From a virus, in IMG/VR virus record IMGVR_UViG_3300049717_000042, positions 1 to 34,641 of that record: a stretch of DNA of 34,641 bases; one strand, 5' to 3'. Shown here one piece after another: positions 1 through 34,641 of this stretch (its first letter is position 1; the number at the start of each line of letters is the position of its first letter). The position numbers were made by a program, and so were the translations under genes. The notes beneath the pieces are model-generated. The model saw nothing but the letters and a program-made list of their open reading frames with translations. It ran no database searches and had not been told where the DNA came from.

Positions 1-630
1 TTACGGTGGCGACGACGGTGTTGTCACTGGTTCGGATGACCGAGACGGTGGCGGAGCCGTAGTTGGCCACGTAGGCGTAGGCGCCGCTGGGCGTGACCGC
101 TACGCCGATGGGGCCGGTCCCGACGGTTACGGTGGCGACGACGGTGTTGTCACTGGTTCGGATGACCGAGACGGTGGCGGGGCCGTTGTTGGCCACGTAG
201 GCGTAGGCGCCGCTGGGCGTGACCGCTACGCCGAGGGGGCTGGTCCCGACGGTTACGGTGGCGACGACGGTGTTGTCACTGGTTCGGATGACCGAGACGT
301 TGGCGGAGCCGTTGTTGGGCACGTAGGCGTAGGCGCCGCTGGGCGTGACCGCTACGCCGATGGGGCCGGACCCGACGGCCACGGTGGCGACGACGGTGTT
401 GTCACTGGTTCGGATGACCGAGACGGTGGCGGAGCCGTGGTTGGGCACGTAGGCGTAGGCGCCGCTGGGCGTGACCGCTACGCCGTAGGGGCCGGACCCG
501 ACGGCCACGGTGGCGACGACGGTGTTGTCACTGGTTCGGATGACCGAGACGTTGGCGGAGCCGTTGTTGGCCACGTAGGCGTAGGCGCCGCTGGGCGTGA
601 CCGCTACGCCGACGGGGTTGGTCCCGACGG
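1..630 (-). repeat. Five tandem 126-bp repeats encoding 42-residue YVTN blades
   Basis: Unit starts recur at 1, 127, 253, 379 and 505, exactly 126 bp apart, with a partial boundary at 631. Copies differ at only a few codons: the residue between P and G (V, Y, I, L, I), the residue after VAN/VPN (N, H, N, N, Y), A/P before that N, and S/P and N/T just after. The array runs off the left edge, so the true copy number is unknown. Confidence 0.95.
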
Positions 631-1162
631 TTACGGTGGCGCACCCGACACCGAACCAAAAGGGGGTCCGCTGAGCGCTTGGAGCGGACGCTCGGACGCC
701 GCGATCGTCCGTGATGTTCCCTGCCGTGATCGTGGATGCGAGGGCAGCGACGGCGATCTGCGCCAGGCTGATCTCCCAAACTCCCGCGGCGACCTGCGTC
801 AGCGCGGGGACGGCAGGAGAGACGGAGGCGATACCGGGAAGGACAGCGAGCAGGCTCGTGCGGTTGGCGAGATCTCTGCGGACCACGATCCGGTCGATCC
901 TGGCGTGTGAGGCATCGGCAGCCGCGAGCGCGAGCGTCTCCTGGCCGGTGTAGACCTCCAGCATGTAGCCCTGGACGAATGCCGCCCCCGTGTTCACCCG
1001 GACCGACATGGCAGCCGGAGACGAAGCTGAGACGGCGAGCTCGTTTGCGAACCCCGAGACCACGCCGTCGCTCATCATGTGGGCGAGCACCTGCGCCCAG
1101 GCGTCCGAGGTGTAGATGCGGTCGCCGCCGACTGAGTCGTAGAACCTGCTGCGCTGCGTCAT
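1..1162 (-). CDS. Tail fibre / receptor-binding protein with YVTN beta-propeller repeats (C-terminus beyond window)
   Basis: The frame opens at ATG 1162 (preceded by AAAGGTGAT) and is still open at base 1, giving 387 codons without a stop. Residues 1 to about 165 start MTQRSRFYDSVGGDRIYTSD and look like the N-terminal domain of phage tail or baseplate proteins that anchor to the tail tip (motif RIDRIVVRRDL). From about residue 177 the chain is a tandem 42-residue repeat with cores such as GVAVTPSGAYAYVAN and VSVIRTSDNTVVAT, the signature of YVTN-type beta-propeller blades. I infer a structural adhesin at the tail tip, the last visible gene of the tail operon. The repeats have almost identical DNA. 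The family is clear; the receptor-binding role is inferred from position. Confidence 0.85.
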   Translation of the reverse strand, partial: MTQRSRFYDSVGGDRIYTSDAWAQVLAHMMSDGVVSGFANELAVSASSPAAMSVRVNTGAAFVQGYMLEVYTGQETLALAAADASHARIDRIVVRRDLANRTSLLAVLPGIASVSPAVPALTQVAAGVWEISLAQIAVAALASTITAGNITDDRGVRASAPSAQRTPFWFGVGCATVTVGTNPVGVAVTPSGAYAYVANNGSANVSVIRTSDNTVVATVAVGSGPYGVAVTPSGAYAYVPNHGSATVSVIRTSDNTVVATVAVGSGPIGVAVTPSGAYAYVPNNGSANVSVIRTSDNTVVATVTVGTSPLGVAVTPSGAYAYVANNGPATVSVIRTSDNTVVATVTVGTGPIGVAVTPSGAYAYVANYGSATVSVIRTSDNTVVATV

Positions 1163-1172
1163 GAGATCACCT

Positions 1173-2267
1173 TTACGCTAGTTCGCTCGTGCTGATAAGC
1201 CCCGCGGGCGAGGTCGGGAACGGCCGCCCCAGAATGGCGACCACTTCGGGCACCACGGAGGACTGGACCGTCTCATCAACTTCTACGATCCGGGCGGGAT
1301 AGGACAAGCCGCGTTCCTTGTTGCGGACGGTCACGATGTCTCCGAGGAACCAATCGACCCCGTACCGGAACGATCCATACGCCGAGACGTTGGCCTCTAG
1401 GCTGAACTGGCCGGCGTTGGCCGCGAGCACATCGTCGCCGCGACGCCCGAGCAAGGTCGTATCTCCAACGGTGACGTCTCGGGCGTCAACGAATGCCTCG
1501 CGTCGATCGAACCCGGTTGGCTCTACGGCGGGGCGCGTGACGATGTCTCGGGCGGCGCCCAAACCCTGACCGGCGACCAGAGCGAGGCTGATCGAGCCCG
1601 AGAGGTTCGTCAGTTCCGTCCACGACGCGAGAGTCTCGAACGAGAAGTCGAAGAACACGCTCGCAGAGCGATCGGTCCCCGCGATCACGTCGAACGTGAA
1701 GCCGCTGGGGAGGCCCAGAGTCGTCGCGAGCGTGGTCTTCCATCCCAGCGCCCCGGCCTGGCCGATCTCCGCCAGCAGGTCGACAAGGTTCTGGTACCGG
1801 GCGTCCTTGGAGATGACGGCTCCGCGTGCGATGTCCGCCGCACAAGCGAGCCCGGGAACGATCCGGGCTGCAGCAGCGGCGGGCCCCATGTTGTCCCCGA
1901 CGTAGTGCTTCATGGCCGTCTCCGCCGCGACCGAGGTCTGCGAGTCGTATGCCATGCCTGCGGTGGGGAGACAGAGCCGCGGGAGCCCTTCGATCGAGCT
2001 GCCGTTTGCGGTCATCGTGTAGTTCGCGGCTGAGCCCGACTGATCGATCTCCAGCGTGTCCACCAAGTAGACCAGCTGGTCGCCGCCGGAGGGGTCGGGC
2101 ACGAACAGGAGCCGGCCGGCCTCTAGATTCGGGGCCTGGCGCCAGTTGGCGACCAGCTCGATCGTGTCGACGCCCCAGAACCGGCGCTTAAGGGTGAGTC
2201 GGGTCGAGGCTTCCCCCACCAGCCCCAGGGTCGCGAGGGTGTCTCGGTCGAGGATGTAGGCTCTCAT
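1173..2267 (-). CDS. Siphovirus ReqiPepy6 Gp37-like tail protein
   Basis: 364 residues from ATG 2267, whose ATGA overlaps the stop of the Dit-like gene; an upstream in-frame extension is rejected because it would lie inside that gene. The opening MRAYILDRDTLATLGLV, the segment VDTIELVANWRQAPNLEAG, and the central YQNLVDLLAEIGQAGALGW resemble the Gp37-like family found after the distal tail protein in many actinophages. The likely role is in the tail-tip/baseplate hub, joining the Dit ring to fibres. The stop is 10 bases before the fibre start. Family assignment is by recognition of sequence style and position; biochemical activity is unknown. Confidence 0.75.
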   Translation of the reverse strand: MRAYILDRDTLATLGLVGEASTRLTLKRRFWGVDTIELVANWRQAPNLEAGRLLFVPDPSGGDQLVYLVDTLEIDQSGSAANYTMTANGSSIEGLPRLCLPTAGMAYDSQTSVAAETAMKHYVGDNMGPAAAAARIVPGLACAADIARGAVISKDARYQNLVDLLAEIGQAGALGWKTTLATTLGLPSGFTFDVIAGTDRSASVFFDFSFETLASWTELTNLSGSISLALVAGQGLGAARDIVTRPAVEPTGFDRREAFVDARDVTVGDTTLLGRRGDDVLAANAGQFSLEANVSAYGSFRYGVDWFLGDIVTVRNKERGLSYPARIVEVDETVQSSVVPEVVAILGRPFPTSPAGLISTSELA

Positions 2268-3145
2268 ATCCCGCTGTACCTCTGGCGCCAGTAGAGCGCG
2301 GCGTAGCCTGAGACGTTCAGGCCGGCGCCGAAGCTGACCCAGTTGGAACCAGGAACGAGGCTCCAGAAGTCCGCATTGGAGAGGTCCAGCGCCGACATGA
2401 GATCGGTCCGGGTAGCACCCGAAACCAGAGTGACCGACTTGGCGCCGAAGCTCGTAGCGATCTCGACATAGTCGCCTGCCGCCAGAGCCGTCAGGATCTT
2501 GACGATCTGGCCCGTCGTCAGGTTGGACATGTAGACGTTCGTGGCCTCGCCGTACATCCGAATCAGCACCGGAGCATCCACGTCGCCGAGATTGACGATT
2601 TCCTGACTGACGGCACCGCCCTGCATCGCGAGGGGGAACAGGAGCGGCCAGCTCCACCCGCCGGAAGAGTAGAAGTAGAGCCCGACGTCCGCGATCTCGC
2701 GCCAGTTCGGGTAGGGCGCGTAGAACTCCACATCGGTCGTGATGATGCCTACGGAGGAGGGAGACGGAAGGTTGACGGAGAGGGGCTGACACTCGATCTC
2801 GAGCGGCGCATGGCCTGGCAGGGTGACGCGCAGAATGCCTAGCGCCTGTGTCTCGCCGGGTCGGACAGGCTGTCGAACGAGGGCACGGGCGAACGCGGCG
2901 CGCGCCGTCCAGAAAGCATCCGCGTCAGCGGCCTGGAGCAAACCCGTGACGGTGACCACGCGCGCGGGGGTATCCGTGTCGAGCAGGGTCTGGCCCGACT
3001 GTCCCGGGGTCTTGGTAGTCAGCGGGGAGACGGTGATCGGGCCGACCCCGTCGAGGGCCATCAACGTGATCGGATCGCCTGGGGTGGTGGTCCAGACCAA
3101 GGATGTCCCGCCGTCGGCCGGGAAGAACTCGACGAGGTAGCTCAT
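2264..3145 (-). CDS. Distal tail (Dit-like) protein, siphovirus tail component family
   Basis: 293 residues. It lies immediately after the tape measure, with one base between the two, and overlaps the next gene by ATGA. The N-terminal half (residues about 1-150) with ALDGVGPITVSPLTTKTPGQ and a beta-rich region ending DVEFYAPYPNWREI matches the style of Dit/tail-component proteins, which form the hexameric hub at the end of the tail tube. The C-terminal half contains galectin-like beta-strand alternation and ends with YAALYWRQRYSGI. Position between tape measure and Gp37-like protein supports the call. Confidence 0.75.
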   Translation of the reverse strand: MSYLVEFFPADGGTSLVWTTTPGDPITLMALDGVGPITVSPLTTKTPGQSGQTLLDTDTPARVVTVTGLLQAADADAFWTARAAFARALVRQPVRPGETQALGILRVTLPGHAPLEIECQPLSVNLPSPSSVGIITTDVEFYAPYPNWREIADVGLYFYSSGGWSWPLLFPLAMQGGAVSQEIVNLGDVDAPVLIRMYGEATNVYMSNLTTGQIVKILTALAAGDYVEIATSFGAKSVTLVSGATRTDLMSALDLSNADFWSLVPGSNWVSFGAGLNVSGYAALYWRQRYSGI

Positions 3146-3146
3146 C

Positions 3147-6119
3147 CTAGAACCCCAGAGCTAGGCGACGCTGCGCCCGGATGATCTGGCGCTCGACATC
3201 ATCGTGAGTGACGCCATTGACGATCATCTGACCGATCAGGGGGCCGCTAGGGCTCGCGCCGGCCGAACCGCCAGCCGGACTACCGCCCGCCATGAGTTGG
3301 GCATGCGACTCAACCGCCGCGCCCTGTGGCAGGTAGACTCGCTCCCGACCCGCCTCGCCGACGTCATAGAAGCCGGCCTCCTGAACGTAGGGCGTACCCT
3401 CTGCAAAGCCGTAGGTGGTGGCGCCACTGCCAAATCCGCCTACCTGCGCCGGGACCTTTATCGTCTTGCTCAGCGCGGTATTGAGTACGTCCCAGACGCT
3501 GGAGGCGGCGGATTTGGCGGCTGCGAGTGCCGTCTCGGTAGTCATTCCTGCGAAGATGCCGCTCACGATGATTCCGCCCGTGGTGGCAGGAGGGGTGACG
3601 CCGGCCTCGATCAGGGCTTCTATGCCCTCAGCCGCTTCCTTGATCTCCGGGTTCTTCGATTTCAGCCCGGCAGCCAATTCGGCCATTGCCGCTTTGCCGA
3701 GCGGCTGGCCGCCCTCGACCAACTGTTGCAGCCGTGCCATCGCGTCGGCCTGCAACTGCTCGCACTGCGCCACCAGAACAGGGTCGCCGGAGGCCAGCCC
3801 GTCGGCCAGATTCTTGCTCGTCAGCGCCCCGATGATGTCCGCCTCTTCCATCATGGGAGTGCGGATGTTCTTCAGCCCCTCGACGATGTTGTTCCACTCG
3901 TTCGTCAGAACGTCGCGGTTCTTCTGAATGCCAGTTGCAATTGCGCCAGGGATCATGGTCGCGATCAGTTCGGCGTCGGTCGCAGCCTGGTCCACGTTCT
4001 TCGGGATGTAGGACGCCAGGTCGCTCGCGGCGGCGTCTACGCTCATGCCGCCCGCGTCGAGCTTGGCGATGATGTCCGGGGGGATGCCCTGCGCGAGCAA
4101 CGAGAGGTTGGCCGCTGCCACCGACATGGACGTGGGGATCACGGCAAAGGTGCCATCCGTAGCCTGGCCGAGCGCCCCTTTACCCGCGAGGATCGCGTCG
4201 ATGACGCGCTGCGGCACGCCCAGCGCGACCATCGCGGTAGCGGCGGCCTGCTGTTCGGCGGAGTACGGAATCACCATGAACGTCCCGTCGGCCGCTACCC
4301 CGAGAGTGCCTTTGCCCGCCTCCAGCCCGTCAATGACGGACTGCGGCACGCCCTTTGCGATCAGCTTCGTTTCGAGCGCGGCATCCGCGGCAGACTTCGG
4401 GATCAGGGAGAACGTGCCATCTGCGGCTACCGCTAGGGTGCCCTTACCCGCGTCGAGCGCATCGATCAGGTCTTGCGGCACGCCCATCGCAATCAGCGTT
4501 GCGTCAATGGCCATCTGTTCGAGCGACTTAGTTACGCCGTCCGACATTACGTCGGCCGCAGTCGTTACGGCAGGCTTGGCGTCCTTGAGCGCCGCGATCA
4601 GATCGGCAGGAACGCCCGCCGACTGGTATGCCGCGAGAACCCGGCTCTTTGTGAATTCGTCGGGGAGCGCAGCGAACGCCGCCACGGCAGCGGCTCGCGT
4701 AGCCGGGGTGTTACTGCGGAGGTTATCGTTGATTGCGTCCATTGCGCTCTGAGCAGAGGCAGCAGCCGCAGGTCCGATGTCGTCTTTTGTGAAGGCGTTT
4801 TGCACCGCGCTCGCTATGGCGAATACACCTACCCCCACCGCAAGTGGGATGGCGACCGCCAGAGCCACGCCAGCCAGGGTCCCGAGCGCCGTACCTGCCG
4901 CCGCCATCTCGGGGCCTTCGGCCGCTATGGCTCCAGCGACTTCTGGGCCGCCGGCCGCGATCGCGCCGGTCTCGGCCGCCACTACGGCTGCGCCTGTGGC
5001 CGCGCCTTCGGTAGTGCCTGCGACGATCCACGTCGGCAGTGTGAGCCCGAGTTGCTTGGCGATGATGGGGATGAGGGCCCCGCCGAGCGAGCCCAAGGAG
5101 CCCGCCATCTTCGGGCCGAGTTGCGAGGCAACCAGGAGGAGCGGACCGAACGACTGCCCAAACTCTGCGAGGGTGCCGCCGGCCTGATGCATCAGCAACG
5201 TGAAGCGGGAGCCCCAGGAGTCTTCGATCGCCTGAGCCGCTTTGTCCGTGGCATCGGTCGTGTCTGACGAGGACGTGGCGAAGTCATCCAAGCTCGTGAT
5301 GCCCGGCTTGAGTGCGTCCGCCATCTGCGACCCGAGCCGCGTCCCAAACACCTTACCGGCCGCCTGCGCGCGCTCTAGCGGGTCCTGGATCGAGGAGATT
5401 TGCACGATGAGGTCGTTGAGCGTCTGGCCGGGCTTGAGGTTCTTGACGGCAGTCTGGAGGCCCAGCGCTGCCTTGCCCGCGTCGATGCCGGCCGAGGCGA
5501 ACAGGTTGAGCAGGTCAACGCCGTCTTTCTCCGACATGCCCATCGCCTGCATCGCGGGAGCGATCTTCTGCAGCGCCGTCTGCATGTCGCCGATGACGGT
5601 GCCGTACTTCTGGTGGCTGGCCACGAGCTGGTCCATGATCGTGCCGGCGTCGTTGGCTGTCAGGTTCCACGCGTCGGTATCCATCTTGAGGTTGTGGACA
5701 GCATCGGCAGACTGTCCGGTGGCCTCTTCGTACTTCGCGAACTTCGCGGTGAGGTTGTCTGCCGCCTGGCCTTGCAGCCCGAAGCCGCTGATGACGCCTG
5801 CCAGCGATTGCTCGACCGCATCCATCGACAGGAGACTGGTCTTGTAGATCTGGTCGATGGCGTTGCCCTGCTCCTGGAGGGCGGAGCCGGAGAGGCCCGT
5901 ATCGGCGGCCAGCTTTTGGGTCGCCTCGCCAAGCGCCGCAGCCTGCTGACTCGCGATACCGAACGTCGCACCCAGCGCAGCGAGGCCCGCTGTCTTGAGG
6001 GCCTTGTTCAGGTTGTCAGACAGCGTCTCGCCGACGTTCTGGCCGCTCTTGGAGGCGAGCGCGGTGGCTTGCGCCTCGAAGCCCGTGCCGTCGAGCGTTA
6101 GGCGAATCGCTGCGAACAC
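3147..6119 (-). CDS. Tail tape measure protein
   Basis: 990 residues, the longest gene in the window, starting at GTG 6119, 21 bases after the chaperone stop, with no strong Shine-Dalgarno. The helical N-terminal third (to about 330) is typical of TP901-type tape measures that set tail length and occupy the tail lumen. A hydrophobic stretch at about 410-440 (ALAVAIPLAVGVGVFAIASA) is the usual membrane-insertion candidate. Residues 502-721 form five 44-residue repeats, each opening GVP or GIP. The C-terminus is Gly/Ser/Pro-rich and then charged (IIRAQRRLALGF). The chaperone pair upstream and Dit downstream confirm the assignment. Confidence 0.93.
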   Translation of the reverse strand: MFAAIRLTLDGTGFEAQATALASKSGQNVGETLSDNLNKALKTAGLAALGATFGIASQQAAALGEATQKLAADTGLSGSALQEQGNAIDQIYKTSLLSMDAVEQSLAGVISGFGLQGQAADNLTAKFAKYEEATGQSADAVHNLKMDTDAWNLTANDAGTIMDQLVASHQKYGTVIGDMQTALQKIAPAMQAMGMSEKDGVDLLNLFASAGIDAGKAALGLQTAVKNLKPGQTLNDLIVQISSIQDPLERAQAAGKVFGTRLGSQMADALKPGITSLDDFATSSSDTTDATDKAAQAIEDSWGSRFTLLMHQAGGTLAEFGQSFGPLLLVASQLGPKMAGSLGSLGGALIPIIAKQLGLTLPTWIVAGTTEGAATGAAVVAAETGAIAAGGPEVAGAIAAEGPEMAAAGTALGTLAGVALAVAIPLAVGVGVFAIASAVQNAFTKDDIGPAAAASAQSAMDAINDNLRSNTPATRAAAVAAFAALPDEFTKSRVLAAYQSAGVPADLIAALKDAKPAVTTAADVMSDGVTKSLEQMAIDATLIAMGVPQDLIDALDAGKGTLAVAADGTFSLIPKSAADAALETKLIAKGVPQSVIDGLEAGKGTLGVAADGTFMVIPYSAEQQAAATAMVALGVPQRVIDAILAGKGALGQATDGTFAVIPTSMSVAAANLSLLAQGIPPDIIAKLDAGGMSVDAAASDLASYIPKNVDQAATDAELIATMIPGAIATGIQKNRDVLTNEWNNIVEGLKNIRTPMMEEADIIGALTSKNLADGLASGDPVLVAQCEQLQADAMARLQQLVEGGQPLGKAAMAELAAGLKSKNPEIKEAAEGIEALIEAGVTPPATTGGIIVSGIFAGMTTETALAAAKSAASSVWDVLNTALSKTIKVPAQVGGFGSGATTYGFAEGTPYVQEAGFYDVGEAGRERVYLPQGAAVESHAQLMAGGSPAGGSAGASPSGPLIGQMIVNGVTHDDVERQIIRAQRRLALGF
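3957..4616 (-). repeat. Five 44-residue (132-bp) repeats inside the tape measure
   Basis: Units begin at residues 502, 546, 590, 634 and 678 with GVPADLIAAL, GVPQDLIDAL, GVPQSVIDGL, GVPQRVIDAI and GIPPDIIAKL. Units 2-4 share AGKG(T/A)LG and DGTF..IP; units 1 and 5 are diverged. The spacing is exact, with no insertions. Tape-measure repeats are known to change tail length by copy number; the 44-residue unit here is read directly. Confidence 0.9.
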
Positions 6120-6140
6120 ATCGGCGAGTGCGGCCGTGGC

Positions 6141-6952
6141 CTAGCTCCCTTCTGCCTTGCGGGTACGCATGTTCCGCGGGTACCTGGCAGCGAGCGCAGC
6201 CACTTGCGCACGGCCCTTGGCTAGATCGCGGACCGGCTCAGCGGCGTCCGGCAGATACCACGGACGCGGGTACGTGGGCAGCTCGGTGTAACGTCTCGGC
6301 GGCTGAACCGTCAGGATGTACAGCGGGGCGACGGCCTCACGGACCCCATCGCGGACGGCCACGAGCATCTCAGTCATGCGGTCGCGTCGGTCCTTCTCGC
6401 GCTCCGCCTGGTCTTTCGTCCAGAGGAGGGCGACTTGGGAGTCAGTGTATCGCTCGTCGAGCTCGGTAGGACCAATGCGCCAGTGGACAAGCGCGAACCG
6501 ATAAAGCTCACCTGGCGTGAGGCTACGGCCTCGATCAGACTCATCCCCAGCAGCGGGGCCATGCCCGCCAGGACTAAAGGGGAGAAGACTTCCTCACAGA
6601 TCGCGTCATAGAGCACGCGGATTTCGCGGTCTGTGGCGTGATTGTCGAGCCAGTCTCGGCCGCCGAACGTGGCGACGTGGTACGGCTCACCATCCTCGTC
6701 GCGCGCCTCGTCATAAGCGACGATCATGTCGAGCAGCACGTCGCCCGTGAGTTCGGCCGCCTCGCCGAACGACTTTCCGAGGTCTTCGGCGGACTTCTCG
6801 GCGGCCATACGCTCCCGCCAGAGAGCGCGCCATTCGCGCGCCCCCCTGCGGGGTAGGACCGGTAGCCGGCGAGCTACGCCGGCTACCGTGACGGGGAGGA
6901 CGGCCGCCATGACCGTCCCCTCCTGTTCCGGGGTGAGGTTGTCAGCGTCCAT
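6141..6952 (-). CDS. Tail assembly chaperone GT fusion made by -1 frameshift
   Basis: Predicted product: 126 codons from ATG 6952 to the codon ending at 6575, then a one-base slip back (6575 read twice) and 144 codons to the TAG at 6143-6141, about 270 residues. The -1 frame is open from about 6594 to 6141 and encodes a protein-like sequence (LTPGELYRFALVHWRIGPTE, then LLWTKDQAEREKD) with no good independent start at its 5' end. This is the lambda G/GT arrangement found between tail tube and tape measure in most siphophages. The GT product recruits tail tube protein to the tape measure. The alternative, an unlinked 78-residue gene at 6141-6377, would leave the upstream -1 coding sequence unexplained. 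Confidence 0.85.
6374..6952 (-). CDS. Tail assembly chaperone G (zero-frame product)
   Basis: 192 residues from ATG 6952, three bases after the tail tube stop. Residues 1-126 (MDADNLTPEQEGTVMAAVLP through YDAICEEVFSPL) are shared with the GT fusion. The zero-frame tail after the slip site ends in a low-complexity Ser/Thr/Arg stretch (SGRKTRRSARRTDATA), as expected when this frame is only lightly constrained because the same DNA encodes the -1 extension. It lies between tail tube and tape measure, the conserved place for these chaperones. Confidence 0.82.
   Translation of the reverse strand: MDADNLTPEQEGTVMAAVLPVTVAGVARRLPVLPRRGAREWRALWRERMAAEKSAEDLGKSFGEAAELTGDVLLDMIVAYDEARDEDGEPYHVATFGGRDWLDNHATDREIRVLYDAICEEVFSPLVLAGMAPLLGMSLIEAVASRQVSFIGSRLSTGALVLPSSTSDTLTPKSPSSGRKTRRSARRTDATA
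6553..6581 (-). promoter_or_regulatory. Programmed -1 frameshift site: CCCTTTA heptamer plus downstream stem-loop
   Basis: On the minus strand 6581-6575 reads C CCT TTA in the zero frame, a canonical X XXY YYZ heptamer (CCC TTT A). Six bases later a GCGGG/CCCGC stem (6568-6564 with 6557-6553, loop CATGGC) could stall the ribosome. The A-site codon TTA is expected to be rare in such a G+C-rich genome. Slippage joins the two chaperone frames precisely. Confidence 0.8.
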
Positions 6953-6955
6953 GGG

Positions 6956-7714
6956 TTACGGGGTCAACCGTTCCCAGGACCACGGCGCGAGCGTCGGGTC
7001 GGCCGCCAGGACGTGGCCGGTGAACGTCACCGAAGTACCGGCGGGCGATGCCTCCCCGAACGAGACATCGAACGTGCCATCGCTCAGGGCGTTGAAGATC
7101 GTGACTACTGCGGGCTCGCCGTCCGGGCCAACGGCCTGGAAAACGAAGTCCTTGTATGACGCGACCGGGATCATCCCGACGCGCTGCTGGAGGATGGTGG
7201 TACCCGCGTCGTTGACCATGACCACGGCATCGCCGGAGTCGTGGGCTCGGATCAGGGGCGTGGTGAGGTTGAGCGTGAGCCCGGAGACGTAGGTGCCGAC
7301 CTTGACGATCTCGGTCTCCAGCGCATCCCCGACCTTGAGGTAGCTGCCGGTGGCAACGTTGGTAGCCGCCGTCACGACGATAGACGTGGCCCCCAGGGCC
7401 GCATCGGCCGAGAGGGTCGTCGCGAGGCCGGACGGGCTCGTGGTGGCAGCCGTGCCGACTACCGGGGTGATGTTGTGCAGGATCATCTGCAAGACCGCGA
7501 GCGACAACTCGTTGAGCGTCACGGTCGCCGATGCCACGCTCTCGTTGAGGCGGGACAGGCCAGCGACGTCGGCCGCTGCGCCCATAGGCCGATAGCCGAC
7601 CACGGTTTCCTTGATGGTGACCTTGGCGGGCTGATCGCTCGGGCCCAACGGCGTGCCGCCGAATGACTGAGCTGTCGGAGGTCCGAAGATGTAGCTTGTG
7701 CTGTCTATGGTCAC
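6956..7714 (-). CDS. Major tail (tube) protein with inserted beta domain
   Basis: 252 residues from GTG 7714, preceded by AGGAG with eight-base spacing. It is directly upstream of the chaperone pair, the standard place for the tail tube gene. Residues about 1-97 and 169-252 (ending SFGEASPAGTSVTFTGHVLA) fit a tube-protein fold. Residues 98-168 (GDALETEIVKVGTYVSGLT, then HDSGDAVVMV) form a separate beta domain of which a second copy occurs in the connector gene at 12313-12900. The protein would polymerise into the tail tube, with the inserted domain perhaps displayed outside. Confidence 0.8.
   Translation of the reverse strand: MTIDSTSYIFGPPTAQSFGGTPLGPSDQPAKVTIKETVVGYRPMGAAADVAGLSRLNESVASATVTLNELSLAVLQMILHNITPVVGTAATTSPSGLATTLSADAALGATSIVVTAATNVATGSYLKVGDALETEIVKVGTYVSGLTLNLTTPLIRAHDSGDAVVMVNDAGTTILQQRVGMIPVASYKDFVFQAVGPDGEPAVVTIFNALSDGTFDVSFGEASPAGTSVTFTGHVLAADPTLAPWSWERLTP
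7211..7423 (-). repeat. Copy 1 of a domain shared by tail tube and head-closure proteins
   Basis: Encodes residues 98-168 of the tail tube protein. Shared blocks with the copy at 12592-12807 include VATG.YL..GD, ETEI..V.TYVSGLT, TPL and HDSGD. About 60 percent of residues match by eye, and the DNA also aligns (for example GGAGACGTAGGTG in both on the plus strand). Confidence 0.8.
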
Positions 7715-7790
7715 GGTACGTTCTCCTGTCGTGCTCCGGAGGGGATAAACGGGCGGGCGGAACTACCCAAAGGCCGCCCTCCCTCTGGTG

Positions 7791-7863
7791 TACAATGAGC
7801 GTGTCGGCAGTTGTGTTGCCGCTTTCTCATGCCCCTTCGTCGGACACAACCCGGCGAGGGGGC
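7791..7863 (+). promoter_or_regulatory. Structured leader A of HNH gene A (TACAAT box and two stem-loops)
   Basis: TACAAT lies at 7791-7796 inside GGTGTACAATG, a -10-like box without a recognisable -35. Stem-loop P1 is 7805-7821 (CGGCA/TGCCG, 7-base loop). Stem-loop P2 is 7831-7863: 13 pairs including two G-U, loop ACACAAC. P2 starts exactly 40 bases after the first T of TACAAT, as in leader B at 9227-9299. The rest of 7715-7882 holds the tail tube ribosome site (minus strand) and a GGGCGG/CCGCCC inverted repeat; no gene is seen there. Confidence 0.7.
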
Positions 7864-7882
7864 TATCCATGTGGAGACCACG

Positions 7883-8533
7883 GTGCCCTTCGACAAGAAG
7901 GCTTACAACGCGGCATATCGAGCGGCATACCCCGAGAGAATGCGGGCCGCCAGCGCGCGATGGGCCGCCAATCATCGCGCAGAGAACCGGGCTTGCAGCG
8001 CGGCTTACCATGCGTCTCACCGTGAGGAGGACGCGGCCTACGCCCGAACCTATCGAATGGCCCACATTGACGAGGTTCTGGTTTCCGACCGGTCCTATGC
8101 CGCTGAACGTCGCCCGGCACACCGGGCCGAAGCAAGGGCCTATGCCCTGGCCTATCGGACGGCGCACCCCGAGAAGGTGAAGGCCGATAATCGAGCCTAT
8201 GCTGACGCCCATCGCGAAGAGATAGCGGCGTACCAGGCGGGCTACCGAGCGGCACATGCCGACGCGGCCCGTGAGCATTACCGGAAGGCCAAAGCCATCC
8301 GCCGGGGGGCCGCCCTGTGCGACCATCCGGGCTGTCTGACCATCGGGCCTGACGCTCTCGCCTGGCAGACCAACCCGCATGTCTGCCACCTGTGCGGTAC
8401 GCCCGTCTGGCGTGGTGTGAACCTCCACATGGATCACGTCGTGCCGATCTCTCGGGGAGGTCTGCACTGCGCCGACAACCTGAGGCCGGCATGCGGTCCG
8501 TGCAACGTGCGGAAGGGCGCCCGGGTGGCGTGA
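7883..8533 (+). CDS. HNH endonuclease A with 15-residue tandem repeats (homing type)
   Basis: 216 residues from GTG 7883, six bases after GGAG, matching the layout of copy B; GTG 7871 is an in-frame alternative. Residues 7 to about 145 are roughly eight degenerate 15-residue units (AYNAAYRAAYPERMR, ACSAAYHASHREEDA, AYALAYRTAHPEKVK), helical and strongly basic. The C-terminal 60 residues are an HNH nuclease: CDHPGC, CHLCGTPVW, HMDHVVPISRGG, DNLRPACGPCN, with two Cys pairs for zinc and the DH catalytic pair. It is on the opposite strand to its neighbours, between the tail tube gene and an 80-residue gene. I infer a free-standing homing endonuclease with a repeat DNA-binding arm. Confidence 0.88.
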   Translation: MPFDKKAYNAAYRAAYPERMRAASARWAANHRAENRACSAAYHASHREEDAAYARTYRMAHIDEVLVSDRSYAAERRPAHRAEARAYALAYRTAHPEKVKADNRAYADAHREEIAAYQAGYRAAHADAAREHYRKAKAIRRGAALCDHPGCLTIGPDALAWQTNPHVCHLCGTPVWRGVNLHMDHVVPISRGGLHCADNLRPACGPCNVRKGARVA

Positions 8534-8543
8534 CACTGGCTGG

Positions 8544-8786
8544 TTACTCCTGCTCTGTGACCGGCTCGGCCGGGGCTTCGATGGGTTCCGGCTGCGCCGG
8601 CTTGTGCCGCCTTACGGGTGGCTGAACGATGGGAGACGCCTCGCGCGTCAGCCGCTCGTATTCGGCGATGGCGGCCTCGCCGGCCGCTTGCTCCGCTTCC
8701 TGTGCCGCGGCCTGTGCCTTCTGACGTGCGGCTCGGCCATTCCAGAGAGCTACATTTCCCTTGTACGTCATGGCGGCTCCACTCAT
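8544..8786 (-). CDS. Small Ala/Glu-rich hypothetical protein of the tail module
   Basis: 80 residues from ATG 8786, whose ATGA overlaps the stop of the tail terminator gene. Residues about 15-45 (GRAARQKAQAAAQEAEQAAG) form a likely helix. The C-terminus is Pro/Glu-rich (PEPIEAPAEPVTEQE) and probably disordered. I recognise no family. In the ancestral order it would sit directly before the tail tube gene; HNH gene A now separates the two. Confidence 0.6.
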   Translation of the reverse strand: MSGAAMTYKGNVALWNGRAARQKAQAAAQEAEQAAGEAAIAEYERLTREASPIVQPPVRRHKPAQPEPIEAPAEPVTEQE

Positions 8787-9211
8787 GTGATTGCGTCGAT
8801 GGTTGTGGGGAATTTGACGACCAGCTGCCAAAGAGGCTGGCCGGTTCCGGTTGGGGGGTAGGGGTCGTGATCGATCCCGCCCGAGATGACCTGGCTGTGC
8901 CAGATGCCCAGCCCTGACGCGGCCTTGCGGGCCCCGACGTTGCGGAAGACCGCCTCTGCCAGCATCCCAAACGCCTCAGCGTCGGCGTAGGTCGTGCCGT
9001 AGAGCCGGACGTACAGCGTCACGTCCCGGATGGGCATATGCGGGATGGGCGGGCCATCGCCCCAGGACACGACCACGAACCGCTGGAAGGGGGTCTTGGA
9101 GTCGCCCGCTGCCGGCTCGTGTGCGCGGATCCGGTTGGCGCATGTCGAGCCCACGGCGGCCCGCAGTTCGGCGATCGCGGCAGCGATTGGGGAGAGCGCT
9201 TCGGCGGTCAT
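8783..9211 (-). CDS. Tail terminator / tail completion protein
   Basis: 142 residues from ATG 9211. The pattern, a short helical N-terminus followed by alternating strands (FQRFVVVSWGD, DVTLYVRLYGTTYADAEAF, GQPLWQLVVKFPTTID), and the place between the gp10-like gene and the tail tube match the tail terminator family that caps the tail and joins it to the head. Its start codon overlaps the end of an open antisense frame across HNH gene B. The call rests largely on gene order and general fold pattern. Confidence 0.65.
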   Translation of the reverse strand: MTAEALSPIAAAIAELRAAVGSTCANRIRAHEPAAGDSKTPFQRFVVVSWGDGPPIPHMPIRDVTLYVRLYGTTYADAEAFGMLAEAVFRNVGARKAASGLGIWHSQVISGGIDHDPYPPTGTGQPLWQLVVKFPTTIDAIT

Positions 9212-9226
9212 GGCTGCCCCCAGGTG

Positions 9227-9299
9227 TACAATGTGCGGGACGGCAGGCTTGGTGCCGGTTTTCTATGCCCCGTCTTCGGCCAAGCCCCGGAGGCGGGGC
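9227..9299 (+). promoter_or_regulatory. Structured leader B of HNH gene B (TACAAT box and two stem-loops)
   Basis: TACAAT is at 9227-9232 within GGTGTACAATG. P1 is 9241-9257 (CGGCA/TGCCG, loop GGCTTGG). P2 is 9267-9299: 13 pairs with two G-U, loop CCAAGCC. Compared with leader A, pair 6 of P2 changes from U-G to G-C and pair 9 from G-C to U-A, so pairing is kept while both bases change; the P1 and P2 loops also differ. The distance from TACAAT to P2 is again 40 bases. Confidence 0.7.
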
Positions 9300-9318
9300 A
9301 CTCCATATCGGAGAGGCT

Positions 9319-10098
9319 GTGAGAGACCCCGCAGAGCAGAAGGCGTACGACGCGGCTTACCATGCGGCGCACCGCGAGCAAGACAACGCCCGGAGCGCAG
9401 CCTATGGCGCCAGCCACCGAGCCGAGAAGAAGACATACGACGCGGCCTATCGTGCGGCGCATCATGACGAGCGAAGGGCATACGACGCGGCCTATGCCCA
9501 CAGGGACCCGCCGGCGAGGAAGGCGTACTCGGCCGCCTATTACACCGCCCACCGGGCTGCTCTTCTCGCGTCCGCCAACGCCTACCGTCTGGCCCATTTG
9601 GAGGAAGAGCGAGCGAACCACCGCCGCTATCATGCCGCGCATCGGGAGAGGGCCAACGCCCGGCGCAGCGACCATTACGCGATGCATCGCGAGGGCCTGA
9701 GGCCTTACTTTGCCGCTCGCTACATGGCGCACCGTGAGGAGATCAAGGCCTACGGCGCTGCGCGTTACGCGGCGCATCCCGAGAAAAGCAAAGCCACCAC
9801 GGCCGCTTGGCGAGCCGCCCATCCAGACGAGGCGCGCGAACGGGACGGTAGGCACACCGCGCAACGTCGCGGCGCTGTTGCGTGCGAGCATCCGTCCTGC
9901 CTCGCTATCGGTCCTGTAACCCTCGCCTGGCAGACCAACCCGCATGTCTGCCACCTGTGCGGTACGCCTGTCTGGCGCGGCGTGAACCTTCATATGGACC
10001 ACGTCATCCCGATCTCTCGGGGCGGGCTGCACTGTGCCGACAATCTCCGGCCAGCGTGCGCGTTCTGCAATCTGAGCAAGCACAACCGGGTGGCGTGA
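9319..10098 (+). CDS. HNH endonuclease B with eleven 15-residue tandem repeats
   Basis: 259 residues from GTG 9319, preceded by GGAG at 9310-9313. After VRDPAEQK, eleven uninterrupted 15-residue units follow (residues 9-173), such as AYDAAYHAAHREQDN, TYDAAYRAAHHDERR and PYFAARYMAHREEIK. The C-terminal HNH domain (CEHPSC, CHLCGTPVW, HMDHVIPISRGG, DNLRPACAFCN) is nearly identical to copy A. The gene lies antisense between the gp10-like and tail terminator genes; CGGTCAT occurs at both borders (9205-9211 and 10101-10107). I infer a mobile free-standing homing endonuclease. Confidence 0.88.
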   Translation: MRDPAEQKAYDAAYHAAHREQDNARSAAYGASHRAEKKTYDAAYRAAHHDERRAYDAAYAHRDPPARKAYSAAYYTAHRAALLASANAYRLAHLEEERANHRRYHAAHRERANARRSDHYAMHREGLRPYFAARYMAHREEIKAYGAARYAAHPEKSKATTAAWRAAHPDEARERDGRHTAQRRGAVACEHPSCLAIGPVTLAWQTNPHVCHLCGTPVWRGVNLHMDHVIPISRGGLHCADNLRPACAFCNLSKHNRVA

Positions 10099-10103
10099 GC
10101 CGG

Positions 10104-10610
10104 TCATCCTGGCACCGCCCGAAGCCGCTTAGAAATCGACGGCAGGATGCATTTCTCGGCACCGCCTATAGCTCTGGAGAAAGCGGGCAGAAGCGTAGGG
10201 TGCGCCACTTCATGGATCGTGCCGAGTTCGGCGAAGTGCGCGATGGGCGAGTCGACCATGACGAACCCGACCACCTGATCCGCCGGCGTCACGGCACCCT
10301 TCGGCTTGTTGCCGGCCGCGGTCCGCTCCCCGGTGCCAGCCACGAGCTTGCCAGCGGCATACACCGCGACACGGCCGCAGTCAGCCATCATCGGCACGCC
10401 GCGCTCAGAGGCCGTCTGCGGGTCGCGCGGAGCGTTGGCGGCGTAGTCGTCGCGGACCTGTTCGAGCATCTCTTCTACGCCGTCAACCACCCCGGCGTAC
10501 AGCGCATCGACGGCGGCGCGGTTGTAGGCGATGGTCACCTCTCTGCGCGTGACCGTGCGGAACGTGGTTCCGGGTGCCTTGACGACTTCGCCGAATGCGG
10601 AAGTAGCCAT
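10104..10610 (-). CDS. HK97 gp10-like neck / tail-completion protein
   Basis: 168 residues from ATG 10610. Contains the family's usual features: a helical N-terminal part with an amphipathic repeat (ALYAGVVDGVEEMLEQVRDD), then a conserved C-terminal segment SPIAHFAELGTIHEVAHPTLLPAFSRA, the 'H-A-P-x-F/L-xPA' ending typical of HK97 gp10-type head-tail proteins. Its order after head-closure and before the tail terminator fits. In the ancestral operon it would be coupled to both neighbours, but plus-strand insertions now lie on each side. Confidence 0.8.
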   Translation of the reverse strand: MATSAFGEVVKAPGTTFRTVTRREVTIAYNRAAVDALYAGVVDGVEEMLEQVRDDYAANAPRDPQTASERGVPMMADCGRVAVYAAGKLVAGTGERTAAGNKPKGAVTPADQVVGFVMVDSPIAHFAELGTIHEVAHPTLLPAFSRAIGGAEKCILPSISKRLRAVPG

Positions 10611-10640
10611 TACGCGGCCCTCCGAATGTGGCTAATCTGC

Positions 10641-10669
10641 TTGACATTCTCTCTACGCTGGCGTAGTAT
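10641..10669 (+). promoter_or_regulatory. Sigma70-like promoter of the methyltransferase-HTH-HNH operon
   Basis: TTGACA (10641-10646), a 17-base spacer and TAGTAT (10664-10669). It precedes a Shine-Dalgarno (GGAGA) and ATG 10707. It is the clearest promoter in the window, oriented on the plus strand against the surrounding late genes. Confidence 0.75.
10653..10666 (+). promoter_or_regulatory. Operator-like dyad CTACGC-TG-GCGTAG
   Basis: A perfect six-base inverted repeat with a two-base centre fills the end of the promoter spacer and covers the first three bases of the -10 box. A protein bound here would block RNA polymerase. The HTH protein encoded in the same operon (11602-11760) is the obvious candidate, which would make the cassette self-regulated; this is inference. 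Confidence 0.5.
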
Positions 10670-10706
10670 TCTGGAGTCAAGAGAAGCATCAACCGGAGAC
10701 GAACCG

Positions 10707-10913
10707 ATGCACGGCAAGATGATCAGCGACATGACGAACGGATACGGCGTCCGCATCCAGACCTTCGATGACGGGTCCTCCGCAGTCGTGGTAGACGAAG
10801 CGACCGCCCTCCGCCGGGAGCGCGCCACCCTCGCCTTCAAGGTCCGCGTCAACAAGGCTCTCGGTGTGGCATCCCCGAAGATGGAAGCCCGCATCGCTGA
10901 ACTGTCCCGGTGA
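10707..10913 (+). CDS. Small hypothetical protein leading the cassette operon
   Basis: 68 residues from ATG 10707 with GGAGA eight bases upstream; its stop overlaps the GTG of the methyltransferase (GTGA). Begins MHGKMISDMTNGYGVRIQTF, then a short beta-like part and a basic helix (ATALRRERATLAFKVRVNKA). No family recognised. The promoter, ribosome site and coupling argue that it is real. Confidence 0.65.
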   Translation: MHGKMISDMTNGYGVRIQTFDDGSSAVVVDEATALRRERATLAFKVRVNKALGVASPKMEARIAELSR

Positions 10914-11605
10914 GCGACAGGCCGCGTCTGCTTGACCTGTTCTGCGGAGCGGGCGGCGCGGCGATGGGATACAGCCGTGCCGGGTTCGAGGTGGTCGGCG
11001 TGGATATCAACCCCCAGCCGCACTACCCGTTCGAGTTTCACTTGGCCGACGCCATGACGTGGCCACTGGACGGTTTCGACGTGATCCACGCCAGCCCGCC
11101 ATGCCAGGCGTTTACCGCTCTCAAGACGATGTACAACGCGAAGCCGCACATCGACCTGCTCACTCCGATGCGCGAACGGCTTGTGGCATGGGGCGGGCCG
11201 TCGGTAATTGAGAACGTGGCAGGAGCCCCGATGGCCGACTATATCCGTCTCTGCGGAACGTCCTTCGGATTGGGAACGGGGGAAGCTGAACTTCGCCGCC
11301 ATCGGTGGTTCGAGGTCAGGCCCGAGCCGCCCTTCCCGCAACCGCAATGCGTCCACGGGGGCCGGTTGGTGATCGGCGTCTACGGCGGACACGGGCGCGA
11401 CCGCCGCCGGATGCGGCCCGCAACCGTTGGGGTCTATGGCAGCGCGGGGGGAACGTGCGTCCGTGACGGAACGCAACAGTTCAGTACCGCCGAGCGGGCC
11501 GAGGCAATGGGCATCGACTGGATGACCGGCAACGAACTCTCGCAGGCCATCCCCCCGGCCTATACCGAATGGATAGGTTGCCGACTGCTGGAGGCTATCG
11601 CATGA
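10910..11605 (+). CDS. Compact DNA C5-cytosine methyltransferase
   Basis: 231 residues from GTG 10910, coupled to its neighbours at both ends. Motif I DLFCGAGGAAMGYSRAGF (residues 9-26) binds S-adenosylmethionine, PPCQAF carries the catalytic Cys65 (motif IV), ENV is at 101-103 (motif VI), RRHRWF is a motif VIII equivalent, and QAIPPAYTEWIG near the C-terminus is motif X. It is much shorter than typical Dcm/M.HhaI enzymes, leaving little room for a target recognition domain; similar compact enzymes occur in phages. It would methylate cytosine in DNA, to evade restriction or protect the target of the linked HNH nuclease. A deletion relic of the same family is at 28385-28579. Confidence 0.88.
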   Translation: MSDRPRLLDLFCGAGGAAMGYSRAGFEVVGVDINPQPHYPFEFHLADAMTWPLDGFDVIHASPPCQAFTALKTMYNAKPHIDLLTPMRERLVAWGGPSVIENVAGAPMADYIRLCGTSFGLGTGEAELRRHRWFEVRPEPPFPQPQCVHGGRLVIGVYGGHGRDRRRMRPATVGVYGSAGGTCVRDGTQQFSTAERAEAMGIDWMTGNELSQAIPPAYTEWIGCRLLEAIA

Positions 11606-11760
11606 CCCTGATCGAAGCCGCCCAATCGCTTGGAGTGACCGCCGACACCTTGCGCCAGCAGATCGCCAACGGGAGACTACGTGCGCGGAAGGTCGGGCGA
11701 GACTGGACCGTGACGCCGCGTGAGGTCGAGCGGTATCGACGGGAGTCGCGGCGTGGCTGA
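11602..11760 (+). CDS. Excisionase / MerR-like helix-turn-helix protein
   Basis: 52 residues from ATG 11602, overlapping the methyltransferase stop by ATGA. The sequence TLIEAAQSLGVTADTLRQQI followed by GRLRARKVGRDWTVTPREVE is the classic HTH_17/excisionase layout: a helix-turn-helix, then a short wing reading G-R-x-W. Proteins of this size act as recombination directionality factors or small repressors. Its end overlaps the start of HNH gene C. It may bind the dyad at 10653-10666. Confidence 0.75.
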   Translation: MTLIEAAQSLGVTADTLRQQIANGRLRARKVGRDWTVTPREVERYRRESRRG

Positions 11761-12304
11761 GGACCCCGCGAAGGTCAAGGCATACCACGCGGCATACCAT
11801 GTCGCGCATCGAGAGGTACACAACGCTCGCAGCGCGGCTTACCAGACTGAACATCAGGAAGACCACGCCCGCCGCAGTACCGCTTATTACGCAGCGCATC
11901 GAGAGGAGTGCTCGGCTCGGGTTATCGCTTACCGCTTGGCCCACCCTGAAGCCGACCGTGCCTACCATGCGGCGCACCGAGACAAACGCAACGCTCAGAC
12001 CAGAGTCTGGTCCACCGCCCATCCTGACCAGCGCCGCGAACAACACCGGAAGGCCACGGCTATCCGGCGTGGTGCCCCGGTCTGCGACCATCCGAGCTGT
12101 CTCACTCTCGGAGCATCGGCGCTCGCCTGGCAAGTCAATCCCCACGCCTGCTACCTCTGCGGGACGCCCGTCTGGCAAGGCGTGAACTTGCACATGGATC
12201 ACGTCATGCCGATCTCTCGGGGAGGGCTGCACTGCGCCGACAATCTCCGGCCCGCCTGCGCGCCGTGCAACATGCGGAAGCATGCCAAGATAATCGCAGC
12301 GTAG
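11753..12304 (+). CDS. HNH endonuclease C with six 15-residue repeats (operon member)
   Basis: 183 residues from GTG 11753, seven bases after GGGAG and overlapping the HTH gene by eight bases. Units such as AYHAAYHVAHREVHN and ARVIAYRLAHPEADR are followed by one 11-residue unit, AYHAAHRDKRN (a four-residue deletion), and AQTRVWSTAHPDQRR. The HNH domain (CDHPSC, CYLCGTPVW, HMDHVMPISRGG, NLRPACAPCN) is close to copies A and B. Unlike them it has no TACAAT/hairpin leader and depends on the operon promoter. A homing or restriction-like nuclease paired with the upstream methyltransferase is inferred. Confidence 0.88.
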   Translation: MAEDPAKVKAYHAAYHVAHREVHNARSAAYQTEHQEDHARRSTAYYAAHREECSARVIAYRLAHPEADRAYHAAHRDKRNAQTRVWSTAHPDQRREQHRKATAIRRGAPVCDHPSCLTLGASALAWQVNPHACYLCGTPVWQGVNLHMDHVMPISRGGLHCADNLRPACAPCNMRKHAKIIAA

Positions 12305-12312
12305 TACGGTCA

Positions 12313-12900
12313 TCACGCCACCTTCGTAAGGGTCAATTCCAAATGATGGCCCGCACCGGCGCCGTCAAAGATGCCCGTGATATCGAACCTCACGCCGTCC
12401 ATCTCAATCCAGTCGGCCGTGGTGAGCCCGGAGAGCGGCCAGACATACCCGCGGTGAGTCGAAACCACGGCCCCGCCCTGGCTGAACAGCGGCACCTCGC
12501 GCGCCGTCAGCGGGCGAATCCGCCCATCGACGGTCGCAACTGTCTCTTCCGCGAGGACCGGTTGATACATCCCGTCAAGCGCCGGGGTGCCAGCGCCGTC
12601 GACCTCGCGCACCTGGTCCCCGGAGTCGTGGGGCAGCATCAGCGGCGTGACGAGCGCCACGGTGAGTCCGGAGACGTAGGTGGCGACCTGGGCGATCTCC
12701 GTCTCGCCGACGTCGCCGATGCGCAGGTAGCGGCCCGTGGCGACGTGTGTGGCGGCCGCCACGGCGACAGTGAGCGCGCCGGGCGCAGTGTCCGCGGTGA
12801 GCAGGGTATTCGCCCCACCGACCGTCTCAGCGTCGCTGGAGAGGACAGGTGCCAGCCGCTTGATGACGAGGGTGGCGTTTAGGAGGCTGCTGAAGCTCAT
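12313..12900 (-). CDS. Head-closure / head-tail joining protein with inserted beta domain
   Basis: 195 residues from ATG 12900, coupled by ATGA to the preceding connector. N-terminal MSFSSLLNATLVIKRLAPVL and the C-terminal half (EMDGVRFDITGIFDGAGAGH) fit the small head-closure proteins at this position. Residues 32-103 are an insertion (THVATGRYLRIGD, ETEIAQVATYVSGLT, HDSGDQV) closely related to residues 98-168 of the tail tube protein. Function in sealing the connector is inferred from gene order. Confidence 0.68.
   Translation of the reverse strand: MSFSSLLNATLVIKRLAPVLSSDAETVGGANTLLTADTAPGALTVAVAAATHVATGRYLRIGDVGETEIAQVATYVSGLTVALVTPLMLPHDSGDQVREVDGAGTPALDGMYQPVLAEETVATVDGRIRPLTAREVPLFSQGGAVVSTHRGYVWPLSGLTTADWIEMDGVRFDITGIFDGAGAGHHLELTLTKVA
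12592..12807 (-). repeat. Copy 2 of the domain shared with the tail tube protein
   Basis: Encodes residues 32-103 of the head-closure protein and aligns without major gaps to 7211-7423. Shared cores are VATG.YL, GETEI, TYVSGLT and HDSGD. See the entry for copy 1. Confidence 0.8.
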
Positions 12901-13547
12901 CCGGTCGCCCCGATCCGGTCATCCTCGGACGAGGTTCGGATGCGCATGGTGCCCTTCGGCAGGTGCGTCATAAGTGAGCGGATCAGCGCCTTGCGCGGGT
13001 CGATTTCTCCAGGCCCCGGCCGGAGGTGCTTGGCGTAGCTGTAGTCGCCGATATGCTCGGCCTGGTAGCCCGATTCGGTCATGGTCATCCGGCAGAGTTC
13101 GATCACGACGCGGATTACTTCCAGTTCGTCGTTCGGCGTGTAGGTGACCTCGACCAGCGGGCCATTCCAGCCTCCGGATGCCCGTTCCACGAGCGTCCCC
13201 TGACGCAACAGGCGGATATCACCCGCCGAGATGGTCACGCCGTTGTCTACAACTGTCACGGCGTCCGTGGGGCGAAGCAGGCCAAGCGGTCCGAGACGAT
13301 CGTTCATCATCCAGAACGCCGCATAACCGGAGCGGTCCGGCTGCATCGCCACGGTGTCGATATAGAGCCCCATCTGGGCTGGGTCGCCGATGTAGTACGC
13401 CTGCGTCCGGGAACCGGAGAGGTCGGTGATCTGCCGCGCGAGCATCGCCTCCTCGCGATTGATCACATCCTGAATGTCCGCGTCGGCCATCGGTTGCGCG
13501 GGTGATACCAGCGCCTTGACCTGTGCGAGGGTCGTCAGACTCGTCAT
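12897..13547 (-). CDS. Head-tail connector (adaptor) protein
   Basis: 216 residues from ATG 13547, which overlaps the glycosyltransferase stop (ATGA) and has GGGAG eight bases upstream; ATG 13562 is an alternative. The opening SLTTLAQVKALVSPAQPMAD with a helix predicted in DADIQDVINREEAMLARQI is the common layout of connector proteins that bind under the portal (helical bundle, then strands, then a C-terminal helix). The C-terminal HLRPGPGEIDPRKALIRSL contains the usual basic tail. Assignment is by position and pattern. Confidence 0.65.
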   Translation of the reverse strand: MTSLTTLAQVKALVSPAQPMADADIQDVINREEAMLARQITDLSGSRTQAYYIGDPAQMGLYIDTVAMQPDRSGYAAFWMMNDRLGPLGLLRPTDAVTVVDNGVTISAGDIRLLRQGTLVERASGGWNGPLVEVTYTPNDELEVIRVVIELCRMTMTESGYQAEHIGDYSYAKHLRPGPGEIDPRKALIRSLMTHLPKGTMRIRTSSEDDRIGATG

Positions 13548-14272
13548 CGCGGCCACTCCCATTCGATCCTGTCGCGGACCACGATCTCGTGGCTGCCGTT
13601 GTTATCGCCGAGCGGACCCCACGTCGTCAGGAGCGCATGACCCGCGAGCATGTCCGGGACCTTGGCGATGCGGATGCCAGCGGCTTGGAGTCGTTCGCCG
13701 AATTCGATGTCGAGGCCGCCGTACTTCCACGCCTCTTTGACGACTTCCTTGACTGTCTTCACATCCCCGAAGTGCCACGTCACGGTCTGCTGACCGGTGG
13801 TGAACCACGGCCGTGGAAGCGCCTCGAAAACCCTACGGGAGATGAGCGTACAGCCGAACGGCGCCCATTCGAGGATGCCATCCTTGTTCGGTCGGGGTAC
13901 GCATGGCCAACAGCCGGGAGACTTGGCGCCCCCGTCTCCGCTGTCAGCGCGTTTCGGGACGGTCCAGCCCTTCGGATAGCCAACGGGGTAATCGACACAA
14001 GCGACAGGAGTTTTGAGTTTCAAGAGAGCCACGAGCGCATCCGACGGTGGCACCATGTCCTCTTCCAAGAGAAGCAGGAAGTCGGCACCCGTTTCCATCC
14101 CCATTTCGACCACGCGCTCGTGGCTCTCTGGGATTGGGAGATCATGCGTCAGGAGCCAGCCACGCGAAACGTGACCGGCTCCCACCGCTTGCTCGACGTT
14201 TGCCATGACGGCCTCGACGGTCCTGGAGTGAACCAGGCCGCGCGAGGGCGTCAGGGCAACGAAAGAGGACAC
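13544..14272 (-). CDS. Family 2-like (GT-A) glycosyltransferase in the head module
   Basis: 242 residues from GTG 14272, three bases after the preceding stop. VALTPSRGLVHSRTVEAVM is a typical GT-A nucleotide-sugar N-terminus. FLLLLEEDMVPPSDAL (residues 65-80) carries an acidic E-E-D in place of the DXD metal site. GCTLISRRVFEALPRPWF matches the acceptor-side region of GT2-like proteins, followed by YGGLDIEFGERLQAAG with conserved acids. It lies between the coat and connector genes, so it could glycosylate virion protein; DNA or host surface glycans are other possible targets. Confidence 0.72.
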   Translation of the reverse strand: MSSFVALTPSRGLVHSRTVEAVMANVEQAVGAGHVSRGWLLTHDLPIPESHERVVEMGMETGADFLLLLEEDMVPPSDALVALLKLKTPVACVDYPVGYPKGWTVPKRADSGDGGAKSPGCWPCVPRPNKDGILEWAPFGCTLISRRVFEALPRPWFTTGQQTVTWHFGDVKTVKEVVKEAWKYGGLDIEFGERLQAAGIRIAKVPDMLAGHALLTTWGPLGDNNGSHEIVVRDRIEWEWPR

Positions 14273-14275
14273 GAA

Positions 14276-14677
14276 CTACTCGTGAGGATCGTTGATGCCG
14301 GGAGGCGTGCTGGAGATCACGACCCCAGACGCATCCTTGACGTTGGTAACGCCCTCGGTGGTGACCGTGGTCGTCCCGCCGTCCTTGTTCACTGTCGTCC
14401 CGGAGATTGGGGCCGCCTGCGGGGGCTCCAGCGGCGGCACGACCGCGTTGCCAGCCGGGGGGGCGGCGTCGATTGCCGTCCGTCCGACCTGTGGTGCGAA
14501 CCCAGCCGGACCGTTCTGCCTCGGGTCTGTCGGGATGGTGAGGGAGGCGACGGCCTCGATGGTGACGGGCTTGGGGACGAACGGTCCCGGCACGTCGGCG
14601 GCGTTGACCGCATCGACCTGGGCCTGTGTTTCGGCTCCGGGGAGGTCCCCCGGACCCTTGGACTGGTTCTTGGCCAT
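14276..14677 (-). CDS. Pro/Ala/Thr-rich disordered protein after the coat gene
   Basis: 133 residues, low complexity with many Pro, Ala, Gly and Thr (VPPLEPPQAAPISG; DGGTTTVTTEGVTNV). No domain recognised. The start MAKNQSKGPGDLPG follows AGGAGTAGGAG, a strong ribosome site, so expression is probably high. Position between coat and connector suggests a virion accessory or decoration protein, but the sequence does not show this. Confidence 0.6.
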   Translation of the reverse strand: MAKNQSKGPGDLPGAETQAQVDAVNAADVPGPFVPKPVTIEAVASLTIPTDPRQNGPAGFAPQVGRTAIDAAPPAGNAVVPPLEPPQAAPISGTTVNKDGGTTTVTTEGVTNVKDASGVVISSTPPGINDPHE

Positions 14678-14718
14678 CGGAATGCTCCTACTCCTCTGGG
14701 GAGGGCTTTGGGGTTGGC

Positions 14719-15651
14719 TTAGGACTTGACGAGAACGACGTGGTTGGTCCGGAGCGCCTTGACGCCGTACAGGATGTCGAAGCCCGCCCGGACGGCCCGG
14801 TCGACCATCGAGTAGTAAATCTGGAAGCGCAGGCTGATCCCGCTCTCCGGGTCTTGCACCTGCGCCTCGCGCACGCCCGAACTCGCGAGGGCGGGCATGA
14901 ACGGACGTGAGGCGAATATGAAGCCGTTGCGAGCCAGGGCCAGGTTGTTTGTCGAGGTTAGGACCGACGTGGAACTGGTCGGGGTGAGCTGGCTGACGTA
15001 GAGGTCGAAGCCGTAGAGCGAGCCCATGCTGCCCTCTGCGACCGCGCCAGGCTTGGCGAACGCGAAGTAACTTTGGAGGGTCGTGTCACTGAGAAGCGCG
15101 ATCTCGTCCTTCGTGCTCAAGACGAGCGAGCGGCCGACCTGCGGGACCTTGGCGTCGTTCATGGCCTTCCGAGCCGCGCGGATCGTTGCGGCCGTGATGT
15201 CCACGCCATAAGTCCCGACGGTCGTGACGCCGTTCGTGTTCCAGAGCGCGAACAGGTCAGCTTCCAGGCCCTCCACGAGGGCGATGACCGATCCCTCGAT
15301 GTATCGGTCGATGAGGTCCGGGGCACCCTGCGCCGTCTGGGCTCGGGCGACATCCTCGACAAGCCAGTCAACGTAGGCGTGCTGATCGAGCACGACGGGG
15401 ACCGTCGCCCCGCCCACCGGCAACTGGAGCGTCGTCGGGGTGTCGGCCGTCTTCTTGTTGGCCGTGAACGTTCCGGGATACGGAATGTTGAGAGTCTTTC
15501 CCCGCCAGCCAGCCTCGAAGTCCGTGTCACGGGCGACGAGCTTGCTCAGGGTGATGTTGGCTCGCAGGATGTCGAGCGCGCGCTGCGCCCAGATCTGCGG
15601 AATGAACCCCGCGGTATCCGCGGTGCTAGTGAGAATGGCCCCTGTCGGCAT
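14719..15651 (-). CDS. Major capsid (coat) protein, P22 gp5-like HK97 fold
   Basis: 310 residues from ATG 15651, directly after the scaffold gene. FIPQIWAQRALDILRANITL is the characteristic N-terminus of P22-type coat proteins. GKTLNIPYPGTFTANKKTAD and VPVVLDQHAYVDWLVEDVAR are the E-loop and spine region, and YVSQLTP with RAVRAGFDILYGVKALRTNH at the C-terminus completes the pattern. Length is shorter than P22 (430) and lacks its I-domain-sized insertion, as in many phages with this coat. Forms the icosahedral head around the scaffold. Confidence 0.9.
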   Translation of the reverse strand: MPTGAILTSTADTAGFIPQIWAQRALDILRANITLSKLVARDTDFEAGWRGKTLNIPYPGTFTANKKTADTPTTLQLPVGGATVPVVLDQHAYVDWLVEDVARAQTAQGAPDLIDRYIEGSVIALVEGLEADLFALWNTNGVTTVGTYGVDITAATIRAARKAMNDAKVPQVGRSLVLSTKDEIALLSDTTLQSYFAFAKPGAVAEGSMGSLYGFDLYVSQLTPTSSTSVLTSTNNLALARNGFIFASRPFMPALASSGVREAQVQDPESGISLRFQIYYSMVDRAVRAGFDILYGVKALRTNHVVLVKS

Positions 15652-15665
15652 GGGATCTCCTTAGA

Positions 15666-16304
15666 TCACTTTGGGTTGTCATCCACGACCCGGCCGTCAC
15701 GCAGGGCCTGCATGATCGCGGCTTGGTTAGCCACGTAGAACGCGCGATCGTTGAGCTGGGATGCCCGGAACGTTGGGGCGCTACCGAGTGCGGTAGGGCT
15801 TCCGGCATCCCAAGAGCCGGGGCGCTTGCCGCCGAACAACTCGGAGTAAGCGGTCTTAGCCTTGCTCACTTCCTCATTGAGACCGGCCACGTTTCCGTCC
15901 TCATCGACCGCCAAACTGGCGAATGCGGGGGCGTTGGCGAGGAGGTCGGACTTTGTGCATCCGGCGGCCGCGAGTGCCGCCTTCACTTCGGCCCTGCGGA
16001 CCTTCGCGTCGGCTTTCACCATCGCTTCGGACGCGCCCTCTGCCTTGGCCTTGGCGACTGCCTGCTCCTGCTCCGACTTGCCGGCGAGTTCGAGAGCGGC
16101 CAACCTGTCGGTCAGCTTCTTGAGTTCGCGTTCAGCAGTCTTGCGAGCGTCGCGCTCTTGCTGGAGGGCTTGCTTTCCGCCTTCGCCAAGCGCTTCGGCG
16201 GTCCCCGTCGCGGGTTCCGTCTCCGGCGCGGCCGGTGGAGTCTGGACAGGCATCGCACCTGTCGCGGCGGGGATCGCCCCCGCGGGAGTGGTCGTTTCAC
16301 CCAT
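15666..16304 (-). CDS. Head scaffolding protein
   Basis: 212 residues from ATG 16304 with AAAGGA upstream; TTG 16331 would add nine residues. An Ala/Pro/Thr-rich N-terminus is followed by a charged coiled coil (ALQQERDARKTAERELKKLT, then ALELAGKSEQEQAVAKAKAE) and a basic C-terminal part (RASQLNDRAFYVANQAAIMQ) that would bind coat. This composition and the location just before the coat gene are diagnostic of scaffolds, which direct capsid assembly and then leave. Confidence 0.83.
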   Translation of the reverse strand: MGETTTPAGAIPAATGAMPVQTPPAAPETEPATGTAEALGEGGKQALQQERDARKTAERELKKLTDRLAALELAGKSEQEQAVAKAKAEGASEAMVKADAKVRRAEVKAALAAAGCTKSDLLANAPAFASLAVDEDGNVAGLNEEVSKAKTAYSELFGGKRPGSWDAGSPTALGSAPTFRASQLNDRAFYVANQAAIMQALRDGRVVDDNPK

Positions 16305-16350
16305 GGTAATTCGCGTCCTTTCGGGATGCAAGGGTCTTTTGGCGATACAT

Positions 16351-16602
16351 CTAAGCCAGTTCTAGCTCTCTCGCCGAGATTTTCTCGGTCAACTCGGCGA
16401 CCGTGCCGGAGCCCTTTAGCCCGAGTTCCTTCGCGCGCTTGACCAACTCGGCGCGGGCGGCCAGGCCGGCGGCCGGTGCCTTAGGTGCCTTTTCCTGTTT
16501 TCCAGGAGCCAGGCCTAGACTCTTGGCTAGTTCGGCGTCTTCCTCGTATGTCTCGCCCAATCCGTCGTCCATGACCATCGCGCCGATCTTCCATTTCGCC
16601 AT
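16351..16602 (-). CDS. Small protein with SAP/HeH-like C-terminal helix pair
   Basis: 83 residues from ATG 16602. The C-terminal half, AELVKRAKELGLKGSGTVAE followed by LTEKISARELELA, has the helix-extended loop-helix rhythm of SAP/HeH (Rho-N-like) motifs common in short phage head-region proteins. The N-terminal part is acidic (LGETYEEDAELAKSLG). It sits between the methyltransferase and scaffold genes. Nucleic-acid binding is possible, function unknown. Confidence 0.6.
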   Translation of the reverse strand: MAKWKIGAMVMDDGLGETYEEDAELAKSLGLAPGKQEKAPKAPAAGLAARAELVKRAKELGLKGSGTVAELTEKISARELELA

Positions 16603-16610
16603 TTCGGTGC

Positions 16611-17075
16611 CTACTCTTTCTTGTGCGCTTCTGCCCTGAGCGTCTCCTGTTCGTAATCCCAGGTGGTTTCGACTGTGGTCACGAACCCGGCTGCTTCGAT
16701 GGCCGCCCGGAAGGTCGCCAGACTCCAGCCGGTCTTGTGGAACTCGCCCTCGTGAGCCTGATTGCCGAAGATGATCTGTTGCGCCCATGTCTCGCCGGGA
16801 TGGTCGAGCCAGTAGCGGCACGCATAGTCCAGATTCGGGACTTGAATGACTGCCGTACCGCCCGGACGGAGGACACGGAACCATTCGGCCAGCGTCGGGG
16901 CGACTTGCGCGAGCGGAACGTGCTCCAGGGCGTGGCTCGACCAGATCTCGTCAACCGAAGCGTCGGCCAGCGGCAGAGCCCACATCTCGGCCCGAATGTC
17001 CGCCCCGGTGAAGGCGTCCACCGTCTTGAAGTCCGAAGCGTGCCGGATCGGGCCGGCGCCTATGTCGAGTTTCAC
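16611..17075 (-). CDS. Class I SAM-dependent methyltransferase (Methyltransf_11-like)
   Basis: 154 residues from GTG 17075, overlapping the portal stop by GTGA. Motif I is at the very N-terminus (KLDIGAGPIRH). Next come ADIRAEMWALPLADASVDEI, the post-I acidic and motif II area with SSHALEHVPL, and then RVLRPGGTAVIQVPNLDYA. This is the core of small-molecule, protein or glycan methyltransferases, not of DNA enzymes (no DPPY or PCQ). Unusually it lies between portal and scaffold. With the glycosyltransferase at 13544-14272 it could build a modified glycan on the virion; the substrate is unknown. Confidence 0.75.
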   Translation of the reverse strand: MKLDIGAGPIRHASDFKTVDAFTGADIRAEMWALPLADASVDEIWSSHALEHVPLAQVAPTLAEWFRVLRPGGTAVIQVPNLDYACRYWLDHPGETWAQQIIFGNQAHEGEFHKTGWSLATFRAAIEAAGFVTTVETTWDYEQETLRAEAHKKE

Positions 17076-18589
17076 TTCGGCGGGGCGTCCGGGGCGCCTG
17101 TCGCGGCCATCATCGGCAGACCGTTGCGGCCGCCTCCAGCGGCCGGCGGCATGGCGTCCATCGCCATCGGATCGGGGTTAGCCGTCGTCACGATAATCGG
17201 AGGCGGGGGAGGTTCGGCAGCCTTGGCCGCTGCGATAATCTGCTTCGCCCGTTCGATCTGCTGCGGTGTCAGGCCCGCCATCTCCCAGAGCATCTCTTCC
17301 GGCACGCCGAGCGAGCCGAGCTTGACCAACGAGTCCACATGGGCGGCCTCGTTGCGGCTCTCCGGGTCGCGCCAGATCGTCTCGGAGTCCATGATCTTGC
17401 CGCGGGGGTCGCCCCTGACGAGGAAGCCGAGGCGGATGACCTCTTCCCAGCCCTCGCCGAGGAACCGCTGCTTGCGCTCGGCCTTGCGCGTCAGACCTGT
17501 CTCGGAGGCAGCCAGCGATTCGCCGGACGGAAAACTGCCCTGGCCGCCCATGAAGTAGTGCGCCGGTGTGCGGGTTTCGGACGCGATGTGCATGACGACG
17601 AGTTCAATCGCCTGCCGATAGTTGTCGAGGTCCGTGACCTCGAACTCGCCGAACTTGACGTTCGGGTTCTCCTCGGCCCAGAGTTCGCCGGCGCCTGCCT
17701 TGTACGGCTCGACTGCCTTGCCGGTGTCGGGGTCAACTTCCAGCTCCAGCCCGACGGCGTACCTCTGGCGGTAGGCCGCGAACTCGGACGCCACGAGCAT
17801 GTCGAGGAAGAGCTTGTTCAGGGCGTTCTGCTTGGGGATCACGTCCCGGATCTCTGAGACGCCCGGACCCCGCAGGCGCGGCCGGTTGACCAGCGGGACG
17901 ACAGGCACGACGCCGAGCGGGTTTGCCAGCGGCCACGTCTCGCCGGAGACCTCTCGCGGGATCAGCCCATAACGGCCGACCGTTCGTGTTGCGGTAGTTC
18001 CTCCCTTGGCTGGCTTCGTGCGCCATTTCTCGATTGAGTCGGGCAGATAGAGGGTGAAGCAGACAGACCCATCGTCCTCACCCCATCGCTTCAGCGCGGC
18101 CAGTCGATCGCCACTGCATCGATCGACCCCGACCGCCATTTCGAGCGCGTCCTGGACGGTGAACTCGGCCTTCGTGTCGTCCTCTTCGTCGGGTGAAACG
18201 AGGATCGAGCATTGACCCTTGACGAGGGCCTCTGTGTGGGCGATCTGGGACCACGCATCCATGCCGTTTTCCTGCCACATCCGCCAGGCATCATCGTCGG
18301 CTTCGAGGTCCGCGCCCATGCGGAACCCCTCCACGTCGAGCCGTTCCTCGACGGCATCCACCACGAGGCCGCAGAAGTTGTCCGAGAAACCGGCGAACAG
18401 GTTGCCGAACGCGGCGCGGTACTTGGCGCCGGCATAGAGCATCGGATGCTTGCCCTGGTAGTAGTCGTCAAACCGCTGCATCGGAAACGCCCGGTCGTCC
18501 AGCTCGCGCGAGAGACGGTTCATCCACCATTCGGGCGAATAGACCGTGGCAGAGGTGGAGATAATCGGGGCGCCCGTCATGTCAATCAT
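17072..18589 (-). CDS. Portal protein (SPP1 gp6-like)
   Basis: 505 residues. SPEWWMNRLSRELDDRAFPM followed by RFDDYYQGKHPMLYA is the hallmark N-terminus of actinophage-type portals. LVVDAVEERLDVEGFRM, then NPLGVVPVVPLVNRPRL, VIPKQNALNKLFLDMLVASE and ASETRTPAHYFMGGQGSFPS are the conserved wing, stem and crown motifs. The C-terminal 60 residues are Pro/Ala-rich and disordered. It follows the terminase by 11 bases. It forms the dodecameric DNA channel at one capsid vertex. Confidence 0.92.
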   Translation of the reverse strand: MIDMTGAPIISTSATVYSPEWWMNRLSRELDDRAFPMQRFDDYYQGKHPMLYAGAKYRAAFGNLFAGFSDNFCGLVVDAVEERLDVEGFRMGADLEADDDAWRMWQENGMDAWSQIAHTEALVKGQCSILVSPDEEDDTKAEFTVQDALEMAVGVDRCSGDRLAALKRWGEDDGSVCFTLYLPDSIEKWRTKPAKGGTTATRTVGRYGLIPREVSGETWPLANPLGVVPVVPLVNRPRLRGPGVSEIRDVIPKQNALNKLFLDMLVASEFAAYRQRYAVGLELEVDPDTGKAVEPYKAGAGELWAEENPNVKFGEFEVTDLDNYRQAIELVVMHIASETRTPAHYFMGGQGSFPSGESLAASETGLTRKAERKQRFLGEGWEEVIRLGFLVRGDPRGKIMDSETIWRDPESRNEAAHVDSLVKLGSLGVPEEMLWEMAGLTPQQIERAKQIIAAAKAAEPPPPPIIVTTANPDPMAMDAMPPAAGGGRNGLPMMAATGAPDAPPK

Positions 18590-18600
18590 CGATCGTCTCC

Positions 18601-20049
18601 TCAGAAGCTCGCGTGTCGGTAGATTTTCTTGATGGTCGGTGGCTCAGAGGCGAGCCACACTGCCCGGATCGCCGCGAGCGCGGCAGTAATCGGTCGGTCG
18701 TCATTACCGCGGACGGCTTGGAAACTGCCGGACTCGTCATGCTCCTTGCGGGCCGTCCAGACAAGGTCGTTCGTGACGGCTGCGCAATCCGTCCACTTCA
18801 CCTTCCCGGCCTCGACTGCCGTCACGAACCGCGAAGAGGCGTTGGCGTACTGCTGTCCGGCGATCGCTTCCGACTTCGGGAAGAACTTGGCGAGCACGGC
18901 GTCGGTGAGGGGGTCGAAGCCGACATCGACCACGCCGTACTGTGTCGCGGCGATGCGTAGGTCTGCCCCTAGCTTGTCCGTATCGATCGGGTTGCCCGGA
19001 ACATCGAAGAGGAGTCGGAGGCCGGTCGTTCCATCCGCCCGGGGCCAGGCAATCGCGGCACTGGCGCGCTGGCCGCGCGGGTCGAGCGCAATCCCCATGA
19101 ACGCCTTGGTCGGGATCTCGACTTCAGTCTCGCCGAGCTTCCACGCGGCCTCGCTGACGAGGCGTTCACGTATCGAAACGACCCAGCGGCAGAGGTGCTC
19201 CACTTCGAAGATTGAGAGCGTCCCGGCAAGCTTGTTCGAGAGGTACTCGGATTCGAGGTTGCCGAAGACCGAACCCATACCCTCGGGCTCGTGTCCCATC
19301 GCGGGGTTCGCTTCGGCCCACCCTTTGACATCATCTGCGGGGAGTGAAGGGGTCGCCGACCATTCGAGATACGCGAGTCCGGGGTCTTTGTCGGCCCTAT
19401 CGCGGAGCGCGTTCAGGACGACGCTCTGCTCGTCACCCGCGTTCGAGAGGTAGAGGATCTGCGGATCAGTGGAAGCAATCGTCGTGGGTTTTGCGGCGGC
19501 GATGAAGTCCCACGAGTCGAACTCGCGCAGTTCATCAATGATGACGAGGTCGCGGGACGGCCCACGAGCGCCGCCTCGGGTCGGGGCGACGATGCTGTAG
19601 ACGCCGCCGTTCGAGAGCCGGATTTCCTCCTGGCCGTTGGCGTAGCGAGGCTTGGTCTGGCGGTCGTTGCGCAGCGGAAACAGGACGTTGTCCTGCTCCC
19701 ACATGATGTCCGCCACGCGGTAGAAGATGTCCCGCGGCAGTGAGCGGTCCTGCGCCGTGTGCATGATCCGCTTGCCCTCGCGGAGACGCTTGACGATCAG
19801 CGGAACAAGGATTTCGGTCTTGCCGTTCTGCCGGGCAACGACGATCGCGACCTCGCGGAAGAGATGCCGGCCGTCCCGCCCCGTGGCTTCGAGGTAGCGC
19901 GCTGCAGACACCTGCCAGGACATGAGCGAGATGCCGACGCCGACCGCGGTCTCGCGGAACGCGGCGAGGTCGGACTTCGCGGGGGTCGGGGGTGAGACAC
20001 GCGGCTTGGCGCGTCCCTTCGGCGATGCGACTACCGGCATGGCGAGCAT
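18601..20049 (-). CDS. Terminase large subunit
   Basis: 482 residues from ATG 20049, which shares TGATG with the stop of a 22-codon ORF; GTG 20064 would add five residues. Walker A is VARQNGKT (71-78), Walker B LVIIDE (168-173), followed by a coupling-motif-like LYLSNAGDEQS. The RNase H-like nuclease domain has an acidic strand FMGIALDPRGQRASAAIAW and a later acidic site (GFDPLTDAVL; GNDDRPITAALAA). The enzyme powers DNA packaging and cuts concatemers. No separate small subunit is recognised upstream; an HNH gene occupies that position. Confidence 0.92.
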   Translation of the reverse strand: MLAMPVVASPKGRAKPRVSPPTPAKSDLAAFRETAVGVGISLMSWQVSAARYLEATGRDGRHLFREVAIVVARQNGKTEILVPLIVKRLREGKRIMHTAQDRSLPRDIFYRVADIMWEQDNVLFPLRNDRQTKPRYANGQEEIRLSNGGVYSIVAPTRGGARGPSRDLVIIDELREFDSWDFIAAAKPTTIASTDPQILYLSNAGDEQSVVLNALRDRADKDPGLAYLEWSATPSLPADDVKGWAEANPAMGHEPEGMGSVFGNLESEYLSNKLAGTLSIFEVEHLCRWVVSIRERLVSEAAWKLGETEVEIPTKAFMGIALDPRGQRASAAIAWPRADGTTGLRLLFDVPGNPIDTDKLGADLRIAATQYGVVDVGFDPLTDAVLAKFFPKSEAIAGQQYANASSRFVTAVEAGKVKWTDCAAVTNDLVWTARKEHDESGSFQAVRGNDDRPITAALAAIRAVWLASEPPTIKKIYRHASF

Positions 20050-20117
20050 CAGGCCGCCCGCCACTCAGCGGCGGTGGCAGCGTAGGCGGCGCGGCGTTCA
20101 GGGGTAAGCGCCCTCAC
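20049..20117 (-). CDS. 22-residue coupled micro-ORF between HNH and terminase
   Basis: GTG 20117 overlaps the HNH stop (GTGA) and its own TGA overlaps the terminase ATG (TGATG). The predicted peptide is Ala-rich and starts MRALTPERRAAYAATAAEW. It may simply carry ribosomes from HNH to terminase. There is no homology evidence, so confidence is low; the alternative is untranslated spacer with terminase starting at GTG 20064. Confidence 0.35.
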   Translation of the reverse strand: MRALTPERRAAYAATAAEWRAA

Positions 20118-20443
20118 TTGGTGTAGTCCTTCACGACGACGGACGAGTCAGTCGGCGGCCCCATGCGGGCCGGAGCCAAACCGCCGCCCTGAACCTGACG
20201 CGCGGCTAGGACTTCCGCGTCGGTCATCAACGAGCCACCCTTGATGAGGTTGCACGCGCGGCAGAGCACACGCATATTCTTCGGGTCAAAGACGGGACCG
20301 CCGAAGTGCCGCGGGACGATGTGGTCAACGTGTTGCGGTCGGTCGGTCGAGCCGCAGATCTGGCACTGGTTGCGGTCGCGGCGGCGGACGAACTGGGCGA
20401 GCCTCTGATAGCTCCGCGTGCCCAGAGGCTTAGCGGCGACCAT
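20114..20443 (-). CDS. Terminase-adjacent HNH endonuclease
   Basis: 109 residues from ATG 20443. Contains CQIC (27-30), HVDHIVPRHFGG, NMRVLCRACN and LIKGG, a complete HNH with both zinc Cys pairs and the His-Asp-His core. HNH proteins directly upstream of the large terminase are widespread and, in HK97-type phages, are needed for specific DNA cutting during packaging. It is therefore probably a packaging component and not a homing enzyme. An upstream in-frame extension runs through non-coding-like sequence and is not favoured. Confidence 0.85.
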   Translation of the reverse strand: MVAAKPLGTRSYQRLAQFVRRRDRNQCQICGSTDRPQHVDHIVPRHFGGPVFDPKNMRVLCRACNLIKGGSLMTDAEVLAARQVQGGGLAPARMGPPTDSSVVVKDYTK

Positions 20444-20458
20444 TAGGGGCTCCCGGTG

Positions 20459-20680
20459 GTGCATAGAGTGGAGTGCATAAACGCGCCGCCGACCTGATAC
20501 CGAGTGGATAGCAGGGCGTGGAAGCTCGGGGGAGAGAGAAAACGGAAGGCCCGGTTTCCGTTTGTGAGGCGTGCGGCCCTGTGGTGCCCCCACCGCCCCC
20601 TATCCATTAGGCAGTTAGGCGTGTATACCCTCTGTTTGTAAGGTTGTGTCACGTTGGCTATCGTAATCCACTCTATGCAC
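20459..20680. repeat. 13-bp perfect inverted repeat GTGCATAGAGTGG
   Basis: Arms at 20459-20471 and 20668-20680, 196 bases apart, identical as reverse complements. TGCATA is the core and recurs in two additional places in the same gap. Such a cluster fits a protein-binding region; which protein is not evident. Confidence 0.7.
20540..20563 (-). terminator. Stem-loop followed by pyrimidine tract
   Basis: On the minus strand an AAACGGAA/TTCCGTTT stem of eight pairs with loop ACCGGGCC is followed by TCTCTCTCCCC. It resembles an intrinsic terminator, but the T run is partly within the stem and the stem is A/T-containing and short. It may end transcripts from the right-hand operon or act as an attenuator for the packaging genes. 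Confidence 0.4.
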
Positions 20681-20717
20681 TTAGGTTCAGCGTAGCGGAT
20701 AGCCACTGCATAGACGC

Positions 20718-21575
20718 TCACCTGCGTTCAGCCTTGCTCTTACGCGCCCACCACGTCGGCAAGTCATCGCCCTTCTCGACGTTGCACATGCGATGTGCAG
20801 GCTGGAGGTTGTCAAGTCTGTCGCTCCCACCAACCGCAAGCGGCACGATGTGGTCGATCGTCAATGCGAGAGGATGCTGGACCCCTACGTCGCGACGGAT
20901 AGGCAGACAGCAGATACCGCAGATGTAGCCGTCGCGCTCCAGAACCAGCGGACGTAGACGCAGTACCTTGTGCTTGCCGCGTCTTCGAACCCGCTCACAA
21001 CCCCTACCGCGATGCCATGCGTCGTAACAGTCGCGTGAACAGAACCGGGCATGCGGCTGGTAACTGTCGAACGTCGTCTGGCAATGCGGGCACGTCAGAG
21101 AACCGTGACCGAGACTTGCCTCTACGCCTGCATCATGGCGGCGAGCGCGTTCCTGCCCAGCGCAACTCTTGGAACAGAAGCGACTCTCCCCCGATCGCTT
21201 GCCCACGAACATGGCACCGCAGAACTCACAGGGCCTTGTCCGTTCGGCTACATCAGCCAACCCAGCAAGGACTTTGGCTGAATGGCGGGCTTCCCGGATT
21301 GACTCTCTCGCTTCGCGTCGCAGTTCGACCGTCTCAGGCGAGGGTTTCGGGCGGCCATGCGATACGCCATGTGGGCGACACCTGAGTGAGCAACTAGCCT
21401 GCCCGTTATTGGTCGGGCTGAAGTCGGCTCCGCATTTGGCGCATGCCCGAGTCGGATAACGATGCCGATGCGAACTCCAGTTGCAACGCTCGCTGCAATA
21501 CTTCTGATTGGCGTTTGCCGTCACGAATGGGGCGCCGCAGACGAGGCAGGAACGAGCGACATGGAGCGCGGGCAT
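20718..21575 (-). CDS. HNH endonuclease with multiple N-terminal zinc fingers
   Basis: 285 residues from ATG 21575, overlapping the previous stop (TGATG). At least four Cys4-type fingers of the pattern C..C(16-20)C...C: SCLVCGAPF with YCSERCNW, ACAKCGADF with CSLRC, PCEFCGAMFVGKRSGESRFC with SC, and TCPHCQTTF with FCSRDC. The C-terminal HNH has ICGICCLPI, LTIDHIVPLAVGGSDRLDNL and HRMCNVEKGD. It resembles free-standing phage HNH enzymes with arrays of small zinc fingers for DNA reading. It ends at the non-coding gap before the packaging genes. Confidence 0.85.
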   Translation of the reverse strand: MPALHVARSCLVCGAPFVTANANQKYCSERCNWSSHRHRYPTRACAKCGADFSPTNNGQASCSLRCRPHGVSHGRPKPSPETVELRREARESIREARHSAKVLAGLADVAERTRPCEFCGAMFVGKRSGESRFCSKSCAGQERARRHDAGVEASLGHGSLTCPHCQTTFDSYQPHARFCSRDCYDAWHRGRGCERVRRRGKHKVLRLRPLVLERDGYICGICCLPIRRDVGVQHPLALTIDHIVPLAVGGSDRLDNLQPAHRMCNVEKGDDLPTWWARKSKAERR

Positions 21576-21817
21576 CAGTTCGCCCTCGCTGCCATGCGAT
21601 GCCAACGGATCAGCCGGGCCACTTCCTTGGGCGGCAGCCCCTCGGTGTTGCCAGCCTCCAGGTCATCTGCACGGTCGCGGTGATACTCGGGCGAGTTGAG
21701 GTACTCAGACATGCGGAAGGCCGGGACGTCTCCCGGCTCTGTCCGCCTAGCCGCCCGATACGGCTCCGATCCAGTGGCCCCATCGGGACTCGGCCACTGG
21801 TCGGCTCGTTCGCTCAT
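21575..21817 (-). CDS. Hypothetical protein, 80 residues
   Basis: Starts at ATG 21817, overlapping the upstream stop (ATGA), and ends in TGATG with the HNH gene. The C-terminal half is helical (SEYLNSPEYHRDRADDLEAG, then PPKEVARLIRWHRMAARA). No family recognised. Tight coupling on both sides supports translation. Confidence 0.6.
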   Translation of the reverse strand: MSERADQWPSPDGATGSEPYRAARRTEPGDVPAFRMSEYLNSPEYHRDRADDLEAGNTEGLPPKEVARLIRWHRMAARAN

Positions 21818-22065
21818 GTCAGGCGCCGTCGCTTGATGATCTGCCCGGCAGGGATGACGATTACGCCCGTGGCGTTGGCACCGTTGACGCTGCCCGCGAG
21901 CATGACGCCCCGCTTGTCATCCGCCAGGACGAAGCCGACCGACACACAGTTCGTCTTCAGATGGTGTCGGTTCTTGACCATGCGCTTGATTGGCGTCCAG
22001 CTGGACAACTCGACATAGGAGTCGAGCCACTCGACTTCGAGTCGCCACGCCTTGCGGTGACTCAC
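21814..22065 (-). CDS. Hypothetical beta-rich protein, 83 residues
   Basis: GTG 22065 overlaps the preceding stop (GTGA). The sequence alternates strands (RLEVEWLDSYVELSSWTPIK, then NCVSVGFVLADDKRGVMLAG and ANATGVIVIPAGQIIKRRR). The pattern is reminiscent of small phage proteins of unknown function with an SH3/OB-like barrel. Located between lysis genes and the zinc-finger HNH. Confidence 0.6.
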   Translation of the reverse strand: MSHRKAWRLEVEWLDSYVELSSWTPIKRMVKNRHHLKTNCVSVGFVLADDKRGVMLAGSVNGANATGVIVIPAGQIIKRRRLT

Positions 22066-22247
22066 GACTGCGCCTCTGTCTCTACAGCCCACCATCGGCT
22101 GTGCGCGTAGCCATCTGTCGGAGAGTTGCCCACCATCGGCTGGATGGGCGCAGGGTTGACCGCCATTGAGGCAGCGGGCATTACTCGCTCCGCGAGGTGC
22201 GAGGTGGCCCGAAGGCTCTCGCCGTGCTGTGCGCGGGCGGTCAGCAT
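22062..22247 (-). CDS. Hypothetical short protein, 61 residues
   Basis: ATG 22247 follows the holin stop by four bases. Contains AQHGESLRATSHLAERVMPA and a Pro/Met/Asn-rich middle (AVNPAPIQPMVGNSPTDGYA). No domain recognised, and composition is not strongly protein-like; its stop couples to the next gene. Confidence 0.45.
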   Translation of the reverse strand: MLTARAQHGESLRATSHLAERVMPAASMAVNPAPIQPMVGNSPTDGYAHSRWWAVETEAQS

Positions 22248-22251
22248 GTGG

Positions 22252-22584
22252 TTATGCCCTGACCCAGATCTCGGGGCGCCGGAGCCCGGCATGGCTCGCG
22301 GCGCGCTGCACTCGGGAGGCGGGCGCGTATCCGAACGTCCCGAGGAACCAGGTCACGATGCCCGGCAGGAGGTTGCTCTTGAAGACGGCGATGACGGTCG
22401 GGATGGCGACGACCGCGAAGGCGAGCGCCTGCGCTTGCAGATCCACCCAGCTCGTCGGCCAGCTGAAGCCGAAGGCAAATGCCAGGGCCAGGACGGCCGC
22501 AACGATCGAGCCGATGCCCGTACGGGCCCAGAGCGGCAACAGCAGCCAGGCGTTGTGGATCTTGGCGACGAGAGAGGCGAACAT
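22252..22584 (-). CDS. Putative holin / small membrane protein
   Basis: 110 residues from ATG 22584, preceded by AGGAG. Two or three hydrophobic segments: LLLPLWARTGIGSIVAAVLA with ALAFAFGFSW, ALAFAVVAIPTVIAVF, and LPGIVTWFLGTFGYA. The C-terminus is basic and soluble (RVQRAASHAGLRRPEIWVRA). Size, topology and the place right after the peptidase gene fit a holin that opens the membrane at lysis. Other small membrane roles are possible. Confidence 0.65.
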   Translation of the reverse strand: MFASLVAKIHNAWLLLPLWARTGIGSIVAAVLALAFAFGFSWPTSWVDLQAQALAFAVVAIPTVIAVFKSNLLPGIVTWFLGTFGYAPASRVQRAASHAGLRRPEIWVRA

Positions 22585-22592
22585 CTTGTCTC

Positions 22593-23543
22593 CTAGCTGA
22601 GCGTGACTTTGGAAGTGAGGACCCAGTACCCCGCGTAGAAGCCGTCCATGATGCGGACGAACTCGCCGCGCGGCGGCTTGGTCCCGGAGTAGGGCGCGGT
22701 GACGGTCACGGCGGCATCGGCATGGCAGTGCGAGTCGCGCAGCCACAGATGGCTCTTGGTCTGCCCGGCCGCGTTGTATCCGGTCAGGGGGCCTCGATGG
22801 ACCGTCACGAGACGCGGAGCCGCGAAGGGCGTGATTGCGATGACGGGTCCAGCCGGGTCGGGCGCGTCGATGGTGACGAAGCATTCAAGACTGGCGTCGA
22901 GGTAGGCATATGGCAGCCAACAGGTGCCGGCGACGCCCCACTTCGGACCCCAGGAGTTCTGGATCAGCAGCGCGCCGGGAGTGCCGTTGGGAACGGTATG
23001 GGCGTCGTCCCAGCCGATGATCGAGATGGCGTGCCCGCCGGCGACGGAGTCCGGGTACGGTAGGGTGCCGTCGCCGTGTGGCCGGAACCACGAGTTGCGC
23101 CAGTCGACGCCGAGCCATGCCCAGCCTCGGGCGTACACCGCCGTCTTGGCTTCGAAGACGGTCCGGCAGAGCGCGTAGCTGGCGATCTTGAGCCGCTCGC
23201 CCTTGCGGGCCGTCGAGGTGGCAAGCGCGCCGGTCTTGAGCAGCGCCGCGGCGGCGTTGCGGATCTCCGCGCCATTCGGCCCGCCACCCGCGAGGCGGAA
23301 CAGGTCGCCCGCGTCGAATGCCACGAGCTCGTGCGCCTCGGGCTGTTCGGTGATCGTCCGCCCCAAAACGCCGGAGTAGGCGACACATTGCGGGGCCGTG
23401 CCCTGATTGAGCACCGGGGCCTTGACCGGGCAGCGATAGGCCGCCGGGAGCGGCACGGCGGCGAGATAGCGGCTGACCGGATGGTCCTGTGGGTCGGGGA
23501 CGAACGGCAGCTTGCCGAGTGTGAGATTGGCCGGCATGGTCAT
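22593..23543 (-). CDS. Papain-like (C1A) cysteine peptidase with C-terminal SH3-like domain; candidate endolysin
   Basis: 316 residues from ATG 23543 (ATGA with the previous gene). The papain fold is shown by NQGTAPQCVAYSG (Gln47 oxyanion, Cys53 nucleophile), GGHAISIIGWDD (His171) and LIQNSWGPKWGVAGTCWLPY (Asn196), all in the canonical order. Residues about 240-316 form a beta-rich domain resembling bacterial SH3 (RGPLTGYNAAGQTKSHLWLR and GEFVRIMDGFYAGYWVL), which often binds cell walls. No signal peptide is seen. It lies beside the holin-like gene, and no other endolysin is recognised in the window. Cleavage of peptidoglycan peptides is inferred; a virion or host-defence role is the alternative. 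Confidence 0.8.
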   Translation of the reverse strand: MTMPANLTLGKLPFVPDPQDHPVSRYLAAVPLPAAYRCPVKAPVLNQGTAPQCVAYSGVLGRTITEQPEAHELVAFDAGDLFRLAGGGPNGAEIRNAAAALLKTGALATSTARKGERLKIASYALCRTVFEAKTAVYARGWAWLGVDWRNSWFRPHGDGTLPYPDSVAGGHAISIIGWDDAHTVPNGTPGALLIQNSWGPKWGVAGTCWLPYAYLDASLECFVTIDAPDPAGPVIAITPFAAPRLVTVHRGPLTGYNAAGQTKSHLWLRDSHCHADAAVTVTAPYSGTKPPRGEFVRIMDGFYAGYWVLTSKVTLS

Positions 23544-23731
23544 TCGGGGATGCTCCGTTTCGTAGCTCCGCATTGGCAGACGAGGTAGACGACGCACACG
23601 CCCCGGGTTGCCCCGTAGACGCCCTCGGTGGCGACGTGGCCGATGGTCCAGACGTGCTCGTGGGGCGGTCCCTGTGGCGCGGGAGGCGGCGGGGGTCCTA
23701 CGGGCTTGGCAATGAAGTCTCGGGCGCTCAC
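23540..23731 (-). CDS. Small zinc-ribbon-like protein, 63 residues
   Basis: GTG 23731 overlaps the upstream stop. A Pro-rich linker (KPVGPPPPPAPQGPP) precedes HEHVWTIGHV and CVVYLVCQCGATK, whose His/Cys spacing could bind one zinc ion. Coupled to the peptidase gene. Function unknown. Confidence 0.55.
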   Translation of the reverse strand: MSARDFIAKPVGPPPPPAPQGPPHEHVWTIGHVATEGVYGATRGVCVVYLVCQCGATKRSIPE

Positions 23732-23931
23732 GGCAGCCGCTCCGCTTGCGTCTCTGTCTCGCCGTGGCCTGGTCGCGTGTCGAGCACGCCGGTTTCGCCG
23801 AGTGCTTCAGGCGTCAGTGCGTCGCCCATCCGGTCAGCCGCGACGTTGCGGCGGTGGTCGAGATACACGACCAGGGCGTACAGCCCTAGGATGGCCAGGA
23901 TGCTGAGGCTCCAGAACGTGGCGTCGTTCAT
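23728..23931 (-). CDS. Single-span membrane protein, 67 residues
   Basis: ATG 23931, coupled by ATGA upstream and GTGA downstream. One clear transmembrane helix, TFWSLSILAILGLYALVVYL, then DHRRN (positive side) and an acidic soluble tail. In a lysis neighbourhood it could be an antiholin or spanin-like factor, but nothing specific proves this. Confidence 0.6.
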   Translation of the reverse strand: MNDATFWSLSILAILGLYALVVYLDHRRNVAADRMGDALTPEALGETGVLDTRPGHGETETQAERLP

Positions 23932-24335
23932 GTCAGCACCCCTGTCACTCGCAAGAGCAGCGTCACGACGCCAAGAGCGAGCCCCCCGCAGCCTGTGAAG
24001 GCGGCGACACCGATTGCCAGACGTTGATTGCGGGACAGGGCGTGCTGCACGCGGTCCGCGTTGCGCTCGGTGGCCGTTCCTTTGGCCTGAGCGGCTAGGG
24101 CCGCGTCCGTGCGTCGCGCTTCTTCGAGGCAGCCGACTTTCTCACACACGACGCCGAGCTTCCCGTCCACGAGGTCGAGTGACTGTGCCGTCTCGCCGAA
24201 GCGGCGGTTCATGTCGCGCCGCAAGAGGTTGACGGAGCCTAAGACGCTGGACGAAAGCCGGATCATGTCGGCGGTACTCGCCACGCCGTTACCGGTGGCT
24301 GTTTCTTTCGTCAGGGCCTTGAGCGGGCGCGTCAC
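23928..24335 (-). CDS. Coiled-coil protein with C-terminal membrane anchor
   Basis: 135 residues from GTG 24335 (GTGA coupling). The central region is helical (SSSVLGSVNLLRRDMNRRFG, then SLDLVDGKLGVVCEKVGCLE and EARRTDAALAAQAK), and the C-terminus is one transmembrane helix (LAIGVAAFTGCGGLALGVVT LLL). This layout resembles tail-anchored accessory or holin-region proteins of phages. ATG 24356 is an alternative start. Confidence 0.6.
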   Translation of the reverse strand: MTRPLKALTKETATGNGVASTADMIRLSSSVLGSVNLLRRDMNRRFGETAQSLDLVDGKLGVVCEKVGCLEEARRTDAALAAQAKGTATERNADRVQHALSRNQRLAIGVAAFTGCGGLALGVVTLLLRVTGVLT

Positions 24336-24676
24336 GACCAACGCTCGGGCAGCCAATCAGCGGGAGCGAACGGGGCGGGACCGTCCACCCGCCCGTCCGC
24401 CGAGGAGGAGGGAAGTGCGAAGTTATCACCCTGGCCCCGGCTCGGCTGCGCCGGAGGCTGACCCGGACGGCTTATGCGTTCGGCTGAGGCTAAGTCCCCG
24501 CTAGAAACGGTCGTGCATGGCAGGCGGCCACGCGGACCCGCGGTAGTCCAACTCTGGGGGCCAGGGTGGGCAGTCGCCAACTGCACGGGAAGGCTGGTTG
24601 CGGGCGCGGAGTCGGACCGCGCTCTTCGGCCGTCCACATCGCTACCGGGGCCGCCTGCGCGGTCCGGGGCGCTCAC
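24332..24676 (-). CDS. Low-complexity hypothetical protein, 114 residues
   Basis: GTG 24676 overlaps the HNH stop (GTGA) and its stop overlaps GTG 24335 of the next gene. Composition is Pro/Ser/Arg/Gly-rich ([36 protein letters not shown]) and predicted disordered; no family. The coupling at both ends is the main evidence for it. Without it, 24336-24672 would be a non-coding gap in an otherwise gapless run. Confidence 0.45.
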
Positions 24677-25158
24677 GCCGCAACTCCCATGCGGCGGACC
24701 GCACATCTGTCGGCATGACACCGGCTGCACTCGCGGTGCCCGTTGGGTCGTCGGTGGGTGTAGACAGAACGGCTGTGCCCGTTCTTGCAGAATTCGCCTA
24801 GCTCGACATGAAGGTGCTTTGGCCGAACTATGGCCTTGAGGCTGGCGGCATCCCACCGGTGCTGACGGCCCTTGCGGACCATGTCGGCCGAATTGTCCGC
24901 CGGTGTTCCTGCGAACAGATGTGCTGGATTGCAGCATGGCGGGTTGTCGCAGTGGTGGCAGATGAACATGCCTTCGGGGATTGGCCCGGCCGCCAGTTCA
25001 TAGGCCATCCGGTGAACTCGAACGTTTTGGCCGGCCCAGAACCACCCGTAGCCCTGTCTATCTATGGTTCCGCGCCAAGGCCAACAGGCCCAGAGACCGC
25101 CGGAGCGATCAACCTTGGACCAGAAGCGATCATTGAGCGCGGATCGGGACGGATACAT
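24673..25158 (-). CDS. HNH (His-Me finger, HNH_3-like) homing endonuclease
   Basis: 161 residues from ATG 25158. [20 protein letters not shown] and [20 protein letters not shown] lead into [20 protein letters not shown] and [17 protein letters not shown], the classic pattern of phage and intron-type HNH_3 homing enzymes: two His, two Cys pairs and an Asn-Pro-x-His-Leu. A C-terminal zinc-ribbon-like segment (FCKNGH and CSRCHADRC) may add DNA contacts. It sits at the truncated 3' end of an adenine methyltransferase relic, suggesting it arrived by homing and damaged that gene. Confidence 0.85.
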
Positions 25159-25199
25159 ACGCCCAGAGGGTAGTCCCCTCCCTCCCGCCGCGTCAAGGT

Positions 25200-25215
25200 G
25201 TCTTTACGTAAAGAC
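25200..25215. repeat. 16-bp perfect palindrome GTCTTTACGTAAAGAC
   Basis: A perfect two-fold symmetric site 42 bases upstream of the HNH start and containing the TAA stop of the methyltransferase relic. It is A/T-richer than its surroundings. It could be an operator for the HNH gene or a scar of the insertion that truncated the methyltransferase. Confidence 0.6.
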
Positions 25216-25602
25216 GATACGCCCGAAATAGAGGCTACGTCCGGTCCGTGAAGCGATCGTCGGTCGGATTGCCGCCGACTCGGAAGCGCTCCAGGGCGGC
25301 CCTGATCTTCGGGGGTGAGCTTTCGCGTCACCTTCCATTGGAGTCTCACTATCCCAGACGTTGCGGACGATCTTGTCGGCGTCGGCCTTTGCCCAGCCGT
25401 GACCCCGCCCGCCCTTCCAAACAGAGCCGATCCCATACGGCGGGTCCGTCACGATCACGTCCGCCTCGATAGACGGCAGGAGGTCGCGACAGTCGCCGTG
25501 GAATATGGTCACGAGGTCGTCGGAGTAGTACGGCTCTCTCGCGTTGGGCTGGGCGGATTCGGTAGGCGGCGTGTGGTCGGTCTCCCCGTACGGCCTGCTC
25601 AT
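25204..25602 (-). pseudogene. Truncated N4/N6-adenine-type DNA methyltransferase
   Basis: 132 codons from ATG 25602 (ATGA coupling). The N-terminal part is convincing: PYYSDDLVTIFHGDCRDLLP, then VIVTDPPYGIGSVWKG, with the catalytic DPPY, and IVRNVWDSETP. After that the sequence turns into unrelated Arg/Ser-rich residues and stops. The C-terminal half that should carry the FxGxG AdoMet-binding motif is absent, and only 45 bases separate it from the HNH gene. A different frame downstream (IRAALERFRVGGNPTDDRF) looks coding, suggesting a further frameshift. Probably non-functional. Confidence 0.7.
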
Positions 25603-26522
25603 GCCCCCGGCCTCTCGAACCAGTCGGCAGGCGCCAACGCCTGAGGCTCGCTCTTGGTCTCCCCATCGCGTGACATGCCGGCGTCGTAATCCGTGTCTGG
25701 GTCGGTGACGACTACGGCAGGCTTGCGGCCGTTCGGCTTGACCGGCGGATACCACACCGGACCGGGGTACTCGCGGCGTGTTCGCTCGATGGCTTCGCTG
25801 TTATCGTCCGGCGCTTTCTTCGGGATCGGGCGGAGAGAGTTGCAGGCCCCCAGGACGTATTGGCCGGCCTCTTTGGACCCGGCCTTGTGGAGCCGGTCGA
25901 ATTGCGCCCGAACGGCATCGGTACCGTGGTCCTCCACCAGTCCGTCGAGCCTGACAGCGAGCTTCGGGCCGAGAGGTAGGCCGATCACTCCCCAGGAGGC
26001 AAGGAGGCTCTGGAGGTCGTCGCCGGGTCCGTCGAATGCGCCCTCCACTCGGTCGGACGGTACGGACGGACGGACGGACGGTACGGTGGTAGCGGTAGCA
26101 TCGCGGTTACCGCGCGGTAACTCCGCGGTGTCCGCGCTGTCTAGCGCGAGGGACCGCAGCGCAACCGCATGACGTTTCTCGTTAGCTCTCCGCCACCTAT
26201 CGCGCGCCTGTTCTTGCCGATGTTGCGCGGGATTGAACCACCTTTCCCACGTTTCTGGAGCGATCTGGCCGGCGCGATCTGTCAGTTTGAAACGGCGCAG
26301 TGCCGCCGCCACCGCTCGATTGTACGGACCAAGGAGAGCAGGCCAAGCATCTTCCAACGCCACGCGCCCACCGGCTCGCCACGACTCCGCAAGAAGCGCC
26401 ACGTAGGCCGTGAAGCACGCCGGAAGAAGCTCCGGGAGCCGGCGAGCCAAGCGCTTGAACTTCGCGTCCTCATGGATCGCTGTCGAAACGTCCATGACCG
26501 TAAAGCCATCGTCGCGGCTCAT
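25599..26522 (-). CDS. Replication protein, probable helicase loader / replisome organiser
   Basis: 307 residues from ATG 26522, coupled to dnaB by ATGA. N-terminal residues about 1-120 (VMDVSTAIHEDAKFKRLARR, LPACFTAYVALLAESWRAGG, FKLTDRAGQIAPETWERWF) form a winged-helix-like domain common in phage replication initiators next to DnaB. A basic linker (HRQEQARDRWRRANEKRHA) follows, and the C-terminal region (VRLDGLVEDHGTDAVRAQFD) resembles the DnaD-like segment that touches helicase. The C-terminus is disordered. Assignment rests on pattern and neighbour. Confidence 0.6.
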   Translation of the reverse strand: MSRDDGFTVMDVSTAIHEDAKFKRLARRLPELLPACFTAYVALLAESWRAGGRVALEDAWPALLGPYNRAVAAALRRFKLTDRAGQIAPETWERWFNPAQHRQEQARDRWRRANEKRHAVALRSLALDSADTAELPRGNRDATATTVPSVRPSVPSDRVEGAFDGPGDDLQSLLASWGVIGLPLGPKLAVRLDGLVEDHGTDAVRAQFDRLHKAGSKEAGQYVLGACNSLRPIPKKAPDDNSEAIERTRREYPGPVWYPPVKPNGRKPAVVVTDPDTDYDAGMSRDGETKSEPQALAPADWFERPGA

Positions 26523-27823
26523 GCCCAGGACTCCCCGTACCGCTTCTCTTGTTCGGAGAACATCGTCCGGCCCCGGTCGAAACTCAACGGGAAGTCCCCG
26601 AGCGGACCGTTGCGTTGCTTGGCTACGGAGACGTTGATCGTCTCGATGGGGTGTATCTCCGCGTCCGATCGCCACAGGAAGATGACCGTATCCGCGTCCT
26701 GTTCGATGGCTCCCGAGTCCCGTAGGTCCGACAGCCTTGGCTTGCCTGAGTCGCGGGCCTCCGGTTGGCGGTTGAGCTGTGCCAGCGTCACGACGGGCAA
26801 CTGGAGCTCACGCGCAAGGGCTTTGAGGTTGCGGCTGATCTCTGCGACTTCACGCTCGCGGCTCTCTGCCTTGACGTGCGCGAGCTGGAGGTAGTCCACG
26901 ATCAGGAGTCCGAGATCGTGGTGCTCGGCCATGAGGCGTCGAGCCCGCAGGCGCAGTTCGATAGGCGTCGCAGTTGGGGTGTCGTCGATCCACAGCGGCA
27001 GGTACCGCTGCTCGGCGGCAACTGCGGCCGCTCGCTCGAATGCCTCGCCCGCGATGGGTTGCCGGGTGTTGATGTCCGCGCTACCCGCGAGGATGCGCAG
27101 CGCGAGTTGGCTGCCGCTCATCTCCAGGCTGAACAGACCCGTGGGGTGTCCGTGCGCCGCGGCATAGCGGGCCATCTGGATGGCCAGGGCCGTCTTGCCC
27201 ACGGAGGGACGCGCCGCGATGATGACGAGTTCACCGGGATTGAATCCGCCGGTGAGTCGGTCCAGCCCCGTGAACCCCGAGGGCACTCCCAGGATGGCGC
27301 CCGAGTGCTCGTGGAGCTGCCCGAGGTGTTCGTAGGCCGCCGGCATCAATTCCCCGAGCGAGGTCCACCGGCTCTGCGCGCGCGACGTAACGCCCATGAG
27401 CGCCGCCTGCGCCCGGTCGATGGCGTCCTGTGTGTCCTGGCCGTCCTCATAGCCGATAGCGGCGATCTTCCCCGCGGCCGAGATGAGGGCGCGCATGGTG
27501 GCTTTGCGTTCGACGATCCGGCCGTACTGCGCGGCGTAGACCGAGGTCGGCGTGTCGTTGCCGAGTGCCGAGAGGTAGCTGGCACCTCCGACGGACTCCA
27601 GATCGTCCCCGAGCACCTCCGCCACGGTCACAACGTCCAACCGTTGCCGGCGCCCGAACAGATCCAGCATGGCCTCGTAAATGCGGGCGTGGGCCTGGCG
27701 GTACATGTCGCCGGGATGCAGGAAGTCGGCAACTTCCACGATGGCGTCTCCGTCGATCAACAGAGCGCCGAGGCACGCCCTTTCCGCGTCTAGGTCCTGG
27801 GGTGGCAGACGATCGAGGCTCAT
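26519..27823 (-). CDS. dnaB: Replicative DNA helicase, DnaB family
   Basis: 434 residues from ATG 27823, coupled to its neighbours at both ends. The N-terminal DnaB domain (PPQDLDAERACLGALLID) and linker are complete. The RecA-like core has Walker A AARPSVGKTALA (204-211 in ARPSVGKT), LFSLEMSGSQLALR, Walker B LLIVDYLQLAHV, VVTLAQLNRQPEARD, RLSDLRDSGAIEQDADTVIF and KQRNGPLGDFPL (arginine-finger region). Unwinds DNA at the phage replication fork. No loss of key residues is seen. Confidence 0.95.
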   Translation of the reverse strand: MSLDRLPPQDLDAERACLGALLIDGDAIVEVADFLHPGDMYRQAHARIYEAMLDLFGRRQRLDVVTVAEVLGDDLESVGGASYLSALGNDTPTSVYAAQYGRIVERKATMRALISAAGKIAAIGYEDGQDTQDAIDRAQAALMGVTSRAQSRWTSLGELMPAAYEHLGQLHEHSGAILGVPSGFTGLDRLTGGFNPGELVIIAARPSVGKTALAIQMARYAAAHGHPTGLFSLEMSGSQLALRILAGSADINTRQPIAGEAFERAAAVAAEQRYLPLWIDDTPTATPIELRLRARRLMAEHHDLGLLIVDYLQLAHVKAESREREVAEISRNLKALARELQLPVVTLAQLNRQPEARDSGKPRLSDLRDSGAIEQDADTVIFLWRSDAEIHPIETINVSVAKQRNGPLGDFPLSFDRGRTMFSEQEKRYGESWA

Positions 27824-28146
27824 GGGATCTGCCGCCTGATCTCGCGCACCGTTCGCGCGGCAGCGTCGAGGCCGGCAAGTTCCAGCTTGCGTTCGGCGTT
27901 CAGCAGGGCTTTGTACGCAGCCCATCGCGGGTCGGCGTGTGGCGTGTCGTTGAGTGGTGGCATTGGAGCTGGTACCTCCAGACGTGAAACGCCCTCCCGG
28001 CTGGTACCAGCAACCGAGAGGGCGTCGCACATTGTATGCGGAGTGGCATCGCTGGTACCGACCTTGCAAGTATACAGGATCGGGGTCGCAAACGAACGCC
28101 CGTTCATGCCGGCGGCGGCCAGGGTACGGCTCAGCTGGTCGATCAT
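27820..28146 (-). CDS. Hypothetical protein upstream of dnaB
   Basis: 108 residues from ATG 28146 (ATGA). The C-terminal part (DPRWAAYKALLNAERKLELA, then ARTVREIRRQIP) is a charged helical region. The N-terminal part (MIDQLSRTLAAAGMNGRSFA) has no recognised domain. The middle is encoded over an unusual stretch with three GCTGGTACC copies (27968, 28000 and 28051) and a hairpin, so part of the gene may be under RNA-level and not protein-level constraint. Confidence 0.55.
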   Translation of the reverse strand: MIDQLSRTLAAAGMNGRSFATPILYTCKVGTSDATPHTMCDALSVAGTSREGVSRLEVPAPMPPLNDTPHADPRWAAYKALLNAERKLELAGLDAAARTVREIRRQIP

Positions 28147-28388
28147 GTCCTGCCTCTCTTGGCGTCCCACGCCGCCCACCTTGCTGTCTGACAGGTCGAG
28201 CATCGATTGCAGCGACCGTCGACCCGGCTGACATCGAGAGCGAAGCCGGCGCGCGGCAGCCATTCGTGGCACTGGCAGCATCGCTTTAGGTCGCCCATCT
28301 GCCGATCGCCGCGCATGGCCTTGCGCTCTGCCTCGGAACATGACACCGGGGCCATCGTCTGAGACGCGAACGCGGGCTGGTAGCTCAT
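28143..28388 (-). CDS. Small zinc-binding protein, 81 residues
   Basis: ATG 28388 overlaps the upstream stop. C-terminal RCCQCHEWLPRAGFALDVSR and CNRCSTC give a CxxC...CxxC finger like that seen at the N-terminus of many phage HNH proteins (CxxC-x-LPxxxF), here without a nuclease domain. Could be a remnant of an HNH gene or a stand-alone regulator. Confidence 0.6.
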   Translation of the reverse strand: MSYQPAFASQTMAPVSCSEAERKAMRGDRQMGDLKRCCQCHEWLPRAGFALDVSRVDGRCNRCSTCQTARWAAWDAKRGRT

Positions 28389-28579
28389 GCCGCCCTCCCG
28401 CTGAGTGACGCGATCAGTTGGCGGCCTATCCATTCGGTGTAGGCCGGGGGGATGGCCTGGCTTAGTTCGGCGCCAGTCATCCAGTCGATGCCCATTGCCT
28501 CGGCTCGTTCGGCCGTGCTGAACTGCTGAGTTCCGTCCCTGACAGACCCGCAGAACAGGTCAAGGAGACGCGGCTTCAT
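28385..28579 (-). pseudogene. Internally deleted C5-cytosine methyltransferase relic
   Basis: 64 codons from ATG 28579 (ATGA both sides). The first 11 residues, MKPRLLDLFCG, are motif I of a C5 methyltransferase. They fuse directly to SVRDGTQQFSTAERAEAMGI followed by DWMTG and LSQAIPPAYTEWIG, the C-terminus of the same family. Compared with the complete copy at 10910-11605 about 170 residues are missing, including catalytic PCQ and ENV. Still in frame and coupled, so a 64-residue product is likely made but cannot methylate. Confidence 0.85.
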
Positions 28580-28944
28580 GGCTTCACGCCGTCGGCTCCA
28601 TTGCCTGTGAGCACGTCGCCAATGAGGCGGGGGTCCGGCGGTGGCAGCCGGCGGTACTCGACGTGGCTCGTCTCCGGCCCTGTCCAGGTGTCGCGGTACA
28701 GGATTTGCGACAGGCCGAGCAGGCTCGTCTTGTGCCCGATCCCGAACTTGTGCATGGCCGCGCTCGTCTCGGCGGGCCAGTGAACTGGCAGTAGCGGCGG
28801 GGTGGCCCCGATCCATGCCTTGCATGTCGGGCACCAGCACCAGCGAGGTTCGGTCGGAAGCTTCATAGCGCCGCCCGCCGTGCCGGACGTACAGAGGCGC
28901 CCGACGATCCGCTCGCCCTCCATGAGTGCCAGGCAGGGACTCAT
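28576..28944 (-). CDS. Hypothetical Cys-containing protein, 122 residues
   Basis: ATG 28944, coupled at both ends. CWCPTCKAWIG gives a CxC..C cluster and the N-terminus has two more Cys, so a zinc knuckle is possible. The C-terminal half (YRDTWTGPETSHVEYRRLPP) is polar. No family recognised. Confidence 0.55.
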   Translation of the reverse strand: MSPCLALMEGERIVGRLCTSGTAGGAMKLPTEPRWCWCPTCKAWIGATPPLLPVHWPAETSAAMHKFGIGHKTSLLGLSQILYRDTWTGPETSHVEYRRLPPPDPRLIGDVLTGNGADGVKP

Positions 28945-29237
28945 GCCCGGCTCCTGAGAGCCGCGTCTAACTCGAGGACTGCGGCGAGCATGGTGGGGGC
29001 ATAGGCGCTCTCTTGGTCGCCGGTCCGTCGGCTGAACGCTGTGGCGTAGGGCGTGCCGACAGGGTTCCCGATGCGTAGCTCCCAGTTCTCCGGCAGCGGC
29101 AGCTCGTCAATGGCTACCTGTAGGCGGGCCTTGGTGATCAGTTCTGCATATTCGCCGGGGTGCTCGATACCCCAGGCTTCCGAGGTGAGGCGATCCGCCT
29201 CCGCCAGTTCGTCCAGACGCGCGGTCGTGAGGCTCAT
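28941..29237 (-). CDS. Hypothetical helical protein, 98 residues
   Basis: ATG 29237 overlaps the Sak4-like gene stop. Helical throughout (TTARLDELAEADRLTSEAWG, AELITKARLQVAIDELPLPE, APTMLAAVLELDAALRSRA). Located just after the recombination ATPase in the same operon; function unknown. Confidence 0.55.
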   Translation of the reverse strand: MSLTTARLDELAEADRLTSEAWGIEHPGEYAELITKARLQVAIDELPLPENWELRIGNPVGTPYATAFSRRTGDQESAYAPTMLAAVLELDAALRSRA

Positions 29238-30469
29238 CGGGGGTATCGCTCCGTGCACCAGCTACCGTCCGACTGCTTGCCGGAACAGCCGAACTCGCCG
29301 GCATGGGAGACGCGCTTATCGGGACGCATCGCCCAGTTGTGTACCGGGCACGTGGGGGCGGATTGCGGATGTGCCAGGGGGGCGGTTTGCGGCGGGCGCA
29401 GGACGGCCGATTGCGTGGCGACCTCCCCATCGAAGAGGGCCGCCAGTTCGGATGCACTCGGCTCAGGCGGTTCGTTGGAGGCGGGGCCTACCGGCACGAA
29501 CGCGGGCTGCTGCCGTGGTTCCGCGGCTGGGGCGGGCGTTGGAGCCGGTACGTCTTCGAACAGCGCGGGTCCGGCTTCGGCCACGTCGCGGGAGTCGCCC
29601 TCGATCACGCCGTCGGCGTCAACCTGACGCCCGTCGTCAGTCGCAGCGACCACGGGCGCCTGCGCGGCCGCACGGGCCACGGCCGGGGGTGCCTCGTCCA
29701 CCATGCCGAAGGTCCCGCGGGCGTCTGCCTGTGCGGCCTGCTCGTCATCCTGCACCGACCGCTCCGCGCTGTCGGTTTTCCCGGCCTTGATTGCGGCACC
29801 GAAGACTGAGCGGAACGATGGGGCCGGGAGGCGGGCGCCCAGCGGGTGGGTGCCCGTGCGGTCTTTCAGGATCTGCGCCTCTCGCGCGTCCGCGCCTACC
29901 GGGGCCAGCCGGATCACGGTGTCGAAGAAGTAGGCCGTGCCCTTTTCGGCATCGGGTCGCACACCGACCTTGACCATCTCGGAGCCCTTGCGCTCCGTGT
30001 CGTCTCGCTCGCGCGCGACCACGATCACATGGACCGGGAGGTTGACGAGGGCGGTCATGAGGCTCTTGTACCGGCGTTTGATCTGCTGCCAGTCGAGCAT
30101 CTCAAGATCGGCGTCGGGATCGTGCCGCTTCCCGGCCCGCTTGACCTGTGCCGCGTCTTGCAGCGTTTCGTAGATCACCGTCACCGGATCGATGACGAGC
30201 GTGGCGTAGGCCGTAGGGTTGGCCGCGATGTACTCGACAGCGTTCTGCACGTCGGCGAAAGTCTTGGTCGGCAGAACGTCGAAGGGATTCAGCCCGCCCT
30301 TGCCGATGCGCTTGGCGTAGAAGGCCGTCCCGCCCTCAGTGTCGATAACCGCGATCTTGCCGGGCGAGGTCAAAGCGAAGTAGGTCTTGCCTACGCCGCT
30401 CGCACCGAACAACAGGACTTTGACCTTTGGGGCAGCCTGGTCGGCGGGGTGGAATGGGTTAGTCGGCAT
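29234..30469 (-). CDS. Sak4-like RecA-family recombination ATPase with C-terminal zinc motif
   Basis: 411 residues from ATG 30469, overlapping the nuclease gene by 11 bases. KVLLFGASGVGKTYFAL carries Walker A (22-29), IAVIDTEGGTAFY follows as in AAA_24/Sak4 proteins, Walker B is ATLVIDPVTVIYE, and HVIVVARERDDTERKG matches the sensor region. Sak4 proteins are single-strand annealing/recombination ATPases of phages. After about residue 250 a long disordered acidic linker leads to CPVHNWAMRPDKRVSHAGEF and C....SDGSWC, a likely zinc finger. With the adjacent PD-(D/E)XK nuclease it forms a two-gene recombination module. Confidence 0.8.
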   Translation of the reverse strand: MPTNPFHPADQAAPKVKVLLFGASGVGKTYFALTSPGKIAVIDTEGGTAFYAKRIGKGGLNPFDVLPTKTFADVQNAVEYIAANPTAYATLVIDPVTVIYETLQDAAQVKRAGKRHDPDADLEMLDWQQIKRRYKSLMTALVNLPVHVIVVARERDDTERKGSEMVKVGVRPDAEKGTAYFFDTVIRLAPVGADAREAQILKDRTGTHPLGARLPAPSFRSVFGAAIKAGKTDSAERSVQDDEQAAQADARGTFGMVDEAPPAVARAAAQAPVVAATDDGRQVDADGVIEGDSRDVAEAGPALFEDVPAPTPAPAAEPRQQPAFVPVGPASNEPPEPSASELAALFDGEVATQSAVLRPPQTAPLAHPQSAPTCPVHNWAMRPDKRVSHAGEFGCSGKQSDGSWCTERYPR

Positions 30470-31307
30470 CGATGATCTCCTCCAAGACGTAGCCGCGCCA
30501 CGCGGGACAAGCGGCAATGACGGGGCAATCGCCACAGGCGAACGGCGCGCTGCGGCCGTTGGGCAGATGCTGCCCGGTAGCGTCGAGCCATCCGCGAACG
30601 TGCTCGCGCCGCGCGACGGTTCGGGCCAATTCGTCAAGCTCAGTCGGCCCGCGCCGGGACCGTTGACGGTCGTACCACGGCTTCACGGCATCGGGCTGCC
30701 AGGACTTCACGTCAGACGGCGGGTTGGCGTAGATCAGCCCGTCGAGCCCGACAGGCATCGCTTGGACGCCGTGGGCCTCGCGCATCGCCCATGCGTACCA
30801 GGTGAGCTGTTCGTCCGTGTCGGCGCGGTTGGTCGGCAGCCGCTTTTCGCTCGTCTTGAGATCGATCAGCGAGCCGTCGTCGAATACCACGTCGAGATGG
30901 GCGTGGCAGACGATGCCCTCATGCTCCCAGTGGATTTCGTATTGGTAGGCGTAGACCGGCGGGTAGGTCGGCCAAACCCGATCCGTCCAGAGAGTCAGGA
31001 GCGCGGCGACTTTCTCGGTCATCTGGGCGTGCCGCTCAGTGGGGATGCCTTCGGCCAGGCCGAGTTGTGCCACGATGCCCGCCACGTCCGGCTTTCGGCC
31101 TGCGAGAACGACGCCGATCGCCTCGTCTGTGGCGGAGCCTTCGACCATGACCCGAGACGCTTTCGGTCGGGCGAGCCCCTGCCGGTACAGCGCGTCGCGG
31201 AACTGGCACTCGTCAAAGCCGCGGTCGCTGGAGTAGCTCCGATGCGTCGTGTCCGTGCAGCGGGGAGTGGTCGGCAGGACGATGCCGGGGACTGCGATGG
31301 CGGTCAT
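30459..31307 (-). CDS. PD-(D/E)XK nuclease, RecB/Cas4-like
   Basis: 282 residues from ATG 31307 (ATGA). VCHAHLDVVFDDGSLIDLKT contains Asp139, Asp149 and Lys151, the D...DxK catalytic set, followed by QLTWYAWAMREA, the QxxxY motif of RecB-type nucleases. One Cys near the N-terminus (FDECQF) and three at the C-terminus (CGDCPVIAAC) could hold an iron-sulphur cluster as in Cas4/AddB. Probable 5'-3' or 3'-5' exonuclease supplying single strands for the Sak4-like partner. Confidence 0.83.
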   Translation of the reverse strand: MTAIAVPGIVLPTTPRCTDTTHRSYSSDRGFDECQFRDALYRQGLARPKASRVMVEGSATDEAIGVVLAGRKPDVAGIVAQLGLAEGIPTERHAQMTEKVAALLTLWTDRVWPTYPPVYAYQYEIHWEHEGIVCHAHLDVVFDDGSLIDLKTSEKRLPTNRADTDEQLTWYAWAMREAHGVQAMPVGLDGLIYANPPSDVKSWQPDAVKPWYDRQRSRRGPTELDELARTVARREHVRGWLDATGQHLPNGRSAPFACGDCPVIAACPAWRGYVLEEIIDAD

Positions 31308-31618
31308 AGCGCAGCGAGCCATTCCACGATCGCCCGGTTGTGGATCGGCGCCCAGTGGTCATGGTGTCCGTCACACAGGCAGACGACCCGATCCCGCGCC
31401 GTGACTCGCCGCGTACCGACCTTGATCCCGGCGTGGTGCCTCTGGATTGGCCCGTCGCAGGGTCCGGCATCCGGGTCGATATCCAAGGCTCGGCAGCCGT
31501 GCCGTTCCGGGGCGGCTCGCTCGTCGCGCTCGGTGACATCCCAATAGACCCGCTGATCCTCGGCGGCGCTCTGCCTCTTGCGCGGCTGACGGATGGGGGC
31601 TGGACAGAGGGCAATCAC
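31304..31618 (-). CDS. Small HNH-like zinc protein
   Basis: 104 residues from GTG 31618 (GTGA). GPCDGPIQRHHAGIKVGTRR followed by VVCLCDGHHDHW is the compact C..C...HH...C.C..HH arrangement of short phage HNH-like nucleases, with Asn near the end (HNRAIVEWLAAL). Catalytic function is likely but unproven. It is coupled to the nuclease gene and may belong to the recombination module. Confidence 0.6.
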   Translation of the reverse strand: MIALCPAPIRQPRKRQSAAEDQRVYWDVTERDERAAPERHGCRALDIDPDAGPCDGPIQRHHAGIKVGTRRVTARDRVVCLCDGHHDHWAPIHNRAIVEWLAAL

Positions 31619-31968
31619 ATCGGCTCCAGGAAGTAGCGGGCCGTCATCCGGGCCTTGCGCTCAGTCCTGATCGAATGTCCGGCCTGCCGGAGTTGGAACA
31701 CGCGGGCGCCGGCCCGATAGCAGCCGATCCGTCGCAGCGCATCGAGCGCGCTGACACCCTCTGTACCGGCCTCAGTGAGTAGCGCGAGCATCGCCCGCGT
31801 CTGTGGCGGCTGGAGGTCGGGAGACGCGGTAGCGTGGCTGCTACCCGTTACCAAGGCGTAACCGGCCCGGTGGGCGCGGACGCGGCAGGCGGTATCGCAG
31901 TACTGGCGATCCTTCCGGGCCGATTGAGGCAGCGCTCGGGCACAGGCAGCGCATCGACGGCGGATCAT
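31615..31968 (-). CDS. Zinc finger plus helix-turn-helix (HTH_39-like) protein
   Basis: 117 residues from ATG 31968 (ATGA). The N-terminal CAACARALPQSARKDRQYC followed by ACRVRAHR is a small Cys4 finger often seen in phage and plasmid proteins. The C-terminal AMLALLTEAGTEGVSALDAL, RRIGCYRAGARVFQLRQAGH and SIRTE form the winged helix of the HTH_39 type, common in phage regulatory or replication proteins. Probable DNA-binding regulator. Confidence 0.65.
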   Translation of the reverse strand: MIRRRCAACARALPQSARKDRQYCDTACRVRAHRAGYALVTGSSHATASPDLQPPQTRAMLALLTEAGTEGVSALDALRRIGCYRAGARVFQLRQAGHSIRTERKARMTARYFLEPM

Positions 31969-32168
31969 CGGATCGCTCGCAGGACTACCCAGACGCGCCG
32001 TAGAGCGGCTAGCTGCTGTCGCTGCGCGTCTGCCCGGTTTGCGGCCGATAGCCGCTCGTAGAGGGTCGCGCTCTGCGTGCGAAGACGCTGCCAGCGGTTG
32101 CGGTCCTTCCACGCCGTCAGCATCTCGGTCGTGATTGCCGACCGCCCTGGGTATCGTTCGGGGTTCAT
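31965..32168 (-). CDS. Basic helical protein, 67 residues
   Basis: ATG 32168 overlaps the stop of the HNH-AP2 gene. Starts MNPERYPGRSAITTEMLTAW and continues as a basic helix (RLRTQSATLYERLSAANRAD; RRVWVVLRAI). The first ten residues recur in the short remnant at 32742-32792 on the other side of the HNH-AP2 gene. Function unknown. Confidence 0.55.
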   Translation of the reverse strand: MNPERYPGRSAITTEMLTAWKDRNRWQRLRTQSATLYERLSAANRADAQRQQLAALRRVWVVLRAIR

Positions 32169-32650
32169 TCGGCGCCCCCTTCCAATACGTTCAGCCAAGC
32201 GAAAGGACCGTAGATGGCGGACGCCGCCTCGTTGTATGCGCGAGCGGCGTCAGCCTCCGATGTGAAGCGTCCTATGTAGCCTTGCGGCTGTATCGCTGCC
32301 CGCCACGCGCCCCTGTCCCACGAGACGCCCTTGAAACGCGAGGATCGGGTGCCGCACTTGCGGCGGTGGGCGTTGTTCTGCCCGGCCGACGCCGGCCGCA
32401 GGTTGCAGCGGCGGTTATCGAGGCCGTCGCCGTTGATGTGGTCTAGCCCGCGTTTGCCTAGAACGGCGCAGTGCATATATTCAAGACGCGATCCCGGGGT
32501 CCCACGGCTGACGCACCGGCGGGCATACCAGAGTTCGTGACCGTCCCGCCCCACGCGGCACGATGCGTGCCACTTCAGGATCGCCAAGCGCGGGTAGTCG
32601 TCCTCATCAACTAGGGCGACCTTGCCCTGGGTCAACGGGATTTCACGCAT
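32165..32650 (-). CDS. HNH homing endonuclease with AP2 DNA-binding domain
   Basis: 161 residues from ATG 32650. REIPLTQGKVALVDEDDYPR is the NUMOD-like N-terminal strand region. MHCAVLGKRGLDHINGDGLD, NRRCNLRPASAGQNNAHRR is the HNH core. SSRFKGVSWDRGAWRAAIQP, GYIGRFTSEADAARAYNEAA and AIYGPFAWLN is a complete AP2 domain. This fusion is a well-known free-standing phage homing endonuclease. A 14-bp tandem duplication precedes the start. It separates a gene-start remnant (32742-32792) from a full homologue (31965-32168). Confidence 0.93.
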   Translation of the reverse strand: MREIPLTQGKVALVDEDDYPRLAILKWHASCRVGRDGHELWYARRCVSRGTPGSRLEYMHCAVLGKRGLDHINGDGLDNRRCNLRPASAGQNNAHRRKCGTRSSRFKGVSWDRGAWRAAIQPQGYIGRFTSEADAARAYNEAASAIYGPFAWLNVLEGGAE

Positions 32651-32652
32651 GT

Positions 32653-32680
32653 CTGCAAGTCCTCTCCTGCCAGTCCTCTC
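32653..32680 (-). repeat. 14-bp tandem duplication carrying the ribosome site of the HNH-AP2 gene
   Basis: On the minus strand GAGAGGACTGGCAG is followed immediately by GAGAGGACTTGCAG, one mismatch in 14. Each unit contains a GAGAGGA Shine-Dalgarno-like stretch; the proximal one ends about 9 bases before ATG 32650. The rest of 32681-32741 has a CGGCGGA/TCCGCCG inverted repeat and no gene. Confidence 0.7.
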
Positions 32681-32741
32681 ACGATTAGTTCGGCGGAAGC
32701 GGAGAACTTGCAGGATCGACACCTCCGCCGATAGTGTCATT

Positions 32742-32792
32742 CTACCACTCGCAGACGATCACGGAGCGGCCGGGGTAGCGCTCGGGTGTCAT
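32742..32792 (-). pseudogene. 16-codon gene-start remnant (MTPERYPGRS)
   Basis: ATG 32792 overlaps the upstream stop (ATGA) and reads MTPERYPGRSVIVCEW then TAG. The first ten residues match MNPERYPGRS at the start of the gene at 31965-32168, and the DNA is similar over about 30 bases. It looks like a leftover 5' end of the same gene family, separated from its homologue by the HNH-AP2 insertion. Confidence 0.6.
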
Positions 32793-33208
32793 GCGATGGC
32801 CTCGACTCCGTGGTCGGAGGCGTAGACGAACAGCCAACCGAGCACGTCACAGGCCCGGCTAGAGTCGTCCCAACCGATGCGGTAGGGCAGTGGGCTGAGC
32901 CATCCCCGCTCGTGGTATTCGTAGTGCTTGACGGTGCCGGTGAGTTCCGGGTGGCGGATAGACCGGCACCGGTCGCCGGGCGCGAGCTTCGGGGCGTAGT
33001 TCTCGGGATGGGCCACGGCATCCTGATCCCGCCAGCATTCGCACGCGCGCCAGTTGTGAGCGAGCCGCTTGCAGTTGCCCCGGCCGTCCTTTCGAGGAAC
33101 CGGGACTTCGATCATGTAACTCGATGCACAATGTCCAGCGCGATCGCCCGAACGGTTCAGGTGCGCGCTAATGTCGTGCCCGCAGTCCAGACAGGCGATG
33201 TCAGCCAC
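32789..33208 (-). CDS. Hypothetical protein with N-terminal Cys/His knuckle
   Basis: 139 residues from GTG 33208, overlapping the previous gene by eight bases. N-terminal CLDCGHDISAHLNRS and later GHCASSY, NCKRLAHNWRACECW could bind one or two zinc ions. The C-terminal half (GDRCRSIRHPELTGTVKHYE, then RIGWDDSSRACDVLGWLFVY) reads like a small beta barrel. No family name recognised. Confidence 0.55.
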   Translation of the reverse strand: MADIACLDCGHDISAHLNRSGDRAGHCASSYMIEVPVPRKDGRGNCKRLAHNWRACECWRDQDAVAHPENYAPKLAPGDRCRSIRHPELTGTVKHYEYHERGWLSPLPYRIGWDDSSRACDVLGWLFVYASDHGVEAIA

Positions 33209-33518
33209 GGAGCAGGCTCCCCCGTCCCGCGTCCACCATCGCGGAGCGGAAGTTCGGGCTGTACTCGGTCCGGTCGAAGGCGCGCGGTTCGGGGCGTGTC
33301 TCGCTCCTCACCCGCATCGCCAGCTCGTCATCTCGGGCTTGTGCCAGCACGTCGGCCAGGTGTCCGGCGAGAGAGCAGTAGTGCCGCTCGCGGTCGACGC
33401 CATCCCAGACGGCTCTGACGCCAACGGACTGAGTGCAGACCGCGCGGTATTCGTACTCCGGCCAGCCGGCAGGACCGTTGACCATGCGCTCGCCAAGACG
33501 TGCCTCGCAGCGGCTCAT
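33201..33518 (-). CDS. Hypothetical protein, MSxCEARL family member 1
   Basis: 105 residues from ATG 33518 (ATGA). MSRCEARLGERMVNGPAGWP and RAVCTQSVGVRAVWDG lead into HYCSLAGHLADVLAQAR and a charged C-terminus. Two or three Cys and a His (CSLAGH) suggest a zinc site. A shorter relative is at 33836-34039, aligned over MS.CEARL, GWP and CTQ.VGVR. Confidence 0.55.
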   Translation of the reverse strand: MSRCEARLGERMVNGPAGWPEYEYRAVCTQSVGVRAVWDGVDRERHYCSLAGHLADVLAQARDDELAMRVRSETRPEPRAFDRTEYSPNFRSAMVDAGRGSLLRG

Positions 33519-33790
33519 TCGTGAGCCGCGATCCAAGCCGCGACCTTCTCGGGCGAGCCCCACGAGCCCATCGGGGCGTCGTTCCAGAGCCACGTCGCCC
33601 AGTCGAACATGGCGTAGCGGTTGATCGTGTCGGCCTTGGCGAAAGCCTCGACCAACCGATTGCAGAGCACGGCCTCTAGAAAGCCACCGGGCTCGACGCC
33701 GCGCTCAACGTAGAGTTGCACGCCCTCCCGCATGTGCTCCGGGAGGCGGCTGTAGTCAACGGCAAGAGCGGTGGACGGTTCGGTTGCCAC
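33515..33790 (-). CDS. Conserved phage protein of unknown function, 91 residues
   Basis: GTG 33790 with AAGGAG nine bases upstream. YSRLPEHMREGVQLYVERGV, EPGGFLEAVLCNRLVEAFAK, ADTINRYAMFDWATWLWNDA and MGSWGSPEKVAAWIAA match a pattern I recognise from many phage and prophage proteins (P-HM--G---Y-E-G--PG-FL-AVL-N-L-EAF--AD--N). The family has no known function. It starts a new ribosome-binding unit after the hairpin at 33817-33856. Confidence 0.75.
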   Translation of the reverse strand: MATEPSTALAVDYSRLPEHMREGVQLYVERGVEPGGFLEAVLCNRLVEAFAKADTINRYAMFDWATWLWNDAPMGSWGSPEKVAAWIAAHE

Positions 33791-33816
33791 GGTGCGATAC
33801 TCCTTGTGGTTTGTGA

Positions 33817-33856
33817 GGTCCCGGCCCGCTGTCTCCTAGGCAAGCGAGCCGGGACC
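33817..33856 (-). promoter_or_regulatory. 13-bp stem-loop at an operon junction
   Basis: GGTCCCGGCTCGC pairs with GCGGGCCGGGACC (one U-G), loop of 14 bases, on the minus strand. It overlaps the stop codon of the 67-residue gene and is followed by CTCACAAACCACAAGGAG, without a U run, so it is not a standard intrinsic terminator. It could be a processing or stability element between the repeat-protein genes and the next gene. Confidence 0.5.
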
Positions 33857-34039
33857 GTTTTCTAACTCGGGGACGGTCCGAGAGCGAGCCCGAGGATCAG
33901 GGCGCCCCACAGCAGCAGGGCGATCGCCACCGCGGACGCCGACGGTCTGAGTGCAGCGGCGCGGCGCGGTGGAGGTGGGCCAGCCCGACTCAGACACCCC
34001 GAAGTAGGGGATGGGCAGGCGAGCTTCGCAGGTGCTCAT
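33836..34039 (-). CDS. Hypothetical protein, MSxCEARL family member 2 (possibly frameshifted)
   Basis: 67 residues from ATG 34039 (ATGA). MSTCEARLPIPYFGVSESGW and RRCTQTVGVRGGDRP align with the start of the protein at 33201-33518, but after VGVR the two diverge and this one ends in Arg/Pro-rich sequence. The +1 frame from the same place encodes ASAVAIALLLWGALILGLAL, a convincing membrane helix ending at TAG 33864-33862. Either the gene is a decayed copy or a frameshift joins the two frames. Confidence 0.45.
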   Translation of the reverse strand: MSTCEARLPIPYFGVSESGWPTSTAPRRCTQTVGVRGGDRPAAVGRPDPRARSRTVPELENGPGSLA

Positions 34040-34641
34040 GCTGTCGTCTTCCGGGTCCGCTTCGGCTTGGCTGCAGTGATAGCCCCAAAGATCGAGGTGC
34101 CGTCCCAAGTGCAGACGGGGCATTCGAGGGCGTGGGGCTCGGCCAGGGCGGCGTCGTACGCCTTCCGGGGCTCGGCCAGGGCGGCGTCGTACGCCTTCCG
34201 GGACTCGGCCAGGGCGGCGTCGTACGCCTTCTGGGGCTCGGCCATGGCGGCGTCGTACGCCTTCTGGGACTCGGCCAGGGCGGCGTAGTACGCCTTCTGG
34301 GGCTCGGCCATGGCGGCGTAGTACGCCTTCCGGGGCTCGGCCATGGCGGCGTCGTACGCCTTCTGGGACTCGGCCAGGGCGGCGTAGTACGCCTTCTGGG
34401 ACTCGGCCAGGGCGGCGTAGTACGCCTTCTGGGACTCGGCCAGGGCGGCGTAGTACGCCTTCCGGGGCTCGGCCAGGGCGGCGTCGTACGCCTTCTGGGA
34501 CTCGGCCAGGGCGGCGTAGTACGCCTTCCGGGGCTCGGCCATGGCGGCGTCGTACGCCTTCTGGGACTCGGCCAGGGCGGCGTAGTACGCCTTCTGGGAC
34601 TCGGCCAGGGCGGCGTCGTACGCCTTCTGGGACTCGGCCAG
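34036..34641 (-). CDS. Protein with fifteen 11-residue repeats (N-terminus beyond window)
   Basis: Open from the right edge to TGA 34038-34036, 201 codons visible. The first 165 residues are fifteen tandem 11-residue units of the form KAY(D/Y)AA(L/M)AE(S/P)(Q/R). The C-terminus is LAEPHALECPVCTWDG, then a basic tail ending KPKRTRKTTA; CPVC may bind zinc. An 11-residue period suits a hendecad coiled coil, but Pro in about half the units would kink it. No family recognised; a structural or sponge-like role is only a guess. Confidence 0.7.
   Translation of the reverse strand: MAESQKAYDAALAESQKAYYAALAESQKAYDAAMAEPRKAYYAALAESQKAYDAALAEPRKAYYAALAESQKAYYAALAESQKAYYAALAESQKAYDAAMAEPRKAYYAAMAEPQKAYYAALAESQKAYDAAMAEPQKAYDAALAESRKAYDAALAEPRKAYDAALAEPHALECPVCTWDGTSIFGAITAAKPKRTRKTTA
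34147..34641 (-). repeat. 33-bp tandem repeat array, 15 copies to the window edge
   Basis: The unit, as written on the plus strand, is GTACGCCTTC followed by (C/T)(C/G)GGG(A/G)CTCGGCCA(G/T)GGCGGCGTMG. Units differ by one to four bases: TAC/GAC at the second aromatic, CTG/ATG, TCC/CCC and CAG/CGG. The array runs off the right edge, so copy number is unknown. Confidence 0.95.

Follow-up and report, generated by a model that had tools for sequence, protein, structure and literature searches.

Diverged copies of one gene start on both sides of an HNH-AP2 endonuclease gene in a virus genome suggest insertion with repair of the invaded gene

Introduction

How can an endonuclease gene settle at the very start of another gene and leave that gene complete? 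The question is raised by a virus record of 34,641 bases (referred to as the window), in which two similar gene starts lie on either side of a gene for an HNH-AP2 endonuclease. The accessible portion of PMC2988022 describes free-standing homing endonucleases as located between genes or as splitting genes. For the window, a sequence-only reading had suggested a homing event in which the element supplied a downstream gene start of its own, the old 5′ end of the invaded gene being left behind as a micro-ORF.

Results

The locus is read from the minus strand. The upstream neighbor gene (32789..33208), encoding a 139-aa protein with no Pfam or PHROG matches, ends in a TGA that overlaps the ATG at 32792 of a 16-codon ORF in the form of ATGA. 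This ORF (32742..32792, MTPERYPGRSVIVCEW, stop codon TAG at 32744-32742) could be aligned to the intact gene start described below up to about codon 12-15 and is taken as the remnant of the native gene start. It is followed by a leader of about 90 nt (32651..32741) and by the HNH-AP2 endonuclease gene (32165..32650). The longest ORF of the latter begins at 32740; alignments with homologues from named phages begin at the first residue encoded from the ATG at 32650, so that the HNH gene probably starts at 32650 and the leader remains after the micro-ORF. In the leader, CUGCAAGUUCUC was predicted to pair with the purine-rich stretch immediately 5′ of the HNH ATG (z = −1.5, a modest value), and this predicted stem may sequester the ribosome-binding site of the HNH gene.

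The TGA of the endonuclease gene overlaps, again as ATGA, the ATG at 32168 of a 67-codon gene (31965..32168, stop codon TGA at 31967-31965) with a product beginning MNPERYPGRSAITTEM, its start also given as MNPERYPGRSAITTEMLTAWKD. The TGA of this gene overlaps in the same manner the probable ATG at 31968 of the next downstream gene (31615..31968), which encodes a Pfam HTH_39 winged-helix domain. Sequence alignment identified the first codons of the 67-codon gene (32133..32168, MNPERYPGRSAI) as a diverged copy of the start present in the remnant; they are considered the carried copy, and the gene itself the restored target. A Shine-Dalgarno-like sequence, GGAAGGGGG, is located within the last HNH codons (32175..32183), a position that would suit service of the carried gene start. 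The two similar starts around the HNH-AP2 gene reported by the sequence-only reading, at ATG 32792 and ATG 32168 on the minus strand, were thus confirmed together with their ATGA coupling, as each ATG overlaps the stop codon of the preceding gene.

The window nuclease matched phrog_99 with an E value of 9.9e-28 and could be aligned end to end with HNH proteins of three named phages. Its Pfam matches were below the thresholds, with 17.3 bits for HNH_3 (cut-off 24.8) and 20 bits for AP2 (E = 8.5e-4, curated threshold 33.3 bits). Both features of HNH-AP2 (IPA-HNH) proteins, the HNH motif and a C-terminal AP2 domain, were found; D70, H71, and N79 are invariant among nine aligned HNH proteins, and the reading frame of the window nuclease is intact. 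Site-specific cutting and homing are putative activities of this protein. At the gathering score, Rfam gave no matches in the window and the nine case loci of the survey described below, so that no known group I intron surrounds the HNH gene in any of these.

Elsewhere in the window, three plus-strand ORFs (7811-8533, 9121-10098, and 11720-12304) have apparent HNH C termini, assigned by reading, and imperfect N-terminal repeats of the AYxAAYRAAHPEE type. A minus-strand ORF of 64 codons (28579-28385) looks like an internally deleted copy of the plus-strand gene at 10910-11605, which we take from its motifs to be methyltransferase-like; it has the same start motif and C-terminal part, with 117 of 147 nt identical, and lacks the middle. 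An array with a 33-nt period encoding 11-residue repeats (AYDAALAEPRK or AESQK type) occupies positions 34034-34641 and reaches the end of the contig.

Over 12 aligned codons, the two window copies of the gene start have four identical, six synonymous, and two replaced codons. At the DNA level, 26 of 36 nt are identical over these codons and 24 of 32 nt in the region of the starts. The synonymous changes leave PERYPGRS unaltered. The start peptide of the 67-codon gene scored 59 upstream of its own HNH gene, and the maximum upstream of the HNH genes at the 248 other loci was 32; among 690 six-frame tiles of the window, the two copies alone scored above 33 against it. Homology of the copies ends at the gene edge. 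In the leader before the window HNH gene, likeness to the body of the 67-codon gene was no better than in shuffled sequences in all three frames, and a second copy running past the shared edge, as would be a feature of tandem duplication, was absent from the window.

A codon test gave no indication of deliberate recoding of the carried copy: with an observed difference of 6 nt versus 5.8 nt expected for random codings of the same peptide, the window copies differ no more than random codings do. Synonymous sites look saturated rather than specially recoded. The divergence is better accounted for by two lineages that evolved apart as coding genes than by a fresh local duplication. Since both copies appear to have diverged as coding sequence, the old copy probably died only recently.

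For the 67-aa target protein, no relatives were found in viral contigs, named phages, and genome contigs (two matches at E = 9 were disregarded), and for the 139-aa neighbor none in viral contigs and named phages; the records nearest to the window were possibly outside both searches. A degenerate pattern of the gene start gave three matches, all of them unrelated once read, and no relatives were found for the gene at 30459-31322. The window terminase identified two near-identical fragments, and neither record matches the repeat region. As no relative of the 67-codon gene was found, no empty site was seen for the window, and the support for an insertion comes from local anatomy and analogy. Nor was the pattern seen that would speak for ordinary duplication, in which both genes are complete and lack an intervening HNH gene.

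In a survey of other HNH loci, both flanks of each HNH gene were compared for a shared peptide. The first set comprised 223 loci including the window, 195 of which were distinct and usable; a second set of 56 loci, drawn from phrog_99 positions of these virus records, provided 54 usable loci. Those dropped before counting (28 of 223 and 2 of 56) were repeats of an HNH gene already included or had short flanks, and 20 of the 56 second-set loci matched phrog_99 less strongly (E = 1e-18 to 2e-6) and may be without AP2. Clear repeats of a target-gene edge across the HNH gene were found in 10 of the 249 distinct loci (about 4%), the window included, where "clear" refers to score and position at the edge of a neighboring gene and is in part a judgement of position and frame; about 239 of the 249 loci had no counted repeat. 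The clear cases comprise seven gene starts (window, L054, L117, L102, L145, L305, and L286) and three gene ends (L119, L078, and L292). Common to them is that the edge of the target gene is repeated, with the outer copy cut short and the inner copy continuing as the gene. The window appears to belong to a small class of HNH loci.

Individual cases vary in their arrangement. In L305, the old start MSESPFRPAAKEA shares its reading frame with the nuclease, into which it continues, and there is an 8-nt overlap between the nuclease stop and the new start MTESPFRPAAKEAVKARIALTGPSGSGKS. The target gene of L145 is on the opposite strand, and L117 contains an open frame of 564 codons. In L286, the nuclease and the carried start are separated by a small ORF (about 1610-1800) that apparently overlaps the stop codon of the nuclease gene; this extra ORF is not predicted by the simplest insertion unit, and the carried segment may comprise an entire small gene. 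Two further observations concern translation across the junctions. As the remnant start of L305 is in frame with the nuclease (947-1480), nuclease translation from the start codon of the invaded gene may be possible. In L145/L147, the frame of the remnant is open for 229 codons, beyond the remnant and into the antisense of the nuclease gene.

Three possible cases (L016, L090, and L151) were kept outside the count of ten. Loci L158, L221, L086, L194, L134, L052, L009, and L024 were set aside by eye as GC-rich or low-complexity and not located at a neighboring-gene edge, and L158, L221, and L086 fall out of the top 30 under masking; L319, L320, L321, and L323 were set aside by eye in the unmasked comparison for being GC-rich or low-complexity and not at a gene edge. 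Uncounted rows at p < 0.05 in the first set include L130 and L232, and L227 and L138 are also outside the count. The flanks of seven further ORFs in the window, of which six were read as HNH-like, gave best scores of 28 to 48, which by eye came from low-complexity stretches.

Controls were performed with mispaired flanks and pseudo-inserts. Without masking, 2 of 4000 mispaired flanks reached a score of 62 and none of the 4000 reached the scores of L119 (66), L145 (69), or L054 (74); the unmasked scores of L102, the window, and L117 (58-60, window 59) are exceeded by the same 2 of 4000 mispairs. In a stricter run with low-complexity (compositional) masking and 250-nt flanks, 4 of 195 loci (L054, L119, L117, and the window) scored at least 50, versus 1 of 370 pseudo-inserts (score 53) and none of 3000 mispairs. 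The masked window score of 54 was reached by none of the 3000 mispaired flanks and none of the 370 pseudo-inserts. Masked scores were 41 for L145 (reached by 5 of 370 pseudo-inserts) and 38 for L078 (8 of 370), and L102 dropped out, its alanine-rich downstream copy being hidden by the mask. These three loci were assigned by position and reading frame, L078 additionally by its relatives; the L145 remnant was found independently by protein search (E = 4e-8). The three clear cases among the last 54 loci scored 91, 62, and 57, the nulls being those for first-set loci only.

Other phages have this anatomy at genes unrelated to the window target, and for two of the gene-start cases, L054 and L305, the relatives that were read are uninterrupted and have no such HNH gene nearby. 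For the L054 target, which had no PHROG match and no matches in named phages, three relatives (54, 39, and 38% identity) were found, each of them one open frame. The insertion in L054 sits before a CGPxALAAI-like stretch, and all three relatives read through that stretch without interruption. Sequences similar to the L305 target were present in 245 named-phage records, with an AAA-ATPase annotation in many of the listed rows. In the three of these that were read (Che8, Jabbawokkie, and Mantra), the AAA-ATPase starts with MSLSFKPATREASYARIAL or MSLSFKPATREASYARIALSGPSGSGKT and has an ATGA overlap with the upstream gene. The six uninterrupted loci (three relatives each of L054 and L305) gave no tblastn matches to the window or L054 HNH; in Jabbawokkie and Mantra, another annotated HNH gene is found two genes downstream of the AAA-ATPase.

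With regard to the gene ends, the L078 target is annotated as an ASCH domain protein in two Klebsiella phages, and the three relatives that were read end with NPWVWVIEF plus a few residues, the motif that is repeated in L078. Searches with the L117, L102, and L145 targets in 50 virus records each identified the case loci or identical copies alone, plus the L145 remnant, and neither the L117 nor the L102 target gene had a tblastn match in named phages.

A step in base composition was present in L054 and L145 only. In L054, the GC content is 64% for the remnant, 47% for the HNH gene, 36% for the carried start, and 67% for the gene body, and the corresponding values in L145 are 72, 43, 53, and 57%. 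The window has no clear composition step (remnant 69%, HNH gene 65%, carried start 61%). In 12 cases (the ten clear ones plus L151 and L016), GC3 of the carried copy was below that of the remnant in nine, equal in two, and above in one, all values being derived from short stretches. Among the four start cases examined for translation signals, a Shine-Dalgarno-like sequence was found within the HNH end in the window, L054, and L117, and directly at the HNH stop in L102. Predicted RNA structure was slightly stronger before HNH starts than before downstream genes (p = 0.015), an effect too weak to build on.

Discussion

We assign a probability of roughly 80% to the reading that the 67-codon gene was invaded at its 5′ end by a free-standing HNH-AP2 homing endonuclease element and restored by a diverged start. 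The inserted unit would comprise the leader, the endonuclease gene, and, at the 3′ end of the latter, a diverged version of the first dozen or so target codons; the final endonuclease codons contain a sequence resembling a ribosome-binding site. The native gene start would have been left upstream as a dead 16-codon ORF, and the target gene would now be read from the carried start, ATGA-coupled to the endonuclease stop. In an element-free phage, the nuclease would cut near the gene start, and the break would be repaired from an element-bearing, diverged relative, with homology being used on the gene-body side and the other junction being joined without replacement of the old start. The synonymous differences may render the carried copy a poorer substrate of the nuclease. 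The proposal that the element brought a downstream start and turned the old 5′ end into a micro-ORF is probably right, supported as it is by the local anatomy and by analogy.

The repeat taken alone, for which no relative of the 67-codon gene was available, is also compatible with a tandem duplication, in which the HNH gene landed in the first of two paralogues with a common start and most of this first copy was then lost. Such a history appears improbable given that no trace of a gene body precedes the HNH gene, at whose stop the intact copy starts, that repeats confined to the edge recur at unrelated genes, and that the relatives of L054 and L305 that were read have one uninterrupted copy at the locus. 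Direct repeats flanking an insert would likewise result from a transposase-like insertion with target-site duplication. Target-site duplications are short and identical at origin, whereas the window copies are identical at 26 of 36 nt with a conserved protein sequence, and the HNH gene is the sole enzyme gene within the insert, which leaves this origin hardly credible.

The 16-codon ORF might instead be a functional leader peptide or coupling ORF, with its motif resembling the 67-codon gene by chance; the maintained ATGA coupling and the unchanged PERYPGRS despite synonymous change would fit such a role. We regard this as very improbable, as the ORF corresponds to the beginning of the 67-codon gene and sits in an equivalent junction, and the remnants elsewhere derive from other genes and vary in both sequence and length. 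A transfer of the remnant, HNH gene, and carried start jointly as a block from a donor, with the remnant dating from an earlier event in a different phage, is a version of the preferred explanation that differs in the time and place of the event. It would fit the available part of PMC2988022, in which free-standing endonucleases are said to cut at sites distant from their own gene and to move flanking DNA. In L054, however, the remnant resembles the surrounding phage DNA in composition, and the leader, HNH gene, and carried start alone depart from it; we consider a block transfer rather unlikely.

Beyond the insertion of an element with its own replacement start at this locus, the chances seem about even that the phage HNH-AP2 endonucleases comprise, among others, a class of natural home-and-rescue elements. 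These would invade conserved first or last codons, repair the gene by a re-spelled edge, hold the ribosome-binding site in the last nuclease codons when located at gene starts, and escape recutting. Engineered home-and-rescue drives pair a cutter with a recoded copy of its target, and the elements would, if the proposal is true, be a natural parallel to these. If a class of elements enters coding sequence and mends it by means of a diverged edge, this would explain low-cost access to conserved sites, and such elements would swap gene starts between distant phages. As remnant and replacement together form a readable signature of the likely target and insertion point, the specificity of an uncharacterised nuclease becomes directly testable.

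The literature search recognised no phage study of carried gene starts, and an earlier description elsewhere is possible. The nuclease itself has the same domain architecture (HNH plus AP2) as the IPA-HNH homing endonuclease genes of phages, for which the accessible text describes no duplicated target-gene edge, unlike the window (PMC10448857). Insertion of a free-standing endonuclease into a host gene is also known from the T4-type mobE/nrdA and mobA/gene 39 pairs; as far as the available text describes them, the host gene is there split into two polypeptides and not restored as proposed here (PMC2988022).

There is a close likeness in anatomy to the mobile ORFs (mORFs) of fungal mitochondria, for which the available sections of PMC3630166 describe gene hybrids in atp6, atp9, cox2, and nad3 of Glomus sp. 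and Allomyces. As in the window, an endonuclease ORF resides in a gene, with a diverged replacement edge on one side and the native remnant beyond the ORF on the other. The carried edge of mORFs has 64-81% DNA identity to a close relative versus 91-98% for the native edge and diverges far more in DNA than in protein, according to the same sections (PMC3630166). The two systems differ in that the mORFs described there replace gene ends (C termini), with a LAGLIDADG ORF in the case of atp6 (PMC3630166), whereas the replaced edge is the gene start in the window and mostly so in the phage loci studied here, with an HNH-AP2 nuclease.

Among phages, the ShiLan domain, an HNH insertion in a mycobacteriophage DNA methylase, has a similar repeat: in the available text, the authors report that the first 11 residues of the insertion resemble the 11 after the insertion site (PMC11855218). 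We located these copies in ShiLan gp65 as SYEPVCVAVKPYGVT and AFEPIVVARKPLAGT, with a score of 36 in a self-comparison without a null. The ShiLan HNH differs in having zinc fingers and in lying out of frame inside an open methylase frame, an open frame of which the long antisense-running frame in L145/L147 is reminiscent; as far as the available text goes, its authors consider signatures of introns and inteins, and a carried gene edge is not part of their description (PMC11855218). A carried edge may also explain the repeat that was left open for the ShiLan methylase insertion.
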